This document shows positions 1 to 64,000 of a DNA stretch of 64,000 nt, one piece after another. The stretch is from Falsiruegeria litorea R37 (GTDB taxonomy: Bacteria; Pseudomonadota; Alphaproteobacteria; Rhodobacterales; Rhodobacteraceae). The first letter of the stretch is position 1; each line of letters opens with the position of its first letter. The notes beneath the pieces are model-generated. The model made no database searches. It had not been told where the DNA came from and saw only the letters and a program-made list of their open reading frames with translations. A program made the position numbers and the translations under genes. The DNA is taken from contig NZ_FWFO01000004.1 in assembly GCF_900172225.1 (NCBI RefSeq), positions 62,001-126,000 on the forward strand. Reading direction: 5' to 3'.

Positions 1-206
1 CCGTCGATGGACCAGACATATCCCAGCTCTTCGGACGCCAGATACCAGCCGCGCAAAACGATGGCGGCCAACCCCGCAGGCGCGCCGGTCCAGACGTAAG
101 GGTTGCCGATCAGCCAAAGCACCAGCATCGCGCCGCCCATGGCGGCGGCGGCCATCCAGGTGTGGCTGCGGATATAGGCGCTGCGGTCGGCGGGAAACTC
201 GGTCAT
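1..206 (-). CDS. Membrane protein, 3' part outside window
   Basis: The first 68 residues are visible; the gene runs off the left edge. After a short polar N-terminus ([13 protein letters not shown]) there are two closely spaced hydrophobic stretches at about residues 17-34 and 37-50, then a polar segment ending at SEELGYVWSID. The start ATG overlaps the stop of the upstream gene by 4 bp (ATGA), so it is probably translated from the pyrB transcript. I do not recognise the family. The visible part could be the start of a PH-like (YdbT/DUF304-type) membrane protein, but that is a guess. Confidence 0.6.
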   Translation of the reverse strand, partial: MTEFPADRSAYIRSHTWMAAAAMGGAMLVLWLIGNPYVWTGAPAGLAAIVLRGWYLASEELGYVWSID

Positions 207-730
207 AGCAGCACCTTGAGCAGAACCAGCGTGATCACTAGTGTGAGGCCCACCACAAAAGTCAAAACGATCTGTCGAGTGCGGCGCGCCTCGGCGTCGC
301 TGGCGGGCGGGGCAGCAGAATAGGGTGCGGCGCTTTCCGTCTGAATCGGAGCAGCAGACCAATCGGTGCCATCCTCGGTGTAGATGCCGATCAGCGAGAT
401 ACCTTCATCCGGGCTCAGCGCGCCTTCTTTGCCCTCAAACGCCTTGCTACGCACTAACAGAACCCAGCCCTGAGCCGCGTCCAAAGCTAACTTGTCGAGC
501 TGCGCCGGGTCCACCCCGCACCCATCGGAGAGGTAGCCGTAAAGCCCCACCTCTTCGAGGTCGGAAACCGGAAATACCTCGACCTGTTCGTCATCCACTG
601 CGGCAAGCCCCAAAACCTGCGCCGCGGCTCCGGGTTCTTGCAGAAACCGGGCCTCTTCCGGGCGCATGTCCAAGGAAAACAGGCGCAGAACGCGCTGTTC
701 GCCTTTGCGGATATGCAGTGGGTTTCTCAT
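203..730 (-). CDS. Conserved hypothetical protein, C-terminal membrane anchor
   Basis: A 175-residue protein with a soluble N-terminal region (about 1-130), a Ser/Ala/Pro linker (about 131-150) and one C-terminal transmembrane helix ending [11 protein letters not shown]. This is the layout of a tail-anchored protein. It overlaps pyrB by 4 bp at its start and the next gene by 4 bp at its end, so the three genes form one operon. No catalytic motif is visible. The position behind pyrB is common for unnamed small genes in Rhodobacterales, but nothing here links it to pyrimidine synthesis beyond co-transcription. Confidence 0.75.
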
Positions 731-1662
731 GCGGCGGCAGTCAGGTTGCGGGCCAGCAGCTCCATCGCGGCCATGCGCACGGCGACGCCCATCTCGACCT
801 GCTCTTGAATGACCGAGCGGTTGATGTCGTCCGCCAACGTTCCGTCGATCTCGACACCGCGGTTCATCGGGCCGGGGTGCATGACGATGGCATCGGGCTT
901 GGCGAGGCCGAGCTTTTCGGCGTCCAATCCGTAGCGGTGGTAATATTCGCGTTCGGACGGGATAAAGCCGCCATCCATCCGCTCGCGCTGAAGCCGCAGC
1001 ATCATGACCACGTCGACGTCCCTTAGGCCCTCGCGCATGTCGTCATAGATCTCGGCGCCAAACTCGGCAAATTGACCCGGCACCAGCGTCGGCGGGCCGA
1101 TCAGGCGAATGCGGTTTTCCATCTTGCCCAGCAGGATCAGGTTTGACCGGGCCACGCGCGAATGCGCAACGTCGCCACAGATCGCGATGTTCAGCCGGTG
1201 CAGGCGCCCCTTGGCGCGGCGGATGGTCAGCGCATCGAGCAACGCCTGGGTGGGGTGCTCGTGCTTGCCGTCGCCCGCGTTCAGAACGGCGCAGTTCACT
1301 TTCTGCGCCAGCAGATCCACCGCACCCGAATGCGGGTGACGCACCACCAGCAGATCGGGGTGCATAGCATTCAGCGTCATGGCGGTGTCGATCAGCGTTT
1401 CGCCCTTTTTGATCGAACTGGCCTGCATCGCCATGTTCATCACATCCGCGCCCAGGCGCTTGCCGGCAATCTCGAAACTGGCCTGTGTGCGGGTCGAGTT
1501 TTCAAAGAACATGTTGATCTGCGTCAGCCCGGCCAGCACATCGGCGTGTTTGCTGGATTGCCGGTTCAGATCCACATAGGTCTCGGCCAGGTCCAGGATC
1601 GCGGTGATGTCACTTTGGGAAAGCTGTTCGATGCCAAGAAGGTGACGGTGCGCAAAACTCAT
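727..1662 (-). CDS. pyrB: Aspartate carbamoyltransferase catalytic subunit
   Basis: This enzyme condenses carbamoyl phosphate with L-aspartate to give N-carbamoyl-L-aspartate, the committed step of pyrimidine synthesis. At 311 residues it has normal length. The carbamoyl-phosphate loop reads [13 protein letters not shown], where most homologues have FFEPSTRT. The following motifs [29 protein letters not shown] and [12 protein letters not shown] are all in order and intact. It is the first gene of a leftward three-gene operon joined by ATGA overlaps. No regulatory pyrI or dihydroorotase gene is visible inside the window; a pyrC could lie beyond the left edge. Confidence 0.97.
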
Positions 1663-1735
1663 GGGCCGGACTCCGATCTGACATTTTGAGCGCTTATAGA
1701 AAGGTCACCCGCTCGGGGCAATATGCAAGCGGGCG

Positions 1736-2314
1736 CTATTCTGGCGCACATCCACCTTCTGGCAGACACTGCTCTCCCGGTTTGCACCATTTGCCATAGC
1801 CGCAGTCGACCGCCTTGATCGGAACGCAGCCGCGCCCCTTGGAACATTTGAAGCCGGGGCGGCATTCACTGTCGGTTTCGGAGCACTGAAACCAACCCGG
1901 GTTGGAGCAGCCGCCGCCGGGTAAGCAGCCCGTGGTCGGATCTGCGCCCGGAACCAGAAGCTGTTCTTGATCCGTTGTTCTGCGGCAATCGCCGCTGGCT
2001 GTGCAGACCGTGCCAGGTGGGCAGACCTTACCATTGCCGCATTGCTTAGATCCGTGAGCTGAGCAGCGCAGTCCTCCGTCGATGCAAAACTGACCCACTG
2101 GGCAAGACCGCCCGCCGCCGCAATAGGTTCCACCAAGAGGAATGCAATGTCCGTCCCAGCTGCATGTGGTGCCTGCGCGGCAGCAGTTTCGAAAGCCGCA
2201 TTGTTGGGTGCCGATGGGGCATTCGGACCGGGTGCTGCCCAGGGGATTGCTCAACTGAGCATCGACCGCAGTACCAAGGACCAGAGCCAGACAAAGAAAC
2301 AGGAAACGCAACAT
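1736..2314 (-). CDS. Secreted cysteine-rich protein with tandem four-Cys modules
   Basis: The chosen start (MLRFLFLCLALVLGTAVDA) gives a clean signal peptide; an upstream in-frame start would add 12 non-conforming residues. The mature part of about 173 residues holds 24 cysteines, mostly in repeats of C-x5-C-x5-C-x5-C, for example CGNGKVC, CPPGTVC and CTASGDC, later CGYGKWC, CKPGEQC and CLPEGGC. About six modules can be counted, each rich in Gly and Pro. The pattern resembles small disulfide-knotted extracellular modules (granulin or Dickkopf-like) rather than a metal-binding protein, but I cannot assign a family. An exported disulfide-bonded protein is the safest inference. It is transcribed away from the uracil-DNA glycosylase gene. 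Confidence 0.75.
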   Translation of the reverse strand: MLRFLFLCLALVLGTAVDAQLSNPLGSTRSECPIGTQQCGFRNCCRAGTTCSWDGHCIPLGGTYCGGGRSCPVGQFCIDGGLRCSAHGSKQCGNGKVCPPGTVCTASGDCRRTTDQEQLLVPGADPTTGCLPGGGCSNPGWFQCSETDSECRPGFKCSKGRGCVPIKAVDCGYGKWCKPGEQCLPEGGCAPE

Positions 2315-2397
2315 GGCCGTTATGGTCCGACACGGGCGACGCGGTGACAAGTGGTTATCGGCTTTCCCTCGCCATTGTTACGACTAGACTGTGCGCC

Positions 2398-3162
2398 ATG
2401 GAATCGGCTTTGGATTATCACACCGCAAGGGCGCTGCTGGAATGGCAGGTCGAGCTTGGCGTATCTGAGACCATCGGGGACACCCCGGTGGATCGATATG
2501 GGCTGCCCGACAAATCGGCCAAGTCCAAGAAAGCCAAGGCCGAGCAGGTCGCGCCTGTCAAACCCAAGGAAATCGATCCAGCCGATCTAGCCCGCCAAGC
2601 AGCCAAGGCGGCGATGTCATTGGAGCAGTTGCAAGCGGCGATGGGGGCGTTTGAACACTGCGAGCTCAAGAAAGGCGCGCGCAATCTGGTGTTTGCCGAC
2701 GGCAATCCAGAGGCGCGTGTGATGATCATCGGCGAAGCACCAGGGCGTGACGAAGACCGCGAAGGGCGCCCTTTTGTGGGGCGTGCCGGGCAATTGCTGG
2801 ATCGGATGCTCGAGGCCATCGACCTGAGCCGTGAAAGCTCGGTCTATATCACCAACGTCCTGCCCTGGCGCCCGCCGCAGAACCGCGATCCACGCCCTGA
2901 AGAGATCGGTATGCTGAAACCGTTTCTGGAACGGCACGTAGAGCTGGTGAAGCCCGACGTGTTGGTCCTGATGGGCAACATCAGCTGTCACGCGATGCTG
3001 GGCAAACGCGGGATCACCCGAATTCGTGGCAAATGGGACGCGGCACTCAACCTGCCGACCATCCCTATGTTTCACCCTGCCTACCTGTTGCGCCAACCGC
3101 AGGCCAAGCGCCAAGCTTGGGCCGACCTGTTGGAGCTCAAGGCAAAGCTGATGGGCAGCTGA
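2398..3162 (+). CDS. Family-4-like uracil-DNA glycosylase without Fe-S cysteines
   Basis: It removes uracil from DNA by base excision. The ATG at 2398 opens a 254-residue protein. An Ala/Lys-rich N-terminal region of about 75 residues precedes the catalytic domain. That domain has GEAPGRDED (112-120), the PFVGRAGQLLD loop, the NVLPWRPPQNR segment and the HPAYLLRQP motif (226-234). Canonical family-4 enzymes bind a 4Fe-4S cluster through four cysteines. This protein has only two cysteines (88 and 197), and the usual Cys in the VxxCRPPxNR segment is Trp. So it belongs to the SPO1-polymerase-related/UDG-4 superfamily but probably lacks the cluster. moaB follows after 26 bp. Confidence 0.88.
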   Translation: MESALDYHTARALLEWQVELGVSETIGDTPVDRYGLPDKSAKSKKAKAEQVAPVKPKEIDPADLARQAAKAAMSLEQLQAAMGAFEHCELKKGARNLVFADGNPEARVMIIGEAPGRDEDREGRPFVGRAGQLLDRMLEAIDLSRESSVYITNVLPWRPPQNRDPRPEEIGMLKPFLERHVELVKPDVLVLMGNISCHAMLGKRGITRIRGKWDAALNLPTIPMFHPAYLLRQPQAKRQAWADLLELKAKLMGS

Positions 3163-3188
3163 GCCCCCGATCACCGAAAGGCCCATGA

Positions 3189-3731
3189 ATGTCGCGCATC
3201 GACGAAACCAAGGATTTCATCGCCACCCGGATTGCGGTGCTCACCGTTTCGGACAGCCGTTCGCTGGACCAGGACCGCTCGGGCCAGGTGCTGGTTGACC
3301 GCATCGCTGACGCGGGCCATGTGCTGGCCGACCGCAAGATCCTGCCGGATGAGCGTGTCGAGATCGCCGATCAGTTGCGCGCCTGGGTAGCGAACCCCGA
3401 GATTGACGTCGTGATTTCCACTGGTGGCACCGGCTTGACCGGTCGAGATGTGACTGTCGAAGCGCATCGCGACGTTTATGAAAAGGAAATCGACGCCTTT
3501 GGGACCGTGTTTACCATCGTGTCGATGCAAAAGATTGGAACATCCGCTGTGCAATCGCGCGCCACGGGCGGGGTTGCGGGTGGCACCTATCTGTTTGCGC
3601 TGCCCGGCAGTCCCGGCGCCTGCAAGGATGCGTGGGACGAGATTCTGGTCAAACAGCTGGATTACCGTCACCGCCCTTGCAACTTTGTCGAGATTTTTCC
3701 GCGATTGGACGAACATCAGCGACGGAAGTAG
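3189..3731 (+). CDS. moaB: Molybdenum cofactor biosynthesis protein B (MogA/MoaB family)
   Basis: MoaB/MogA-type proteins adenylylate molybdopterin before molybdate insertion. The 180-residue length and the motifs VISTGGTGLTGRDVT and ALPGSPGACKDAWDEIL are those of the family. The downstream partner function (MoeA) is encoded about 19 kb away in the fdhD-mobAB operon in this window, so cofactor genes are split between two loci. It follows the glycosylase gene closely on the same strand and may share its transcript. Confidence 0.95.
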   Translation: MSRIDETKDFIATRIAVLTVSDSRSLDQDRSGQVLVDRIADAGHVLADRKILPDERVEIADQLRAWVANPEIDVVISTGGTGLTGRDVTVEAHRDVYEKEIDAFGTVFTIVSMQKIGTSAVQSRATGGVAGGTYLFALPGSPGACKDAWDEILVKQLDYRHRPCNFVEIFPRLDEHQRRK

Positions 3732-3840
3732 ACTGACCCCGCGTTTAACACCGGATAACTGCCTTGTGGCTTGGCAATGTCGATGGCGTTGCTAGGTTAA
3801 AGGTATGGCAGCAACAAGCGACCGAGACAGGGTATATTAG

Positions 3841-5295
3841 ATGCGTTTTCTGCGACAAAGCCTGGTTGGGGTGTTTTTGGCATCGATGACGCTGGCGCTG
3901 CTTCTATATGCAGGGCAGTTGGTGATGGGCGCTATTCAAAGCCGCCTGGCAGATGACAAAAAGCCCCCACAGGCGCGTGAGCGTGTCTTTGCTGTCAACG
4001 TGCAGCGAGCCGAGTTCGAAACCATTGTGCCAGAGTTGCAAGCTTTTGGTCAGGTCCAAAGCAGGCGCACGCTGGAATTACGCGCCGCTGCAGCGGGGCG
4101 TGTGGTTGAACTGGCCGAGAATGTCGAAGAAGGCGGTGTTGTTAAGGCGGGACAGATCTTGATCCGCATCGACCCCGCGGACGCGCAATCGGCATTCGAT
4201 CGCGCGGACTCGGATTTGTTGGACGCCCAGGCCGAGGAGCGGGATGCCGAACGGACATTGGAATTGGCGCGAAACGAATTGCAAGCCGCCATAGACCAAT
4301 CCGAGCTGCGTGACCGCGCATTGAAGCGGCAACAAGATCTTGCTGAACGTGGTGTTGGCACGGCTGCGGCAGTTGAGACGGCTGAGCTTGCAGCGGCGTC
4401 TGCCCGACAAGCGGTTCTGGCGCGCCGAATTTCGGAAGCCCAGGCCGAGGCTCGGGTTGATCAAACCGTGACCCGCTTGGCGCGCGCGCAGATTGCGCTG
4501 GATGCGGCACAGCGGGATTTGACGGATACTACGATCAAGGCAAGGTTTGACGGCACCCTGTCTGGAGTTAGCCTGGTTGAAGGGCGCTTGGTTTCTGCCA
4601 ATGAAAAGCTGGCTGAACTTGTCGACCCCCGAGCGCTGGAGGTCGCGTTCCGGGTTTCGACTGCGCATTATGCGCGCCTTCTGGACAACAACGGACGCCT
4701 GATCCCCGCTAAAGTGATCGCTTCGCTTGATGCGGCGGGTTCGAACCTGTTGGCTCGCGGCACAATCAGCCGTGACAGTGCCGCAGCGGGCGAAGGGCAG
4801 TCGGGGCGTTTGATCTTTGCGCGGCTTGATGCGGCACTCGGCTTTAAGCCAGGTGATTTCGTCACTGTTTCCGTTGAAGAACCGCCGCTGGACAACGTGG
4901 CCCGTTTGCCTGCCTCGTCTTATGCGGCGGATGGCACGGTGCTGGTGGTTGATGCCGATGATCGCTTGGATACTCTCAAAGTGCAATTGGTCCGCCGTCA
5001 GGGCGACCATGTGCTGCTGCGCGGCGAAGGCCTGGAAGGGCGCGAGGTCGTGGTTGGTCGAACGCCGCTTTTGGGGGCAGGTATTCGGGTCCGACCTTTG
5101 CGACAGGAGGCCGAAGCTGAACCTGCGGCCTCGATGTTGGAGTTGACAGACGAGCGCCGCGCCAAGCTGATGGCGTTTGTCGAAGGCAATCAGCGCATGC
5201 CGGACGAGATGAAAGCACGCGTGTTGGCCAGTCTGGCCGAGGCCAAGGTGCCCGCGGCCCTGGTCGAACGGATCGAAGCCCGGATGGGGGGATAA
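3841..5295 (+). CDS. RND efflux periplasmic adaptor subunit
   Basis: A membrane-fusion protein that links an inner-membrane RND pump to an outer-membrane channel. The N-terminus carries one hydrophobic anchor (about residues 5-30). A barrel-sandwich (lipoyl-like) half follows at about 75-110, then a long Glu/Ala/Arg-rich coiled-coil hairpin (about 110-230), the second sandwich half (TTIKARFDGTLSGVS...) and a beta-barrel domain. After about residue 425 there is an extra charged helical tail (ELTDERRAKLMAFVEGNQ...) not needed for the adaptor fold. The pump gene starts 6 bp downstream. No outer-membrane factor gene is nearby, so a TolC-like protein is probably encoded elsewhere. Confidence 0.93.
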   Translation: MRFLRQSLVGVFLASMTLALLLYAGQLVMGAIQSRLADDKKPPQARERVFAVNVQRAEFETIVPELQAFGQVQSRRTLELRAAAAGRVVELAENVEEGGVVKAGQILIRIDPADAQSAFDRADSDLLDAQAEERDAERTLELARNELQAAIDQSELRDRALKRQQDLAERGVGTAAAVETAELAAASARQAVLARRISEAQAEARVDQTVTRLARAQIALDAAQRDLTDTTIKARFDGTLSGVSLVEGRLVSANEKLAELVDPRALEVAFRVSTAHYARLLDNNGRLIPAKVIASLDAAGSNLLARGTISRDSAAAGEGQSGRLIFARLDAALGFKPGDFVTVSVEEPPLDNVARLPASSYAADGTVLVVDADDRLDTLKVQLVRRQGDHVLLRGEGLEGREVVVGRTPLLGAGIRVRPLRQEAEAEPAASMLELTDERRAKLMAFVEGNQRMPDEMKARVLASLAEAKVPAALVERIEARMGG

Positions 5296-5301
5296 CCCGT
5301 C

Positions 5302-8300
5302 ATGGCCCGCGAGATCCCCCAAGTTGCCAGCGGCTTGTTCAGCTATTTCACCCGCCACAGGACCGTAGCCAACTTGCTGTTGTTGGTGATGCTGGTTCTT
5401 GGTGCTGCAGCCATGCCCAATATGCGGGCGCAGTTTTTTCCTGACGTGATCGTCGAAAACGTCGATGTCCGCGTCGTGTGGGAGGGCGCAGGCCCCGAGG
5501 ATGTGGACAGCGCGATTGTTCAGGTTCTGGAACCTACTCTGCTGGCCGTAGATGGCGTCGAAAGCTCGACCTCAACCTCTAGTGAGGGGCGCGCCTACAT
5601 GCGGCTGGAGTTCGAACCCGGTTCGGACATGGCGCGCGCGCAGGATGACGTACAATCTGCGATTGACGCGATAACGACCCTGCCCGAAGACGCAGAAGAC
5701 CCCAGCGTGCGCCGGGGGGCCTGGCGTGACCGGGTGACAGATGTGGTAATCACCGGGCCGATTGATCCGGCACAACTCGGCCTGTTCACCGACGAATTGG
5801 TCGCCCGACTGTTCGAAGTCGGCGTGACCCGCACCACAATCCGGGGCGTGGCGGCACCGCGAACAATCGTTGAAGTGCCGTCGGCTCAGCTGATTTCGAA
5901 CGATGTCAGTATGACTGACATCTCTCAGGCTGTGGCGGCCGAAGTCGACGCTGACCCGGCAGGTGATGTGGCGGGTGCAAACGCTCGGGTACGCACGGGG
6001 GTGGCCAAACGCTCGCCCGAGGATATCGAAGGGATTGTTTTGCGTTCGAATCCAGATGGATCGAAGCTGACCATTGGGGATGTAGCGACAATCCGGGTCG
6101 AAGGCGTAAATCGCCTGCGCAGCTACTACGTCGGTGAAAACCCGGCCATGTCGGTGCGCATTGACCGATCTGATCAAGGCGACGCGATCCGCATCCAGGG
6201 CGTGGTCGAAGACGTTGTTGCAGAGATGCAATTGAGCTTGCCCAAAGACGTCACGGTCGAACTGATCCGCACGCGGGCCGAGGCAATCTCGGGACGTTTA
6301 AATATCTTGGTCGATAATGGCCTGATGGGTTTGGGCCTTGTGGTCTTGTTGCTGTTTCTCTTCCTCAATGCCCGCATCGCGTTCTGGGTGGCTGCGGGCA
6401 TTCCAGCCGCCATGTTTGCCGCCATTGCGCTGATGTATGTGGGTGGCTTGACCATCAACATGGTCTCGCTCTTTGGCTTGATCATTACATTGGGCATTGT
6501 TGTCGACGACGCCATCGTTGTTGGGGAACACGCCGATTTCCGCGCTCGGCGATTGGGCGAGCATCCCGTGGTTGCCGCAGAGCGCGCAGCAGGACGCATG
6601 GCGATGCCGGTCTTTGCTGCGACATTGACGACGATCATTGCCTTTTTTGGCCTGATCGCTGTCGGGGGCCGTTTCGGCGAGTTGATCCGGGATATCCCAT
6701 TCACTGTGATCGCGGTTTTGGCCGCCTCGCTAGTGGAATGCTTTCTGATCCTGCCGAACCACATGAGCCATGCGATTGCACATTCGGCCAAAGAACATTG
6801 GTACGATTTCCCCAACCGGGTCGTGAATCGCGGTTTCCGCTGGATGCGGGATCATCTGTTCCGCCCCTTCATGGGATGGGTTGTTTGGGGCCGCTATGTG
6901 GTTCTGGCCGGAGCGCTGGTCTTTCTTGCCAGCCAAGCCGCAATGTTCATTCAGGGCGACGTGAAGTGGCGGTTTTTCAACGCTCCTGAACGGGGTTCTG
7001 TCACTGGCAACTTTGCCATGGTCGAAGGCGCCACCCGGGCCGACACGCTGGCGATGATGCGCGAGATGCAGCGCGCGACCGAAGAGTTGGGGCAGGAATA
7101 CGAAGAGCGCTATGGCCGCAATCCACTCGACTATGTTTTGGGCGAAATCGGAGGCAACGCCGGGCGCGGCCTGTCGGGCGTCGACACCAAAGACAAAGAT
7201 CTGCTGGGTGGCATTTCGATCGAACTCATCGACGCTGACTTGCGTCCTTATTCCAGCTTTGCCTTCGTCGGCGAACTGCAAGACAGGGTGGTTCGACATC
7301 CGCTGGTCGAAGCAATCAGTTTCCGCAGTTGGCGCTCGGGTCCAGGTGGGGACGCGCTGGACGTGCAGTTTTATGGCGCCGAGGTCACAACGCTGAAACA
7401 GGCGTCCGAAGATCTGCAAACCGCGCTGTTGCGGTACCCTGAGGTGTCCGCCGTCGAAGACAACCTGGCCTATGACAAGGAAGAGGTTGTCTTGGATCTG
7501 ACCGCGCAGGGACAGGCCTTGGGCTTTACCATCGAAACACTGGGGCGCGCGCTGCGCTCGCGGCTCAACGGGATTGAGGCGGCAACCTATCCCGATGGAC
7601 CCCGCAGCGCCGAAATTCGGGTCGAACTGCCCGAGGGCGAACTGACCGCTGATTTTCTGGAACGCACCCTGATGCGTACGCCTCAGGGCGTTTATGTACC
7701 GCTGGCGGATATCGTCAGCGTCGATCAACGAACTGGCTTCTCAACTGTGCGGCGCGAAAATGGTGTGCGCGTGATTTCCGTCACTGGCGACATTTCCGAG
7801 GATGACCCCACCCGCGCCGAAGAGATTTCGCGCGCCCTGGCCGAGGAGATCCTGCCCAAGATTGCCAGCGAGCGTCAGGTCGAATGGCGCATGTCGGGCC
7901 TGAGCGAGCAAGAGGACGAGTTCCTAAATGACGCGCGCACCGGGTTGATCCTGTGTTTGACGGGTATCTATCTGGTTCTGGCTTGGGTCTTTGCCAGTTG
8001 GACCCGGCCGATGGTGGTTATGGCAATCATCCCGTTCGGGCTGGTGGGGACGATCTGGGGTCACTACATCTGGGAGGTGCCGCTGAGCATGTTCACGGTT
8101 GTGGGCCTGCTGGGGATGACCGGGATCATCATCAATGACTCGATCGTCCTGGTCACGACTATCGATGAATACGCAAAAGAGCGCGGGTTGATCCCATCAA
8201 TCATCGACGGCGCAGCGGATCGATTGCGCCCGGTGATGCTGACGACGCTGACCACGGTCCTGGGTCTGGCACCACTGTTGTATGAGCAATCGCAACAGGC

Positions 8301-8703
8301 ACAGTTCCTAAAGCCTACCGTAATCACGCTGGTTTATGGCCTGGGTTTTGGCATGTTTCTGGTGCTGCTGGTCGTGCCCGCACTGGTTGCAATCCAGAAT
8401 GACGTTGCGCGCCCGTTGACCGCCATGCGGCGGGCGATGCGCGGGCCGGATCGTCGGATACGGGGCGTGATCTATCTGGCATGGATTGCGATGCTGGGAT
8501 GGCTGGGGGCGACCATGGTCTGGCCGTTGATCAACGGGGCCCTGCCTGCCCAGGTCGCGGCCCTGGTCCCGATGCTGAGCGCGCTATCTGTCCTGCAGGC
8601 CGGATTTGTCCTGTTCTTTGCAGGTGCTCTGGCAATCCTGATCCTGATGATGCTGTTGGGGCTGATCGTCTTTGCGCGCAGTGGGGCTACGTCGCGCGCT
8701 TAA
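5302..8703 (+). CDS. RND family efflux permease
   Basis: A proton-driven inner-membrane pump of the AcrB/HAE type. It is 1133 residues long against about 1030-1050 for typical members. The TM4 motif with the proton-relay aspartate pair reads GIVVDDAIVVGE. The matching half-motif in TM10 is IINDSIVLV. Two large periplasmic loops lie between TM1-TM2 and TM7-TM8. The extra length is at the C-terminus: after the usual last helix there are two more hydrophobic segments (VIYLAWIAMLGWLGATMVWP and a second ending LLGLIVFA), suggesting 14 rather than 12 membrane spans. The last 17 bp overlap the convergent NUDIX gene. Substrate is unknown. Confidence 0.95.
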   Translation: MAREIPQVASGLFSYFTRHRTVANLLLLVMLVLGAAAMPNMRAQFFPDVIVENVDVRVVWEGAGPEDVDSAIVQVLEPTLLAVDGVESSTSTSSEGRAYMRLEFEPGSDMARAQDDVQSAIDAITTLPEDAEDPSVRRGAWRDRVTDVVITGPIDPAQLGLFTDELVARLFEVGVTRTTIRGVAAPRTIVEVPSAQLISNDVSMTDISQAVAAEVDADPAGDVAGANARVRTGVAKRSPEDIEGIVLRSNPDGSKLTIGDVATIRVEGVNRLRSYYVGENPAMSVRIDRSDQGDAIRIQGVVEDVVAEMQLSLPKDVTVELIRTRAEAISGRLNILVDNGLMGLGLVVLLLFLFLNARIAFWVAAGIPAAMFAAIALMYVGGLTINMVSLFGLIITLGIVVDDAIVVGEHADFRARRLGEHPVVAAERAAGRMAMPVFAATLTTIIAFFGLIAVGGRFGELIRDIPFTVIAVLAASLVECFLILPNHMSHAIAHSAKEHWYDFPNRVVNRGFRWMRDHLFRPFMGWVVWGRYVVLAGALVFLASQAAMFIQGDVKWRFFNAPERGSVTGNFAMVEGATRADTLAMMREMQRATEELGQEYEERYGRNPLDYVLGEIGGNAGRGLSGVDTKDKDLLGGISIELIDADLRPYSSFAFVGELQDRVVRHPLVEAISFRSWRSGPGGDALDVQFYGAEVTTLKQASEDLQTALLRYPEVSAVEDNLAYDKEEVVLDLTAQGQALGFTIETLGRALRSRLNGIEAATYPDGPRSAEIRVELPEGELTADFLERTLMRTPQGVYVPLADIVSVDQRTGFSTVRRENGVRVISVTGDISEDDPTRAEEISRALAEEILPKIASERQVEWRMSGLSEQEDEFLNDARTGLILCLTGIYLVLAWVFASWTRPMVVMAIIPFGLVGTIWGHYIWEVPLSMFTVVGLLGMTGIIINDSIVLVTTIDEYAKERGLIPSIIDGAADRLRPVMLTTLTTVLGLAPLLYEQSQQAQFLKPTVITLVYGLGFGMFLVLLVVPALVAIQNDVARPLTAMRRAMRGPDRRIRGVIYLAWIAMLGWLGATMVWPLINGALPAQVAALVPMLSALSVLQAGFVLFFAGALAILILMMLLGLIVFARSGATSRA

Positions 8704-9112
8704 GTGCCAGGCTCAAAAGGTCTGCGACGCGCGCGCTCATGGGCAGATCGCCTGCGGCAACAGTTTCGATCGGCACCCATTTCACATCCGCGATTTCCTC
8801 GACGACACGGGGGGTGCCGCTGACATAGGCGCACAGCACACCAACCAGCAGATAGTGTGTGACAGTCTGGCCTGAATCGTCCTGACGGATCAGATCGAAA
8901 TTTGTCAGATACTCTGCCGCTGTAGCTTCGACCCCGGTTTCCTCACGCAATTCGCGCACGGCGGCGGTGAGGGCGGTTTCGCCCCATTCCACGTGCCCGC
9001 CGGGAAACCCCCAAAGGCCTGCGTCAGGTTGTTTCTTGCGTTGTGCCAAAAGAACGTGGCCGTCGTGGATCACAACGGCCAATGCGCCCAGCTTGGGAGT
9101 AGGAGTGTTCAT
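8687..9112 (-). CDS. NUDIX hydrolase
   Basis: A 141-residue nucleoside-diphosphate-X hydrolase. The 23-residue Nudix box occupies residues 39-61, beginning GGHVEWGE and ending RELREETGV, with all catalytic Glu residues present. Length and the leading AVVIHDGHVLLAQRKKQ strand fit the MutT/ADP-ribose pyrophosphatase-like small members; the substrate cannot be told from sequence. It starts 3 bp after the stop of the DsbD-N-like gene and is probably co-transcribed with it. Its 3' end overlaps the RND pump gene by 17 bp in convergent orientation. Confidence 0.95.
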   Translation of the reverse strand: MNTPTPKLGALAVVIHDGHVLLAQRKKQPDAGLWGFPGGHVEWGETALTAAVRELREETGVEATAAEYLTNFDLIRQDDSGQTVTHYLLVGVLCAYVSGTPRVVEEIADVKWVPIETVAAGDLPMSARVADLLSLALKRAT

Positions 9113-9115
9113 GAA

Positions 9116-9919
9116 TCAGCCCGGGGTACAGCCCTGAATGTCGACACTGTGCGAGCCACCCAAAACCGTCAACCGGATTTCGGACCGGTCGATGGCAAAT
9201 GCGTTGCCGCTGTCGCTGATCAATTCGGCAGTCGAGGTGATCACATTGCCCTGCCGTTTGGTTTCAGGCTCGGTTGCCCAAAGCGATGGATCGCCAGGCT
9301 CGATGATCATCATCTCTGTCCCGCCGGTCGAAGGGACACGCACTGTGGCCTCTATCCGCATTCCGTCCTTGGTGGGGGACAGACGGCAGGTGGCCGATTT
9401 CACCCCGGCTTCGCGCGCGGAATAGGGCCGTGCGGCCAAGGCTGCAGCGATGGTGGGGTTGCGACCCGCGTCGCTGTCCAGCTCGTGGTTGAATTTCAAT
9501 TGTCCGGGCACACAGACGTCGCTGCAGACGCCAAAGGACATCTTTCCCTTGAGTTGCACAGGTTTGTCCGCGCGTTTGGGGGTGATCTCGACCGGAAGCA
9601 CCATTTGTTTTTCATACCCGATGGTGCGGATACCGTTCTGGTCAAAGACGGTTGGCGAGGGCCAGGTGAATGATACCTCGCCCACATTGCGCGAGCCACG
9701 CCAATCGAATTGCGGGGGAATGCCTGCATCGCCGGGCGCACGCCAATAGGTTTTCCACCCATCAGCCAAGGTCAGCCGGATTGCCCCCTGATAGGTGCCC
9801 TGTTTGGTCAGGCCGCCATCGAGAATGTCGAGCTGAACAATCTCCCCCAGTCCGCTGACCTGTGCAGCGGCAAGGGATGGAACGGTAAGGCCAATGGCCA
9901 AGGCAACAGATCTAAGCAT
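9116..9919 (-). CDS. DsbD N-terminal-domain-like periplasmic thiol protein
   Basis: A 267-residue exported protein with a signal peptide ending at SLAAAQ (residue 20). The body resembles the periplasmic DsbD/ScsB-alpha immunoglobulin-like domain: DGWKTYWRAPGDAGIPP, the FGVCSDVCVPG motif with C132 and C136, then an Ig-like second half. DsbD normally joins this domain to a membrane domain and a C-terminal thioredoxin. Here it stands alone, so it would have to receive electrons from another protein such as CcdA or a separate DsbD-beta. A NUDIX gene follows directly. Confidence 0.85.
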   Translation of the reverse strand: MLRSVALAIGLTVPSLAAAQVSGLGEIVQLDILDGGLTKQGTYQGAIRLTLADGWKTYWRAPGDAGIPPQFDWRGSRNVGEVSFTWPSPTVFDQNGIRTIGYEKQMVLPVEITPKRADKPVQLKGKMSFGVCSDVCVPGQLKFNHELDSDAGRNPTIAAALAARPYSAREAGVKSATCRLSPTKDGMRIEATVRVPSTGGTEMMIIEPGDPSLWATEPETKRQGNVITSTAELISDSGNAFAIDRSEIRLTVLGGSHSVDIQGCTPG

Positions 9920-10060
9920 GATCTTTAGATGCGCGTTTTGGGGATGAAATCCAAGTCACGTTCGGGTCAGAGGCGATTATTTCCGCACTTTGTGGTCGGG
10001 ACCCTTGCACCGGGCGCGCGGGGTGGCCATTCTTGAATGAGAAGGAGACTGAAGACCCCT

Positions 10061-10618
10061 ATGTTGGATCTAACCGGTAAGCTGTTGATCGCAATGCCTG
10101 GCATGGGCGATCCGCGCTTTGCTCATTCGGTGGTGTTTCTGTGCAGCCATGGCAAGGACGGAGCCATGGGGTTGATCGTCAATAAACCCGCAGATCTGCC
10201 GTTGGCCGCTTTGCTTGATCAATTGGACATCGACTGTGTCTCGCGCCGGATCGGGGAGCGGCCTGTGCGATTTGGCGGACCGGTCGAAACCGGGCGCGGG
10301 TTTGTCCTGCATTCCTCGGATTATGAAGCCAACTTGCATTCGCTGGAAATCGGCGATGGGTTCAGCATGTCGGCGACGCTGGATGTCCTGGAAGACATCG
10401 CGCAGGGCAACGGACCAGAGCGCGGGTTGCTCATGCTCGGCTATTCGGGCTGGGGGCCCGGCCAGCTAGAGGACGAGATCGCGGCAAACGGCTGGCTGAC
10501 GGCGGATGCGGATCTGGGGCTGGTGTTCGATCTGGATGACAGCGGCAAATGGGAAGCGGCGCTGAAATCGTTGGGCATTGATCCTTTGAACCTATCGGCC
10601 AGTGCAGGGCACGCCTGA
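10061..10618 (+). CDS. YqgE/AlgH family protein
   Basis: A 185-residue protein of the conserved UPF0301 (AlgH/YqgE) family, whose biochemical role is unsettled. Family features are the opening LTGKLLIAMPGMGDPRFAHSVV, then GLIVNKP, the FGGPVETGRGFVLH segment, and GYSGWGPGQLEDEI. I chose the ATG at 10061 because a purine-rich GAAGGAGA lies just upstream. The longer reading from 10037 would put that ribosome-binding site inside the gene. Its stop codon is immediately followed by the stop of the convergent Sua5 gene. Confidence 0.93.
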   Translation: MLDLTGKLLIAMPGMGDPRFAHSVVFLCSHGKDGAMGLIVNKPADLPLAALLDQLDIDCVSRRIGERPVRFGGPVETGRGFVLHSSDYEANLHSLEIGDGFSMSATLDVLEDIAQGNGPERGLLMLGYSGWGPGQLEDEIAANGWLTADADLGLVFDLDDSGKWEAALKSLGIDPLNLSASAGHA

Positions 10619-11569
10619 TCAGGCCCCTCTGGGTGCTGCCGCGCGGCGCAAGCGGTCGTTGATGGCCAATCCCAACCCTTTTTCCGGAATCGGAGATATC
10701 GCAATTGGCCGCCCTGTGGCATCAAGCTGGTGAAGGGCTGAAAACAAGTTTGCCGCCGCTTCGGTCATATCACCCGAAAGCGACAGGTTTAGATCGCATT
10801 CGACCGGGCCAAACCCCAACAACACTTCGTCGCCCATCGGGGTCTCAACATTTAATCGTACGCTGGAGTCGGGCGCGTAATGGGACAAGAGTTGTCCGGG
10901 CGCGGACAGGGCATCGCCTTGTTTGTAGGTCCCGATCATTTGACCAAGGCAAGCCTCGACCAGATCGGCCGACAACCCACCAGGGCGCAGCAGGGTGGGG
11001 GTGCCCTTCAAGCCGATAATCGTGGATTCCAAGCCGACCCCACAGGGGCCGTCATCCAGAACGGCGGCAATCCGGCCATCCAAGCCCGCGTGCACATGCC
11101 CGGCTGTCGTTGGGCTGATCCGGCCCGAGGGGTTGGCCGAAGGCGCCGCGACCGGCCCATCGAATGCGCTCAACAGCGCGCGCGCGGTCTCATGTGCGGG
11201 AACCCGAACCGCCAGCGTGTCCAGCCCCGCCGTCACCAGTGGGGAAATGTCGTGATCAGGCCTGAGCGGCAAAACCAACGTCAAAGGCCCCGGCCAGAAG
11301 GCTTGTGCCAGGCGATCTGCCTCGTCTGTCCAAACCACGTAGCGCTTTGCCGCTTCTATGCTGGCAACATGGGCAATCAGCGGGTTGAAGCTTGGCCGCC
11401 CTTTGGCCTCGTAGATCCCTGCGACCGCCTTGTCGTTGCGGGCATCCCCGCCCAGGCCGTACACCGTTTCGGTCGGAAAGGCGACCAAGGCGCCCGCGCG
11501 CAGCAAGCCCGCCGCCGTTGCGATGTCGGCGTGCGTGGCAGTCAGATAGGATGTGTCCTTACGATACAT
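10619..11569 (-). CDS. L-threonylcarbamoyladenylate synthase (Sua5)
   Basis: It makes threonylcarbamoyl-AMP from threonine, bicarbonate and ATP for the universal t6A37 tRNA modification. With the start at MYRKDTSYLT it is 316 residues: a YrdC domain (about 15-200; FPTETVYGLGGDA, KGRPSFNPLIAHV, SANPSGRISPT) plus the C-terminal Sua5 domain reached through a linker ending QLLSHYAPDS. The long (Sua5, not YwlC/TsaC-only) architecture is complete. It faces the acyl-CoA dehydrogenase gene divergently across 127 bp. Confidence 0.95.
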   Translation of the reverse strand: MYRKDTSYLTATHADIATAAGLLRAGALVAFPTETVYGLGGDARNDKAVAGIYEAKGRPSFNPLIAHVASIEAAKRYVVWTDEADRLAQAFWPGPLTLVLPLRPDHDISPLVTAGLDTLAVRVPAHETARALLSAFDGPVAAPSANPSGRISPTTAGHVHAGLDGRIAAVLDDGPCGVGLESTIIGLKGTPTLLRPGGLSADLVEACLGQMIGTYKQGDALSAPGQLLSHYAPDSSVRLNVETPMGDEVLLGFGPVECDLNLSLSGDMTEAAANLFSALHQLDATGRPIAISPIPEKGLGLAINDRLRRAAAPRGA

Positions 11570-11696
11570 GGTCGGTGACGCGGCGTTTTGGTTGCTTGCA
11601 AGGGGGCTCTGGATAGGTAATCGTCCAAACCCTGTCTTTACCGATGCCTGCCTTGGATGCCAAGGCCATGCACCGCCCAAACATCCGAGGGAACCA

Positions 11697-13400
11697 ATGC
11701 CCTATCGCGCACCAGTCACCGACTACCAGTTCTTGCTCCGCCATGTAGCAGGCTTTGATCAGATCGCGGGGACCGAAAAGTTTTCCGAGGCCTCCGACGA
11801 TGTGGTCGATGCGATTTTGACCGAGGCCGGCAAGATGTGTGAAGAGGTGATGTCGCCCCTGCAGCGTCCCGGCGATCTGGAGCCTGCGCGTCTGGAGAAC
11901 GGGGTTGTACGCACGTCGCCAGGGTATTCAGATGGCTGGAAAGCCATTTCCGAAGGGGGTTGGATCGGGATGAGCGGTGATCCGGAATACGGCGGCATGG
12001 GCCTGCCGATGACCGTGACCACCGCCGTGAATGAGATGATGAGCGCGGCCTGCCTGTCGCTGCAACTTGCGCCGCTGATGAGCCAGGGGCAGATCGAAGC
12101 CATGGAACATCATGCCAGTGATGCCATCAAGGAACTGTTTCTGCCTAAGCTGATGTCGGGTGAATGGTCGGGCACAATGAACCTGACCGAACCTCAGGCC
12201 GGGTCGGACGTGGGGGCGCTCAGCTCCAAAGCCGTGGACAATGGCGATGGCAGCTTTGCGGTGACCGGGCAGAAGATCTATATTTCCTGGGGCGACAACG
12301 ATTTTGCAGGCAATGTTTGCCACCTGGTTCTGGCGCGTCTGCCCGATGGGGTGCCCGGCACCAAGGGCATCAGCCTGTTCATCGTGCCCAAGCACCTGCC
12401 CGACGACAATGGCGAGGCGGGCGTGGCCAACAGCCTCAAGGTGGTAAGCCTGGAGCACAAGATGGGTCTGCATGGCTCGCCAACTTGCGTGATGCAGTTT
12501 GATGGTGCCAAGGGCTGGCTTGTCGGCAAGGAACACGGCGGCATGGCCGCGATGTTCACCATGATGAACAATGCGCGCTTGGGTGTTGGCGGCCAAGGTG
12601 TTGGAGTAGCTGAAGGTGCCTATCAGCACGCGCTGGCCTATGCGCTGGAGCGCAAGCAGGGCAAGACACCGAGCGGCACAATCGTGGACCACGCCGATGT
12701 GCGCCGCATGCTGATGAGCATGAAGGCCGATGTCTTTGCGTCGCGGGCGATCTTGCTCAACTGTGCCGCGGCCATCGACATGCAGACCGCCACAGATGAT
12801 GCAGAATGGGCGGCGCGTGCGGCGTTCCTGACCCCGATTGCCAAGGCCTTTGGCACCGAGACGGGGATGCGCGTGGCCGAGACCGGTGTGCAGGTGCACG
12901 GTGGCATGGGCTTTATCGAAGAGACAGGTGCTGCGCAGTTTTATCGCGATGTCCGCGTGACCGCGATCTACGAGGGTACAAATGGCATTCAGGCCATGGA
13001 CCTTGTGGCACGCAAGATGATGGACGGCGGAGAGGCCGCGGCCAAGTTGCTGGATGAGATCGAAGATCACGCCGAACGCGCCCGGGCCACGGTACCGGAA
13101 CTCGCCGGTCCGGTATGGGAAGCCACGGAAACCCTGCGCGAGGCAACTGAATGGCTGGTGGCGCAAGGTGACTTGAACGAGCGTTTCGCTGGCGCAGTTC
13201 CCTACCTGCAGGCCTTTGCGCGTGTGCTGGGTGGCCACTATCACCTGGTGGCCGCTATGGCCGACCCGGCTGGCCCGCGTGAGAAACTGGCACGCTTCTA
13301 CATCAATGCACTGCTGCCCGAACACGCTGGCCTGCTGGCGCAGGCGCAGAACGGCTCGGCAGACGTCTATGGTCTGACCATCGACGAGCTGGTCGCCTGA
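11697..13400 (+). CDS. Acyl-CoA dehydrogenase (DmdC-like architecture)
   Basis: A flavoprotein that forms a 2,3-double bond in an acyl-CoA. The ATG at 11697 gives the N-terminus MPYRAPVTDYQFLLRHV, typical of the long subfamily that has an extra N-terminal helix domain and a C-terminal extension. Motifs are MNLTEPQAGSDVG (substrate/FAD binding), VQVHGGMGFIEE, and AIYEGTNGIQAMDL with the probable catalytic Glu in YEGT. Roseobacter DmdC enzymes for 3-methylmercaptopropionyl-CoA in DMSP demethylation belong to this subfamily, but several paralogues per genome are usual and the substrate here is unproven. The stop overlaps the start of the hydrolase gene (TGATG). Confidence 0.92.
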   Translation: MPYRAPVTDYQFLLRHVAGFDQIAGTEKFSEASDDVVDAILTEAGKMCEEVMSPLQRPGDLEPARLENGVVRTSPGYSDGWKAISEGGWIGMSGDPEYGGMGLPMTVTTAVNEMMSAACLSLQLAPLMSQGQIEAMEHHASDAIKELFLPKLMSGEWSGTMNLTEPQAGSDVGALSSKAVDNGDGSFAVTGQKIYISWGDNDFAGNVCHLVLARLPDGVPGTKGISLFIVPKHLPDDNGEAGVANSLKVVSLEHKMGLHGSPTCVMQFDGAKGWLVGKEHGGMAAMFTMMNNARLGVGGQGVGVAEGAYQHALAYALERKQGKTPSGTIVDHADVRRMLMSMKADVFASRAILLNCAAAIDMQTATDDAEWAARAAFLTPIAKAFGTETGMRVAETGVQVHGGMGFIEETGAAQFYRDVRVTAIYEGTNGIQAMDLVARKMMDGGEAAAKLLDEIEDHAERARATVPELAGPVWEATETLREATEWLVAQGDLNERFAGAVPYLQAFARVLGGHYHLVAAMADPAGPREKLARFYINALLPEHAGLLAQAQNGSADVYGLTIDELVA

Positions 13401-14446
13401 TGGACGGGGCGCAGACGCTGGCGATGCGATACCCTTGGGACACCCCGCCCGCACCGGGTGAGGCCATCGAAGTGGCCGAGGGCGTGCTGTGGATGCGCCT
13501 GCCGCTGCCGATGAAACTGGACCACGTCAACGTCTACGCTCTGGACGAAGGTGACAGCTGGACCGTGATCGACACTGGTTTTGCATCCAAGAAATCGCGC
13601 GCCATCTGGGAGCAGTTGATGGCGGGACCGTTGGGTGGCAAGCCTGTGTCCCGCGTGGTGGTGACCCACCATCACCCCGATCACATGGGGCTGGCGGGCT
13701 GGTTTCAATCCGAGCATGGGGCCGAACTGGTCACAACGCGCACGGCTTGGCTGTTCTCGCGCATGCTGACGCTGGATGTTCAGGAAAACTGGCCGGAAGA
13801 GACGCTGAACTATTACCGTTCGGCGGGTATGAATGCGGACATTCTGGCCAAGCGGATGGCGGATCGCCCGTTCAATTTCTCGGATATGGTGTACCCGATG
13901 CCATTGGGCTTTCGGCGGATCAAGCAGGGTGACGTGTTCCGCATGGGCGGGCGCGATTGGGATGTGCACATGGGCAATGGCCACGCGCCTGAACATGCCA
14001 CGTTCTGGAGCCGTGACGACAATCTGGTGATCACCGGCGATCAGATTCTGTCTTCGATCAGCCCCAACATTGGCGTCTATGCCACTGAACCGCTGGCTGA
14101 TCCGCTGGCGGAGTGGCTGGAGGCGTGCGAGCGTTTGGCACCACTGGCGCGCGAAGATCATCTGGCGCTGGGCGGTCACAAACTCCCATTCACTGGTCTG
14201 CCGATCCGGATGCGTCAGTTGATCGACAATCATCATGGCGCTCTCAAACGGCTGCTGAACCATCTGGACACCCCCAAACCGGCATCCGAATGCTTTGCCC
14301 CTTTGTTCAAACGCACCATTGGTGAGGGTGAATATGGGCTGGCCCTGGTCGAAGCCGTTGCGCATGTGAACCATCTCTACCATATCGGAGAGGTGATCCG
14401 GACCCGTCGTGAGGACGGGGCCTGGCTGTATCAGCGCAAAGACTAA
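13400..14446 (+). CDS. Metallo-beta-lactamase-fold hydrolase
   Basis: A 348-residue MBL-fold enzyme with the metal motif THHHPDHMG (H90, H92, D94, H95). A further probable ligand His is in GNGHAPEH and a conserved Asp in LVITGDQIL. The C-terminal 100 residues are helical (NHLYHIGEVIRTRREDG), as in the lactonase/thioesterase-like members that carry a winged-helix tail. It starts at the last base of the acyl-CoA dehydrogenase stop, so the two are translationally coupled. A hydrolase acting on an acyl-CoA or related ester in the same pathway is a reasonable inference, not shown. Confidence 0.9.
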   Translation: MDGAQTLAMRYPWDTPPAPGEAIEVAEGVLWMRLPLPMKLDHVNVYALDEGDSWTVIDTGFASKKSRAIWEQLMAGPLGGKPVSRVVVTHHHPDHMGLAGWFQSEHGAELVTTRTAWLFSRMLTLDVQENWPEETLNYYRSAGMNADILAKRMADRPFNFSDMVYPMPLGFRRIKQGDVFRMGGRDWDVHMGNGHAPEHATFWSRDDNLVITGDQILSSISPNIGVYATEPLADPLAEWLEACERLAPLAREDHLALGGHKLPFTGLPIRMRQLIDNHHGALKRLLNHLDTPKPASECFAPLFKRTIGEGEYGLALVEAVAHVNHLYHIGEVIRTRREDGAWLYQRKD

Positions 14447-14462
14447 ATTCAGGGACAACAGC

Positions 14463-14924
14463 ATGGACGACAAGATCGAAACGGCGGCCGAAGCGGCAGA
14501 AGCAGCGGCTTTGCCGCGTCATCACGAGGTCCATGCAGACCCTGAACGTCAACCCAAGCTGGGTCCGGTGCCTGCCCAGATGCAAAAACCTGTCGAGGCC
14601 AAAAGCCCGTCGCGCTGGGCCTATGAACGGCTGATCCTTTACATCCGCAGTTTCGAAGAGCAGCTCGATGCCGAGCACGAGGTTGCCATGGGGTTCACTG
14701 GGGGCGACGCCGGAGTGCTGCGGATTGAGGGGATGGGGTATTTCGATCCCGATATCGTGACGTTTTATGGAACGGATTCCAACGGTGTGCGCACACAGCT
14801 GGTGCAGCATGTCAGCCAACTGAACGTGATGCTGCGGGCCTTGCCCAAGCCAAAAGAGGACACGCCTGCTACGCGGATCGGGTTTCGTTTGGCTGCGGAT
14901 CTTGAAACGTCAGACGAGTCGTGA
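14463..14924 (+). CDS. DUF6173 family protein
   Basis: A 153-residue soluble protein. The start is the ATG at 14463, 16 bp after the hydrolase stop. An acidic, Ala-rich N-terminus leads into the conserved core RWAYERLILYIRSFEEQLDA, EVAMGFTGGDAGVLRIEGM and DIVTFYG...LVQHVSQLNVML. I recognise this as the DUF6173 family of Rhodobacterales, whose function is unknown. It is probably the last gene of the dehydrogenase-hydrolase operon. A dispersed repeat lies 36 bp behind its stop. Confidence 0.85.
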   Translation: MDDKIETAAEAAEAAALPRHHEVHADPERQPKLGPVPAQMQKPVEAKSPSRWAYERLILYIRSFEEQLDAEHEVAMGFTGGDAGVLRIEGMGYFDPDIVTFYGTDSNGVRTQLVQHVSQLNVMLRALPKPKEDTPATRIGFRLAADLETSDES

Positions 14925-14960
14925 CGCGAATCTGATCCTTAGACCTGTGATGTTTTGGGC

Positions 14961-15050
14961 GACCGGAGCGCTCCCGCCGGTCGATCATGCATCAAAGATG
15001 CCCGTCTCCCGTTGGGCCGCGCGCCTCGCTGACGCGAGGCGCGCCACCGC
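14961..15050 (+). repeat. Dispersed 3' hairpin element, copy 1
   Basis: Part of the 291-base gap between DUF6173 and the phosphodiesterase gene, which otherwise holds nothing I can identify. Order: box A (GCTCCCGCCGGTCG), hairpin 1 (GCATC-AAA-GATGC at 14989-15001), box B (CTCCCGTTGGGCCG), and hairpin 2, a perfect 11-bp stem at 15019-15044 with loop TGAC. It lies in sense orientation 36 bp after the DUF6173 stop. Related copies are at 18494, 18650 (minus), 24663 and 29800. Confidence 0.85.
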
Positions 15051-15215
15051 ATAACGAAACGTGGCATGCAGTCGAGGCCCTGGCAGAGAGAAATTTCCAA
15101 GGCATCCCAGCATTGGTTGCGAAACTCAATCGAGCAGCGGTCAGTTCTGCCATAACCACCCCTTGCCATGATCCGTCTCTCATCGTTCAATGCGTGCATT
15201 GAAGGGGAGAATTTC

Positions 15216-17054
15216 GTGTCACATTATTCCACAGTGACTGAGGCTTATGCGCAGGCCTGGGCCAGACGTCGTGTTTTTGTCCCGCTCTACATGGCGTTGC
15301 GGCTGTTGGCCTATGCGCTGATTGCGCCCGGCATGGCTGCGACTATAAACTTGGCTGTGTCCCTGTCCGATCAACCGGCGCTGACGGATCAGGATATCGC
15401 CTATTTCATCCTGACCCCGGTTGGCTTTCTGGCCACGCTTGCGGTTCTGAGCATACTTCTGGCGGTCGAAGTGCTCAGTTTTTCGGTCATGAGCACCAGC
15501 CTGCGTTATGACGGCACCGACAGGTTGCGGACCTCGCTTGCGGCATTTGGTTTTGTCGTTAGCCATGTCAAGGACTTGCTGATCTTTGGTCTGTTGTTTG
15601 TTCTGCGCGTGCTGTTGCTGGTTGCGCCCTTTGCGTTGGTGGCCGGTGTCATCATGCTGTGGGTTACCGGGGATTATGACATCAACTACTACCTGACCTA
15701 TACGCCGCCCTCGTTCAGGGTGGCGGTTGGGGTTGTTGCGGTGATCCTGCTGGCGTTGGCCATCGTCCTGTTGCTGCGCCTGTCCAGTTGGGCCTTGGCC
15801 TTGCATCTTGTCCTGTTCGAGGATGTACGCCCCCGCGATGCCTTTGCCGCCAGCACGTCCCGGATGCAAGGCAAGCAGACAGGCTTGAAGATCGAACTGG
15901 TGATCTGGGTGGTCGTGCGGCTGGCAATTTCCTTTGGCGTCGCTGTTGTGGCGGGACTGTGCATCAACCTGATCCCGGTCACCGAGGGGCATTTGAAATC
16001 CGCTCTCACGTTTTCCATGGCCATTGTGTTGCTGTGGGGGCTGGCGGGACTGATCCTGTCGGCCGTGTCTCTTGGAGCGTTGGCCGTGCTTCTGGACGGG
16101 TTCTTTGAGGGCAAGCGCTTGCAGGCGCCGACCACCTCGGGCGGCGGCAACCTGAGTGCCCGGCTTGCCCTGACTGTTGCGGTTGGCGCTGTGGCGCTGG
16201 TCGGTGGTGTCTGGATGGGCAATGGTTTGCTCGAAGCGGTCGAGGCTGATGATGAGGTCGAGATCATTGCGCACCGCGGCGCGGCTGGATCCCGACCCGA
16301 GAACACCATGGCCTCGGTCGTCAAGGCCATCGGGGACAAGGCCGATTGGGTCGAGATCGACGTGCAAGAGACAGCCGACGGAGAGGTCGTGGTCATGCAC
16401 GACAGCGACTTTATGAAACTGGCCGGGGTCAATCTGACGATCTGGGATGCCACGATGGAGGATCTGGCCAAGATCGACATAGGCAGTTGGTTTGACCCGG
16501 CCTATTCGGACGAACGCCCGCCGGCCCTGCGTGAAGTTTTGCAAGCGGCGCGTGGCAAGTCGAAGGTTCTGATTGAGCTCAAATACTATGGCCACGACGT
16601 GGATCTGGAAAATCGCGTTGTCGCGATCGTCGAAGAGTTGGGGATGCAGGACCAGATTGCCACCATGTCTTTGAAATACCCTGCGGTGCAAAAGATGCGC
16701 ACACTGCGGCCCGAGTGGCGTGCGGGCGTTTTGGCTGCTACTGCAGTAGGCGATTTGACTGCCCTGGATGGCGATTTCCTGGCCGTCAACGCGGGCATGG
16801 CCAATGTGGCTCTGGTCAATTCAACGGAGGCAGCAGGTAAGGATCTGTATGTCTGGACCGTCAACGATCCATTGCAGATGTCCAAGATGATTTCGCTGGG
16901 GGTAGACGGGTTGATCACGGATGAACCCGCCCTTGCGCGCCAGGTGCTGGAGTTTCGCGCCGGTCTGACCCCAACCGAACGCATGCTGTTGTGGATGACT
17001 GAGGAACTGGGGCTTGATCTGTCGGATGGGGATTATCGTGACAACAGCCCGTAA
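15216..17054 (+). CDS. Glycerophosphodiester phosphodiesterase with membrane domain
   Basis: It hydrolyses deacylated phospholipids (glycerophosphodiesters) to glycerol-3-phosphate and an alcohol. I prefer the GTG at 15216 because GAAGGGGAGA ends 5 bp upstream; the ATG at 15168 lacks a comparable site. The 612-residue product has an N-terminal GDPD membrane domain (about 1-335) with six or more hydrophobic helices. The catalytic TIM-barrel follows: IIAHRGAAGSRPENT, VEIDVQETADGEVVVMHD, a FDPAYSDERPPALREVL segment and a C-terminal DGLITDEP. The metal/catalytic His, Glu and Asp residues are present. It overlaps the phospholipase-like gene by 17 bp. Confidence 0.93.
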   Translation: MSHYSTVTEAYAQAWARRRVFVPLYMALRLLAYALIAPGMAATINLAVSLSDQPALTDQDIAYFILTPVGFLATLAVLSILLAVEVLSFSVMSTSLRYDGTDRLRTSLAAFGFVVSHVKDLLIFGLLFVLRVLLLVAPFALVAGVIMLWVTGDYDINYYLTYTPPSFRVAVGVVAVILLALAIVLLLRLSSWALALHLVLFEDVRPRDAFAASTSRMQGKQTGLKIELVIWVVVRLAISFGVAVVAGLCINLIPVTEGHLKSALTFSMAIVLLWGLAGLILSAVSLGALAVLLDGFFEGKRLQAPTTSGGGNLSARLALTVAVGAVALVGGVWMGNGLLEAVEADDEVEIIAHRGAAGSRPENTMASVVKAIGDKADWVEIDVQETADGEVVVMHDSDFMKLAGVNLTIWDATMEDLAKIDIGSWFDPAYSDERPPALREVLQAARGKSKVLIELKYYGHDVDLENRVVAIVEELGMQDQIATMSLKYPAVQKMRTLRPEWRAGVLAATAVGDLTALDGDFLAVNAGMANVALVNSTEAAGKDLYVWTVNDPLQMSKMISLGVDGLITDEPALARQVLEFRAGLTPTERMLLWMTEELGLDLSDGDYRDNSP

Positions 17055-17610
17055 CGCCCTGATCGTCGCCTTGATCGGTTTGCCGCTTCCTGTCGTCTCG
17101 CAAGAGAGCGGTGTCACGCGCGCTTTTGAACTGCCTGCGCACAACGCGCTGATGTCGATTCGCAGGGGCGCAGAGCTGAGCGAATTTGAAACCGACGGCT
17201 GTTCGGGCGGATTGTCCTACAGCTGGCGAGTGGTGGCGCGGAGTTTCCCCGATTTTGCCGAGGCTCATGATCAGATCCCACCTTGGGAAAACTGCTGTGT
17301 CATTCACGACCGGGCTTATCACAATGCAGGTGGGGCAGAGACCGCAGAAGACAGTTATGATGCCCGTCTGACGGCGGACAAGACCTTGGAAAATTGTGTA
17401 AAACGCACCGGCGCGCTGCGGGTCGAGGAGGTGGCTGCGCATTATGACGTGCAGCCCGAGGCGGTCGAGACGGCTTATGAGGCGATTGCCGAGGCGATGT
17501 ATCTCGCCGTGCGGTTCGGAGGTGGGCCGTGTTCGGGCCTGCCGTGGCGATGGGGGTTTGGTTATTCCCAGTGCACTGTTCTGGATGCGATTGGCCCTGC
17601 GCGCGAATGA
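17038..17610 (+). CDS. Secreted phospholipase A2-like protein
   Basis: Start GTG at 17038 (GGGG about 6 bp upstream; ATGs at 17014 and 17026 are alternatives) gives 190 residues. A signal peptide (ALIVALIGLPLPVVSQ) comes first. The core shows D53-GCSGG, then W-ENCCVIHD with C86, C87, H90 and D91. This is the CCxxHD signature of secreted phospholipases A2. It is followed by a downstream ADKTLENC (D114, C120) that matches the second conserved Asp/Cys of bacterial PLA2s. Such enzymes release a fatty acid from the sn-2 position. I infer a periplasmic or secreted lipase; the assignment rests on motifs, not on an alignment. Confidence 0.7.
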   Translation: MTTARNALIVALIGLPLPVVSQESGVTRAFELPAHNALMSIRRGAELSEFETDGCSGGLSYSWRVVARSFPDFAEAHDQIPPWENCCVIHDRAYHNAGGAETAEDSYDARLTADKTLENCVKRTGALRVEEVAAHYDVQPEAVETAYEAIAEAMYLAVRFGGGPCSGLPWRWGFGYSQCTVLDAIGPARE

Positions 17611-17674
17611 CGTGGTGACAGGCGCTTTCAAATCCAGTATCCAACGGAAAATTCTGACGAATAGGAAAAGACCC

Positions 17675-17809
17675 ATGGCGGACCACAAGCACGGCGAAAT
17701 GGACATCACCGATCAAACCGCAATGTACAACGCGTTCATCAAGTTTTGCACTTGGTCCTGCGTTGTCATCTTTGGCATCCTGCTGTTTCTCGCTGTATTC
17801 GCGTCCTGA
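17675..17809 (+). CDS. aa3-type cytochrome c oxidase subunit IV
   Basis: A 44-residue single-span protein: a short soluble head with the family signature HGEMDITDQTAMYNAFIKF, then one transmembrane helix. It belongs to the bacterial aa3 oxidase subunit IV family, a small accessory helix of the alphaproteobacterial oxidase that is dispensable for activity in Paracoccus. The ATG at 17675 follows a purine-rich AGGAAAAG. As is usual, it is not next to the main cox genes. Confidence 0.93.
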   Translation: MADHKHGEMDITDQTAMYNAFIKFCTWSCVVIFGILLFLAVFAS

Positions 17810-17828
17810 TTTGATCGCGGAGTAAAGC

Positions 17829-18458
17829 GTGTTTCGTCTTCTCCTGGTCGGCGCACTTGCGCTTGGGCTGGCTGGCTGCGCCTCGACGCGCGGCCCGCAG
17901 GCAACTGATACGCAAATCGCTGCGGTATCTTACCGCGATGCCGGTCCTGCGACGCTGACGCTTTACACCATGATCAACAACCGCACTGGCAGCGGGGGGC
18001 ATACCTCGCTGATGATCAATGCGCGGGAACGGATCATTTTCGATCCCGCGGGCTCGTTCCGGGCCGACATCGTGCCTGAGCGTAACGATGTTCTTTATGG
18101 CATCACCCCTGCGGTGGAGCAGGCATATCGCGCCTCCCACGCGCGCTCGACCCACCATGTGGTGGTACAAGAGATCGAGGTGACACCGGAGCAGGCCGAG
18201 GTTGCCTATCAACTGGCCAGGCAGATGGGGCCGGTGCCTGGTGCCTTCTGTGCCAGCGCAACCTCGCAACTGCTGCAGCAGGTCCCGGGGTTCGAGGGCA
18301 TCAAGTCGGGGTTTCAGCCTACCAGTCTGTCGGCTCAGTTCGAACAGATGCCGGGCGTGAAAACCGAGCGGTATTACGAGAATGATGATGCGGACCTGCA
18401 AAAAGGCCTGGCAGAAAACAATGCCAGGTTGAACGCGCAGGCTGCTGCAGGCGGCTAA
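17829..18458 (+). CDS. Lipoprotein with possible permuted NlpC/P60 (papain-like) fold
   Basis: A 209-residue lipoprotein with lipobox LAGC (lipidated C17). The mature part has a His in SGGHTSLMINA (H58), an FDPAGSF segment, and a Cys in GAFCASATSQLL (C141). The His-before-Cys order with about 80 residues between them is what circularly permuted NlpC/P60 (YiiX/LRAT-like) hydrolases show. That superfamily includes lipid acyltransferases and amidases. This is inference from spacing and local pattern only. It starts 19 bp after coxIV and sits two genes behind the phospholipase-like gene. Confidence 0.75.
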   Translation: MFRLLLVGALALGLAGCASTRGPQATDTQIAAVSYRDAGPATLTLYTMINNRTGSGGHTSLMINARERIIFDPAGSFRADIVPERNDVLYGITPAVEQAYRASHARSTHHVVVQEIEVTPEQAEVAYQLARQMGPVPGAFCASATSQLLQQVPGFEGIKSGFQPTSLSAQFEQMPGVKTERYYENDDADLQKGLAENNARLNAQAAAGG

Positions 18459-18493
18459 CGCTTTTTTCATTTCAAACGTCTCATTCCAGAATC

Positions 18494-18580
18494 GGAGGGC
18501 TCCCGCGCCCGCGCTGCCCCCTGCTTCGCAGGAGACGCTGGCGGGCTTGGGCCGCGCACCGCGCGTTGCGCGGTGCGGTT
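18494..18580 (+). repeat. Dispersed 3' hairpin element, divergent copy 2
   Basis: It lies 35 bp after the lipoprotein stop, sense orientation. Box A is weakened (GAGGGCTCCCGCGCCCG). Hairpin 1 is CCTGC-TTC-GCAGG (18520-18532), box B is reduced to TTGGGCCG, and hairpin 2 is a perfect 10-bp stem with loop GTT (18555-18577). The layout equals the other copies although the stem sequences are entirely different. With the copy at 18650 it fills most of the 298-base gap between two convergent genes. Confidence 0.65.
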
Positions 18581-18649
18581 GCGCTTGCGGCGGGGGTGTA
18601 TGCAAAGACCAAACACTAGTATCTCTTGGTGAAACGGTTGGGCCAAGCA

Positions 18650-18727
18650 CCACCCGCCGAGCGGAGCGAGGCTCGGCCCAACGGGAGGCGGGCATCTTTG
18701 ATGCACGGCCGACCGGCGGGAGTGCTT
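18650..18727 (-). repeat. Dispersed 3' hairpin element, copy 3 (minus strand)
   Basis: Read on the minus strand: box A (CACTCCCGCCGGTCG), hairpin 1 (GCATC-AAA-GATGC, 18682-18694, same as copy 1), box B (CTCCCGTTGGGCCG) and hairpin 2 with GCCGAGC/GCTCGGC arms (18656-18677). It begins about 30 bp behind the azlD stop in azlD's own direction. So the two elements in this gap each follow their own convergent gene. Confidence 0.82.
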
Positions 18728-18756
18728 CGGGCGCTGAAAAATCAGTCGGGGTCGTT

Positions 18757-19089
18757 TCAGCCCAGCAGATACAACACCCCATAAAGCGTAGCTGCGCCTG
18801 AAAAGATCGCGGCAATTACATTCTTCGTCACAAGCCCCACAACCAGAGCCACCGCCGCCGCGCTGGTTCGCGGCACATCGGGCTGCCCGCCGGTGGCCGC
18901 AGGCCACACCACCAGCGGCGCGATCAGCGCAGGTAGGATAGCCACTGCCGTATAACGCAGATGGCGCAGTAGCCAGGGCGGCATAGTCCGATCGCCCACG
19001 AAACCGATAAAGACAAAGCGCAGGACAAAGCTGCCTATGGCCATGCCGACGATGATGATCCACATGGTGGTGGGGTCGATGCTGTTCAT
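18757..19089 (-). CDS. azlD: AzlD family small subunit, branched-chain amino acid exporter
   Basis: A 110-residue protein with three or four hydrophobic helices (WIIIVGMAIGSFVLRFVFIG at the start). It belongs to the AzlD family that works with AzlC to export branched-chain amino acids. The start ATG at 19089 overlaps the azlC stop by 4 bp, which fixes the start against a longer in-frame reading. Charged residues are few; the conserved ALPALIAP-type stretch reads AILPALIAPLVVWPA. Confidence 0.92.
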   Translation of the reverse strand: MNSIDPTTMWIIIVGMAIGSFVLRFVFIGFVGDRTMPPWLLRHLRYTAVAILPALIAPLVVWPAATGGQPDVPRTSAAAVALVVGLVTKNVIAAIFSGAATLYGVLYLLG

Positions 19090-19802
19090 GCCTGCACCTT
19101 TCTGCGCTCCAGCATGACCTCGGCCTGTGCGCCCGCCATCATGCCGATACATCCGGCGATCAGCAGTCCCAGATTATAGGGCACTGCCGTGGTCATCAGC
19201 GCCACGATGATCGCCACCAGTGCGGCGATCACATGGGGCAGGGTTCGCAACATCGGCCCAAGCATCGCCAGAAATGTGATCGGCAGTGCAAAGTCCAACG
19301 CCCAGCTGTCGGGGATCTGCGTCCCCAGCACGGCACCCAGATAAGTGCACAGATACCAAAGCGGCGCGATGGGAGAGATCGATCCAAAGAAGTACGCCAT
19401 CCGCTGCGGCACCGTCATGTCTGGCTCTTTCTCGAACTGCACCGTCGAGCAGGCATAGGATTGGTCCACCACAAAATAGGCCGCCACCGCCCGCTGCCAG
19501 AGAGGCGCGCCGCCCAGATAGGGCGTCAGCGCCGCTGAATACATCGCCACCCGCAAATTCACCGCCAGCGCCGAGGCGAGCACGATCAGCGTAGGCGTCT
19601 CCTCTTGGAGCAGTTGCAGCGCGGTGAACTGCGCCGCCCCTGCAAACACCGTGGCCGTAAAGGTCATGGTCTGCACGATGTCCAACCCTGCCTCGGTTGC
19701 TAGCACGCCAAAAAGGGTGCCAAATGGGATCGCCACCAACACAAAGGGGGAGCCGTCGCGAAAGCCTTTCCAATAAAAGGAATTCGATGTGGTGAATGCC
19801 AT
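19086..19802 (-). CDS. azlC: AzlC family branched-chain amino acid permease
   Basis: A 238-residue integral membrane protein of the AzlC/YgaZ family, the large subunit of an AzlCD exporter for valine, leucine or isoleucine. Family features are FRDGSPFVLVAIPFGTLFGV near the N-terminus, the VFAGAAQFTALQLL helix and YFVVDQSYA. It is followed by azlD with a 4-bp overlap. The divergent fdhD gene starts 55 bp away. No regulator gene adjoins it. Confidence 0.94.
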   Translation of the reverse strand: MAFTTSNSFYWKGFRDGSPFVLVAIPFGTLFGVLATEAGLDIVQTMTFTATVFAGAAQFTALQLLQEETPTLIVLASALAVNLRVAMYSAALTPYLGGAPLWQRAVAAYFVVDQSYACSTVQFEKEPDMTVPQRMAYFFGSISPIAPLWYLCTYLGAVLGTQIPDSWALDFALPITFLAMLGPMLRTLPHVIAALVAIIVALMTTAVPYNLGLLIAGCIGMMAGAQAEVMLERRKVQA

Positions 19803-19857
19803 TGGGAAATCCTAAGTTAAGCCCGAAACTGGTAACGGGCCTTGGAAGGGGTTGCAA

Positions 19858-20742
19858 TTGGCTATTCGGGATGATCTGTCGGACTATATCATCGCCCCCG
19901 ATCCGGGCGCGGCGCGGCTGACCCGCGCGGTCGAAGGGTTCGACCAGAACGGGCAAGCCACCCAGATTTCTGTGGTCGAGGAGCGCCCCCTTACGATCTT
20001 CCTCAACAGTCAGGAAATCGTCACCGCGATGACCATCGGGGATTATCCCGAGTATCTGGCGCTTGGCTTTCTGCGCAATCAGGGCATGTTGCTGCCTGAT
20101 GATCGGATCACGGGCACCGATTACGACGAGGATCTGGAAACCGTTGTCGTGCGCACCGAGCGTGAAACCTCATACGAGGAAAAGCTCAAGAAAAAGACCC
20201 GTACTTCTGGCTGTGCTGTCGGCACCGTCTTTGGCGACATGATGGAGGGGCTCGAGGATGTCCGCCTGCCTGCGGTACAGGTCCGCACTTCGTGGCTTTA
20301 TGACCTGTCCGCCAAGATCAACCGCACTCCGTCACTGTACCTGGAGGCGGGGGCGATCCACGGCACCGTGCTGTGCCACGAGAACCGCCCGCTGGTCTAC
20401 ATGGAAGACGTGGGCCGTCACAACGCGGTCGACAAAATCGCGGGGTGGATGCTGTCGACGGGTGAGGGGGCACATGACAAGATCCTCTACACCACCGGAC
20501 GGCTGACATCCGAGATGGTGATCAAAACGGCAATGATGGGCATTCCGGTGCTGGCATCGCGGTCCGGCTTTACCGCCTGGGGCGTCGAGATCGCGCGTGA
20601 GGTTGGCCTGACCCTGATCGGTCGCATGCGTGGGCAGCGGTTTGTATGTCTATCCGGCGAGGACCGTCTGGTGCGTGACGCTGATCCGGCCAGCGTCCCG
20701 GTCGAAGACAAGAAACTTCGTCGCAAGAGTGCGGAACGGTAA
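19858..20742 (+). CDS. fdhD: Formate dehydrogenase accessory sulfurtransferase FdhD
   Basis: FdhD passes sulfur from IscS to the molybdenum cofactor of formate dehydrogenase. The frame has no ATG at its 5' end. I chose TTG at 19858 because GGAAGGGG ends 6 bp upstream (TTG at 19852 is too close to it). Motifs are EYLALGFLRNQG, TSGCAVGTVFGDMM with the probable sulfur-carrying Cys, and EDVGRHNAVDKIAGWML. Only one Cys is present in the loop where E. coli has CxxC. It opens a five- or six-gene operon for molybdenum-cofactor maturation. No formate dehydrogenase genes are in the window. Confidence 0.94.
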   Translation: MAIRDDLSDYIIAPDPGAARLTRAVEGFDQNGQATQISVVEERPLTIFLNSQEIVTAMTIGDYPEYLALGFLRNQGMLLPDDRITGTDYDEDLETVVVRTERETSYEEKLKKKTRTSGCAVGTVFGDMMEGLEDVRLPAVQVRTSWLYDLSAKINRTPSLYLEAGAIHGTVLCHENRPLVYMEDVGRHNAVDKIAGWMLSTGEGAHDKILYTTGRLTSEMVIKTAMMGIPVLASRSGFTAWGVEIAREVGLTLIGRMRGQRFVCLSGEDRLVRDADPASVPVEDKKLRRKSAER

Positions 20743-21095
20743 TGAATGATCTGCACGTTCTCGCTCTGACGGTTCTCGCGCCGCCCTTCATTCTGGGCAT
20801 TTTCGGTCTTTGGTTCACTGTCCGCCATCTTCATCCGTTTTTGTGCGAGATCGGCGCGGCCCCGTGGAACCGTGGCATAACGCGCAGGGTGCTCTTTGGC
20901 GGCGTTGTCAACAGCTCGCCAGAGCAGGTCGTTCGGCTTCAGAAATTACGAGGGATGTATGCTGGATTGCTCGGACTGATGTTGCTGTTCGTCGTGTTTT
21001 TTATGGGTCTTGGGGCGGTTGCTTTCTTGGGCGTATTCATTGGCCTCAATTTCCTGATGGCGCGACCATTTGATGTGGCGGAGACAAACAAATGA
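20742..21095 (+). CDS. Small membrane protein in molybdenum-cofactor operon
   Basis: 117 residues with one N-terminal hydrophobic helix (HVLALTVLAPPFILGIFGLWF), a polar middle and two more hydrophobic stretches toward the C-terminus (GLLGLMLLFVVFFMGLGAVA, FLGVFIGLNFLM). It overlaps fdhD by 1 bp and mobA by 4 bp, so it is firmly part of this operon. I do not recognise the family. No metal ligands (His/Cys clusters) typical of a molybdate transporter are seen. Confidence 0.8.
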   Translation: MNDLHVLALTVLAPPFILGIFGLWFTVRHLHPFLCEIGAAPWNRGITRRVLFGGVVNSSPEQVVRLQKLRGMYAGLLGLMLLFVVFFMGLGAVAFLGVFIGLNFLMARPFDVAETNK

Positions 21096-21688
21096 CCAAA
21101 CCTCTCGGAGTGATCCTGGCTGGTGGCCAAGCCCGACGTATGGGAGGCGGCGACAAGGGTGCGTTGATCCTGGGTGGGCGCAGCCTGCTGGATCGGGTGA
21201 TTGACCGGCTGGGGCCGCAGGTGGATCGGCTGGTGCTGAATGCCAATGGCGATCCGCAGCGGTTTGCCGAATACGGCCTGCCGGTGGTGCCCGACAGCCT
21301 GGCCGACTATCCGGGGCCTTTGGCCGGGGTGTTGGCAGGGATGGAATACGCGGCGGACCAGGGCTTCAGCCACATCGTCACCGCCGCCGCCGACACGCCG
21401 TTTTTCCCGCAGGACCTGACCGAACGTCTGGCCCGTGCCGCAGATAGGGCCAATACCCCGATTGCCCTGGCCGCCACCCAGGAAGAGGGGCGGATGAACC
21501 GGCATCCAACCTTTGGTCTCTGGCCCGTCAACCTGCGGGCCGATCTGCGTGCAGCGCTTGAGGATGGGCTGCGCAAGGTGGTGCTGTGGACCGACAAACA
21601 CGGTGCGGCCTCGGCGCCCTTTGACGACAACGCCTTTTTCAACATCAACACACCCGAGGATCTGGCACAGGCCGAGACGATGCTATGA
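21092..21688 (+). CDS. mobA: Molybdenum cofactor guanylyltransferase MobA
   Basis: It transfers GMP from GTP to Mo-molybdopterin, making the MGD form used by DMSO-reductase-family enzymes such as formate dehydrogenase. The nucleotide-binding N-terminus GVILAGGQARRMGGGDKGAL is intact, with LADYPGPLAGVLAGM and the C-terminal FFNINTPEDLAQAE as expected. 198 residues is normal. It lies between ATGA overlaps with its two neighbours. Confidence 0.96.
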   Translation: MTKPLGVILAGGQARRMGGGDKGALILGGRSLLDRVIDRLGPQVDRLVLNANGDPQRFAEYGLPVVPDSLADYPGPLAGVLAGMEYAADQGFSHIVTAAADTPFFPQDLTERLARAADRANTPIALAATQEEGRMNRHPTFGLWPVNLRADLRAALEDGLRKVVLWTDKHGAASAPFDDNAFFNINTPEDLAQAETML

Positions 21689-22176
21689 AGATCTATGGCG
21701 TTACAGGATGGAAGAACGCCGGTAAGACCGGGCTGATGGAGCGGCTGGTGGCCGAGTTCACAGCACGGGGCCTGCGGGTGTCGACGATCAAGCACTCGCA
21801 CCATTCCGCAGATGTGGACCATCCGGGCACCGACAGCCATCGCCACCGGTTGGCAGGCGCGCAAGAGGTGGTGCTGGCCTCATCCGTGCGGGTGGCGATC
21901 ATGCAAGAATTGCGCGATGCAGCCGAGCCGCCGTTGTCCGAGCTTCTGGAACGGCTCACCCCGGTCGATCTGGTGCTGGTCGAAGGATACAAGCGCGAGC
22001 CCCATCCAAAGATCGAGGCCTATCGTGCGAGCGCAAAAAACGATCTGATCGCGCCCGGTGATCCGGCCATCAAGGCGGTGGCCAGCGACACGCTCCTGGA
22101 TCTGGATCGACCTGTTTTCGATTTGAACGATACCGCCGCGATCGCTGATTTCATCGCAGAAGAGGTTGGGTTGTGA
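21685..22176 (+). CDS. mobB: Molybdopterin-guanine dinucleotide biosynthesis protein MobB
   Basis: A small GTP-binding partner of MobA. The 163-residue protein has a Walker A loop (GWKNAGKTGL, starting at residue 8), the IKHSHHSADVDHPGTDSHRH segment typical of MobB, and LVLVEGYKREPHPKIE. The stop overlaps the GTG start of the following fusion gene by 4 bp (GTGA). Confidence 0.96.
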   Translation: MKIYGVTGWKNAGKTGLMERLVAEFTARGLRVSTIKHSHHSADVDHPGTDSHRHRLAGAQEVVLASSVRVAIMQELRDAAEPPLSELLERLTPVDLVLVEGYKREPHPKIEAYRASAKNDLIAPGDPAIKAVASDTLLDLDRPVFDLNDTAAIADFIAEEVGL

Positions 22177-24305
22177 AGCCGTTTGACACGGTTCTGATGG
22201 TCGATTGGTCTGCTGGCAAACGCCGCCCTGCAAAACCTTCGAAAGACGCGATCTGGATTGGGATTGCACGGGCCGGGCAACCCGATGAACCGGTCTATTG
22301 CCGCAGCCGGATTGAGGCTGAAGCATGGTTGGCTGAGTTCCTGAACGCCGAGCGCGAAGCCGGGCGTCGGGTGTTTGTGGGGTTCGATTTTCCTTTTGGC
22401 TATCCGCAGGGATTTGCGCGCCACATCACCGGTTCGGGCGATCCCTTTGCGCTCTGGGATTGGCTCGAGGCGCGGATCAGGGACGACGAGGCGGGCAATA
22501 ACAATCGGTTCGAGGTTGCGGAAGAAATGAACCGCCTGTTCGACGGGCCGGGGCCGTTCTGGGGCAAGCCAAATCCCGACGGTTGGCCAGATATTCCCTA
22601 CAAGAAGCAGGGTGTCGTCTATGATCAGGTCGCCGAACGCCGGGTGGCAGACCTGGAGGCCAGGGCGGCATCGAGCTGTTTTCAGCTGTTCTTCAAGCCC
22701 ACCGTGGGTAGCCAGGTGTTGATGGGCCTACCGGTTCTGACACGGTTACGGCGGCGGGGGGACGTGGCGGTCCGGCCCTTTGAGTCCGGCGCTGATGCAA
22801 ATGTGGTTCTGGCCGAGGTTTGGCCTGGACTGATCGAACCGGCGGTCAAACAGGCGATGGCGGCTGCCCCAACCGATGAAATACGCGACCGGGTACAGGT
22901 GCGGCTATTGAGCCGGGCGATCTCCTTGCTTGGGGACGAGGAGTTCGACACATTGATGACGCAGATCCCCGCTGCGGCCCACGAAGAGGCCTGGATTTTC
23001 GGGATCGGCCACACGGATCGTTTGAATGAACTGGCGCTGTTACCGATGACTGACCTGAGCCCTCCGCCCTTGCGGAATGACTGTTTTGCCCTGCCTGCCG
23101 GTGTAAATTGGACCCCTGTAGACGAGGCGCTGGCCTTGCTGGAAAAGCGTTTGACGCCGGTGACAGCGGTGGAAGAGGTCGCGCTTGGCGACGCTCTGGG
23201 GCGCGTCCTGGAGCAGGATGTCGTGGCGGTGCGGTCCAATCCACCGCAGGCAAATTCAGCCGTTGACGGGTATGGGTTTGCTGGCGCTGTGGCCGAAGGT
23301 TCACATGTTCTGCCTCTGCTGCAAGGGCGGGCAGCGGCCGGCGTTCCCTATGCCGGGGCGGTGCCGCCGGGCACGGCCATTCGGGTGTTGACCGGCGCAG
23401 CCCTGCCGGATGGTGTCGATACCGTGATCCTGGAAGAGGATGTGACCCTGGGTGATGGTCAGATCGCATTTCGCGGCCCGCTGAAACATGGTGCCAACGC
23501 GCGCAAGGCAGGAGAAGACGTGGTTGCAGGCGACGTCGCGCTTAAGGCGGGGCGGGTGCTAACGCCCGCTGATCTGGCGCTGACCTCTGCTGTGGGCATT
23601 GCACAGCTGTCGGTGCGCAAACCGCTGAGGGTTGCCGTGATCTCGACCGGGGATGAACTGGTCGAGCCGGGGCAGACGGCGCGAGAGGGGCAGATCTTTG
23701 ATGCCAACAGGCCCATGCTGTTGGCGATGGTGCAGCGGTTCGGTGCCATGCCCATCGACATGGGGCGGATCGCAGATGATCGCGATGCCTTGAGGGCTGC
23801 TTTGGATGATGCAGCTGAGAAAGCGGATGTGATCCTGACAAGTGGTGGGGCTTCGGCTGGAGATGAGGATCACGTTTCAGCTCTGCTGTCCGAGGCAGGC
23901 GCGATGCAGGAGTGGCGGATCGCGGTCAAGCCGGGCCGCCCGATGGCTTTGGGGCTTTGGCAAGGCACGCCGGTCTTTGGCCTGCCAGGAAACCCGGTTG
24001 CGGCGATGGTCTGTACGCTGGTTTTTGCGCGTCCTGCGATGGGGCTTTTGGCCGGATCAGGTTGGGAAGCGCCGCAGGGTTTCATTTTGCCTGCGGCGTT
24101 CGAGAAGCACAAAAAGCCTGGCCGTCGCGAATATCTGCGTGGCCGCATCCGTGACAGCCAGGTCGAGGCCTTCAAATCCGAAGGTTCGGGGCGCATCAGT
24201 GGTCTGAGTTGGGCCGAAGGGCTGATCGAGATCGAGGATGGCGAGCGTCACATTCAGCCCGGTGATCCGGTGCGCTTCATCCCTTACGCCAGCTTCGGTC
24301 TGTGA
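22173..24305 (+). CDS. Fusion of RNase-H-like (DUF429-like) domain with MoeA
   Basis: A 710-residue two-domain protein. Residues about 310-710 are a full-length MoeA (molybdopterin molybdotransferase, which inserts molybdate into adenylylated molybdopterin): QANSAVDGYGF, VISTGDELVEPG, TSGGASAGDEDHV, KPGRPMALG and GLPGNPVAAMV. Residues 1-300 are unrelated to MoeA: VDWSA near the start, VFVGFDFPFGYPQGF (68-82) and AEVWPG (214-219). These look like the acidic-motif layout of DUF429/RNase-H-fold proteins. The start is GTG, fixed by the 4-bp overlap with mobB. The role of the N-terminal domain is unknown; a GNAT-like remnant follows 3 bp downstream. Confidence 0.88.
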   Translation: MKPFDTVLMVDWSAGKRRPAKPSKDAIWIGIARAGQPDEPVYCRSRIEAEAWLAEFLNAEREAGRRVFVGFDFPFGYPQGFARHITGSGDPFALWDWLEARIRDDEAGNNNRFEVAEEMNRLFDGPGPFWGKPNPDGWPDIPYKKQGVVYDQVAERRVADLEARAASSCFQLFFKPTVGSQVLMGLPVLTRLRRRGDVAVRPFESGADANVVLAEVWPGLIEPAVKQAMAAAPTDEIRDRVQVRLLSRAISLLGDEEFDTLMTQIPAAAHEEAWIFGIGHTDRLNELALLPMTDLSPPPLRNDCFALPAGVNWTPVDEALALLEKRLTPVTAVEEVALGDALGRVLEQDVVAVRSNPPQANSAVDGYGFAGAVAEGSHVLPLLQGRAAAGVPYAGAVPPGTAIRVLTGAALPDGVDTVILEEDVTLGDGQIAFRGPLKHGANARKAGEDVVAGDVALKAGRVLTPADLALTSAVGIAQLSVRKPLRVAVISTGDELVEPGQTAREGQIFDANRPMLLAMVQRFGAMPIDMGRIADDRDALRAALDDAAEKADVILTSGGASAGDEDHVSALLSEAGAMQEWRIAVKPGRPMALGLWQGTPVFGLPGNPVAAMVCTLVFARPAMGLLAGSGWEAPQGFILPAAFEKHKKPGRREYLRGRIRDSQVEAFKSEGSGRISGLSWAEGLIEIEDGERHIQPGDPVRFIPYASFGL

Positions 24306-24308
24306 CAG

Positions 24309-24656
24309 ATGTCGGTTCAGATCGAACTGGGGTTTGAAGAGACGGAACGATGCCAACACGTGACCGATCTCTTTTGGCAGGCATTTTCCGGCAAGTTGGG
24401 GTTTGTGCTGGACGGAATTTTCGTCGCAGAAGGCGCACGGGGATTGGGTGTCGGGACTGCACTACTTGAGGCGGGGCATGAACAAGCCCAGACATTGGGG
24501 TTGTCTAGGGTCGAGTTGGATGTGATCGACGCCAACCCAAAGGCGCAGGCGCTTTACGAACGGATGGGGTATGTGGTGACAAAGCAAGAGGATCTGGGGC
24601 CGCTGAGGCATCTTTTTGGCTTCAATACCGCGTATCGGATGGCGAAGGTGCCCTGA
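24309..24656 (+). CDS. Short GNAT acetyltransferase, probably internally deleted
   Basis: 115 residues. The C-terminal part is a clear GNAT acetyl-CoA-binding region: DGIFVAEGARGLGVGTALL (the R/Q-x-x-G-x-G/A loop) and DVIDANPKAQALYERMGY. The N-terminal 30 residues (ERCQHVTDLFWQAFSGKLGFV) resemble the opening of a longer GNAT of about 200 residues. The middle strands that normally separate the two pieces appear to be missing, with an abrupt join around residues 30-34. It may be a non-functional remnant kept in frame or a true minimal domain. It begins 3 bp after the MoeA fusion gene. Confidence 0.6.
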   Translation: MSVQIELGFEETERCQHVTDLFWQAFSGKLGFVLDGIFVAEGARGLGVGTALLEAGHEQAQTLGLSRVELDVIDANPKAQALYERMGYVVTKQEDLGPLRHLFGFNTAYRMAKVP

Positions 24657-24662
24657 ACCCGG

Positions 24663-24752
24663 GGGGTGCTCCCGCCCGTCGTCGATTTTCTAACGAAAAC
24701 CTCCTCCTGTTGGGCCGGGCCGCCGCGCTGCGCGCGGCGGCGGGCGCCTGCC
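24663..24752 (+). repeat. Dispersed 3' hairpin element, copy 4
   Basis: Box A (GTGCTCCCGCCCGTCG) starts within 10 bp of the GNAT stop, sense orientation. Hairpin 1 is TTTTC-TAAC-GAAAA, box B is CTCCTCCTGTTGGGCCG, and hairpin 2 pairs GCCGCCGCGC with GCGCGGCGGC. Compared with copies 1 and 3 both stems have changed sequence but still pair. The element ends just short of the convergent gene at 24766. Confidence 0.82.
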
Positions 24753-24765
24753 GCAGCATCTGCGA

Positions 24766-25797
24766 TCAGTCGAACGTTCCGGCTACGCGACCCAACAACA
24801 TGAAGGCGCGGGCCGTGCGTGTTTCGCTGAGAGCCGAGATTTCGGCGTCATCTGCCACGGCCTCGAATTCCGTGAACATCTGGTCGAACTTGCGCAGGAA
24901 GTGATGCGCTGCGTCGCGAAAGATCGGGTCCTGTTTCATCCGGCCTGCCGTCAGCGCCAGCGACGACCGATCGCGCACGCCACCCAGGGCGGCCACTGCA
25001 CGTCCGCGTGCACCATGAGCAAACTGACGCCAGACCTCGGGGCGGGACATGTCGGGGCGCAGATCGTCCATGTAAATGCCGTCCTGAGACAACAGCGTCA
25101 GCACATCCTGCGCTGCTTGGATCAGCTGCGCCGCCTTGCGATCCTTGAGCGCACGACGCAGGGCGGCAAACCCTTCGATGTCTTCGGCGGTTTCCGGGAA
25201 ATTCAGAGCGCGGATGAAATCATCCTGCGGCAGGGGCGGGGACAGGGCCTCCGCCGGGGTGCCCAGTTCGAGCGAGCCCTGATCGGCGGCATCTGTCACC
25301 GTCGCCTCAGTCTCGGCAGGGGCAGGGCGCACACTGTCGCGGCGCTTGGTCGAAAAGGTCGCCAGAGTGGTTTCCGTTTTGCGGGCCGTTTCGGCAATTT
25401 CATCCAGCTTTTTGGCCACCGAAGGTTCTTGCCCGACCGACGCCCGCTGTTGTTGCGTGACATAGGCATGACGAATCGCGTCTATTGCGGCCTGCAGGCG
25501 TTGGCTTTCCTCGCGCATGACGCGGCTAGAGCGGGCTGCTGTGGCCGCAACCCAGATCATCGCCACCGGCATGAACACCGCCAGCATCGCCACCAGATAG
25601 CCGATACCGCCCATTTGTTCCGCGACCGGTGGGCCAAAGACAAAGAACGCAATCGCTCCGCCAAGCCACAGCACGCTGAGCGCAATGGCTGCCACTTCGA
25701 TACCCGTGATCGCCGCCTGCTTGGGTTTGTCATAAATCCCAATCGGCGTGGTCTGTGCAGAATGTTGGTCGGGCGAAGGGCCGGACATGGGCGTCAA
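24766..25797 (-). CDS. Conserved hypothetical membrane protein with coiled-coil
   Basis: 343 residues. After a polar start there are two transmembrane helices at about 30-55 and 65-88 (GIEVAAIALSVLWLGGAIAF; IGYLVAMLAVFMPVAMIWVA). A helical, charged stretch follows (about 90-160, probably coiled-coil), then a Pro/Ala linker and a soluble C-terminal domain (DDFIRALNFPETAEDIEGF... to RVAGTFD). I do not recognise a named family. The layout suggests an inner-membrane protein with a large cytoplasmic domain. It lies 4 bp upstream of the greA stop on the same strand, downstream of greA. Confidence 0.8.
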   Translation of the reverse strand: MTPMSGPSPDQHSAQTTPIGIYDKPKQAAITGIEVAAIALSVLWLGGAIAFFVFGPPVAEQMGGIGYLVAMLAVFMPVAMIWVAATAARSSRVMREESQRLQAAIDAIRHAYVTQQQRASVGQEPSVAKKLDEIAETARKTETTLATFSTKRRDSVRPAPAETEATVTDAADQGSLELGTPAEALSPPLPQDDFIRALNFPETAEDIEGFAALRRALKDRKAAQLIQAAQDVLTLLSQDGIYMDDLRPDMSRPEVWRQFAHGARGRAVAALGGVRDRSSLALTAGRMKQDPIFRDAAHHFLRKFDQMFTEFEAVADDAEISALSETRTARAFMLLGRVAGTFD

Positions 25798-25801
25798 TCC
25801 G

Positions 25802-26272
25802 TCAGGAAAACTCGATATTCAAAACCTCGTAGGATCGTACACCACCTGGGGTGCGAACCTCAACGCTGTCGCCTTCGTCCTTGCCGATAAGTGCACGGGC
25901 AATCGGCGATTTTATGTTCAACAGACCCTTTTCGATGTTGGCCTCATGCTCGCCAACAATCATCCAGGTCTTTTCCTCGTCGGTGTCTTCGTCCACCAGC
26001 GTGACCTTGGCGCCAAACTTGATGGTGCCGGACAGTTTGGCCGGATCGATGACCTCGGCCAGGGACAGAACACCTTCCAGCTCTTTGATGCGGCCTTCGA
26101 TAAAGCCCTGCTTTTCGCGGGCCGAATGGTACTCGGCGTTTTCTTTCAGGTCGCCCAATTCGCGCGCCGAGGCAATGGCCTCGATGATGGCGGGGCGTTC
26201 AACGGATTTCAGGTGCTTCAACTCGGCTTCGAGCGCTGCAAACCCCGACGGGGTCATTGGGATCTTTTCCAT
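25802..26272 (-). CDS. greA: Transcription elongation factor GreA
   Basis: GreA rescues backtracked RNA polymerase by stimulating transcript cleavage. The 156-residue form starts [18 protein letters not shown]. The N-terminal coiled-coil carries the two acidic tip residues in [18 protein letters not shown], and the C-terminal FKBP-like domain ends [18 protein letters not shown] and [10 protein letters not shown]. An in-frame ATG 5 codons upstream is less likely. The following membrane-protein gene is 4 bp away. Confidence 0.97.
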
Positions 26273-26445
26273 TTGCAACCGGTCCACTTAAAATATCTGT
26301 CGCCCCGCCGCGAAAAATGCGCCGGGGCGACTGTTTGGGTTGAAGGATACCTGACCCAAACCGGGGGCAGATTGCAAGAGGTGTCGTTGGTCGGGCCGTG
26401 CAAATCGCCGTTTAACGGTGTTTTGCGTCAGGGGGGCGGGGCCTG

Positions 26446-26472
26446 AAAAGACGTTTTCCCTGCGCGTCTTTT
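26446..26472. terminator. Possible bidirectional terminator between greA and VOC genes
   Basis: An inverted repeat AAAAGACG / CGTCTTTT with an 11-nt loop, flanked by A and T runs. It lies downstream of the minus-strand VOC gene. The stem is short (8 bp, four of them A-T), so strength is uncertain. Confidence 0.45.
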
Positions 26473-26508
26473 CGCCAGCGATCCGGGGGGACGTTCAACC
26501 AAAGCAGT

Positions 26509-26898
26509 TCAATCATAGTGCACCACCTCGAATTCTATGTTGTTGTCGTCGTGGAAGTAGAACCGGCGCCCGGGCTCGTAATCATGGTGTTCACCGGGGG
26601 TGAAACCCGCCTCTTTCACCAGCGCTTCGGTGGCTTCAAAGTCTTCGACGACCACGGCAACGTGGTTGAGGCCTCCGATAAAATCATAGGTCTCCTGATC
26701 CAGCTTTTGCGGCGTCTGTGTCGCAGGTGGACGGTAGAGCGCCAGATAAGTCTCTGCATTGCCGACATGGACGGTGTAGCCGCCAGAGATTGCCTCGCCC
26801 TCCCAACGGGTGTGCCAGCCAAACACCTTGTGCATCCAGGCGGCGGTGGCGTGCGGGTCTGCAACAGTGAAATTGGTGTGTTCCAAGGTGGCGGTCAT
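26509..26898 (-). CDS. VOC family (glyoxalase/dioxygenase-fold) protein, predicted SoxR target
   Basis: 129 residues, two beta-alpha-beta-beta-beta modules: LEHTNFTVADP (metal-ligand-type His at about residue 7) and GGLNHVAVVVEDFEATEAL with a closing NNIEFEVVHYD whose Glu is the usual ligand position. Such proteins include glyoxalases, antibiotic-binding proteins and dioxygenases; the substrate is not readable. The start at 26898 has AAAGGAA upstream. Its promoter contains a near-perfect SoxR box and the soxR gene is divergent, so it is probably switched on by redox-active compounds. Confidence 0.88.
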   Translation of the reverse strand: MTATLEHTNFTVADPHATAAWMHKVFGWHTRWEGEAISGGYTVHVGNAETYLALYRPPATQTPQKLDQETYDFIGGLNHVAVVVEDFEATEALVKEAGFTPGEHHDYEPGRRFYFHDDNNIEFEVVHYD

Positions 26899-26935
26899 CT
26901 GCTCAATTCCTTTGCGTTTGGGTTCATCCTCAGGT

Positions 26936-26966
26936 AGCGTAATTTCTAAACCTAACTTTAGGTCAA
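26936..26966 (-). promoter_or_regulatory. SoxR-type promoter and operator for the VOC gene
   Basis: On the minus strand: -35 TTGACC (26961-26966), a 19-bp spacer, and a -10-like TACGCT (26936-26941). The overlong spacer is the hallmark of MerR-family activated promoters. The spacer holds CCTAAAGTTAGGTTTAGA (26945-26962), which matches the E. coli soxS box CCTCAAGTTAACTTGAGG at 13 of 18 positions and has CTAAA/TTTAG dyad arms. The downstream AATTA is also shared. Confidence 0.82.
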
Positions 26967-26986
26967 GATATTTTTTGCGAGGTGCC

Positions 26987-27442
26987 ATGCCCTTTTCTGA
27001 CGGACTGCCCATCGGGGCGTTGGCGGAGCGAACTGGATTGGCCGTTTCGGCAATCCGGTATTACGAAGATCAGGGCCTGATCTCGCCCTGGCGCAACCCG
27101 GGTGGGCAACGACGCTATCAGCGGGCCGATATCCGGCGGCTGAGTTTTGTGATGATCGCGCAGCAGTTTGGCCTGTCCCTGCCCGAAATCCGCGAGGTGT
27201 TGAGCGGGTTGCCCGGCAACCGGACCCCGACCAAGGCGGACTGGACCCGGATCAGCAAAGGGCTGCGCAAACTGCTGGACGAGCGAATCAGCACTTTGCT
27301 GCGGTTGCGCGACAATCTGGACGGCTGCATCGGCTGCGGTTGCCTCAGTTTGCCCAACTGCAAGCTCTACAACCCCGAAGATCGGGCAAAAAAGGGCGGA
27401 AGCGGCCCAAGGTACCTTATGGGCGACACGCCGGACACATGA
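26987..27442 (+). CDS. soxR: Redox-sensitive transcriptional activator SoxR
   Basis: A MerR-family activator with a [2Fe-2S] cluster. The 151-residue protein has the N-terminal winged helix (IGALAERTGLAVSAIRYYEDQGLI, continuing with GGQRRY), a dimerisation helix, and the cluster motif CIGCGCLSLPNC with C114, C117, C119 and C125, matching E. coli spacing. ATG at 26987 is preceded by GAGGTG. It has no soxS beside it; as in most non-enteric bacteria it is expected to act directly on target genes, here the divergent VOC gene. Confidence 0.96.
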   Translation: MPFSDGLPIGALAERTGLAVSAIRYYEDQGLISPWRNPGGQRRYQRADIRRLSFVMIAQQFGLSLPEIREVLSGLPGNRTPTKADWTRISKGLRKLLDERISTLLRLRDNLDGCIGCGCLSLPNCKLYNPEDRAKKGGSGPRYLMGDTPDT

Positions 27443-27476
27443 TTGCCGCGACGCAGCATGTGACGCTCAGTTTTAT

Positions 27477-27506
27477 TTGACCTTAGGGGCCCCCAAAGGG
27501 TAATCA
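27477..27506 (+). promoter_or_regulatory. Possible promoter of the ETF-QO gene
   Basis: TTGACC at 27477-27482 and TAATCA at 27501-27506, separated by 18 bp that contain the palindrome GGGGCCCC. The position, 65 bp before the start codon, fits a housekeeping promoter. The -10 match is partial. Confidence 0.35.
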
Positions 27507-27570
27507 GCCACGAAACAAAATTGCGCCCAACGGGGCCACTAGCGAAAAGATAGCCAAGGAGCGCCACCAA

Positions 27571-29217
27571 ATGGCCGAGATTGAACGCGAAGCGATGGAA
27601 TACGACGTAGTGATCGTCGGCGCAGGCCCTGCGGGTCTGTCGGCGGCCATTCGTCTGAAACAGCTGGACGAAGACCTGAACGTCGTCGTTCTGGAAAAGG
27701 GCTCGGAAGTTGGCGCGCACATCCTGTCCGGCGCGGTTCTGGACCCCTGCGGCCTGGACGCGCTGATCCCGGACTGGAAGGAAAAGGGCGCACCTGTCTC
27801 CGTTCCGGTCAAAGAAGACAACTTTTACATGTTGGGCGAGGCGGGTCAGATCCGCATCCCCAACTTCCCCATGCCGCCGCTGATGAACAACCACGGCAAC
27901 TACATCGTGTCGATGGGCAACGTCTGCCGCTGGATGGCCGAGCAAGCCGAAGAGCTGGGTGTCGAAATCTTCCCCGGCATGGCCTGTTCCGAACTGGTCT
28001 ATGGCGACAACGGCGAAGTCAAAGGCGTCGTTGCTGGTGTCTTTGGTCTGGAGCAGGACGGCACCTATGGTCCCGACACCGAGCCAGGGATGGAGCTGCA
28101 CGGCAAATACGTCTTCCTGTCCGAAGGTGTCCGTGGCTCGCTGGCCAAGGAAGTCATCGCCAAATACGACCTGCAGGCCGGCAAAGAGCCGCAGAAATTC
28201 GGTGTTGGCATGAAAGAGATATGGGAAGTCGACCCGGCCAAGCACAAAGAAGGCACAGTCACCCACACCATGGGCTGGCCTTTGGGTTCGAACGCGGGGG
28301 GCGGCTCGTTCATCTACCACCTGGACAACAACCAGGTTTACGTGGGCTTTGTGGTGCACCTGAACTACAAGAACCCGCACCTGTTCCCCTACATGGAATT
28401 CCAGCGCTTCAAGCACCACCCCGTTGTTGCCGACCTGCTCAAAGGCGGCAAGCGCGTGGCCTATGGCGCGCGTGCGATCACCGAGGGCGGCTATCAGTCG
28501 ATGCCCAAGATGGTTGCGCCTGGTGTGGCACTGCTGGGCTGCTCGGTCGGCATGGTCAACGTGCCGCGCATCAAGGGCAACCACAACGCAATGCTGTCGG
28601 GCAAGGCCGCGGCCGAAGCCGCCTATGACGCGATCAAGGCGGACCGTTCGGGTGATGAGCTGTCCGACTACGAAGTCGAAGTGCGCACCGGCCCCATCGG
28701 CCAGGACCTGAAAAAGGTTCGCAACGTCAAGCCGATCTGGTCCAAGTGGGGCCTGACCGCGTCGCTGATGCTGGGTGGTCTGGACATGTGGACCAACACC
28801 TTTGGCTTCTCGCTGTTTGGTACTGTCAGCCACGGCAAAAACGACGCAGATTCGACCGGCAAGGCAGCGGACTACCAGCCGATCGACTACCCCAAACCCG
28901 ATGGAAAGCTGTCGTTTGACCGCTTGACCAACGTGTCCTTTGCGGCGACCAACCACGAAGAAAGCCAGCCTTGCCACCTGCGCCTCGCCGATCCCAACCT
29001 GCCGATCAATGTGAACCTGCCCCAGTTCGATGAACCGGCGCAGCGCTATTGCCCGGCGGGTGTCTACGAAGTGGTCGAAAAAGACGGCAAGCCCGAGTTT
29101 GTGGTGAACTTCCAGAACTGTGTTCACTGCAAGACCTGTGACATCAAAGATCCCAGCCAGAACATCACCTGGGTCACGCCGCAGGGCGGCGACGGCCCGA
29201 ACTATCCCAACATGTGA
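27571..29217 (+). CDS. Electron transfer flavoprotein-ubiquinone oxidoreductase
   Basis: It passes electrons from acyl-CoA and amino-acid dehydrogenases, via ETF, to the ubiquinone pool. The 548-residue protein has an N-terminal FAD fold (VVIVGAGPAGLSAAIRLKQL), the conserved GWPLGSNAGGGSFIYH region, and a C-terminal 4Fe-4S domain with Cys in RYCPAGVYEV and NCVHCKTCDIKDPSQNITW. Length and motifs match the single-chain enzyme of mitochondria and alphaproteobacteria. AAGGAG lies 9 bp before the ATG. A strong terminator follows. It would serve the acyl-CoA dehydrogenase also encoded in this window. Confidence 0.97.
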   Translation: MAEIEREAMEYDVVIVGAGPAGLSAAIRLKQLDEDLNVVVLEKGSEVGAHILSGAVLDPCGLDALIPDWKEKGAPVSVPVKEDNFYMLGEAGQIRIPNFPMPPLMNNHGNYIVSMGNVCRWMAEQAEELGVEIFPGMACSELVYGDNGEVKGVVAGVFGLEQDGTYGPDTEPGMELHGKYVFLSEGVRGSLAKEVIAKYDLQAGKEPQKFGVGMKEIWEVDPAKHKEGTVTHTMGWPLGSNAGGGSFIYHLDNNQVYVGFVVHLNYKNPHLFPYMEFQRFKHHPVVADLLKGGKRVAYGARAITEGGYQSMPKMVAPGVALLGCSVGMVNVPRIKGNHNAMLSGKAAAEAAYDAIKADRSGDELSDYEVEVRTGPIGQDLKKVRNVKPIWSKWGLTASLMLGGLDMWTNTFGFSLFGTVSHGKNDADSTGKAADYQPIDYPKPDGKLSFDRLTNVSFAATNHEESQPCHLRLADPNLPINVNLPQFDEPAQRYCPAGVYEVVEKDGKPEFVVNFQNCVHCKTCDIKDPSQNITWVTPQGGDGPNYPNM

Positions 29218-29240
29218 TCTGTTTGACGCCGAAACGATTG

Positions 29241-29272
29241 AAACGCCGGGTGCATCAGCACCCGGCGTTTTT
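29241..29272 (+). terminator. Rho-independent terminator after ETF-QO
   Basis: A perfect 13-bp stem (AAACGCCGGGTGC, loop ATCA) followed by T residues, starting 24 bp after the ETF-QO stop codon. Confidence 0.93.
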
Positions 29273-29341
29273 GCTTGATCTCAACCATGGTCGAGGTCCT
29301 AACCTACCTTTTATATTGTCAGAATTGCAAGGAGGCAGAGG

Positions 29342-29797
29342 ATGGCAGCGGGCATACTTGGCGTTTACGAAACCCATCTTCCGGTACGGGACCTGGAGCG
29401 GTCTGTTGCTTTTTACCGAGATAAGATCGGACTAGAGCTGGCCCGTGTTCTGCCCGAGCGTCGGGTCGCATTCTTTTGGGTCGGCAGCAAGGAACAGGGC
29501 ATGCTGGGCCTGTGGCAGAGTGGGGCGGGTCCGCTGAACATGACGCTGCATTTCGCATTTCGCTGCACAGAGGCCGCAGTTCTGGCGGGATGTGATCGGT
29601 TGCAGGCACAAGATATCCAACCCTTGGGTTTCGATGGCGAACCAGTGCAAGAGCCGGTGGTGATCGGCTGGATGCCTGCGTTGTCGCTGTATTTCAAAGA
29701 CCCGGACGGGCATTCGATCGAGATGTTGGCCGTTTTGCCGGACGCGCCCGACCCAGAGTTTGGTGTGCAACGCCATTCACGTTGGGTGCTCAGATAG
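29342..29797 (+). CDS. VOC family protein
   Basis: A 151-residue glyoxalase/bleomycin-resistance-fold protein. It opens YETHLPVRDLERSVAFYRD (first-module metal His) and closes LSLYFKDPDGHSIEMLAVL (DPDGxxIE signature with the Glu ligand). The middle strand FFWVGSKEQGMLGLW and the MTLHFAF His complete the pattern of a metal-binding VOC enzyme. No substrate can be assigned. It is a single gene after a terminator. A dispersed hairpin element starts 3 bp after its stop. Confidence 0.9.
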   Translation: MAAGILGVYETHLPVRDLERSVAFYRDKIGLELARVLPERRVAFFWVGSKEQGMLGLWQSGAGPLNMTLHFAFRCTEAAVLAGCDRLQAQDIQPLGFDGEPVQEPVVIGWMPALSLYFKDPDGHSIEMLAVLPDAPDPEFGVQRHSRWVLR

Positions 29798-29799
29798 GC

Positions 29800-29886
29800 G
29801 GGGCGCTCCCGCCGGTCGTCAATTTTTCTGCCGAAAAACCTCCTCCCGTTGGGCCGGGCCGCGCTGCGCGCGGCAGTTGGCGCCCT
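29800..29886 (+). repeat. Dispersed 3' hairpin element, copy 5
   Basis: It begins within a few bases of the VOC stop, sense orientation. Box A is GCGCTCCCGCCGGTCG, hairpin 1 is TTTTTC-TGCC-GAAAAA, box B is CTCCTCCCGTTGGGCCG, and hairpin 2 pairs GCCGCGC with GCGCGGC. It is the cleanest copy and closest to copy 4. Confidence 0.85.
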
Positions 29887-30019
29887 CGGACGGTATCGAG
29901 TATAGAGAACGATGGGCAAAAACTCGTCACTGTCTGCCATGTGAAGCGCTGTAGGATTGCCTCTGGGCGCATGACGGCCTAGCTTTAGCGCAAGCTCATG
30001 AGAAAAAGGCAGGTCTTTG

Positions 30020-31735
30020 GTGTTTTCCTTCGTTCGTACTGCGGCAGCCGTCGCATTGGCCGTATCGCTGACCATCCCGACCATTGCGCAGGCAGAAACC
30101 GGGGCCGGATCATATCTGGCCGGACGGCAGGCCATCTATGACAGCGATTTTGCGGCCTCGGCGCGGTACTATACCCAAGCTCTGATGAGGGATCCCAAAA
30201 ACCCCGTCCTGATGGAAAACGTGATTCTGTCGCAACTGGCCTTGGGGCAGGTGGATCGTGCTTTGCCCGTGGCCCAAACACTCGAGGCGTTGGGGCTGGG
30301 CAGTCAGATGGCCTCTATGGCCATTGTCGCCAACCTGATCACCGAAGAAGCCTATGATGAGCTGATCAGTCGAACCGAAGGCGAGCAAACCGTTAGCCTT
30401 TTGGTGGACGGGTTGTTGATTGGCTGGGCCCACATGGGTGCAGGATCGGTCGGCAAAGCGCTGGCGCAGTTCGATACCTTGGGGGATGAGGCCGGTTTGC
30501 GGGGGTTCGCACTTTATCACAAGGCGATGGCGCTGGCATCGGTCGGCGATTTCGAAGGTGCGGATGCGATCTTTGCGGGCGACGGTGGTGAGCAAGCGAG
30601 GCTCACCCGCCGAGCGATTTTGGCCCATGTCGAGATCTTGTCGCAGCTGGGGCGTAACGACGAGGCGCTTGAATTGATGGCCGATGTCTTTGCGGGTCGT
30701 TTCGACCCAGGCCTGACCGAGGTCGCTGACCGGTTGGCGGCTGGAGAAACCCTGCCGTTTATTCAGGTTCGCAGTGTGCGGGATGGCATGGCAGAAGTTT
30801 TCTTTACCATAGGCGCAGCGCTCAGCGGCGAGGCATCGGATGATTATGCCCTAATTTATTCTCGGATGGCCGGGTATCTTCGCCCCGACCACAATGATGC
30901 TTTGCTTCTTAGCGCGGGTTTGTTGGAAAACCTGGGCCAATATGATCTGTCGGTCGATACCTACAAGAGCATCCCCGAGGATAACCCCGATCACTTTGCA
31001 GCCGAGCTGGGGCGGGCGGAGGCGTTGCGCCGTTCAGCCAAGCCCGACGCAGCCATCGAAGTTCTGGAACAGCTGACTCGAGAATACCCGGAACTTCCTT
31101 CAGTTCATTCCGCTCTTGGCGACCTGTTGCGCCAGCAAGAGGATTATTCCGCAGCGGTAAAGGCCTATGATAAGGCACTGGATTACACCGAAGAGGAGGC
31201 AACCAACCGCTGGTTTATCCTCTATGCCCGTGGGATCAGCCATGAGCGCCTGAAGCAGTGGCCCCAGGCCGAGGCTGATTTCCGTACTGCGCTGGAGCTG
31301 GAACCAGATCAGCCGCAGGTTCTCAACTACCTGGGTTATTCTCTGGTCGAGAAGCAGGAAAAGCTGGATGAGGCGCTGTCGATGATTGAACGCGCGGTCG
31401 CTGCGCGCCCTGACAGTGGCTATATCGTCGACAGCCTGGGTTGGGTTTTGTTCCGTTTGGGCCGTTATGAAGAGGCAGTGGGCCACATGGAGCGCGCGGT
31501 CGAGCTAATGCCGATCGATCCGGTGGTCAACGATCATCTGGGTGATGTCTATTGGGCGGTGGGCCGCACCCGCGAGGCCGAGTTCCAGTGGAGCCGAGCA
31601 CTGTCCTTCATCGACCCCGAGGACACCGACAGCGAGGCCGATCCTGAACGCATCCGTCGCAAGATGGAGGTGGGCTTGGACGAGGTTCTGGCCGAAGAGG
31701 GCGCTGCACCGCTGCAGGTGGCCAATGACGGCTGA
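30020..31735 (+). CDS. Exported tetratricopeptide repeat protein
   Basis: 571 residues from GTG at 30020, with GGCAGG upstream (a TTG one codon earlier is the alternative). A signal peptide ends at TIAQA. The rest is helical with many TPR-like 34-residue units, clearest from about residue 330 on: AAVKAYDKALDYTEEEATNRWFILYARGISHERL, then the units beginning ADFRTALELEPDQPQVLNYLGYSLVE and MIERAVAARPDSGYIVDSLGWVLFRLGRYEEAVGH. This is a protein-protein interaction scaffold of the periplasm; similar proteins in this order lie beside ispE in other Rhodobacterales. It overlaps ispE by 11 bp. Confidence 0.9.
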   Translation: MFSFVRTAAAVALAVSLTIPTIAQAETGAGSYLAGRQAIYDSDFAASARYYTQALMRDPKNPVLMENVILSQLALGQVDRALPVAQTLEALGLGSQMASMAIVANLITEEAYDELISRTEGEQTVSLLVDGLLIGWAHMGAGSVGKALAQFDTLGDEAGLRGFALYHKAMALASVGDFEGADAIFAGDGGEQARLTRRAILAHVEILSQLGRNDEALELMADVFAGRFDPGLTEVADRLAAGETLPFIQVRSVRDGMAEVFFTIGAALSGEASDDYALIYSRMAGYLRPDHNDALLLSAGLLENLGQYDLSVDTYKSIPEDNPDHFAAELGRAEALRRSAKPDAAIEVLEQLTREYPELPSVHSALGDLLRQQEDYSAAVKAYDKALDYTEEEATNRWFILYARGISHERLKQWPQAEADFRTALELEPDQPQVLNYLGYSLVEKQEKLDEALSMIERAVAARPDSGYIVDSLGWVLFRLGRYEEAVGHMERAVELMPIDPVVNDHLGDVYWAVGRTREAEFQWSRALSFIDPEDTDSEADPERIRRKMEVGLDEVLAEEGAAPLQVANDG

Positions 31736-32546
31736 GGCGCTGGCGCCGGCCAAGGTCAATCTATCGCTTCACGTGACCGGCCGTCGCGATGATGGCTATC
31801 ACCTGCTGGATTCCATCGTTGTCTTCGCCGATTTCGGTGATCGCCTGCGACTGACCCCGGGCGGGGCGTTGTCTTTGGCTGTGGATGGCCCGTTCTCGGA
31901 CGGGGTTCCAACGGATGACCGCAATCTGGTCTGGCGCGCGCTTGAAGGCGCTGGATGGACTGGCCAGGTGGATTTGCACAAGGCCTTGCCGCATGGCGCG
32001 GGCATCGGCGGTGGTTCCTCGGACGCCGCCATGGCATTGCGCCTGCTGGCGGATCAGGGGGGAAACATCCCCGATGGGTTACCGCTCTCATTGGGTGCAG
32101 ATGTTCCTGTTTGCATGCATGCACGTGCCGCGCGAATGCAGAGCATCGGCGAGCGGATCACACCAATGAACTTGCCCACGCTTCCAGCGCTGCTGGTCAA
32201 TCCGGGCGTCGCCGTTCCCACGGGTGGAGTGTTCTCGGGCCTTGAGAGCCGCGACAATGCGCCAATGCCGGATCGCGTGCCCGAATTTGCGGGGGTCGAG
32301 GACTGCGCTGATTGGCTGTTGGACCAGCGCAACGACCTGGAGCCACCTGCCATGCATGTCGCGCCCGAGGTCGAGCGCGTCCTGTCCGACCTGCGCAACA
32401 CGCGCAATGTTCTGTTGGCGCGGATGTCAGGCTCGGGGTCAACCTGCGTTGCGCTTTATCCAACGATAAAGGCCGCGCATTTCGCGGCCTATGTGATCGG
32501 CGCCGAGCACCCTGATTGGTGGTGCGTCGCAACGCAACTCAGTTGA
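31725..32546 (+). CDS. ispE: 4-diphosphocytidyl-2-C-methyl-D-erythritol kinase
   Basis: It phosphorylates CDP-ME in the non-mevalonate (MEP) isoprenoid pathway. The GHMP-kinase fold is seen in APAKVNLSLHVTGRRDDGYHLLDS, the ATP loop PHGAGIGGGSSDAAMAL and the C-terminal ARMSGSGSTCVALY. The 273-residue length is normal. ATG at 31725 lies inside the end of the TPR gene. It converges with and overlaps the polyprenyl synthase gene by 8 bp, placing two isoprenoid-pathway genes tail to tail. Confidence 0.96.
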   Translation: MTAEALAPAKVNLSLHVTGRRDDGYHLLDSIVVFADFGDRLRLTPGGALSLAVDGPFSDGVPTDDRNLVWRALEGAGWTGQVDLHKALPHGAGIGGGSSDAAMALRLLADQGGNIPDGLPLSLGADVPVCMHARAARMQSIGERITPMNLPTLPALLVNPGVAVPTGGVFSGLESRDNAPMPDRVPEFAGVEDCADWLLDQRNDLEPPAMHVAPEVERVLSDLRNTRNVLLARMSGSGSTCVALYPTIKAAHFAAYVIGAEHPDWWCVATQLS

Positions 32547-33540
32547 GGCGCGACACCACGTAATCGGCCAGATCGCGCAGCATGGTGCGGATCTCATGGT
32601 CGGGCAGTACATCCAGCGCTGCCTTGGCCTTGGCTGCCCAACCATTGGCGTCATCGCGTGTAGCGTCCAGCGTGCCATATTTGGCCATAAGCGCCATCGC
32701 GTGTTCCAGATCGCCCTCTTCCTGACGGCCCTTTTCGATGGTGCGCTCCCAGAACGTACGTTCATCAGCAGTGGCCTGAGCCACGGCCTTGATCACCGGC
32801 AGCGTCAGTTTGCGCTCGCGGAAATCGTCGCCGACGTTTTTGCCTGTGGCTTTGCTGTCGCCCTGGTAATCCAGTAGGTCATCCGCGATCTGAAAAGCTA
32901 TGCCAAGCGCGTCGCCATAGTCATAGAGCGCCTGCACCTGCTCGTCTGACGCGTTCGCAATCACGCCGCCCACTTGGGTTGCTGCCGAAAACAGTGCTGC
33001 CGTCTTGCCGCGCACAACCTGCAAATAGATGCTTTCATCCGTTTTCAGATCGGTGGCCGCAGTCATCTGCAGCACTTCGCCCTCGGCAATCGTGGCCGAA
33101 GCATTGGCGAGGATGTCCAGAACCTGCAACGAGCCGGTTTCCACCATCAGCTGGAAGCTGCGCGAAAACAGGTAGTCGCCCACCAGAACCGAGCTTTTGT
33201 TGTCCCACAGCAGGTTGGCAGTGGGACGGCCTCGGCGTTGTGCGCTCTCATCCACCACGTCATCGTGCAGCAGGGTTGCGGTGTGGATGAACTCTACTGT
33301 CGCGGCCAGTCGCAGATGGTGCTCGCCCTCATAGCCGCACAGGCGCGCTGCAGCCAGTGTCAGCATAGGGCGCAACCGCTTGCCGCCAGCGCTAACCAGA
33401 TGCGCTGTCACTTCGGGAATGCGAGGGGCATGTTCCGACGCCATCCGGGTCTGGATCAACTCGTTGACCGCAGCCATTTCACCAGCCAGCGTTGTGGCCA
33501 GTTGCTCATGAGGTTTCGAGACGGTGCTGATATTCATCAC
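32539..33540 (-). CDS. Polyprenyl diphosphate synthase (ubiquinone side chain)
   Basis: A trans-prenyltransferase that extends farnesyl diphosphate with IPP. Both aspartate-rich motifs are present: LLHDDVVD (first, followed by RRGRPTAN) and QIADDLLDYQGD (second), with GGKRLRPML near the N-terminus. At 333 residues it is of the octaprenyl/decaprenyl class, and alphaproteobacteria of this group usually make ubiquinone-10. The product chain length cannot be told exactly from sequence. Start could be either of two adjacent ATGs. Confidence 0.95.
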   Translation of the reverse strand: MMNISTVSKPHEQLATTLAGEMAAVNELIQTRMASEHAPRIPEVTAHLVSAGGKRLRPMLTLAAARLCGYEGEHHLRLAATVEFIHTATLLHDDVVDESAQRRGRPTANLLWDNKSSVLVGDYLFSRSFQLMVETGSLQVLDILANASATIAEGEVLQMTAATDLKTDESIYLQVVRGKTAALFSAATQVGGVIANASDEQVQALYDYGDALGIAFQIADDLLDYQGDSKATGKNVGDDFRERKLTLPVIKAVAQATADERTFWERTIEKGRQEEGDLEHAMALMAKYGTLDATRDDANGWAAKAKAALDVLPDHEIRTMLRDLADYVVSRLN

Positions 33541-33593
33541 ACTCCTGCTACAAGGCTCGACATATGCCCCACCTTGCCCTTACATCCGACGTC

Positions 33594-33809
33594 ATGAAGG
33601 AACTATTGCGCAGTACCGATCCGACCATCATGGCCTTTGCCTCCGCCCTTCTTGAGGGCGAGGATATAGACTGCTTTCAGATGGACGTAAATATGAGCAT
33701 CCTCGAAGGAGGCATCGGAATCTTCCCCCGTCGTATGATGGTGCGGGAAGAGGACTATGATTACGCCGTGCGGGTGATGCGCGACAACGAAATCCCCTTG
33801 GGCAAATAG
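33594..33809 (+). CDS. DUF2007 family protein
   Basis: A 71-residue protein: MKELLRSTDPTIMAFASALLEGEDI at the start, then NMSILEGGIGIFPRRMMV and a short acidic C-terminus. This matches the DUF2007 (putative signal transducing) family. I chose ATG 33594 because family members usually begin MKELL. The in-frame ATG at 33564 has a better AAGG upstream and would add ten residues. It is followed after 4 bp by the methyltransferase gene, with which it is often paired. Confidence 0.82.
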   Translation: MKELLRSTDPTIMAFASALLEGEDIDCFQMDVNMSILEGGIGIFPRRMMVREEDYDYAVRVMRDNEIPLGK

Positions 33810-33813
33810 GCCC

Positions 33814-34581
33814 GTGTTTTCTGACGAGCAGTTGACAGAGAATGCCTTTCTAGGGGGGCGTTTGAGCCTTTTGCAGCCCCGTAGTGGCTATCGTGCGGGC
33901 GTTGATCCGGTTCTACTTGCCTCAGTTGTGCCAGCCCGCGCGGGCCAGTCGGTGCTAGAGTTGGGCTGTGGGGCAGGGGCGGCCATATTGTCGCTGCTGA
34001 CGCGAGTCGCAGGGATGCAGGCGCACGGAGTGGAGTTGCAGCCAGAATACGCCGATCTGGCACGCCGGAATGCAGTTCAAAATGACCTTCTGCTCGACGT
34101 TACCTGTGCCGACCTGAGCGCATTGCCGGATGCGTTGCGTCAACGGCGCTTTGATCATGTTATTGCCAACCCGCCCTACTATCGCAGCGGCGCGCACAGC
34201 CAGGCGCGTGATTTGGGGCGCAGTGTTGCCCTGGGAGGGGACACACCCCTTGCCACTTGGGTCGAGGTTGCTGCGCGCCGCTTGCTGCCCAAGGGGTACC
34301 TGCACATCATCCAACGTACCGACCGCCTGCCGGAACTGATCACCGCCTGCGAGGGGCGTTTGGGCGCGCTTGAGGTGCTGCCTTTGGCTGCCCGACCGGG
34401 CCGCGCGCCGGATCTGGTGATTCTCCGCGCGCGGAAAGAGGGAAAATCCCCCTTTCGGCTACATGCCCCGAAAATTTTGCACCAAGGCGACCGCCACACG
34501 GCTGACGTCGAAAGCTATGTCGCGGAAATCCGGGCGGTTTTGCGTGATGGGGCACCCTTGAAGTGGCCTGACCCAAGGTAA
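33814..34581 (+). CDS. TrmN6-like SAM-dependent methyltransferase
   Basis: A 255-residue Rossmann methyltransferase of the tRNA1(Val) adenine-N6 methyltransferase type. It starts at GTG 33814. SAM motif I is VLELGCGAGAAILSL, an acidic VELQPEY strand follows, and the catalytic motif is NPPYY (N6-adenine or N5-glutamine methylase signature). The opening FLGGRLSLLQPRSGYRAGVDPVLLA is characteristic of the YfiC/TrmN6 group. The RNA substrate is inferred from the family only. Confidence 0.92.
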   Translation: MFSDEQLTENAFLGGRLSLLQPRSGYRAGVDPVLLASVVPARAGQSVLELGCGAGAAILSLLTRVAGMQAHGVELQPEYADLARRNAVQNDLLLDVTCADLSALPDALRQRRFDHVIANPPYYRSGAHSQARDLGRSVALGGDTPLATWVEVAARRLLPKGYLHIIQRTDRLPELITACEGRLGALEVLPLAARPGRAPDLVILRARKEGKSPFRLHAPKILHQGDRHTADVESYVAEIRAVLRDGAPLKWPDPR

Positions 34582-34693
34582 GCGGTTGTTGGCCGATATG
34601 TCAGATTGATGACAGTTTCATGCACCTGCAGCGTGACAGACCGATTTTCTTGTGCTCAACTCGTCCGGCATACAATTGAGAAGGAGGATTGCC

Positions 34694-34858
34694 ATGAGCC
34701 TGAGCTCGCACCTGACGGAGCTGAAAAAGAAGCACGAGCATCTCAGTCTTGAAGTGGAAGAGGCACAGCGATCACCCGGTATCGACGGGCTGCATCTGGC
34801 AAATCTGAAAAAACAAAAACTCAAACTAAAGGAAGAGATTGAGCGCCTGTCAGTCTAA
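34694..34858 (+). CDS. DUF465/YdcH family small coiled-coil protein
   Basis: A 54-residue protein starting at ATG 34694 behind a strong AAGGAGG. It is almost all charged helix: SSHLTELKKKHEHLSLEVEEAQ, a short PGIDGLHL turn, then LKKQKLKLKEEIERLS. This is the YdcH/DUF465 hairpin of unknown function, common in Rhodobacterales. Its stop overlaps the convergent transporter gene by 4 bp. Confidence 0.92.
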   Translation: MSLSSHLTELKKKHEHLSLEVEEAQRSPGIDGLHLANLKKQKLKLKEEIERLSV

Positions 34859-35721
34859 CTTGACATGCTGCTGCGGGCCGCAATCACTGCACCGCCCGTG
34901 ATCAACAAGGCCGCGATCGCCAGAGCCCACGTGGGCGCGGCGATCCCGGCCACCACCAAAACCAGGGTCGACAACAGGGGCGCCGCGTAGGAGCTGGTGC
35001 CGAGCATCTGAATGTCCCCGCGCTTTACCCCGATGTCCCAGACGTAAAACGCCAGCCCGACAGGGCCCAGGCCCAAGCCAAGCGTCGAGGCCCAGCCCCA
35101 TGTGCCTTGCGGCCAAACGGTTTCTTCAACCGCGAAATGCAGGCCCCATGATGCGACAGCCGTGGCGACGCAGAACACCGCAACCGAGCTGGTCGGTACC
35201 TCGCCCATTCGGCGCGACAGGACCGAGTAACCTGACCATGTCAGCGCGCACAGCAACGCAAGCATGTATCCGGGTAGAAACTCGGCCTGAAATCCGCCAC
35301 TGCCGCCACCAAGGATGATCAATGCTGCGCCGGAAAAACCGAAACAAGCCCCGATCAGGTGGCCCACTTTCAGCTTTTCGCCGGGAAGCAATCCCGAGAA
35401 AAGCACGATGAGCAGCGGCCAAAGATAGGCAATCAACCCGGCCTCGGCCGCAGGCGCCAGTCTGAGGGCCGAAAAATAGAGTGCGTGATAGCCAAACAGA
35501 CCGATGGTTCCGAAGACGTAAACTTTGGCCGGAATCGCACACAGTTGCCCAAGGCCGCCGCTGGCGGCGGTCCATATCAACCCCAGTGTCCCGCCGATGG
35601 TGAAACAGATCGCGTTCAACAACAACGGTGGCGTGGGCGCGGACCCGACCGTTAACAACGCCAGAAGCGCCCACAGAAGGACTGCGATAAAGCCGATGGC
35701 GGTGGCTTGGGATTTGCTCAT
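34855..35721 (-). CDS. DMT family (EamA/YddG-like) exporter
   Basis: A 288-residue inner-membrane protein with about ten hydrophobic helices in two EamA repeats. The opening ATAIGFIAVLLWALLALLTV and the LAPAAEAGLIAYLWPLLIVL helix are typical of the YddG aromatic-amino-acid exporter branch. The second repeat ends ALAIAALLITGGAVIAARS. The start overlaps the stop of the LysR gene by 4 bp, so regulator and exporter form one operon. The regulator may control its own exporter. Substrate is not provable here. Confidence 0.92.
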   Translation of the reverse strand: MSKSQATAIGFIAVLLWALLALLTVGSAPTPPLLLNAICFTIGGTLGLIWTAASGGLGQLCAIPAKVYVFGTIGLFGYHALYFSALRLAPAAEAGLIAYLWPLLIVLFSGLLPGEKLKVGHLIGACFGFSGAALIILGGGSGGFQAEFLPGYMLALLCALTWSGYSVLSRRMGEVPTSSVAVFCVATAVASWGLHFAVEETVWPQGTWGWASTLGLGLGPVGLAFYVWDIGVKRGDIQMLGTSSYAAPLLSTLVLVVAGIAAPTWALAIAALLITGGAVIAARSSMSS

Positions 35722-36665
35722 GCTGGGGAAACGTCCTCGACCGGAATAATATCAAATTCGTCCGAGATGTGGGCGGTCTTGTCAATCTCGCTCACGAACC
35801 AGTCGCGAAATGCCTTGACCTGCGGCCTTTCCTCGACACCGGGCAGGCAGAGGAACCGAAAGCGGCCTGTGCTTTCGATTGCGGTTTTGAAGGGGGCCAC
35901 CAGCCGTCCCTCTTGCAGGTCCTTGATGATCATCGCACGCCGCCCAAGAACGGCGCCAACCCCCGCCACAGCGGCATCCACCGCGTGATCGGCGTTGGAA
36001 AAATGCGTGCCGTGCTCGGGGTTGTGCTGCACGCCGACAGCGCGAAACCAAGTGGCCCAGTCACAGGGAGGGCGCAGAAAGGCAATGGAATCGTCAAAGA
36101 TCAAAGGGGCTTTTGTCAGGCTTTCGGGGGTTGGAAACTGCTCGGCCACTTCGGGGGACATCACGGGGGTCAACCATTCCTTGCGCACCTGGACCGAATA
36201 CAACCCCTCGTCCGGGCCATAGCCGAACCGGATCGCCACATCCACGTCATCGCGTCGCAGATCGACCATGCGCAGAGTAGCGGAAAAGCTGAGGTCAATG
36301 TCAGGATGTTGCCGGGCGAAATCATACAGCCGGGGCGCAAGCCATTTGGCAGTCAACGCTGGCCCCGCGGTGACCGTCAGCGAGGTGTTGTCCTGCAGCC
36401 TGCGTGCGGCGCGCCATGCCTCGGTTAGCGTCTGAAAGCCATCCGCCGCACCCGGTGCCAGAGCCCGCCCGGCCTCTGTTAGTTCCACCGCGCGGTTCAG
36501 GCGCTTGAACAGCGGCTGACCTAGGTGCTCTTCCAGCGATTTGATTTGAAACGACAAGGCGGCAGGTGTGACATTCAGCTCTTTCGCCGCGTGGGCAAAA
36601 GACATGTGACGGGCGGCAGCGTCAAAGGCGCGCAAAGCAGTCAGAGGGGGTAGGCGGTCACTCAT
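35718..36665 (-). CDS. LysR family transcriptional regulator (GcvA-like)
   Basis: A 315-residue regulator starting MSDRLPPLTALRAFDAAARH, the N-terminus of GcvA-type LysR proteins. The winged helix reads SFAHAAKELNVTPAALSFQIKSLEEHLGQPLFKR. The effector domain includes PHPDIDLSFS-like and DVDVAIRFGYG motifs. An ATG 23 codons upstream is not preferred. It is co-transcribed with the DMT exporter. A 36-codon open frame begins 115 bp away on the other strand. Confidence 0.94.
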   Translation of the reverse strand: MSDRLPPLTALRAFDAAARHMSFAHAAKELNVTPAALSFQIKSLEEHLGQPLFKRLNRAVELTEAGRALAPGAADGFQTLTEAWRAARRLQDNTSLTVTAGPALTAKWLAPRLYDFARQHPDIDLSFSATLRMVDLRRDDVDVAIRFGYGPDEGLYSVQVRKEWLTPVMSPEVAEQFPTPESLTKAPLIFDDSIAFLRPPCDWATWFRAVGVQHNPEHGTHFSNADHAVDAAVAGVGAVLGRRAMIIKDLQEGRLVAPFKTAIESTGRFRFLCLPGVEERPQVKAFRDWFVSEIDKTAHISDEFDIIPVEDVSPA

Positions 36666-36779
36666 ATTCGGATCAATTATTCTTAACTGAAGGCAGAAAA
36701 AGTCTCGTTTGTACCTTTTCATTTGGTCGCACATATTGGGTGCAAGTCAAGGTAAACTGATCTGAGAAAGGGCAAAGAG

Positions 36780-36890
36780 ATGATCGAGATGACGACAAAC
36801 CCCGCCGCCCAACGTGCATTCCAGCGTGCACATGCAGAGCGGTCCAAAGCCATCAAGTCGGTGTTCAACTGGCTGTTCGGTTCCCGCTGA
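36780..36890 (+). CDS. Candidate 36-residue protein divergent from LysR gene
   Basis: The frame reads MIEMTTNPAAQRAFQRAHAE, continuing RSKAIKSVFNWLFGSR. AAAGGGCAAAGAG lies before the ATG, and a second ATG follows three codons later. The protein is basic and helical with a C-terminal WLFG. Tiny genes with an Arg-rich helix ending WLFG divergent from LysR genes are familiar to me from this group, but I cannot confirm homology. The phaB terminator lies 28 bp beyond its stop on the other strand. Confidence 0.5.
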   Translation: MIEMTTNPAAQRAFQRAHAERSKAIKSVFNWLFGSR

Positions 36891-36917
36891 GCGCAGCGCG
36901 CGCGTTCTTACGGGATT

Positions 36918-36949
36918 AAAAAAGGGCCGGTCCTGATGGACCGGCCCTT
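36918..36949 (-). terminator. Rho-independent terminator after phaB
   Basis: Minus strand: a 12-bp stem AAGGGCCGGTCC, loop ATCA, then GGACCGGCCCTT followed by T residues, 23 bp after the phaB stop. Confidence 0.93.
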
Positions 36950-36971
36950 GCTGTTTGTCTGTCGTTTAGGC

Positions 36972-37694
36972 TTAGACGAAGAACTGTGCGCCGTTGGCCG
37001 AGATGGTCGAGCCGTTGACGAAGCCCGCGTCGTCCGCAACCAGGAACGATACGCAGCGTGCGATCTCGTCCGGCTCGCCCAGGCGGCCTGCCGGGATCTG
37101 TGCGATGATCGATTCGCGGACCTTTTCGGGAACGGCCATAACCATGTCGGTGCCGATGTAGCCGGGGCAGATGGCGTTGGCGGTGATGCCTGCGCGCGCA
37201 CCTTCCTGGGCCAGCGATTTGACGATGCCCAGATCGCCCGCTTTGGTCGCGGCATAGTTCACCTGAGCGAACTGACCTTTCTGACCGTTGATCGAGCTGA
37301 TGACGACGATGCGGCCGAAGTTGCGCTCGCGCATGCCGGGCCAGATCGGGTGCACGGTGTTGAACACGCCGGTCAGGTTGGTGTCGATCACCTGGTGCCA
37401 CTGCTCGGGGGTCATCTTGTGGAAGGGTGCGTCGCGGGTGATGCCTGCGTTGGCGACGACGATGTCGATCGGGCCTACTTCGGCTTCGACCTTGGCGATG
37501 CCCGCTGCCGATTCCTCGTAGCTGGCAACGTTCCACTTGTAGGTGGCGATGCCGGTTTCTTCGGTGAACTGTGCGGCGGCTTCGTCGTTACCTGCATAGG
37601 TCGCGGCGACGTTGTAACCATCGGCTTTCAGGCGCTTGGAAATTGCTGCGCCGATGCCGCGCGAGCCGCCGGTGACGAGTGCTGTTCTTGCCAT
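36972..37694 (-). CDS. phaB: Acetoacetyl-CoA reductase
   Basis: An NADPH-dependent short-chain dehydrogenase that reduces acetoacetyl-CoA to (R)-3-hydroxybutyryl-CoA for polyhydroxybutyrate. The 240-residue protein starts MARTALVTGGSRGIGAAI. It has VVANAGITRD, the catalytic SSINGQKGQFAQVNYAATKAG (Ser, Tyr, Lys) and CPGYIGTDMV. It lies downstream of phaA on the same strand with its own terminator; the phaA terminator separates the two, so it probably also has its own promoter in the 187-bp gap. Confidence 0.97.
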   Translation of the reverse strand: MARTALVTGGSRGIGAAISKRLKADGYNVAATYAGNDEAAAQFTEETGIATYKWNVASYEESAAGIAKVEAEVGPIDIVVANAGITRDAPFHKMTPEQWHQVIDTNLTGVFNTVHPIWPGMRERNFGRIVVISSINGQKGQFAQVNYAATKAGDLGIVKSLAQEGARAGITANAICPGYIGTDMVMAVPEKVRESIIAQIPAGRLGEPDEIARCVSFLVADDAGFVNGSTISANGAQFFV

Positions 37695-37831
37695 TGAGGA
37701 ATCCTCCAATTGAATTTGGCGTTGTAATGCTGTTACCCATTGCGCTCGGGATGCGCAATATTCTTTCGCGATGAAATTTTCATGACAGGTGGAAAATTTT
37801 GTCGCATTCGGGGTAAGTGACTGGGGTTAAA

Positions 37832-37857
37832 AGAAAAGGGCGCCGCAGCGGGCGCCC
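37832..37857 (-). terminator. Rho-independent terminator after phaA
   Basis: Minus strand: GGGCGCC, six-base loop, GGCGCCC, then TTTTCTTT, 24 bp after the phaA stop. It separates phaA from phaB. Confidence 0.88.
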
Positions 37858-37881
37858 TCTCTATGTTGGATGCGCCGAGGC

Positions 37882-39057
37882 TTAGTCGCGCTCCACGCAC
37901 AGGGCAACGCCCATACCGCCACCGATACACAGGGTGGCGAGGCCTTTCTTGGCGTCGCGGCGCTTCATTTCAAAGAGCAGTGTGTTCAGAACGCGGCAGC
38001 CCGAAGCACCGATCGGGTGACCGATGGCGATGGCGCCGCCGTTCACGTTCACGATCGACGGATCCCAGCCCATGTCCTTGTTCACGGCGCAGGCTTGTGC
38101 GGCAAAGGCTTCGTTTGCTTCGACCAGGTCCAGATCTTCGGGTTTCCAACCTGCTTTTTCCAGCGCCTTGCGCGAGGCATAGATCGGGCCGACGCCCATG
38201 ATCTTCGGGTCCAGACCGGCTGTGGCATAGGACACGATGCGCGCCAGCGGCTCGATGCCGCGCTTTTCGGCGTTGTCGGCTGACATCAGCAGGGTCGCGG
38301 CTGCACCGTCGTTCAGGCCGGATGCGTTGGCGGCTGTGACCGAACCGTCCTTGGTAAAGGCCGGACGCAGTTTCTGCATGGCTTCCATGGTGGCGCCGTG
38401 ACGGATGTATTCGTCCTTGTCCATCACGATGTCGCCCTTGCGGGTCTTGATGGTGAAGGGGGCGATTTCGTCCGCAAACTTGCCGGCCTTTTGCGCGGCT
38501 TCGGCCTTGTTCTGAGAGGCGACAGCAAATTCGTCCTGCATCTCGCGGGAGATTTGCCATTTCTCGGCAACGTTTTCAGCGGTTTGACCCATGTGATAAC
38601 CGTTGAAGGCATCCCACAGACCGTCGCGGATCATGGTGTCGATGTATTTCATGTCACCCATCTTGTGGCCGGCACGCAAAGTGGCGGCATGGGGCGACAG
38701 GGTCATGTTTTCCTGACCACCTGCTGCAACGATGTCCGCATCGCCCAGTTGGATGTGCTGAGCACCCAGGGCAACGGCACGCAGGCCCGAGCCACAAACC
38801 TGGTTGATGCCCCAAGCAGCGCTTTCCTGCGGCAGGCCAGCGTTGATGTGCGCCTGACGGGCGGGGTTTTGGCCTTGGGCTGCAGTCAATACCTGACCCA
38901 GGATGGTCTCGCTGACCTCGCCCTTTTCGATACCGGCGCGTTCGACGACGGCCTCCAGTACTGCGGCGCCCAGGTCATGTGCGGGGGTGTTCGCGAACGA
39001 CCCGCCAAAGCTGCCAACACCGGTCCGTGCTGCCGAAGCGATTACTACGTTGGTCAT
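37882..39057 (-). CDS. phaA: Acetyl-CoA acetyltransferase (beta-ketothiolase)
   Basis: It condenses two acetyl-CoA into acetoacetyl-CoA, the first step to polyhydroxybutyrate. The 391-residue protein starts [20 protein letters not shown]. The active-site Cys is C88 in [12 protein letters not shown], the His in [16 protein letters not shown], and the second Cys in CIGGGMGVA. Three codons upstream another ATG exists but the family starts here. A PhaR-like operator lies upstream at 39173. No PHB synthase gene is in the window. Confidence 0.97.
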
Positions 39058-39172
39058 GTGATCCAATCCTTTGCCGTCATATCTTTCGAGAAATGTGACG
39101 GCTCAGGTCATCAGAGTCGACCCCAGTTAGACACCGCGCATCTCTCGCTCTCGCAATGCTGACATAGCGGAA

Positions 39173-39188
39173 TGCTGCAGTTGCAGCA
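39173..39188. promoter_or_regulatory. PhaR-like operator upstream of phaA
   Basis: A perfect palindrome TGCTGCA-GT-TGCAGCA that contains CTGC-N4-GCAG, the site reported for the PHB regulator PhaR of Rhodobacter and Paracoccus. On the minus strand it overlaps a possible promoter: TTGCTG, 17 bp, TATGTC (about 39161-39189). It is 116 bp before the phaA start. A second imperfect dyad (AGACA-gct-TGTCT) follows immediately. Confidence 0.7.
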
Positions 39189-39242
39189 ACAGACAGCTTG
39201 TCTCATGTGTCGCGTGAGAGGATGTTAGCGCAATTTTTGAAC

Positions 39243-40082
39243 TCAGGCCGTTGATTTTTCTTGTTCTGGTTGAGCCCAGTCCGGTTTTACAGTTGGAGCA
39301 CCGAACAGAAAGCCCTGCAAACAGTCGACCCCGTGCTCGACCAGGAATTCGGCCTCTTCAACCGTTTCGACCGATTCGGCGATGGTGAACATGTCGAATT
39401 CGCGGGCAATCGCGATCAGGGCTCGGACGACGGCCTGGTTGTCAGGGTTTTTATTGATCCCGCGAATGAACTGGCCGTCAATCTTGGCGGCGTCAAAGAA
39501 AAATTCGCGGAACAGCCGCATGGCGATGTTGCCCGCGCCAAAGTCGTCCAGGGCAAAGGCGATCCCGTGTTCCTGTAACTGGTCCATGAAGTCGATCACC
39601 AATTCAGGCACGGTCATGACCGAAGTTTCGTTGATTTCAAGGATCAACCGTTCGCCCAATGTGGGATCCTTTTTCAAAAATCGATGGAGGATCTGAGTCC
39701 ATTTCTTGAAGCCGATGGATCGAGCGGACATGTTGATCGACAAGCGGATCGTCGGATTCCGAGTAAGGGTACGCAAGCCAATTTGCAGTGCATTGCAATC
39801 CAGCTCGCGCCCGATCTCGGTGTTTTCGACCGCGGGCATGAACTCCCGTGCGGGTATCACGCGCCCGGTTTCATCAAGAACGCGAATGAAACCTTCGTAA
39901 AAGGCGCGTTGATGGGGCGGTTGTGCCTGCATTACAGGCTGAAACGCCAGCATGCATTGATTGTGCTTGACGGCCTCGGTCGCCATCTGAACCGCTGAGC
40001 GGTCCCGCTTGCGGACAGCAGCGTCCAGCGGATTGTCGATTTGCCCCTGGGCGTTGGCCATCATCTTTCGGCGTTGCAGCAT
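39243..40082 (-). CDS. EAL-domain cyclic-di-GMP phosphodiesterase-like protein
   Basis: A 279-residue protein (start MLQRRKMMANAQGQ) made almost only of an EAL domain. The signature is EGF (63-65) rather than EAL, but its Glu is kept. Other catalytic positions are present: N117 (INMS), E149 (LEINET), D179-D180 (LDDFGAG), K200 (KID), E236/E239 and Q256. It may therefore hydrolyse c-di-GMP. There is no GGDEF, PAS or membrane part. The gene is monocistronic between phaA and a fatty-acid-hydroxylase-type gene. Confidence 0.9.
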   Translation of the reverse strand: MLQRRKMMANAQGQIDNPLDAAVRKRDRSAVQMATEAVKHNQCMLAFQPVMQAQPPHQRAFYEGFIRVLDETGRVIPAREFMPAVENTEIGRELDCNALQIGLRTLTRNPTIRLSINMSARSIGFKKWTQILHRFLKKDPTLGERLILEINETSVMTVPELVIDFMDQLQEHGIAFALDDFGAGNIAMRLFREFFFDAAKIDGQFIRGINKNPDNQAVVRALIAIAREFDMFTIAESVETVEEAEFLVEHGVDCLQGFLFGAPTVKPDWAQPEQEKSTA

Positions 40083-40377
40083 TTCTTGTCCCCTTGTCGC
40101 CGGGTGCGGATGAACGGGACAAGACTTCGCCAAAATCGTGAAGCATCGGTTAAACAAGCAATTTGAGGAAATTTGTGAGGGATTGACCGCATTCAACGAC
40201 CAATCCTCAGTATTCACCGGCCAGGGTCAGGTCGGGCGGGTAAATCTCACAGAAATTCAGAGCTTTGACATTTCTTGGAAAAATGCAGGTGTCTTGATGT
40301 TCCTGCACATGATTTGAACCGTGACATTTCAATTCAATTTGGCATCAAGCGATGATCACTTTGACACCAAACTGCCC
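40083..40377. other. Intergenic region without identified gene
   Basis: 295 bases between the EAL gene and the hydroxylase gene, both on the minus strand. It is AT-richer than its surroundings and must hold the EAL gene promoter. I see no convincing open frame, terminator or repeat in it. Confidence 0.6.
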
Positions 40378-41310
40378 CTATTGCGTAAAGCCAGGCGACC
40401 CACGATCCTGGGGATTGCGCGCCAGATGCTTGGCTTTGATGGCCTCCGAGGTGTCGCGGCTGCCATCGTGGCTGTAACCCGGTGGGCCAAATGCATACCT
40501 TAAACGCTGGTGCAGGGTCAGGCCGGGTTGGATCACATCCTGGAAGATACCGATCCACTCATGAAAGGCGACCCGTAGCGGGTTGAAACTGCCTAGGTTG
40601 TGTACCAGGCCATAGTCGACCTTTTCACTGTCTTGTTCGGGAACGAAGGTGCCGAACATCTTGTCCCAGATGATGAAGACGCCGGCATAGTTGCAGTCCA
40701 GATAGCGAGGATTGCGGCCATGGTGTACACGGTGATGGCTGGGGGTGTTCATGACAGCCTCGAACCAGCGTGGCATCTTGCCGATCGCTTCGGTGTGAAT
40801 CCAGAACTGATAGATCAGGTTCAGCCCGCCGCAAAACAATACGATTGCCGGATGGAATCCCAACAGGATCAGCGGCGCGCGTACGATCATCATGAAGGTG
40901 AAAGTGCCGGTCCACGTCTGTCTCAGGGCAGTCGTGAGGTTATAGTGCTGGCTGGAATGATGGTTCACGTGACTGGCCCAGACCCAGCGAATGCGATGCC
41001 CGAACCTGTGCACCCAATAGTACCGCAAATCGTCCAGTACAAAGCACAAGATGAACACGCCGATCGATGTGCCCAGATCCAGAGGCGTCAGAGCCCAGAG
41101 GAACATGAGAAACCCATAGGCAATAAAGCCCAACAGCAGTCCAGACGCGACACTGCCTGCGCCCATGATCAAAGAGGTCACGGCATCTCGTGTCTCGTAC
41201 CGTCCCCCTTTTCCTTTGATCGCGATCCAGATGAACTCGGCCAGAATTGCAGCGACAAAGAACGGCACCGCCAGTTGGGTGGGGTCGGGAAAAGAAAGGG
41301 TATCTGTCAT
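40378..41310 (-). CDS. Sterol desaturase/fatty acid hydroxylase family protein
   Basis: A 310-residue di-iron membrane enzyme with the three histidine clusters of the superfamily: HRFGH, HVNHHSSQH and HHRVHHGRN. Four or more hydrophobic helices surround them. Family members hydroxylate or desaturate sterols, carotenoids or membrane lipid chains; in bacteria ornithine-lipid hydroxylases belong here too, so the substrate is open. The ATG at 41310 overlaps the stop of the upstream small membrane-protein gene (ATGA), which fixes the start. Confidence 0.92.
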   Translation of the reverse strand: MTDTLSFPDPTQLAVPFFVAAILAEFIWIAIKGKGGRYETRDAVTSLIMGAGSVASGLLLGFIAYGFLMFLWALTPLDLGTSIGVFILCFVLDDLRYYWVHRFGHRIRWVWASHVNHHSSQHYNLTTALRQTWTGTFTFMMIVRAPLILLGFHPAIVLFCGGLNLIYQFWIHTEAIGKMPRWFEAVMNTPSHHRVHHGRNPRYLDCNYAGVFIIWDKMFGTFVPEQDSEKVDYGLVHNLGSFNPLRVAFHEWIGIFQDVIQPGLTLHQRLRYAFGPPGYSHDGSRDTSEAIKAKHLARNPQDRGSPGFTQ

Positions 41311-41693
41311 GTCGCTTGAATCGTTTTGCACCAAGTTTGGCGCTCTTCGGGGGCCAGCGCCACGCGGACGCTTGGGGCGGTGAAATCAGAGAACTTGAAG
41401 CGCAGGCCGTGTTTTGTTTCATCCAGGCTAACATCAACTAAGTGACGCGCCACCGTATCCGCACCAAATGACCAGATAAGTCCCATCCCAGCAGATGTTG
41501 TCACCAGTGCGGCATGTCCATCCTTTGCCACCATCACATTCGTGACTTGATCGTCGGGGAAATGCCGTACCCAGGCCATGCCTGCGTTGTTCGATGTCAG
41601 CCGGGCACGTTTCGATTTGCCGCTCAGATGCAGCATGACAGCAATGGATGCGATGCCGACGACCACAAGGATCAGCAGAATATCGAGTGGCAT
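41307..41693 (-). CDS. Hypothetical single-span membrane protein
   Basis: 128 residues: an N-terminal hydrophobic helix (LDILLILVVVGIASIAVMLHL) followed by a basic stop-transfer (SGKSKRAR) and a soluble beta-rich domain (AWVRHFPDDQVTNVMVAKDGHAAL...). No family recognised. It is coupled by a 4-bp overlap to the hydroxylase gene and may be a partner or assembly factor for it. Confidence 0.75.
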   Translation of the reverse strand: MPLDILLILVVVGIASIAVMLHLSGKSKRARLTSNNAGMAWVRHFPDDQVTNVMVAKDGHAALVTTSAGMGLIWSFGADTVARHLVDVSLDETKHGLRFKFSDFTAPSVRVALAPEERQTWCKTIQAT

Positions 41694-41752
41694 GGGTCCT
41701 CCTGCATCAAAATCTGCGCAAGCTGGACGCTTCTGTCAAAGGTGGCGTGGCG

Positions 41753-42082
41753 TCAGCCAGGTTGCAACTGTTCCAGAACCATGGGCCGCACAACACGCTC
41801 GACAAAGGGCACCAATCCTTCGGACCCTGAACTGCGATCTTTCAGGTGGATAGACACATCCGGGCGTCGACTGGCGATCACGCCGATCAGCGCGCCGCGC
41901 ACGGAATCGTCCAACCCTGCGCCCATGACGACGCATGTTATCCGGGGTTCAGCTTCAAGCTGGTGGATAACCTCGGCCTGATCATGGGCCCCGAGCCATT
42001 CGATGGGTAAATGTTGTAGTTGTTGGGCGACGTTGCCAATCACCTGAGGCAGCCGACCAATCAGAAGCACCACGGGTTTCAT
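41753..42082 (-). CDS. Hypothetical protein with receiver-like fold features
   Basis: 109 residues starting MKPVVLLIGRLPQVIGNVAQQL. The alternation of short hydrophobic strands and helices (VVLLIGR, ITCVVMGAG, PDVSIHLK) resembles a truncated response-regulator-type or NAD-type sheet, but no phospho-Asp pattern is convincing. It precedes the hydroxylase operon by 59 bp on the same strand. Function unknown. Confidence 0.7.
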   Translation of the reverse strand: MKPVVLLIGRLPQVIGNVAQQLQHLPIEWLGAHDQAEVIHQLEAEPRITCVVMGAGLDDSVRGALIGVIASRRPDVSIHLKDRSSGSEGLVPFVERVVRPMVLEQLQPG

Positions 42083-42250
42083 GGTTCTCTCCTTCCTTCC
42101 AAGTCAGCGCCTGCTCATCTGGCAGGCATGCTCAATATATCACGCTTGGCGTGCACCCTGTTGGGGCATCTTCACTTTGCAGAAAACGCCCCAGAGCGCG
42201 AGACAGCGCCGCGCGCCCCGAAATCACTACATGCAAATTCGGTTGGCGTA

Positions 42251-42829
42251 TCAGGAGGTCGTGGCGATAAGCGCTTTGATGATGGATTTGGCGCTCTCGG
42301 AATTCCATTGGGCATCACCCAACAAACGGGCGATTTCCTGGCCCTCGGGGTTCAGAATGACCGTGACAGGAAGGCCAAGCACCCGCATCTCCCGCGAAAG
42401 GGACATGCCCAGATCCTGATGACGCGGCAGGTTGGTCACCTTGATGTCGTCAAAGAACTTCTGGATCCCAGAAGGAGAGTTGCGCCCGGTGGCAATTGTC
42501 AGCACTTCAAAATCGTCACCGCCAAATTCGGCCTGAAGTTCCGAGAACTGCGGCATTTCCTTGCGGCAGGGCGCGCACCAGGTGGCCCAGAAGTTCACCA
42601 GCACATATTTGCCCTTATAGTCGGCCAGCGTTTTTTGCCCTTTGCCGTCTTCAAGGTCAAAAGCCTTGTCCGAAACGGGCAAGGGATTGGGCAGGATAAT
42701 GAGCTTTTTCATACTCCCTTCCCGCAGTGCTTCCAACGCGGGCCGATCCAGTTCAGCGGCGATGGTGCCGGATGGATTTGCGCCCACGGCAAGGGCGGTA
42801 TAGACGAGGGCCAGCAACAGTTTCTTCAT
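42251..42829 (-). CDS. TlpA family thiol-disulfide oxidoreductase
   Basis: A 192-residue exported thioredoxin-like protein. The signal peptide is [17 protein letters not shown]. The active site is WCAPC (C85, C88) in the setting [20 protein letters not shown], with the cis-Pro in [10 protein letters not shown]. TlpA-type proteins reduce disulfides in the periplasm, often for cytochrome c or copper-centre assembly. It is divergent from argH with only 22 bp between the start codons, an arrangement I know from other Rhodobacterales. Confidence 0.94.
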
Positions 42830-42851
42830 ATCCCCTCCGAAGGGTTTCCAG

Positions 42852-44243
42852 ATGACCGACAAGACCTCGAACCAGATGTGGGGCGGCCGCTTTGCCGCCG
42901 GACCGGACGCGATCATGGAGGCGATCAACGCCTCGATCGGGTACGATCAGCGGATGGCAGCCCAAGACATTGCTGGCTCGCGGGCCCATGCGGCGATGTT
43001 GGCCGCAACAGGCGTCATAACGGATAGTGATGCCGAGGCCATTCGTGAAGGGCTGCTCACCGTATTGTCAGAGATCGAGGGCGGAACGTTTGCATTTTCC
43101 ACCGCGCTTGAAGACATCCACATGAACGTCGAAGCGCGGCTGAAAGAAGTGATCGGCGAGCCTGCGGGCCGCCTGCACACGGGCCGCAGCCGAAATGACC
43201 AGGTTGCGACCGATTTCAAACTTTGGGTCCGCGACCAGCTGGACGCCGCAGAAAGCGGCCTGTTGGCCTTGATCCGCGCGCTTTTGGCGCAGGCCGAGGC
43301 GGGTGCTGATTGGGTAATGCCGGGCTTCACGCACCTGCAAACTGCGCAGCCCGTCACCTGGGGTCACCACATGATGGCCTATGTCGAGATGTTTGGTCGT
43401 GACCTGTCCCGTGTGCGCGATGCCCGTGCGCGCATGAACGAATCGCCCTTGGGTGCCGCGGCTCTGGCGGGCACATCCTTCCCCATTGATCGGCATATGA
43501 CGGCCGAGGCGCTTGGTTTTGACCGCCCCGCGGCCAACTCGCTGGACGCCGTATCTGACCGTGACTTCGCGCTGGAATTCCTGTCGACCGCCTCGATCTG
43601 CGCCGTGCACCTGTCGCGTTTCGCCGAAGAGCTGGTGATCTGGTCCTCTGCCCAGTTCCGCTTTGTCACCCTGTCGGACCGCTTCTCGACCGGATCGTCG
43701 ATCATGCCGCAGAAGAAGAACCCCGATGCGGCTGAACTGATCCGCGCCAAGGTGGGCCGCATCTATGGCGCCAATACTGCGCTGATGATGGTGATGAAGG
43801 GCCTGCCGCTGGCCTATTCCAAAGACATGCAGGAAGATAAGGAGCAGGTCTTTGACGCTGCCGACAACTGGATGCTGGCGCTGGCGGCGATGGAAGGCAT
43901 GGTCAAGGACATGACCGCCAACCGCGAGAGCCTGGCCGCTGCCGCAGGCTCGGGCTTTTCGACTGCGACCGATCTGGCCGATTGGCTGGTGCGGGTGCTG
44001 GGTCTGCCGTTCCGCGACGCCCACCACGTCACCGGATCGCTGGTGGCCATGGCCGAGGGCAAGGGCTGCGATCTGCCGGATCTGACGCTGGCAGACATGC
44101 AATTGGTGCACGCGGATATCACGGATGATGTCTTTGGTGTTCTTGGCGTCGATAATTCGGTAAACTCGCGCATGTCCTATGGTGGCACCGCGCCTGCGCA
44201 GGTGCGCGCCCAGATCGAACGTTGGAAAGCGACCCTGTCATGA
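42852..44243 (+). CDS. argH: Argininosuccinate lyase
   Basis: The last enzyme of arginine synthesis: argininosuccinate to arginine and fumarate. The 463-residue protein has the start [13 protein letters not shown], the signature [20 protein letters not shown] and the [17 protein letters not shown] region. All are standard for the fumarase/aspartase superfamily. It overlaps the small lipoprotein gene by 4 bp (ATGA). Confidence 0.97.
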
Positions 44244-44422
44244 CCCTGATCCGCACCTCTCTTGCTGTTGTCTGTCTTGCAGTGCTGGCAGGATGCGGTG
44301 CGGACGGTGAACCCGTGCAGCCGTCCCTGAACGCCCATGTGGGCCTTGGGGGCAGCAGCTCTTACGTCGGTGGCAGCGTGGGTCTCCACCGCGGGCCGTT
44401 CAATCTGTATCTGGGATTTTGA
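44240..44422 (+). CDS. Small lipoprotein between argH and lysA
   Basis: 60 residues. Signal peptide and lipobox are [19 protein letters not shown] (lipidated C19). The mature part is Gly/Ser-rich ([18 protein letters not shown]). It is coupled to argH by a 4-bp overlap. A lipoprotein of this size is usual between argH and lysA in this group (LptM-like position), but its role is unknown. Confidence 0.85.
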
Positions 44423-44553
44423 CGGACCTGCCCTGAACCCGGTCAACACTTAGTGAGCCTGCTTGCCTGCAAAGGTGTTTCTGCGATCTTCGCTTGATGT
44501 ATCTGGTCGAAAAAGTGGGGCACACAGTGGGTTCAATCAGGTTCCAGGTTGCG

Positions 44554-45390
44554 ATGTTGAAAATCGTATTGCTCCTTGGCACAGTCGGCGCGCCTTTGGC
44601 TGTATCCGCTGACACATCGGCACCGTTTCAGGACTGCGAAATATGCCCTGTTATGGTGGAGATCCCCCTTGGCAGCTTTCGTATGGGATCCCCCCTGCAA
44701 GAAACACTGCGCGGGCAGGACGAAGGCCCCCAAACAGATGTAACAATCGGCAACAAATTTGCGGTGGCAGCTCATGAAGTCACCGTCAAACAGTGGAACG
44801 CCTGCCATCGATCAGGGATCTGTACGTACAAACCCAGTGAGGTCGGAGGGCGCCACCCCCAGGATCCCGTCCTTCATGTCAGTTGGAACGATGCGCAGCA
44901 GTTCATATCGTGGCTGAGAAGGGAAACCGGCAAACTTTACCGGCTGCTGACCGAAGCGGAATGGGAATATGCAGCCCGCGCGGGAACGGCAACCCCGTTC
45001 CACACAGGCGAAACACTTACGGACAAAGAAGCAAACATTGACAAAGCGATGCCGTATCCCCCGCAACCTGACGGGCCAACACCTGATCCGTTCCGCAAAC
45101 GCTGGGCCAAACCCGTAGGGCGCTACCCTGCAAACGCTTTTGGATTGTTCGATATGCACGGGAATGCAAGCGAATGGGTTCAAGACTGCTATGAAGCCAA
45201 CGCCTATGCTCAGTTCCAAGGCTATCCTTCAGCGAATGAGCAGGGCGGCGCGTCCTGTGACCGTGTTGTGCGGGGTGGGGCTTCGCATGCCAGCGGGGCC
45301 TTTGCCCGATCTGCAAATCGCCACAGCAATGCGGTCGACGCGCGCACGATTGACGTCGGTATCCGTGTCGGCCTGACGTTGATCGATTGA
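44554..45390 (+). CDS. Exported SUMF1/formylglycine-generating-enzyme-like protein
   Basis: The start MLKIVLLLGTVGAPLAVSA gives a signal peptide; ATG 44497 is an alternative without a good ribosome-binding site. The rest is an FGE-sulfatase (SUMF1/EgtB/PvdO) domain: EIPLGSFRMGSP, HEVTVKQWNACH, VSWNDAQQFISWL, LLTEAEWEYAARAG, FGLFDMHGNASEWVQDCY, and VVRGGASHASG. The last Cys/His residues of true formylglycine enzymes are only partly kept, so it may be a non-catalytic or oxidase-type member. Its position separates the argH lipoprotein from lysA. Confidence 0.85.
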   Translation: MLKIVLLLGTVGAPLAVSADTSAPFQDCEICPVMVEIPLGSFRMGSPLQETLRGQDEGPQTDVTIGNKFAVAAHEVTVKQWNACHRSGICTYKPSEVGGRHPQDPVLHVSWNDAQQFISWLRRETGKLYRLLTEAEWEYAARAGTATPFHTGETLTDKEANIDKAMPYPPQPDGPTPDPFRKRWAKPVGRYPANAFGLFDMHGNASEWVQDCYEANAYAQFQGYPSANEQGGASCDRVVRGGASHASGAFARSANRHSNAVDARTIDVGIRVGLTLID

Positions 45391-45471
45391 GGGGGCCTCT
45401 GCCATCGCGAAACCGCCACAATGTATGTTTGCAATTGATCACAAACCCCGTTTTGGTCTACTCGCGATCCC

Positions 45472-46737
45472 ATGGACCACTTTCTCTATCGCGACGGCGC
45501 GCTTTACGCCGAGGATGTTCCCGTAGCCGAGATTGCCGCAAGCGTCGGCACCCCGTTCTATGTCTATTCCACGGCCACGTTGCTGCGCCATTTCCAGCTG
45601 TTCGATGACGCGCTGGAAGGAACGGAACACCTTGTGTGCTACGCGATGAAGGCGGCCAGCAATCAGGCGATCCTGCGCACGCTGGCGCAGGCGGGGGCCG
45701 GGATGGATGTGGTGTCCGAGGGAGAATACCGCCGCGCCCGCGCCGCAGGCGTGCCGGGCGAAAAGATCGTCTTTTCCGGTGTCGGCAAGACCGCCCGCGA
45801 AATCCGTACGGCTCTGACTGATGGCATTCGTCAGTTCAATGTCGAATCCGAGCCCGAGATGGCGGTGATCAATGCTGTTGCTCTGGATCTGGGCGTGGTG
45901 GCCCCGATCACCATCCGCGTGAACCCGGATGTAGACGCCAAGACCCACGCAAAGATCGCCACCGGCAAGTCCGAGAACAAGTTCGGCATCCCGATCTCGC
46001 GCGCGTCCGAGGTTTATGCCCACGCCGCATCCCTGCCGGGGCTTGAGGTGATTGGCATCGACGTCCACATCGGCTCGCAGCTGACCGAACTGGAGCCTTT
46101 TCGCCTGGCCTACGAGAAAGTGGCTGAACTGACCGAGCAGCTGCGCAGCGAGGGGCACAACATCCGCCGCCTCGATCTGGGGGGCGGTTTGGGCATCCCC
46201 TACACCCGCTCGAACGAGGCGCCGCCGCTGCCGGTGGAATATGGGAAGTTGATCAAGGACATCCTAGGTCATCTGGGCTGCGAGATTGAGATCGAGCCCG
46301 GCCGTCTGATCGCGGGCAACGCCGGTTTGCTGGTGTCGGACGTGATCTATGTGAAGTCGGGCGAGGGCCGTGATTTCCTGATCGTGGATGCGGCCATGAA
46401 CGATCTGATCCGCCCCGCCATGTATGAGGCGCACCACGACATCGTCGCCGTGAACGAACCCGCGCCGGGAACCGAGATGCAGCCCTATGACATCGTCGGC
46501 CCCGTCTGCGAATCCGGTGATACCTTTGCCAAACAACGCAACATGCCGCCCCTGAAATCCGGCGATCTGATCGCGTTCCGCAGTGCGGGTGCCTATGGCG
46601 CGGTCATGTCCAGCGAATACAACACCCGCCCCCTGATTCCGGAAGTTTTGGTGAATGGTGATCAATTCGCGGTTATTCGCCCACGTCCAACCTTTGACGA
46701 AATCATAAACCGCGATACCATACCAGAGTGGCTCTGA
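45472..46737 (+). CDS. lysA: Diaminopimelate decarboxylase
   Basis: It decarboxylates meso-diaminopimelate to lysine using pyridoxal phosphate. The PLP lysine is in the AMKAASN segment near residue 60. Other family motifs are HIGSQLTELEPF, LDLGGGLGIPY, EPGRLIAGNAG, and VGPVCESGDTFAKQ with the inter-subunit Cys. At 421 residues it is normal length. The following giant gene starts 48 bp later on the same strand. Confidence 0.97.
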   Translation: MDHFLYRDGALYAEDVPVAEIAASVGTPFYVYSTATLLRHFQLFDDALEGTEHLVCYAMKAASNQAILRTLAQAGAGMDVVSEGEYRRARAAGVPGEKIVFSGVGKTAREIRTALTDGIRQFNVESEPEMAVINAVALDLGVVAPITIRVNPDVDAKTHAKIATGKSENKFGIPISRASEVYAHAASLPGLEVIGIDVHIGSQLTELEPFRLAYEKVAELTEQLRSEGHNIRRLDLGGGLGIPYTRSNEAPPLPVEYGKLIKDILGHLGCEIEIEPGRLIAGNAGLLVSDVIYVKSGEGRDFLIVDAAMNDLIRPAMYEAHHDIVAVNEPAPGTEMQPYDIVGPVCESGDTFAKQRNMPPLKSGDLIAFRSAGAYGAVMSSEYNTRPLIPEVLVNGDQFAVIRPRPTFDEIINRDTIPEWL

Positions 46738-46785
46738 CGCGTTCCCGCGTGGGCCGCTTCATGCGACCCCGTGGGGAGTGATCTG

Positions 46786-49353
46786 TTGACCGCCAAACCG
46801 TCCATGCATCTGCCTATCCCGCGACTGTCCCTGTTGGCGACGCATCTTGGCATGATTGCCGAACAGGGGGTCCGGGCGTTCTGGCCAATGTTTTCTGTTG
46901 TGATGACAGCGCTCGCGGCGTTGTTGCTGGGGCTGCATGATCTGGTTCCGATCGAAGCTGTCTGGACCGCTGGTGCTGGTGCCGTGCTCAGCGCCGCCGT
47001 CGCATTGGCCTGGGGCGCACGCCGGTTTCACTGGCCTACACGACGGGACGCTCTGGCACGGCTTGATGAATCGCTTCCGGGCCGACCGATCCAGGCGCTG
47101 ACCGATGCGCAAACCATTGGCGCGTCAGACCCGGCCTCGGTGGCGCTTTGGCAGGCACATCAGCGACGCATGTCGGAACGGGCCGCGCAAGCAGAACCGG
47201 TAAAACCGAACCTCAATCTCGCGGCCCGCGATCCCTTTGCCCTGCGGTATGCAGCGCTGTTGCTTGCGTCGGTCGGCGTGCTTTTCGGCTCGGTCTGGCA
47301 TGTCAAATCCGTGACTGAACTTGCCCCAGGTGGCGCGGCGTTGGCGAATGGACCCTCGTGGGAGGGCTGGGTAGAGCCGCCTCGCTACACCGGTTTGCCA
47401 TCACTTTATCTCAATGATTTGGACCAGGACACGCTGCAGGTGCCTGAAGGCAGTCGGATCACCCTGCGTTTCTATGGCGAGGTTGGCGCGCTTGGCTTGG
47501 CCGAGACGATCACCAGCGCCCCGGTTGAGGGAGAGGGCGACGCTGTGTCCCACGACCTGATCGTTGCGAAATCCGGTTCGGTTCAAATCGATGGGCCGGG
47601 CGGCAAGGCCTGGGCGATTCAGATGATCACCGATCAAGCGCCGCAAATATCCGTCGCGGGCGTGATCGAGGCCGAGGCGGGCGGTCAGATGAGCCTGCCG
47701 TTCACCGCCAGCGATGATTACGGCGTTGTGTCCGGCAAGGCCCGGATCGAGCTTGATCTGGCAGGCGTGGACCGCCGCTATGGTCTGACAGGTGACCCGG
47801 AACAACGCGAGACGCTGGTTGTTGACCTGCCGATGCCGATCGCGGGCGACCGGCGCATGTTCACCGAGGACTTTCTTGAGGATTTTTCGACCCACCCTTG
47901 GGCAAACCTGCCCGTGTCCATCACACTGACAGCCGAAGACGCCAAGGGAAACACCGGCGAGGCGATGCCATATGGCGCCTCGTTGCCGGGCAGACGCTTC
48001 TTTGATCCGCTGGCTGCGGCGATCATCGAACAACGGCGCGATCTGCTTTGGACACGCGACAACGCCAAACGCGTGTCCCAGCTTTTGCGCGCCATTTCGC
48101 ACCGCCCCGAAGATGTGTTTCGTTCGGAAACTGTCTACCTGCGCTTGCGCTTCACCCTGCGGCGGCTTGAGACGTTCACCGAATTTGGCCTGCGCCCCGA
48201 ACAGCGTGACGAGATTGCCCAGTCGCTCTGGGATGTGGCGTTGATGATCGAAGACGGCACCTTGGGCGACGCCCTGGAACGGCTGCGCGAAGCCCGTGAA
48301 CGGCTTGCAGAGGCGATGAAAAACGGTGCCTCGGATGAGGAGATTGCCGAGCTGATGCAAGAGCTGCGCGAGGCAACCGAACAATATCTGCAACAGTTGC
48401 AACGCCAGGCCCAGAACAACGGTGAGCAATCGCCGCAGGATCAGCAGAACGCCGAAAACCAGATGACGCTGAACCAGGACGATCTCCAGCGCATGATGGA
48501 CCGCATCCAGGAGTTGATGGAACAAGGCCGTATGGCCGAGGCCGAGCAAGCCCTGCGTGAGTTCCAGGAGATGATGGAAAACATGCAGATGGCGCAAGGG
48601 CAGCAGGGTCAGGGCCAATCCGAGGGTCAGCAGGCGATGGAAGGGCTTGCCGAAACGCTGCGCAATCAACAGGGCCTCAGCGATCAGGCTTTCCGTGACC
48701 TTCAGGAACAGTTCAACCAGGGCGGTCAGTCTGGCCAGAGCCAGCAGAACGAGGGCCGCAACGGTGGTCAGGGTCGCGGGCAAAGCCACGAGGGCCAGCA
48801 GGGGCAGGGCCAAGGCAACGGCGACCGTCAGGCGCAACAGGGGCAGCCGGGGGCCGGGGATCAGGGCACTTTGGCTGATCGACAACAGGCCCTGCGCAAC
48901 GAATTGCAGCGACAGCAGGACAACCTACCGGGCGCGGGCACGCCCGAAGGAGACGCTGCACGCGACTCGCTGGGGCGTGCTGGCGAGGCCATGGAAAACG
49001 CCGAAGACGCCTTGCGCCAGAACGACATGGCCGAGGCGATCGATCAACAATCCGAAGCGATGGAGGCCTTGCGCGAGGGCATGCGTTCTTTGGGTGAGGC
49101 TATGGCGCAGCAGAACCAGTCGCAGCCGGGCCAAGGCAGTGAAGAGGGTGACATGCGCGCCCAGAACCGCGACCCCCTGGGCCGTCAACAGGGCTCGACC
49201 GGATCCATTTCCAGCGAAGACAACATGCTGCAAGGCGACGACGTTTATCGTCGGGCGCGCGAGCTTCTGGACGAAATCCGCCGCCGCGCAGGCGAGGGCG
49301 AGCGCCCCGAGGCCGAGTTGGAATACCTCAAGCGTCTGCTCGAACGGTTCTGA
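46786..49353 (+). CDS. TIGR02302 family membrane protein (DUF4175)
   Basis: About 855 residues. I favour TTG at 46786 (GGGGAG 8 bp upstream); GTG at 46771 is possible. Two N-terminal transmembrane helices (about 30-75) and a third at about 145-160 lead to a large periplasmic beta-rich part with VEPPRYTGLPSLYLN. Charged helices and a Gln/Gly/Asn-rich low-complexity region (about 540-720, repeats of GQGQ and Q-rich runs) follow. The C-terminal helix pair is RRARELLDEIRRRAGEGERPEAE. This is a conserved alphaproteobacterial family of unknown function, usually beside lysA. Confidence 0.9.
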   Translation: MTAKPSMHLPIPRLSLLATHLGMIAEQGVRAFWPMFSVVMTALAALLLGLHDLVPIEAVWTAGAGAVLSAAVALAWGARRFHWPTRRDALARLDESLPGRPIQALTDAQTIGASDPASVALWQAHQRRMSERAAQAEPVKPNLNLAARDPFALRYAALLLASVGVLFGSVWHVKSVTELAPGGAALANGPSWEGWVEPPRYTGLPSLYLNDLDQDTLQVPEGSRITLRFYGEVGALGLAETITSAPVEGEGDAVSHDLIVAKSGSVQIDGPGGKAWAIQMITDQAPQISVAGVIEAEAGGQMSLPFTASDDYGVVSGKARIELDLAGVDRRYGLTGDPEQRETLVVDLPMPIAGDRRMFTEDFLEDFSTHPWANLPVSITLTAEDAKGNTGEAMPYGASLPGRRFFDPLAAAIIEQRRDLLWTRDNAKRVSQLLRAISHRPEDVFRSETVYLRLRFTLRRLETFTEFGLRPEQRDEIAQSLWDVALMIEDGTLGDALERLREARERLAEAMKNGASDEEIAELMQELREATEQYLQQLQRQAQNNGEQSPQDQQNAENQMTLNQDDLQRMMDRIQELMEQGRMAEAEQALREFQEMMENMQMAQGQQGQGQSEGQQAMEGLAETLRNQQGLSDQAFRDLQEQFNQGGQSGQSQQNEGRNGGQGRGQSHEGQQGQGQGNGDRQAQQGQPGAGDQGTLADRQQALRNELQRQQDNLPGAGTPEGDAARDSLGRAGEAMENAEDALRQNDMAEAIDQQSEAMEALREGMRSLGEAMAQQNQSQPGQGSEEGDMRAQNRDPLGRQQGSTGSISSEDNMLQGDDVYRRARELLDEIRRRAGEGERPEAELEYLKRLLERF

Positions 49354-49361
49354 TCAACGAT

Positions 49362-50219
49362 TTATTGCTGCGCGGCCAGTCCCGCGACCTGCGCATCCAG
49401 CCACACGCGCGCCTGATCCACCAAAGCCACATAGGCACTGAGCATCGGATCGGCCTGCGGCACGCTTTGGGCGATCTGCGGGGCATTCACATAAATCAAC
49501 GCCAGCAGCGCACCGAACAGAATCGCCACGGTCAACCCGCGCATGAACCCGCCCTTGCGCTTGCGTTTGGCCGGGCCGGGTGCAACAGCCGTGGTGGCAC
49601 CTGCGCCATCCGCCTGTTCGCCACTGCGTAGCGTCGAATTGATTTCTTCGATGTCTGGCAGCAATCCGCGACGTGAGCCATCTGTTGGCATATCGGTTTT
49701 GGTTGGATCTTCGCCCTTCATGACAGCCATACGGTCGCGCGCCTCTTTGGCACGGCGAGTGGACTCGTCAGCAGGCAAATCATCGAGGCCAAGATCGGGC
49801 TGGCTTTCCAAAGTCTCGGTTGCCCGCAACTCGGCCTCACGTGCGGCTTCTTCCTTTAGGATGTTGGCGACAGCCGGATCAACGCCGCGCCCCTGTTCCT
49901 CGGTGGGGGGAGGCATTGGATCATCTTCGTAGACGACGTCGTCTTGTTCGTCGTCATACATCTCGTCAGTGTAATCCAGTTCAGGTTCAGGCTCCGGAGC
50001 GGGCTCTGATCGTTCCTGTCCGGTCAGAGCCGCGCGCAGGTCGTCAGGTTCTGGATCAGGGATTTGTGGCTGCGGCTCGACTTCAATCGGTTCCGCGTCG
50101 GGATGCGTTTGAAACCAAGTGTCACCGCAGTTGGAACACTGCACATCTCGGCCTTCCGTAGGGATCACCTCGGTGGGCACCTCATACTGGGCACCGCAGT
50201 TCGGACATGTAAGACGCAT
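49362..50219 (-). CDS. Zinc-ribbon membrane protein (MJ0042-type)
   Basis: 285 residues. The N-terminus is a zinc ribbon, CPNCG...CSNCG (C5, C8, C28, C31). A long acidic, Pro-rich linker follows (about 40-180), then one transmembrane helix (about 235-258) and a short C-terminal tail. This architecture, a cytosolic ribbon joined by a flexible linker to a membrane anchor, is typical of the conserved MJ0042/FimV-neighbour proteins of alphaproteobacteria. It is divergent from ftsEX across 183 bp. Confidence 0.9.
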   Translation of the reverse strand: MRLTCPNCGAQYEVPTEVIPTEGRDVQCSNCGDTWFQTHPDAEPIEVEPQPQIPDPEPDDLRAALTGQERSEPAPEPEPELDYTDEMYDDEQDDVVYEDDPMPPPTEEQGRGVDPAVANILKEEAAREAELRATETLESQPDLGLDDLPADESTRRAKEARDRMAVMKGEDPTKTDMPTDGSRRGLLPDIEEINSTLRSGEQADGAGATTAVAPGPAKRKRKGGFMRGLTVAILFGALLALIYVNAPQIAQSVPQADPMLSAYVALVDQARVWLDAQVAGLAAQQ

Positions 50220-50402
50220 GCTGCCTCCCGGACCATGGCTGGTCAGTCGTTATTTTTGAAGCGATCATATGCCGTTAAGTATTTTTCGGAAAGGGCGTTC
50301 TGTGCAGTTCAAACCAAGTGTCACCTTGCGGACTCGGTTCGGGGCATTGAAACTGTCCGCAGGCTGAGGCACAAGAACCCCCATAAGCGTCAGGGGGCAA
50401 TT

Positions 50403-51080
50403 TTGATCGAGCTGGATAATGTCGGCTACAGCTATGGCGGTGGCGAGTTGCTGGGCGACGTCTCGGTCCAATTGGCGCCGGGGTCATTCCATTTTCTGAC
50501 GGGCCCTTCAGGGGCGGGGAAAACCACGCTGCTCAAGTTGTGTTATGGCGCGCTGCAGCCCACCGCAGGGCAGGTTCGCGTCTTTGATCAGGATATGCGC
50601 AAACTGGATCGCGACCAGATGGCGATCATGCGTCGCCGGATCGGTGTTGTGCATCAGGACTGCCGCTTTCTGGATCACTTGCCGCTGGCTGACAACATCG
50701 CCCTGCCTTTGTTGGTTTCTGGTAAAGACCTGAACGGGGAAGAGGAAAACCTGCGCGAATTGATGAAATGGGTGGGGCTGGCGCCACGTGCCGATGCACT
50801 ACCGCCCGAGCTGTCGGGCGGTGAACGCCAGCGTGCGGCGCTGGCGCGTGCGGTGATCATGTCCCCAGACGTGGTGATCGCGGACGAACCCACGGGCAAC
50901 GTCGATTGGGAGATGTCGCAGCGGCTTCTGAAACTGCTCGTGGAACTCAATCGCATGGGCAAAACGGTGCTGATCGCAAGCCATGACCTGGCTTTGATCC
51001 GCGCCGCCAAATCTCAGGTGCAAGCTCGCGTGTTGCGGATTTCGAACCGCCGCCTGCAATTGGCAGGAGCAGACCTATGA
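50403..51080 (+). CDS. ftsE: Cell division ATP-binding protein FtsE
   Basis: The ATPase of the FtsEX complex that controls peptidoglycan hydrolases at the septum. It starts at TTG 50403 with AGGGGG 7 bp upstream; the longer frame from 50064 has no family match before this point. Walker A is GPSGAGKTTL, the ABC signature ELSGGERQRAALARA, Walker B VVIADEPTGNVD and the switch His ASHDLAL. The start of ftsX overlaps its stop by 4 bp. Confidence 0.96.
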   Translation: MIELDNVGYSYGGGELLGDVSVQLAPGSFHFLTGPSGAGKTTLLKLCYGALQPTAGQVRVFDQDMRKLDRDQMAIMRRRIGVVHQDCRFLDHLPLADNIALPLLVSGKDLNGEEENLRELMKWVGLAPRADALPPELSGGERQRAALARAVIMSPDVVIADEPTGNVDWEMSQRLLKLLVELNRMGKTVLIASHDLALIRAAKSQVQARVLRISNRRLQLAGADL

Positions 51081-51976
51081 GTGCTGGAACCATTCGCAGC
51101 CTGGTGTTGGGTGACAAACAGGCCGACCGAGTCGTCCCCCCAACCGGCTTTACTGCGCGGCTGACCCTGTTCGTCTCTGGTGCTATGGCGTTTTTGGCGG
51201 TCTTTGCTTTGGCCTTGTCGTTGGCCTCTGGCCGATTGGCGGACCGGTGGGCGGACGAACTTGCCCGCTCGGCCACCTTGCGGATCAATGCACCTGCCGA
51301 CCAGATGGCGGATCAGACGATGATGGCGCTCAAGATCCTGCGGCAAACCCCCGGCGTGGCCGAGGCCCGCGCGTTGACCATCGAAGAGCAAACCGCGCTG
51401 CTGTCCCCCTGGTTCGGACCGAACCTGCCGATCGATACCCTGCCGGTGCCGCAACTGATCGAGGTGACGGAAAACGATGACGGCTATGATCAGGCCGGTC
51501 TGCGCCTGCGGCTCAGCGCCGAGGTGCCGGGTGCGGTTCTGGATGACCACACGCGTTGGCGCGACCCGCTTGTCGCTGCGGCCAATTCTCTTCGTCGGCT
51601 TGCGCTGGTGTCGATTCTGCTGATCGGTGGTGCAACGGCCGCGATGATCACCTTGGCGGCCAACGCCGCATTGGCAGCCAATGCCCAGGTGATCGAGGTG
51701 TTGCGCCTTGTGGGCGCTCAGGACCGGTTCATCGCTGGCGCTTTTGTACGGCGCTTTACCTTGCGCACGCTGCTCGGCGCGGGCGTGGGTGTGTTACTTG
51801 GGATGGGTGGCGTATTGCTCCTCCCGGAAGCTTCGCAAGAGGGCGGTTTCCTGACCGGTCTGGGCTTTCAGGGCGCAAGCTGGTTGCTGCCACTTGCTAT
51901 CCCGATCATGGGCGCGGCTGTTGCTTTTGCCGCCACCTGGGCTGCGGCCCGTAGAACACTCAAGGAGCTGACCTGA
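51077..51976 (+). CDS. ftsX: Cell division protein FtsX
   Basis: The membrane subunit of FtsEX. The 299-residue protein has a cytosolic start, a first helix (LTLFVSGAMAFLAVFALALS), an extracytoplasmic domain (about 60-170) that binds hydrolase activators, and three further helices (LVSILLIGGATAAMITLAAN; LLGAGVGVLLGMGGVLLLP; LPLAIPIMGAAVAFAATWAA). The order ftsE-ftsX-plsC with overlapping ends is common in this family. Confidence 0.96.
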   Translation: MSAGTIRSLVLGDKQADRVVPPTGFTARLTLFVSGAMAFLAVFALALSLASGRLADRWADELARSATLRINAPADQMADQTMMALKILRQTPGVAEARALTIEEQTALLSPWFGPNLPIDTLPVPQLIEVTENDDGYDQAGLRLRLSAEVPGAVLDDHTRWRDPLVAAANSLRRLALVSILLIGGATAAMITLAANAALAANAQVIEVLRLVGAQDRFIAGAFVRRFTLRTLLGAGVGVLLGMGGVLLLPEASQEGGFLTGLGFQGASWLLPLAIPIMGAAVAFAATWAAARRTLKELT

Positions 51977-52716
51977 TGGCCACAGCGTTTCAATGGCTAC
52001 GTTCGCTGATTTTCATGATCGTGATCTATGCGTGGATGGTGATCCTGGGCATCCTGTTTCTGCCCTACGCCATCATCTCGAAACGGGGCGCGCTGAATGC
52101 GTGCAAGACCTATGCCCGCACCACGATCTGGATGGCGCGCTGGATGGTCGGAATCCGGTCCCAGGTGCGCGGCACCCCGCCCACCGAGCAAGTGCTGATC
52201 GCGGCCAAGCATCAGTCGTTCTTTGATATCCTGCTTATTTTCAACGCCATTCCCCACGGCAAGTTCATCATGAAGCGCGAGCTGCTCTGGACGCCTGTGA
52301 TAGGCCTTTATGCCAAACGCCTGGGCTGTATCCCGGTCAACCGCGGCAAAAAGGGCGCGGCGATCTCCAAGATGGTCAAGGATGTGGCGGCCGAGTTCGA
52401 AGAACCCGGACAGCTGGTGATCTACCCGCAGGGCACCCGCGTCGCCCCGGGTGCACAGAAACCGTATAAAGTTGGCACTGCCGTCCTGTACGAGGGTCTA
52501 GGTGATCCTTGTGTGCCCGTCGCCGCCAATGTGGGTGTCTTTTGGCCCCGCACCGGCATCCTGCGCAAGCCAGGGCTGGCAATCGTTGAGTTCCTTGATC
52601 CGATCGAACCAGGCGTCGCGAAGAATACTTTCATGAAACGCCTGGAGACGTCGATTGAGACCAAATCGAATGAATTGATGCGCGAAGTGGGGTTTGATCC
52701 CGATGCAGTACATTGA
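51976..52716 (+). CDS. plsC: 1-acyl-sn-glycerol-3-phosphate acyltransferase
   Basis: It acylates lysophosphatidic acid to phosphatidic acid in membrane lipid synthesis. The catalytic H-x4-D motif is KHQSFFDI, the substrate motif YPQGTR. A hydrophobic N-terminal helix (FMIVIYAWMVILGILFLPYA) anchors it. The 246-residue length is normal. The start overlaps ftsX by 1 bp and its end overlaps the next gene by 14 bp. Confidence 0.95.
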   Translation: MATAFQWLRSLIFMIVIYAWMVILGILFLPYAIISKRGALNACKTYARTTIWMARWMVGIRSQVRGTPPTEQVLIAAKHQSFFDILLIFNAIPHGKFIMKRELLWTPVIGLYAKRLGCIPVNRGKKGAAISKMVKDVAAEFEEPGQLVIYPQGTRVAPGAQKPYKVGTAVLYEGLGDPCVPVAANVGVFWPRTGILRKPGLAIVEFLDPIEPGVAKNTFMKRLETSIETKSNELMREVGFDPDAVH

Positions 52717-53308
52717 CGACATAAACGAGCTAGAGGCGCTGTACGGCACGCCGGGTGCCGCCGCAACACGCAAGGTGGCCCGGCGGATGACCCCGCTTTA
52801 TCGCAAGTGGATCATGACCTCGAAACTATGCGTGCTCAGCACCGTTGGCCCCGAAGGCACCGATGGCAGCCCGCGTGGCGACGATGGCCCGGCGGTGCTG
52901 GAGCTGGACCCCGGCACGCTGGCGATGCCAGACTGGCGCGGCAACAACCGCCTCGACAGCCTGCGCAACATCGTGCGCGATCCACGTGTCGCATTGATGT
53001 TTGTCGTTCCCGGATCGAACAATGTGGTCCGCGTGAATGGAAAAGCCAGGTTGACGGCGGACGAGGGGCTGCGTCGCCGGTTCGAACAGAGGGGCAAACA
53101 CCCAGCCACTGTCATCGTGATCGAGATCGCCGAGATCTACACGCAATGTGCCCGCGCCCTTATGCGGGCGGGCACCTGGACGGATGGCGACCAGAGCGCC
53201 GAATTGCCGACCGTCGGCCAGATCCTGGCCGAGGTCAGCAATGGCGAAGAAGGCGGCGAGCGGTATGACGCCGAATGGGGCGTGCGCGCTGCCGCGACGA
53301 TGTGGTAG
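52703..53308 (+). CDS. FMN-dependent PPOX-type flavoprotein
   Basis: A 201-residue split-barrel flavin-binding protein of the pyridoxamine-5-phosphate-oxidase-like class (MSMEG_1061/TIGR04025 type). Motifs are CVLSTVGPEGTDGSPRGD, the RGNNRLDSLRNI phosphate-binding segment and FVVPGSNNVVRVNGKA. The start at 52703 (MQYIDDINELEALYG) lies inside the end of plsC. Substrate unknown; such proteins reduce F420- or flavin-linked small molecules. Confidence 0.9.
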   Translation: MQYIDDINELEALYGTPGAAATRKVARRMTPLYRKWIMTSKLCVLSTVGPEGTDGSPRGDDGPAVLELDPGTLAMPDWRGNNRLDSLRNIVRDPRVALMFVVPGSNNVVRVNGKARLTADEGLRRRFEQRGKHPATVIVIEIAEIYTQCARALMRAGTWTDGDQSAELPTVGQILAEVSNGEEGGERYDAEWGVRAAATMW

Positions 53309-53317
53309 AGGCAGCGG

Positions 53318-53911
53318 TCAAACCGCTGCCGCACCGATCTTTGACACCTGCGATATCCAGCGGTCCACGCGACCGGGTTTCGGCGCGCTTGCCCCGGAAA
53401 AATAGGTGAACCGGGTTGGCTTGAAGCCTACGAAGCCCAGGATTTGACCGCGCATCTGTCGGATGAGCGCCTGACGATAGACCAACCGCATGAACCATCC
53501 CGGCGTATCCGACGTCAGGATGACCCGAGCCGTGCGCCCGGTCAGCATCGGGGCTGGCAACCCGGCCAGCGTGGTTTTTCGGGTGTCAAAGGTGCGGCCC
53601 GGAATGAACATCCGATCAATCAGACCTTTCAGCTTGGCGGGCAATCCGCCCCACCACATGGGCGTTGTCAGAACCAGATGATCGCTCCATTCGATGTCTT
53701 GCAACACCTGTTCCAGAACAGGCTCCAGCGGTTTGAAGTCGTGATAATTGCCCTGACCAAAATCGTGGTCAAAGTCCAAGTCGCTCAGATGAACAAAGCG
53801 AACATCATGCCCCTTGTCGCGGGCGGCGTCGCCATAGGTTTGGGCAAATGTGCGCGACAAGCTGCTTTCGGCGGGATGTCCGTCAAGGACGAGAATTTTC
53901 TTGGTTTGCAT
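53318..53911 (-). CDS. NAD(P)H-dependent quinone/FMN oxidoreductase, flavodoxin-like
   Basis: A 197-residue flavodoxin-fold protein related to MdaB/modulator of drug activity and NQO-type reductases. The FMN loop is LDGHPAESSLSRTFAQTY and a conserved TTPMWWGGLPAKLKGLIDRMF follows. It would perform two-electron reduction of quinones or similar electrophiles. I start at MQTKKILVLDG; the longer frame reads through the operator sites and is not real. It is divergent from a tetR gene and shares an operator array with it, so it is very probably repressed by that regulator. Confidence 0.92.
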   Translation of the reverse strand: MQTKKILVLDGHPAESSLSRTFAQTYGDAARDKGHDVRFVHLSDLDFDHDFGQGNYHDFKPLEPVLEQVLQDIEWSDHLVLTTPMWWGGLPAKLKGLIDRMFIPGRTFDTRKTTLAGLPAPMLTGRTARVILTSDTPGWFMRLVYRQALIRQMRGQILGFVGFKPTRFTYFSGASAPKPGRVDRWISQVSKIGAAAV

Positions 53912-53927
53912 CGGGAATCTCCAAAAA

Positions 53928-53991
53928 TGACCGTGGTCACTAAATAGGGCTAAAAAGTGACCATGGTCAATAATAAATTTGACCATGGTCA
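53928..53991. promoter_or_regulatory. Three-palindrome operator array between reductase and tetR
   Basis: Three 12-bp sites: TGACCGTGGTCA (53928-53939), TGACCATGGTCA (53958-53969) and TGACCATGGTCA (53980-53991). The last two are perfect palindromes. Centre spacings are 30 and 22 bp, close to three and two helical turns. On the minus strand the middle site overlaps TTGACC, which with TATTTA 18 bp further forms a candidate promoter for the reductase gene. Confidence 0.9.
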
Positions 53992-53997
53992 AAAAAT

Positions 53998-54591
53998 ATG
54001 CGATTCAGCCTTATGCAGAAGACAATTCAAAAACGAACGCTGAAAACCCGCGCCAAGCTGATCGCCGCGTCTGAAGAGGTGATCGCCAAGGGTGGATATG
54101 AGGCCCTGAGGGTCGAAGAGGTTGTTCAGGCCGCTGGTGTCGCCAAGGGCACGTTCTTTGCGCATTTCCGCGACAAGGACGCGCTGATGGAAATCCTGAT
54201 TGGCGAAAAGCTGAACACCTGTCTGACCCAGGCCGAGAGCTATGGCACACCAAAAACCGTGCCCGATTTGATCAATGCGCTTGAGCCTGTACATCAGTTC
54301 ATGACGTCAGAACGCTATGTTTTCGATCTGATCATCCGCTATTCCGGCGCCGCTGCCGTCGCCGAGATTGGCCCAATTGCATACTGCTTTGAGAGATATT
54401 TCCGCATGGTCGAGGCTTGGATGGAAAACGTCGATACCCGCACGGACATCACGCCCGAGCTGCTGGCCGAAGGCGTGCAGGCCTTTGCGATTCAATCCAT
54501 GTCATTGAAATACTGCGCCCTGCACAGCGCACAGAACTTTTCAGACAGGCTCGAGGTCTATCTGAACGCGTGGCTGACCCCGGCAACCTGA
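53998..54591 (+). CDS. TetR family transcriptional regulator
   Basis: A 197-residue repressor. The DNA-binding domain reads KTRAKLIAASEEVIAKGGYEALRVEEVVQAAGVAKGTFFAHF, the standard TetR helix-turn-helix, followed by a variable ligand domain. ATG at 53998 overlaps the last operator by nearly touching it; ATG 54013 (MQKTIQKR) is an alternative start. It probably represses itself and the divergent quinone reductase through the three palindromes. Confidence 0.94.
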   Translation: MRFSLMQKTIQKRTLKTRAKLIAASEEVIAKGGYEALRVEEVVQAAGVAKGTFFAHFRDKDALMEILIGEKLNTCLTQAESYGTPKTVPDLINALEPVHQFMTSERYVFDLIIRYSGAAAVAEIGPIAYCFERYFRMVEAWMENVDTRTDITPELLAEGVQAFAIQSMSLKYCALHSAQNFSDRLEVYLNAWLTPAT

Positions 54592-54611
54592 AACCGCCAG
54601 GGCCAAATAAA

Positions 54612-56000
54612 TCAGGCGTGGATCGGACCGTCGCCACAAGCGAGGGCCGCTTCGCGCACGGCCTCGGAGTAGGTCGGGTGCGCGTGGCAGGTCAGTGCGA
54701 TATCCTCGGCGGATGCACCAAATTCCATCGCAACACAGATCTCATGGATCATGTCGCCCGCTGCAGGGCCGATGATGGCGGCGCCCAGCACACGGTCGGT
54801 TTCCGCGTCCACGATGATCTTGGCAAAGCCTTCGCCCTGATGCACCGCTTTGGCACGCGCGTTGCCCATGAAGTTAAACTTGCCGACCTTCACCTTGCGA
54901 CCTTCAGCTTTCAGCGCATCCTCGGTCGCGCCGACGGTGGCCACCTCAGGTGTGGTGTAAACGACACCGGGGATCACGCCATAGTTCACGTGGCCATGTT
55001 TGCCCGCAATCACCTCGGCGACGGCCATGCCCTCGTCCTCGGCCTTATGCGCCAGCATTGGGCCTTCGATCACGTCGCCGATGGCATAGACGCCCGGCAC
55101 GTTGGTGCGCCACTGCGCGTCGGTTGCGATCTGTCCACGCTCGGTCATCTTGACGCCAAGCGCATCCAGACCCAGCCCCTCGGCATAGGGTTTGCGGCCG
55201 GTGGCGACCAGAACCACATCGGCGTCGATCACCTCTTCATCGCCACCCTTCTTGGGCTGGTAATTGACCTTGGCTTTGGATTTGGTGGTCTCGACCCCCT
55301 GAACAGCGGCGCCCATGATGAACTTGAGCCCCTGCTTTTCCAGGATCCGCTTGAACGTGCGCTGCACGTCCTTGTCCATACCGGGGCACACCGCATCCAT
55401 GTATTCGACCACAGTCACCTCGGACCCCAGACGCGCGTAAACCGAGCCCAGCTCCAGCCCGATCACACCCGCGCCAATCACGACCATCTTTTTCGGAACC
55501 TTCGGCAGCTCCAGCGCCCCGGTCGAGGTCACGACGATCTTTTCGTCAATCTCGACACCGGGCAGCGAGGATGGCACCGAGCCCGACGCAATCACGATGT
55601 TCTTGGCCTCATGCACGTCATCACCGACCTGCACCTTGCCCGCCGCTGGGATTGAGGCCCAACCTTTGATCCAGTCGATCTTGTTCTTCTTGAACAGGAA
55701 CTCGATGCCGCCGGTGTTCTGGCCAACCACGTCCGATTTATAGCTTTTCATCTGCGCCCAATCGACCGACGGCGTTTTGCCCTTAAGGCCCATGTCCGCA
55801 AAGTTGTGCTCGGCCTCATGCAGCATATGGGTCGCGTGCAGCAGCGCCTTGGACGGGATGCAACCCACGTTCAGGCACGTGCCGCCCAGGGTCTCGCGCC
55901 CTTCGACCACAGCGGTTTTCAGGCCCAGCTGAGCACAGCGGATGGCGCTGACATAGCCGCCGGGGCCTGCGCCGATGATAATGACGTCATATTGGGACAT
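54612..56000 (-). CDS. lpd: Dihydrolipoyl dehydrogenase (E3)
   Basis: The FAD enzyme that reoxidises dihydrolipoyl groups of the 2-oxoglutarate dehydrogenase complex. The 462-residue protein has [21 protein letters not shown], the redox-active disulfide in [16 protein letters not shown], the NAD-binding [19 protein letters not shown] and the C-terminal [14 protein letters not shown] base. It is the distal gene of the suc operon here. 69 bp separate it from the preceding small gene. Confidence 0.97.
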
Positions 56001-56069
56001 GGGCTGTTTTCCTTTTTTGGCCCCGGATGTGCCTTGCCAGGCGCGGGTTCAGGGATAGTGGATGAGTGA

Positions 56070-56339
56070 TCAGACCGGGGTCAACAGTTTGATCGAGATA
56101 TGAGTGACCCCGTCGCGTTCAAGATGCATCGCCAGCTCTTCCGAGCCAAAGAACGCGCGGGCTTTGTCCAGGTCCGTGATCGCAAACAGCGCCACAGCGT
56201 GGTTTTTCTGGTCCGGGTCGCTCCAGACATTCAGATCGGTGATCCCTGCGGCCTTTCGATTGGCCTTGTCCTGCCGAAACACGGTCAGCCAGGCGTCGAA
56301 ATCAGCCACGTCAGCTTGCCAGAGTACATGTGTTGCCAT
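56070..56339 (-). CDS. Hypothetical protein, dimeric alpha-beta barrel type
   Basis: 89 residues starting MATHVLWQADVADFDAWLTVF. The core (VWSDPDQKNHAVALFAITDLDKARAFF) has the strand-helix order of small ABM-like ferredoxin-fold proteins. No known family assigned. It lies in the suc operon between the MAPEG gene and lpd. Confidence 0.75.
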   Translation of the reverse strand: MATHVLWQADVADFDAWLTVFRQDKANRKAAGITDLNVWSDPDQKNHAVALFAITDLDKARAFFGSEELAMHLERDGVTHISIKLLTPV

Positions 56340-56437
56340 CGGTCTTGTCCCTTTCATTCGTTCCGACAGGGTTTAGCGATACAAAGCATGGGCGCTTTGA
56401 TCCGGCTCAAGAAACCGAAAGGCGCCGAGGGGCAAGA

Positions 56438-56492
56438 GGGGGCGCTGCCCCCGGCCTTTTGGGCCTCCCCCGGAGTATTTGGGAAAGGGTGA
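56438..56492 (-). repeat. GC-rich intergenic element with hairpins
   Basis: Read on the minus strand, just behind the MAPEG stop: CTTTCACCCTTTCCCAAATA, CTCCGGGGGAGG, hairpin GGCC-caaaa-GGCC, then the perfect palindrome GGGGGC-AGC-GCCCCC (56438-56452). Elements of the shape TTTCACC..AAATACTCC..GGGGGC..GCCCCC are, from memory, very common in Rhodobacteraceae intergenic DNA. Only one copy is in this window. Confidence 0.6.
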
Positions 56493-56496
56493 AAGA

Positions 56497-56886
56497 TCAT
56501 ATCAGGGCCGCCACAAGCATTGCCATGGTGGCAAAGAAACCGGCCATCCAGATGATTGTACGCCCCGGCGTCCAGCCGAATGCGTAGGCCGGGACATAAA
56601 GCACCCGCGCGGCCAGATAGATCCAGGCGCAAGCGACGGTGAAACCGGTGGATTGATCGGTGACAGTGACCACCACTGCCGCAATGGCAAAAAGCACCAA
56701 CCCCTCGGTGTGGTTGCTCAGCGCCCGATGCATGCGCGCGCAGATCGGTGGCCGATCAAACGGCACATCCCGAGGCCCCATGGCGGCGTTCAGGTCGACC
56801 GAGCCGTGGCCGGAGGCCAGGTAGAGAAAGAACTGCACGCCCCAAAGCAGGGCGGCGAGTGTGAGGGTTAGGAGTTCGGGGGTCAT
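56497..56886 (-). CDS. MAPEG family membrane protein
   Basis: A 129-residue protein of the MAPEG (eicosanoid and glutathione metabolism) superfamily with four hydrophobic helices. The signature is RMHRALSNHTEGLVLFAIAA, with the conserved N-x-x-E-x-hydrophobic pattern. Bacterial members may be glutathione transferases, but substrates are unknown. It sits in the sucAB-lpd gene run and starts 38 bp after the preceding stop. Confidence 0.9.
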   Translation of the reverse strand: MTPELLTLTLAALLWGVQFFLYLASGHGSVDLNAAMGPRDVPFDRPPICARMHRALSNHTEGLVLFAIAAVVVTVTDQSTGFTVACAWIYLAARVLYVPAYAFGWTPGRTIIWMAGFFATMAMLVAALI

Positions 56887-56924
56887 TATGAGGTTCGTTG
56901 CTATCGTTGGAACAGGTGATCTTC

Positions 56925-57623
56925 TTATTCTGGCTTAGGCAATTGCTTAGGTGGAGCGGGCAGCGAAGGGACCGCAGGTTCAGACGGCAACTTCAGTACT
57001 TCAGCTTTTTCTTCATTTGCTAGCTTCTGTAAGCCGACCAGTTGCGAAACGTTTGCAATTGTTTGTGCCGCTTCAGGCGCATCTGCCAAGAAAGAAGTAG
57101 TACCGCCAATTCCAGCCGCGCAAAGAGCAAGTGCAGTCATCACTGATTTCAGCCTGACTCGATCTTCATCAATCTCCTTTTGCAGGTCATCAAGCCGATT
57201 GAGGATCTTAGATTTTTTTTGCTCAGTAAGTTCTGCTTCATGTACGAAAATTCTGAGCTTTGCGATTTCTTCACTCAATCTGACTTTGACATCACCAGAG
57301 AGTGTTACGGAGGCGGCTGAAGCGAGTTTTCGTTTGTTCGCCCTAAGGCTGAACCTAGCAGCAACTGCAGCGACTTCAGCTCTGAAGTCATCAATCACTT
57401 CATGAATGTTGCCCGTTGGTGCTTCGGCGATAGTACCAAGTCCCAATTCGGTTGCGATTGCGTTGATTAGTTGCGTGTATTCTAAAAGAGTAGCGCGCGA
57501 GTAGCCATTTTGGTGGTCCTCGCTTTCGTCTACTCGATGTTCCAGCAGCTCGCGCAAACGCAGCCACCGATCGATTTCGTCCGAAGGCAAATCCTCGAAG
57601 TCAGTGGCTGCAAGCAATGGCAT
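56925..57623 (-). CDS. Low-GC hypothetical protein inside the suc operon
   Basis: 232 residues. The N-terminal half is alpha-helical (DEIDRWLRLRELLEHRVDESEDH, YTQLINAIATELGLGTIAEAPTG). A likely coiled-coil follows (about 110-160: LRIFVHEAELTEQKKSKILN and RLDDLQKEIDEDRVRLK), then a short hydrophobic segment (VMTALALCAAGIGGTTSFLA) and a Pro-rich tail. I remember similar proteins as lone accessory genes in many proteobacteria, without a known function. Its base composition is visibly AT-richer than sucB and sucA. It starts 4 bp after the sucB stop. Confidence 0.8.
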   Translation of the reverse strand: MPLLAATDFEDLPSDEIDRWLRLRELLEHRVDESEDHQNGYSRATLLEYTQLINAIATELGLGTIAEAPTGNIHEVIDDFRAEVAAVAARFSLRANKRKLASAASVTLSGDVKVRLSEEIAKLRIFVHEAELTEQKKSKILNRLDDLQKEIDEDRVRLKSVMTALALCAAGIGGTTSFLADAPEAAQTIANVSQLVGLQKLANEEKAEVLKLPSEPAVPSLPAPPKQLPKPE

Positions 57624-57627
57624 CGAG

Positions 57628-59130
57628 TTACAGATCCATCAACAGACGACGCGGATCTTCCAGCGCTTCTTTGACGCGCACCAGGAAGGTCACGGCGCCT
57701 TTCCCGTCGACGATGCGGTGGTCATAGCTCAGCGCCAGATACATCATCGGGCGGATCACCACCTCACCGTTGATCGCCATCGGACGGTCCTGGATCTTGT
57801 GCATACCCAGGATGCCCGACTGCGGCGGGTTCAGGATCGGCGAGGACATCAGCGAGCCATAGACACCACCATTCGAGATTGTGAAGGTGCCGCCCTGCAT
57901 CTCGGCCATCGACAGCTTGCCGTCACGGGCGCGCTTGCCCTTTTCGGCGATCGCCTTTTCGATGTCCGCAAACGACATCGCATCCGCGTCGCGAATGACC
58001 GGAACCACCAGACCCGTGGGGGTGCCGGCGGCCACGCCCATGTGAACAAAGTTTTTGTAGACGATGTCGGTGCCGTCGATCTCGGCGTTGACCTCGGGCA
58101 CTTCTTTCAGGGCGTGACAGCAGGCCTTGGTGAAGAACGACATAAAGCCCAGACGCACGCCATGCTTCTTTTCGAACTCGCCCTTGTACTGATTGCGCAG
58201 GGCCATCACCTCGGTCATGTCCACCTCGTTATAGGTGGTCAGCATGGCGGCGGTGTTCTGGCTGTCCTTCAGACGCTTGGCGATGGTCTGGCGCAGGCGG
58301 GTCATCTTGACCCGCTCTTCGCGCGCGGCATCATCCGCTGATACCGGAGCGCGAGGGGCCTGGGCAGCGGGGGCGGGCACAGCCGCCGCAGGCGCTGGGG
58401 CCGTAGCCCCCGCAGCAACGGCACGGGCCACGTCGTCCTTCATGATGCGACCATCGCGACCGGTGCCTGTGACGGCAGCGGCGCTAAGGCCTGCTTCGGC
58501 CATTGCCTTCTCGGCAGATGGGGCGTTCGCGACGTCTTTGCCTGACGCCGCAGCCGGAGCCGCCGCTGGAGCAGCAGGGGCCGCAGCCACTGCGCCCGAG
58601 GCGGAAATCACACCCAGCTTGGCGGACGCATCCACGGTTGTGCCTTCGGGCGCGGTGATTTCGGCCAGAACGCCAGATGCCGGGGCAGGAACTTCGACCG
58701 ACACCTTGTCGGTTTCCAATTCGCAGAGCATCTCATCCTGCGCGACGGTGTCACCCACGGCCTTGAACCAGGTCGACACAGTCGCCTCGGTCACGGATTC
58801 ACCCAGTGTGGGCACCATGACGTCAACACTGTCGCCACCTGATGCAGCGGGCGCAGTTGCCGGAGCAGCTGCCGGGGCAGGGGCCGCACCTTCGCCTTCG
58901 GTGATAGTCGCCAGCAGGGCGTCGACGCCAACGGTGGCGCCTTCGGCGGCCACGATTTCGCCCATGACGCCAGCGGCAGGGGCAGGCACCTCGACGGTGA
59001 CCTTGTCGGTTTCCAGCTCACAGAGCATCTCGTCCACGGCAATGGCGTCGCCGGGTTTCTTGAACCAGGTGGCCACGGTGGCCTCGGTCACGGATTCGCC
59101 AAGCGTGGGGACACGAACTTCGGTTGTCAT
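57628..59130 (-). CDS. sucB: Dihydrolipoyllysine succinyltransferase (E2) with two lipoyl domains
   Basis: The core of the 2-oxoglutarate dehydrogenase complex. 500 residues: two lipoyl domains, each with ELETDKV and the lipoyl-Lys in [10 protein letters not shown] and [10 protein letters not shown] (about residues 43 and 146), separated by Ala/Pro linkers. Then come the E3/E1-binding domain (about 215-250) and the catalytic domain ending in the [13 protein letters not shown] active-site His-Asp pair. E. coli SucB has a single lipoyl domain; the duplicated form is found in several alphaproteobacteria. sucA lies 3 bp upstream. Confidence 0.97.
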
Positions 59131-59133
59131 GCT

Positions 59134-62091
59134 TTAGTTTCCTTCGATGCTCAGCGCTTCGTTCACCAGCGCTTCTTGTTGTGCTTTGTGTTGGCTGGCC
59201 AGACCTGTCGCAGGCGAGGCCGATGTGGCGCGACCGACATAGCGCGGCCGTGTGTGCTTGGCTTTGATCCGGGTCAGCACCCATTCAATGTTGGGCTCGA
59301 TAAAGGACCAGGCGCCCTGGTTCTTGGGCTCTTCCTGACACCAGATCATCTCGGCACCCTTGAAGCGCTCGAGCTCGTTGATCAGCGAATGTGCCGGGAA
59401 CGGATAATACTGTTCGATCCGCAGGATATAGACGTCATCGATCCCACGCGCGTCGCGTTCCTCGAGCAGGTCATAGTAGACCTTTCCCGAGCACAGAACG
59501 ACCCGCTTGATCTTGTCGTCCGAGACCAGTTTGGTGTCCGAATTGCCATGCTGTGCGTCGTCCCACAGCACCCGGTGGAAGCTAGAGCCGGTGGTGAATT
59601 CTTCGGCGCGGCTAACGGCCAGCTTGTGGCGCAGCAGCGACTTGGGCGTCACCAGGATCAGCGGCTTGCGGAAGGTGCGGTGCAGCTGACGGCGCAGAAT
59701 GTGGAAGTAGTTCGCAGGCGTCGTACAGTTCGCCACGATCCAGTTGTCCTGACCACACATCTGCAGGAAGCGTTCCAGACGCGCTGAGCTGTGCTCGGGG
59801 CCTTGCCCTTCGAACCCATGCGGCAGCAGGGTGACCAGACCGGACATCCGCAGCCATTTGCTCTCGCCCGAGCTGATGAACTGGTCGAACATGATCTGTG
59901 CACCGTTGGCAAAGTCGCCAAACTGCGCCTCCCACAGGGTCAGCGCGTTGGGCTCGGCCAGTGAATAGCCGTATTCAAAGCCCAGCACCGCATATTCCGA
60001 CAGCATCGAGTCGATGACCTCGTACTGGGATTGACCGGCGCGGATGTTGTTGAGCGGATAGTACCGCTCCTCGGTTTCCTGGTTCACGATACCGGAATGG
60101 CGCTGCGAGAAGGTGCCGCGCGTTGCATCCTGACCCGACAAGCGCACGGGGTAGCCTTCGGTCAAGAGCGAGCCAAAGGCCAGCGCCTCACCGGTTGCCC
60201 AGTCAAAGCCCTCGCCGCTTTCAAACATTTTTTTCTTGGCGTCCAGCAAGCGGCCCACGGTCTTGTGCATGGGAAACCGATCGGGGACGCTGCTCAGCGA
60301 GGCACCGACCTCGGCCAGCGTTTCGGGTGTGATCGATGTTTCGCCGCGAACATATTCGTCCTTGTTCTTGTCCAGATGTGACCAGCGCCCATCCAGCCAG
60401 TCGGCCTTGTTGGGCTTATAGTCTTTCCCGGCCTCGAACTCATCGTTCAGATGCGCTTGGAAGGCGGCCTTCATGTCCTCGATTTCGCCCTCGGGGATCA
60501 GCCCGTCCTTGACCAGACGCTCGGTGTACAGAGACAGCGTGGTTTTGTGGGTTTTGATCTTCTTGTACATGATCGGGTTGGTGAACATGGGCTCGTCGCC
60601 CTCGTTGTGACCAAACCGGCGATAGCAGAAGATGTCGATAACCACGTCCTTGTGGAACTTCTGGCGGAACTCTGTCGCCACCTTGGCCGCGTGTACAACC
60701 GCCTCGGGGTCATCGCCGTTGACGTGGAAAATCGGCGCCTCGACCATCAGAGCGATGTCGGTGGGGTAGGGGGACGAACGGCTAAAGTGCGGCGCGGTTG
60801 TGAATCCGATCTGGTTGTTCACCACGATATGCATGGTGCCGCCGGTCTTGTGACCGCGCAGACCCGACAGGCCGAACCCTTCGGCCACAACACCCTGACC
60901 GGCAAAGGCCGCATCGCCGTGCAGGAGGATCGCCATGACCTTGGTGCGGTCGGTGTCGTTCAACTGATCCTGCTTGGCGCGCACCTTGCCCAGAACCACC
61001 GGGTTCACCGCCTCGAGGTGCGAGGGGTTGGCGGTCAGCGACAGGTGCACCGAGTTGCCGTCAAATTCCCGGTCACTGGAGGCGCCGAGGTGATATTTCA
61101 CATCGCCCGACCCATCAACATCCTCGGGCTTGAAGCTGCCGCCCTGAAACTCGTTGAAGATGGCGCGATAGGGCTTGGCCATCACGTTGGCCAGGATGTT
61201 CAGACGGCCCCGGTGTGGCATGCCCACCACGATGTCTTGCAGGCCCAATGCGCCGCCGCGCTTGATGATCTGTTCCATCGCGGGGATCAGGCTTTCGCCA
61301 CCATCCAGGCCAAAGCGTTTGGTGCCCATATATTTGACGTGCAGGAACTTCTCGAACCCTTCGGCCTCGACCATCTTGTTCAGGATCGCCTTGCGCCCTT
61401 CGCGGGTGAATGAGATTTCCTTGCCAAACCCCTCGATCCGCTCTTTCAGCCAGGCGGCCTCTTCGGGGTTAGAAATGTGCATGTATTGCAGCGCGAATGT
61501 GCCACAGTAGGTCCGCTTTACGATCTCGACGATCTGCCGCATCGAGGCGACCTGAAGCCCCAGCACGTTGTCGATAAAGATCGGGCGATCCATGTCGGCG
61601 TCGGTAAAGCCGTATGTCTTGGGGTCCAGCTCAGGATGCGGCGTGCCCGAACGCATGCCAAGCGGGTCCAGATCGGCCACCAGATGGCCGCGAATACGAT
61701 AGGCCCGGATGATCATCAGCGCCCGGATCGAATCCAGCACCGCGCGCTTGATCTGGTCGTCGCTCACCTCGACGCCCGCTTTCTCGGCCTTGTCTTTGAT
61801 CTTCTTGCCGGCCGCCTGCGTCTCGCCAGCAGGCCATTCCCCGGTCAGCGCACCCATCAGATCACCATCCGGCATCGGCGGCCAATCGGGACGCGCCCAG
61901 GACGGGCCAGCGGCCTCGGCCTTTACGTCCAGCTCCGCGTCACCCATCTGACGGAAAAACTCGGCCCATGCGGCATCCACCGCGTTGGGGTCATTGGCGT
62001 ATTGAGCGTACAGCTGCTCTAGATACTCGGCATTGTGCCCCTGCATGAAGCTTGAGGCGTGGAACACGTCATTGGGTGTATGTTCGGTCAT
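59134..62091 (-). CDS. sucA: 2-oxoglutarate dehydrogenase E1 component
   Basis: The thiamin-diphosphate-dependent decarboxylase of the TCA cycle. The start at 62091 (MTEHTPNDVFHASSFMQGHN) gives 985 residues; its overlap with the upstream gene (ATGA) supports it. Motifs are the N-terminal subunit-binding helix (AEYLEQLYAQYANDPNAVD), GMPHRGRLNILAN, HGDAAFAGQG with the ThDP region, VVNNQIGFTT, and the C-terminal LITPKSLLRH-like VTPKSLLRHKLA. Confidence 0.97.
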   Translation of the reverse strand: MTEHTPNDVFHASSFMQGHNAEYLEQLYAQYANDPNAVDAAWAEFFRQMGDAELDVKAEAAGPSWARPDWPPMPDGDLMGALTGEWPAGETQAAGKKIKDKAEKAGVEVSDDQIKRAVLDSIRALMIIRAYRIRGHLVADLDPLGMRSGTPHPELDPKTYGFTDADMDRPIFIDNVLGLQVASMRQIVEIVKRTYCGTFALQYMHISNPEEAAWLKERIEGFGKEISFTREGRKAILNKMVEAEGFEKFLHVKYMGTKRFGLDGGESLIPAMEQIIKRGGALGLQDIVVGMPHRGRLNILANVMAKPYRAIFNEFQGGSFKPEDVDGSGDVKYHLGASSDREFDGNSVHLSLTANPSHLEAVNPVVLGKVRAKQDQLNDTDRTKVMAILLHGDAAFAGQGVVAEGFGLSGLRGHKTGGTMHIVVNNQIGFTTAPHFSRSSPYPTDIALMVEAPIFHVNGDDPEAVVHAAKVATEFRQKFHKDVVIDIFCYRRFGHNEGDEPMFTNPIMYKKIKTHKTTLSLYTERLVKDGLIPEGEIEDMKAAFQAHLNDEFEAGKDYKPNKADWLDGRWSHLDKNKDEYVRGETSITPETLAEVGASLSSVPDRFPMHKTVGRLLDAKKKMFESGEGFDWATGEALAFGSLLTEGYPVRLSGQDATRGTFSQRHSGIVNQETEERYYPLNNIRAGQSQYEVIDSMLSEYAVLGFEYGYSLAEPNALTLWEAQFGDFANGAQIMFDQFISSGESKWLRMSGLVTLLPHGFEGQGPEHSSARLERFLQMCGQDNWIVANCTTPANYFHILRRQLHRTFRKPLILVTPKSLLRHKLAVSRAEEFTTGSSFHRVLWDDAQHGNSDTKLVSDDKIKRVVLCSGKVYYDLLEERDARGIDDVYILRIEQYYPFPAHSLINELERFKGAEMIWCQEEPKNQGAWSFIEPNIEWVLTRIKAKHTRPRYVGRATSASPATGLASQHKAQQEALVNEALSIEGN

Positions 62092-62630
62092 GATTGTACC
62101 TCTGTTGGGTTGGGACCGTATTGGTTTGTGCCGGGCTGGCTGGGGCGGGTGAGCCACCACAGGACCAGCAGCGGAGAGACGATGAGCACAAGCATCGTCG
62201 GAACCAGCACCAATAGCGTGGCGCGGGTAAAGAGAATGTCGAGAGAGCCGCCAGAGGCAAAGCTCGACGCGATGCCGATGCCAAAGAACAGCACGGCAAA
62301 AGCGCCCACCATCAGCAGGATCGGGAGCAGGGCATAAATCCCGCTGCGACCGGTATCATGCATTCGCCGCCAGGCGACGGCGAGGTGGGGCAGGAAAACG
62401 ATAAGACCAACCAGGCTTTGCACCGGTTGGCTCGAGGTGGCGGTGATGGTCTTGACGCCATCCACCTCGGTTTCGATCACTTGCGTGAACATCTGCCAGT
62501 CGATGACCCCGGCGATGACGTTCCAGATCACGATGAAGAGGAAGAAAAACCAATACTCAGGCCGCGACGCACGCCCCGAGAACGTCAGGAACTTAGAGAA
62601 ACATGTTTTAACGGCTTGGTTGAACGTCAT
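62088..62630 (-). CDS. DUF805 family membrane protein
   Basis: 180 residues, four or five hydrophobic helices. It begins with the family pattern FLTFSGRASRPEYWFFFLFIVIW and has LAVAWRRMHDTGRSG, the DUF805 signature. Function unknown. It sits between sucD and sucA, coupled to sucA by a 4-bp overlap, so it is co-expressed with the TCA genes. Confidence 0.92.
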   Translation of the reverse strand: MTFNQAVKTCFSKFLTFSGRASRPEYWFFFLFIVIWNVIAGVIDWQMFTQVIETEVDGVKTITATSSQPVQSLVGLIVFLPHLAVAWRRMHDTGRSGIYALLPILLMVGAFAVLFFGIGIASSFASGGSLDILFTRATLLVLVPTMLVLIVSPLLVLWWLTRPSQPGTNQYGPNPTEVQS

Positions 62631-62647
62631 GTGCCTCGCCCCTCTGG

Positions 62648-62678
62648 AAAATTCGGCCCCGGCGTTTGTGCCGGAGCC
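62648..62678 (-). terminator. Hairpin after sucD, possible terminator or attenuator
   Basis: Minus strand: GGCTCCGGC, loop ACAAAC, GCCGGGGCC, then GAATTTT. It lies 10 bp after sucD. Since sucA is expected to be co-expressed, partial read-through is possible. Confidence 0.6.
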
Positions 62679-62688
62679 GATACCTGAT

Positions 62689-63570
62689 TTAGCCGATGGC
62701 CTTCAGCACAGCCTCGCCCAGACCGGCGGGGCTGTCTGCCACGACGATGCCAGCCGATTTCATGGCTTCGATCTTGTCCTCGGCACCACCTTTGCCACCG
62801 GCAACAATCGCACCGGCGTGACCCATGCGGCGGCCCGGAGGGGCTGTGCGGCCCGCGATGAAACCAGCGGTCGGCTTCCAGCGGCCTTTCTTGCGCTCAC
62901 CGGCCAGGAATTCGGCGGCTTCTTCTTCGGCGGAACCACCGATCTCACCGATCATGATGATCGACTGGGTTTCATCATCGTCCAGGAACATGTCCAGCAC
63001 GTCGATGTGCTCGGTGCCCTTGATCGGGTCGCCGCCGATGCCAACAGCAGTGGACTGGCCCAGGCCGATGTCCGAGGTCTGCTTGACCGCTTCATACGTC
63101 AGGGTGCCCGAACGCGACACAACGCCGACCGAGCCGCGCTGGTGGATGTGGCCGGGCATGATGCCGATCTTGCAGGCGTCCGGCGTGATGACACCGGGGC
63201 AGTTCGGGCCGATCAGACGGCTTGCGGACCCTTCGAGGGCGCGCTGCACCTTCATCATGTCCAGAACCGGGATACCTTCGGTGATGCAGACGATCAGCTC
63301 CATCTCGGCATCAATTGCTTCGAGGATCGAGTCGGCCGCGAAGGGCGGCGGCACATAGATCACGGATGCGTTGGCTTCGGTCACGTGCTTGGCTTCGTGG
63401 ACCGAGTTGAAGACGGGCAGGCCAAGGTGCTCGGAGCCGCCTTTGCCCGGCGTCACGCCGCCAACCATTTTGGTGCCATAAGCGATGGCCTGTTCAGAGT
63501 GGAACGTCCCCTGCGAGCCGGTCAGGCCCTGACAGATGACTTTGGTGTTTTCGTCGATGAGGACTGCCAT
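62689..63570 (-). CDS. sucD: Succinate-CoA ligase subunit alpha
   Basis: It forms succinate and ATP/GTP from succinyl-CoA together with SucC. 293 residues, starting [21 protein letters not shown]. The phosphorylated His is in [14 protein letters not shown], the CoA-binding region at [14 protein letters not shown], and the ligase loop GPNCPGVI. sucC is not in the window, most likely to the right. The start overlaps the stop of the next upstream gene (TAATG). Confidence 0.97.
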
Positions 63571-64000
63571 TAAACAGTTTCCTTTTGCTTTTTCTCGCTC
63601 GTTTTGTTGAGCACGTTTCCAAAAAACGATGCGACCAACGAGCCTATCGAAAGTTTCATGTTCTCGCTGTCTGAGCTGACCTCAACACTGCCGGCAAATT
63701 TTGGCTCACGTCCTTTGAAAGGGTTGGGTTGCATATCTGCATTCTCCCAAACGATCTGAATCTTTGTGGCGTGAATTATCACTCCAAAAACATGCCAAAG
63801 GTTATTGCCATCAAGTTTTGAAGCGCTTGAAGGTGGCCAAGTCGGGTCGTCTCCAACGGTCGCGGACTTTTGCCCGTTTCGTTCCATAGTTCTTCGCCCA
63901 TGAACGGCAAAGGATACCAAGTCGGAAACAACTTGCTCCTCAACTAGAAGTGCGAGATTCTTGTCAGACGGGAGTACCGCCGAACATGCCAATAGTAGAC
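63570..64000 (-). CDS. Low-GC hypothetical protein, 5' end beyond window
   Basis: The frame is open to the right edge, so the true start is unseen; a TTG at 63992 is the last in-window candidate. About 140 residues are visible, including [21 protein letters not shown] and a Lys-rich C-terminus. The last codons coincide with the ribosome-binding site of sucD (AAAGGAAAC). Composition is AT-richer than sucD. I do not recognise the family. Confidence 0.6.

Follow-up and report, generated by a model that had tools for sequence, protein, structure and literature searches.

Marine roseobacters carry an overlapping unit of two genes, a membrane glycerophosphodiesterase (GDPD) and a secreted protein resembling phospholipase A2 (PLA2), perhaps a two-step route for degrading membrane phospholipids. 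The GDPD and the PLA2 form a real two-gene pair. It lies in the window analysed here, a stretch of 64,000 nucleotides from Falsiruegeria litorea R37, and among the papers listed by searches of the open PMC subset none was seen to describe it. A protein family so far unannotated is hereby recognised as probably a class of PLA2; other families of Pseudomonadota have short relatives of it. The class is also given a fixed enzyme partner, which makes its function testable in marine laboratory organisms (Ruegeria, Dinoroseobacter shibae). The remodelling of roseobacter membrane lipids seems so far to have been studied mainly from the angle of phosphate economy. If our reading is true, the unit would represent a periplasmic route by which bacteria such as roseobacters handle lysophospholipids.

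The GDPD gene, its partner and their pairing

The first-pass annotation had read four genes between positions 15216 and 18458, and both the coordinates and the domain matches agree with it; all four lie on the + strand. The first gene (15216-17054) encodes a polytopic membrane GDPD of 612 residues. Its N-terminal membrane domain matches PF10110 (residues 24-290, 38.4 bits, cut-off 29.6) and its C-terminal domain matches PF03009 (residues 353-572, 132.3 bits, E 4e-38, above the cut-off). The residues H353, R354, E380, D382 and H395 are invariant in 76/76 GDPDs. A seven-segment topology with positive-inside charges places the GDPD domain in the periplasm by prediction; a hydropathy scan counts eight segments in the window GDPD and in 9/75 GDPDs, which would mean a cytoplasmic domain. 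The modelled topology suggests that the catalytic domain probably faces the same compartment as the PLA2, the periplasm.

The second gene (17038-17610) encodes a protein of 190 residues with the motif DGCSGG...CCVIHDRAYH, here called the CCxxHD protein. Its N-terminal hydrophobic stretch was judged by eye to be a signal peptide. The start codon, GTG at 17038, lies within the GDPD gene, and the two reading frames share 17 bases (17038-17054).

This arrangement extends well beyond the strain, which supports that part of the first-pass annotation. Among 198 genomes of the family, the GDPD is found in 20, the PLA2 in 21 and both in 17, and in all 17 the two genes are adjacent (Fisher p 4e-18). Genome contigs yielded 263 confirmed relatives of the CCxxHD protein, of which the best 80 were retained; in 75 of these best 80 loci a GDPD lies directly upstream on the same strand, and five are without one. 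The frames overlap in 70 of the 75 pairs, with starts chosen by script. Conversely, the GDPD stands without the PLA2 in 3/20 genomes, and the PLA2 without the GDPD in 4/21.

The pair is found in at least nine settings. In 8 of the 17 cases it lies elsewhere in the genome than the resident locus; nine pairs off that locus fall in eight settings, and one more sits on the D. shibae plasmid pDSHI05, beside replication, partition and VapC genes. A comparison of trees and distances does not demonstrate separate assembly of the pair, as GDPD-lipoprotein distances correlate as well as GDPD-PLA2 distances.

The CCxxHD protein as a probable, divergent phospholipase A2

Sequence profiles identify the CCxxHD protein as a homologue of group XIV-type PLA2. 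The alignment used comprises 70 sequences, the window protein and 69 of the best 80 relatives after removal of near-copies, and in 70/70 of them D53, C55, C86, C87, H90, D91, D114, C120, C165 and C179 are invariant. The His-Asp dyad and the Asp after the His (H90, D91, D114), by which a group XIV PLA2 may be recognised, are therefore present throughout, and the motif is no product of chance. Comparison by hhalign with eight annotated PLA2s gave 95.2% (A2) and 96.4% (A4), against 4.9% for the control. A wider CCxxHD profile ranked 4aup and 8k1w at the top of the PDB (E 0.016 and 0.029), and the narrow profile returned chance hits only. D114 is in register with the dyad Asp of PLA2s in two of three profile alignments, and out of register in one hhalign comparison.

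The window protein belongs to no Pfam or NCBIfam family and matches no Pfam entry, DUF1353 included, at E <=1. Among the 70 aligned sequences, PF09056 is touched by three (best E 0.039) and PF00068 by three (0.082), levels which chance families reach equally; PF09056 was absent in a separate scan of 21 relatives. The short relatives elsewhere touch PF09056 in three of five cases, with E values between 0.00077 and 0.18 that all fall short of the cut-off. A class-wide search with the wider profile found 3/240 genomes, the own genome among them.

The predicted fold ranks PLA2s first, with scores that are weak by themselves. When the model was compared with 999 structures, the first three were microbial PLA2s (Z 6.9, 6.0 and 5.9), aligned over 88-98 residues at 4.8-5.4 A, although Z of about 6-7 is within the chance range for helical proteins. 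TmRibU, for instance, scores Z 5.7. Foldseek returned nothing at E 0.001, its matches standing at E >0.1, and outside the core the fold departs from known PLA2s. Taken together, profile homology, motif and fold ranking bear out the PLA2 assignment of the first-pass annotation, and the sequences make the CCxxHD family a probable, previously undescribed and divergent class of secreted PLA2.

The lipoprotein and its neighbours

Downstream of the pair lie a COX4_pro_2 protein (aa3-type cytochrome oxidase subunit IV, 17675-17809, E 6e-10), the lipoprotein's neighbour and outside the GDPD-PLA2 unit, and the lipoprotein itself (17829-18458). The lipoprotein bears a lipobox, LAGC (Cys17), followed by His58 and Cys141. 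C17, H58, D72 and C141 are invariant in 35/35 close relatives and in 30/30 of a wider set, whose frames were picked by a pattern demanding the His and an acidic residue (29/29 loci tried passed). Its predicted fold most resembles YiiX (2if6), BcPPNE (3kw0) and TseH (6v98), all permuted NlpC/P60 enzymes, at Z 8.9 (132 residues, 3.9 A), 7.9 (125, 3.4 A) and 6.5 (124, 3.9 A), the next structure scoring 3.1. The matches listed contain no LRAT entry, an absence that does not count against the LRAT family. The permuted NlpC/P60-like fold named by the first-pass annotation finds support in this model and in the His-Asp-Cys order, and the resemblance is one of predicted fold and residue order only. 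Foldseek gave nothing at E 0.001, the profile gave chance hits only against the PDB, and 35 members showed no Pfam match. Membership of PF05708 (YiiX) by sequence was rejected; it is listed for 0/35 members, and hhalign to five PF05708 proteins gave 0.2%.

The lipoprotein occurs in 163/198 family genomes, in 15/17 with the pair and 148/181 without it (Fisher p 0.74). In the 30 best-scoring of the 163 genomes, cox-IV adjoins it in 30/30 loci read, and it stays beside cox-IV when the pair is absent. Because the lipoprotein is nearly universal regardless of the pair, keeps its place beside cox-IV and is unassociated with the pair, we regard it as a separate, older neighbour; cox-IV and the lipoprotein look like old residents and the GDPD-PLA2 pair like an incomer. 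Upstream, a DUF6173 protein (14409-14924, + strand, PF19670, 47.3 bits) is the neighbour of the unit at the resident locus and outside it. DUF6173 lies less than 1.5 kb away in 17/30 lipoprotein loci (30 best-scoring of 163 genomes).

A two-step mechanism and related systems

On balance, we favour the reading that 15216-17610 encodes two translationally coupled enzymes, in the order GDPD-PLA2, which work as a unit to degrade phospholipids in the periplasm. To judge by its residues, the secreted His-Asp PLA2, probably Ca-dependent, would take off the sn-2 acyl chain. The freed sn-2 hydroxyl would then serve the GDPD as the nucleophile on the phosphodiester, and the lysolipid would be cleaved. 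Since GDPDs attack through a free sn-2 hydroxyl, the PLA2 cut would make a phospholipid cleavable by the GDPD. Cleavage would most likely yield the alcohol of the headgroup together with (cyclic) lysophosphatidic acid (LPA); glycerol 3-phosphate would arise only after removal of the other chain as well. OMPLA (PF02253) was found in 0/198 family genomes. More tentatively, the unit could be a self-sufficient module in which an undescribed PLA2 class and a co-translated, periplasm-facing GDPD convert a diacyl phospholipid into headgroup and (cyclic) LPA in one compartment. Such a module may serve the quality control of envelope phospholipids in roseobacters.

Scavenging of phosphorus or glycerol is a rather doubtful alternative, in which the PLA2 and an unseen second acyl-removing enzyme would strip phospholipids and the GDPD would free glycerol 3-phosphate for uptake. 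The shared compartment of the two proteins, by prediction, suits it, as does the fact that the established substrates of GDPDs are deacylated glycerophosphodiesters, according to PMC10404611. However, the unit is without a second deacylating enzyme, and the lipoprotein is unassociated with the pair. The first-pass annotation had proposed full deacylation to glycerol-3-phosphate, and this falls short for the same reason, as the second acyl-removing step it requires was not seen. Using a consensus which we take to represent the Pho box, no match with <=3 mismatches was found in the 300 bases upstream of the GDPD at any of 75 loci, although sites with four mismatches occur there more often (45/75) than in random stretches (16/75). 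Across the whole window, Pho-box matches number 5 against 4.43 expected. Membership of the pair in the phosphate regulon was rejected for want of a good Pho box by this presumed consensus.

The remaining readings carry far less weight. It is improbable that the three genes form a single lipid pathway with the lipoprotein as a second acyl-removing or acyl-transferring enzyme. Its fold has lipid-linked relatives (PMC3142127, PMC12994826), and it lies close to the pair in 65 of the best 80 of 263 loci, but the co-occurrence across 198 genomes, the pairs found elsewhere and the synteny with cox-IV lead us to reject the one cluster that the first-pass annotation had drawn. Quite improbable, too, is an exported PLA2 that hits other cells while the membrane GDPD clears the producer's own lysophospholipids; gene coupling, patchy distribution and the plasmid copy with its replication, partition and VapC neighbours would fit, but the PLA2 occurs without the GDPD, and among the neighbouring genes read none was noticed that belongs to a secretion system, a weak point judged partly by the frames' first residues. 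Most improbable is an inactive PLA2-like protein whose role beside the GDPD would be binding or structural. PLA2 activity is putative, read from sequence, and the fold outside the core is unlike known PLA2s, yet the catalytic and Ca-site residues never vary in the alignment.

The preferred two-enzyme unit can be set beside known systems. Group XIV, or prokaryotic secreted, PLA2s (PF09056; 4aup, 8k1w, 7ygk) share with the CCxxHD protein the core DGCS...C..HD..Y and, in two alignments, the second Asp on the next helix. They bear a single Cys before HD where the CCxxHD protein has CC; the latter, of about 190 residues and beside a GDPD unlike them, adds a conserved C-terminal block, PC..L.WRWG.G...C. 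TtaP (DUF1353), a distant group XIV relative that others have demonstrated to be a PLA2 (PMC11525133), shares the His-Asp dyad but, unlike the CCxxHD protein, has neither the four Cys nor an overt signal sequence. The permuted NlpC/P60 enzymes YiiX, BcPPNE and TseH share the order His, acidic residue, Cys with the lipoprotein, where it is invariant, but the residue at the candidate place of their active-site Tyr varies there; at Y127, 14 before the Cys, 19 of 35 sequences have Tyr, 15 Leu and one Phe, and another Tyr might serve. The GDPD can be compared with LpgD, the lysophosphatidylglycerol phospholipase D of S. aureus, which according to PMC10404611 acts on 1-acyl, not 2-acyl, lysolipid via the sn-2 hydroxyl. 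Against the LpgD model (NF053857, lysophospholipase D) the window GDPD scores 39.1 bits, far below the cut-off of 450, and the acyl-chain region of LpgD falls beyond the stretch matched. LpgD has one transmembrane helix in contrast to the polytopic PF10110 domain. Both are membrane-anchored GDPDs, and the catalytic His, Glu and His of the window GDPD stand at positions matching His51, Glu78 and His93 of LpgD, with equal spacing.

Two gene pairs side by side

The locus, in a genome of 4.69 Mb, is not the single three-gene phospholipid-turnover cluster proposed in the first-pass annotation, but two separate gene pairs standing next to each other. The gene of a membrane glycerophosphodiesterase (GDPD, 15216-17054, +) overlaps by 17 bases (17038-17054) that of a secreted CCxxHD protein of 190 residues, resembling phospholipase A2 (PLA2, 17038-17610, +), which starts inside it, just as had been described. 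Downstream lie COX4_pro_2 (cox-IV, 17675-17809, +), the lipoprotein gene (17829-18458, +), azlD, azlC and fdhD; upstream of GDPD are a DUF6173 gene (14409-14924), a metallo-beta-lactamase-fold gene and an acyl-CoA dehydrogenase gene. DUF6173 is a frequent neighbour of the cox-IV/lipoprotein locus, within 1.5 kb in 17 of 30 loci.

GDPD and PLA2 form a genuine, conserved pair. Among 198 genomes of the family, the long GDPD orthologue (E<1e-100, the following match reaching only 5e-23) is found in 20, the PLA2 in 21 (the window's own genome counted) and both in 17, with the two genes adjacent in 17/17 (Fisher p 4e-18, uncorrected for relatedness). The exceptions are GDPD without PLA2 (3/20) and PLA2 without GDPD (4/21); one genome, G075 (loci L020 / L032), carries a lone PLA2 at the same cox-IV locus, between DUF6173 and COX4. 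A search of genome contigs confirmed 263 PLA2 relatives, and the best 80 by similarity to the PLA2, mostly from Ruegeria and MAGs, were retained. GDPD lies immediately 5' on the same strand in 75 of these 80, the other five having different neighbours, as identified by the first residues of each frame. With starts chosen by script, the frames overlap in 70/75 loci, and the gap is at most 34 bases in 74/75. The exception is a Ruegeria intermedia locus (L126, 6150-8001), where a frameshift or sequencing error ends the GDPD frame at residue 441.

The pair is found at the cox-IV locus in 9/17 genomes and elsewhere in 8/17; of the 75 loci, 66 have it beside cox-IV and nine have it away from there. 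The nine represent eight settings, L161 and L178 having one in common. L163 and L176 have in common one flanking protein, weakly similar. Plasmid pDSHI05 of D. shibae DFL 12 bears the pair as DSHI_RS21120 and DSHI_RS21115; the second of these is annotated as a hypothetical protein. The "elsewhere" label changes twice on the GDPD tree (25 rows), and separate assembly of the pair is therefore not demonstrated. GDPD distances correlate with those of the PLA2 at 0.91 (74 pairs) and, at resident loci, with those of the lipoprotein at 0.94, as vertical descent predicts; within the nine relocated pairs, GDPD and PLA2 give r 0.39 (p 0.036).

The lipoprotein and its neighbourhood

The lipoprotein is present in 163/198 genomes and has no association with the pair across them; co-occurrence is supported for GDPD with PLA2 and not for the three genes together. 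It adjoins cox-IV in 30/30 loci read (the best-scoring 30 of 163 genomes), and cox-IV is a neighbour of the lipoprotein, not part of the GDPD-PLA2 unit. The suggested likeness to permuted NlpC/P60 enzymes stands for the predicted fold (pLDDT 88, pTM 0.83): structural matches to TseH, YiiX and a B. cereus permuted NlpC/P60 enzyme reach Z 8.9, 7.9 and 6.5 before a drop to 3.1, and H58, D72 and C141 are invariant. Foldseek alone returned no significant match with this model, the Tyr 14 residues before the Cys is not conserved, and the sequence does not place the protein in PF05708. Roseobacter plasmids bear additional copies, in 39 records, 31 of which are typed as conjugative. The neighbours of a relative on D. 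shibae pDSHI03 (L184, 5659-6552) hint at a role in the envelope: they are lgt, DsbB, copper genes and two L,D-transpeptidases.

Likely phospholipase A2 ancestry of the CCxxHD protein

No family was found for this protein in Pfam or NCBIfam, the single weak NCBIfam match (E 0.038) being unrelated. Pfam scans of 70 members gave PLA2 families at E 0.005 to 0.08 with unrelated families scoring better alongside, and are uninformative. Its nearest named relatives are from Tropicibacter, Falsiruegeria and Ruegeria; phylum-wide, 12/349 genomes were positive, three belonging to the same family as the window. D53, C55, C86, C87, H90, D91, Y94, R110, D114, C120, C165 and C179 are invariant in the 70-sequence alignment, and short relatives elsewhere in Pseudomonadota retain the DgCs, CC..HD..Y, R..D, C and VR.GG.P...RW.yG blocks. 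In L182, from another alphaproteobacterial family, a short PLA2-like frame (E 1.6e-14) has a degraded C-terminal RWGYG block.

In profile-profile comparison with eight annotated PLA2s (Streptomyces and Deinococcus), the roseobacter set reached 95.2% and a wider set including seven of the short relatives 96.4%; the lipoprotein family, used as a control, reached 4.9%. Two solved PLA2s ranked top in a PDB search with the wider profile (4aup, E 0.016; 8k1w, E 0.029), with motifs in register; D114, the dyad Asp, lines up in the wider-set and PDB alignments but not with the roseobacter-set profile. The AlphaFold2 model (pLDDT 87, pTM 0.80) had no significant Foldseek match. On structural re-alignment of 999 chains, microbial PLA2s took ranks 1-3 (Z 6.9, 6.0, 5.9; identity 19-22%), values that helical proteins can reach by chance, and an unrelated transporter came next (Z 5.7). 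Taken jointly, sequence and predicted structure make the PLA2 ancestry proposed earlier likely, with a putative enzymatic activity. TtaP, another group XIV-related protein, was demonstrated to be a PLA2 in other work (PMC11525133).

Compartment, regulation and proposed chemistry

A simple hydropathy scan of 75 GDPD orthologues gave seven segments in 66 and eight in nine. Eight were reported for the window GDPD because the scan divides a 40-residue stretch (111-150) in two, with a two-residue loop between. Segments are oriented by the positive-inside rule: read as seven, the loops hold 4, 3, 6 and 3 Lys/Arg inside and 0, 1 and 1 outside, a pattern lost with eight. The seven-segment reading predicts a periplasmic catalytic domain, in the same compartment as the PLA2, whose N-terminus appears signal-like by eye.

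None of the 75 GDPDs is preceded within 300 bases by a Pho box with up to three mismatches. Best matches at four mismatches precede 45/75, against 16/75 in a single draw of random stretches; relatedness of the sequences alone could explain this excess. Promoter-like patterns number 2 against 1.4 in shuffles, and terminator-like ones 8 against 4.2. The whole window holds five Pho-box-like sites against 4.43 by chance, no excess; sites with one and two mismatches lie at 34598-34615 (-) and 37771-37788 (-), near yddG and an acetoacetyl-CoA reductase gene.

According to PMC10404611, LpgD, the membrane-anchored lysophosphatidylglycerol phospholipase D of S. aureus, cuts 1-acyl lysophosphatidylglycerol and leaves the 2-acyl form intact. 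Attack of the sn-2 hydroxyl on the phosphodiester yields cyclic LPA, and His51, Glu78 and His93 are involved. A PLA2 cut on a phospholipid would leave a 1-acyl lysolipid with a free sn-2 hydroxyl, exactly what LpgD-type cleavage uses, and GDPD could then split it into LPA and headgroup; by this analogy, these two steps would be the shortest route achievable by the pair alone. The window GDPD scores far below the LpgD model cut-off, and the acyl-chain-fitting part of LpgD falls outside the matched stretch. Applying the NCBIfam alignment offset, the three LpgD residues correspond to H353, E380 and H395, present in 76/76 GDPD sequences.
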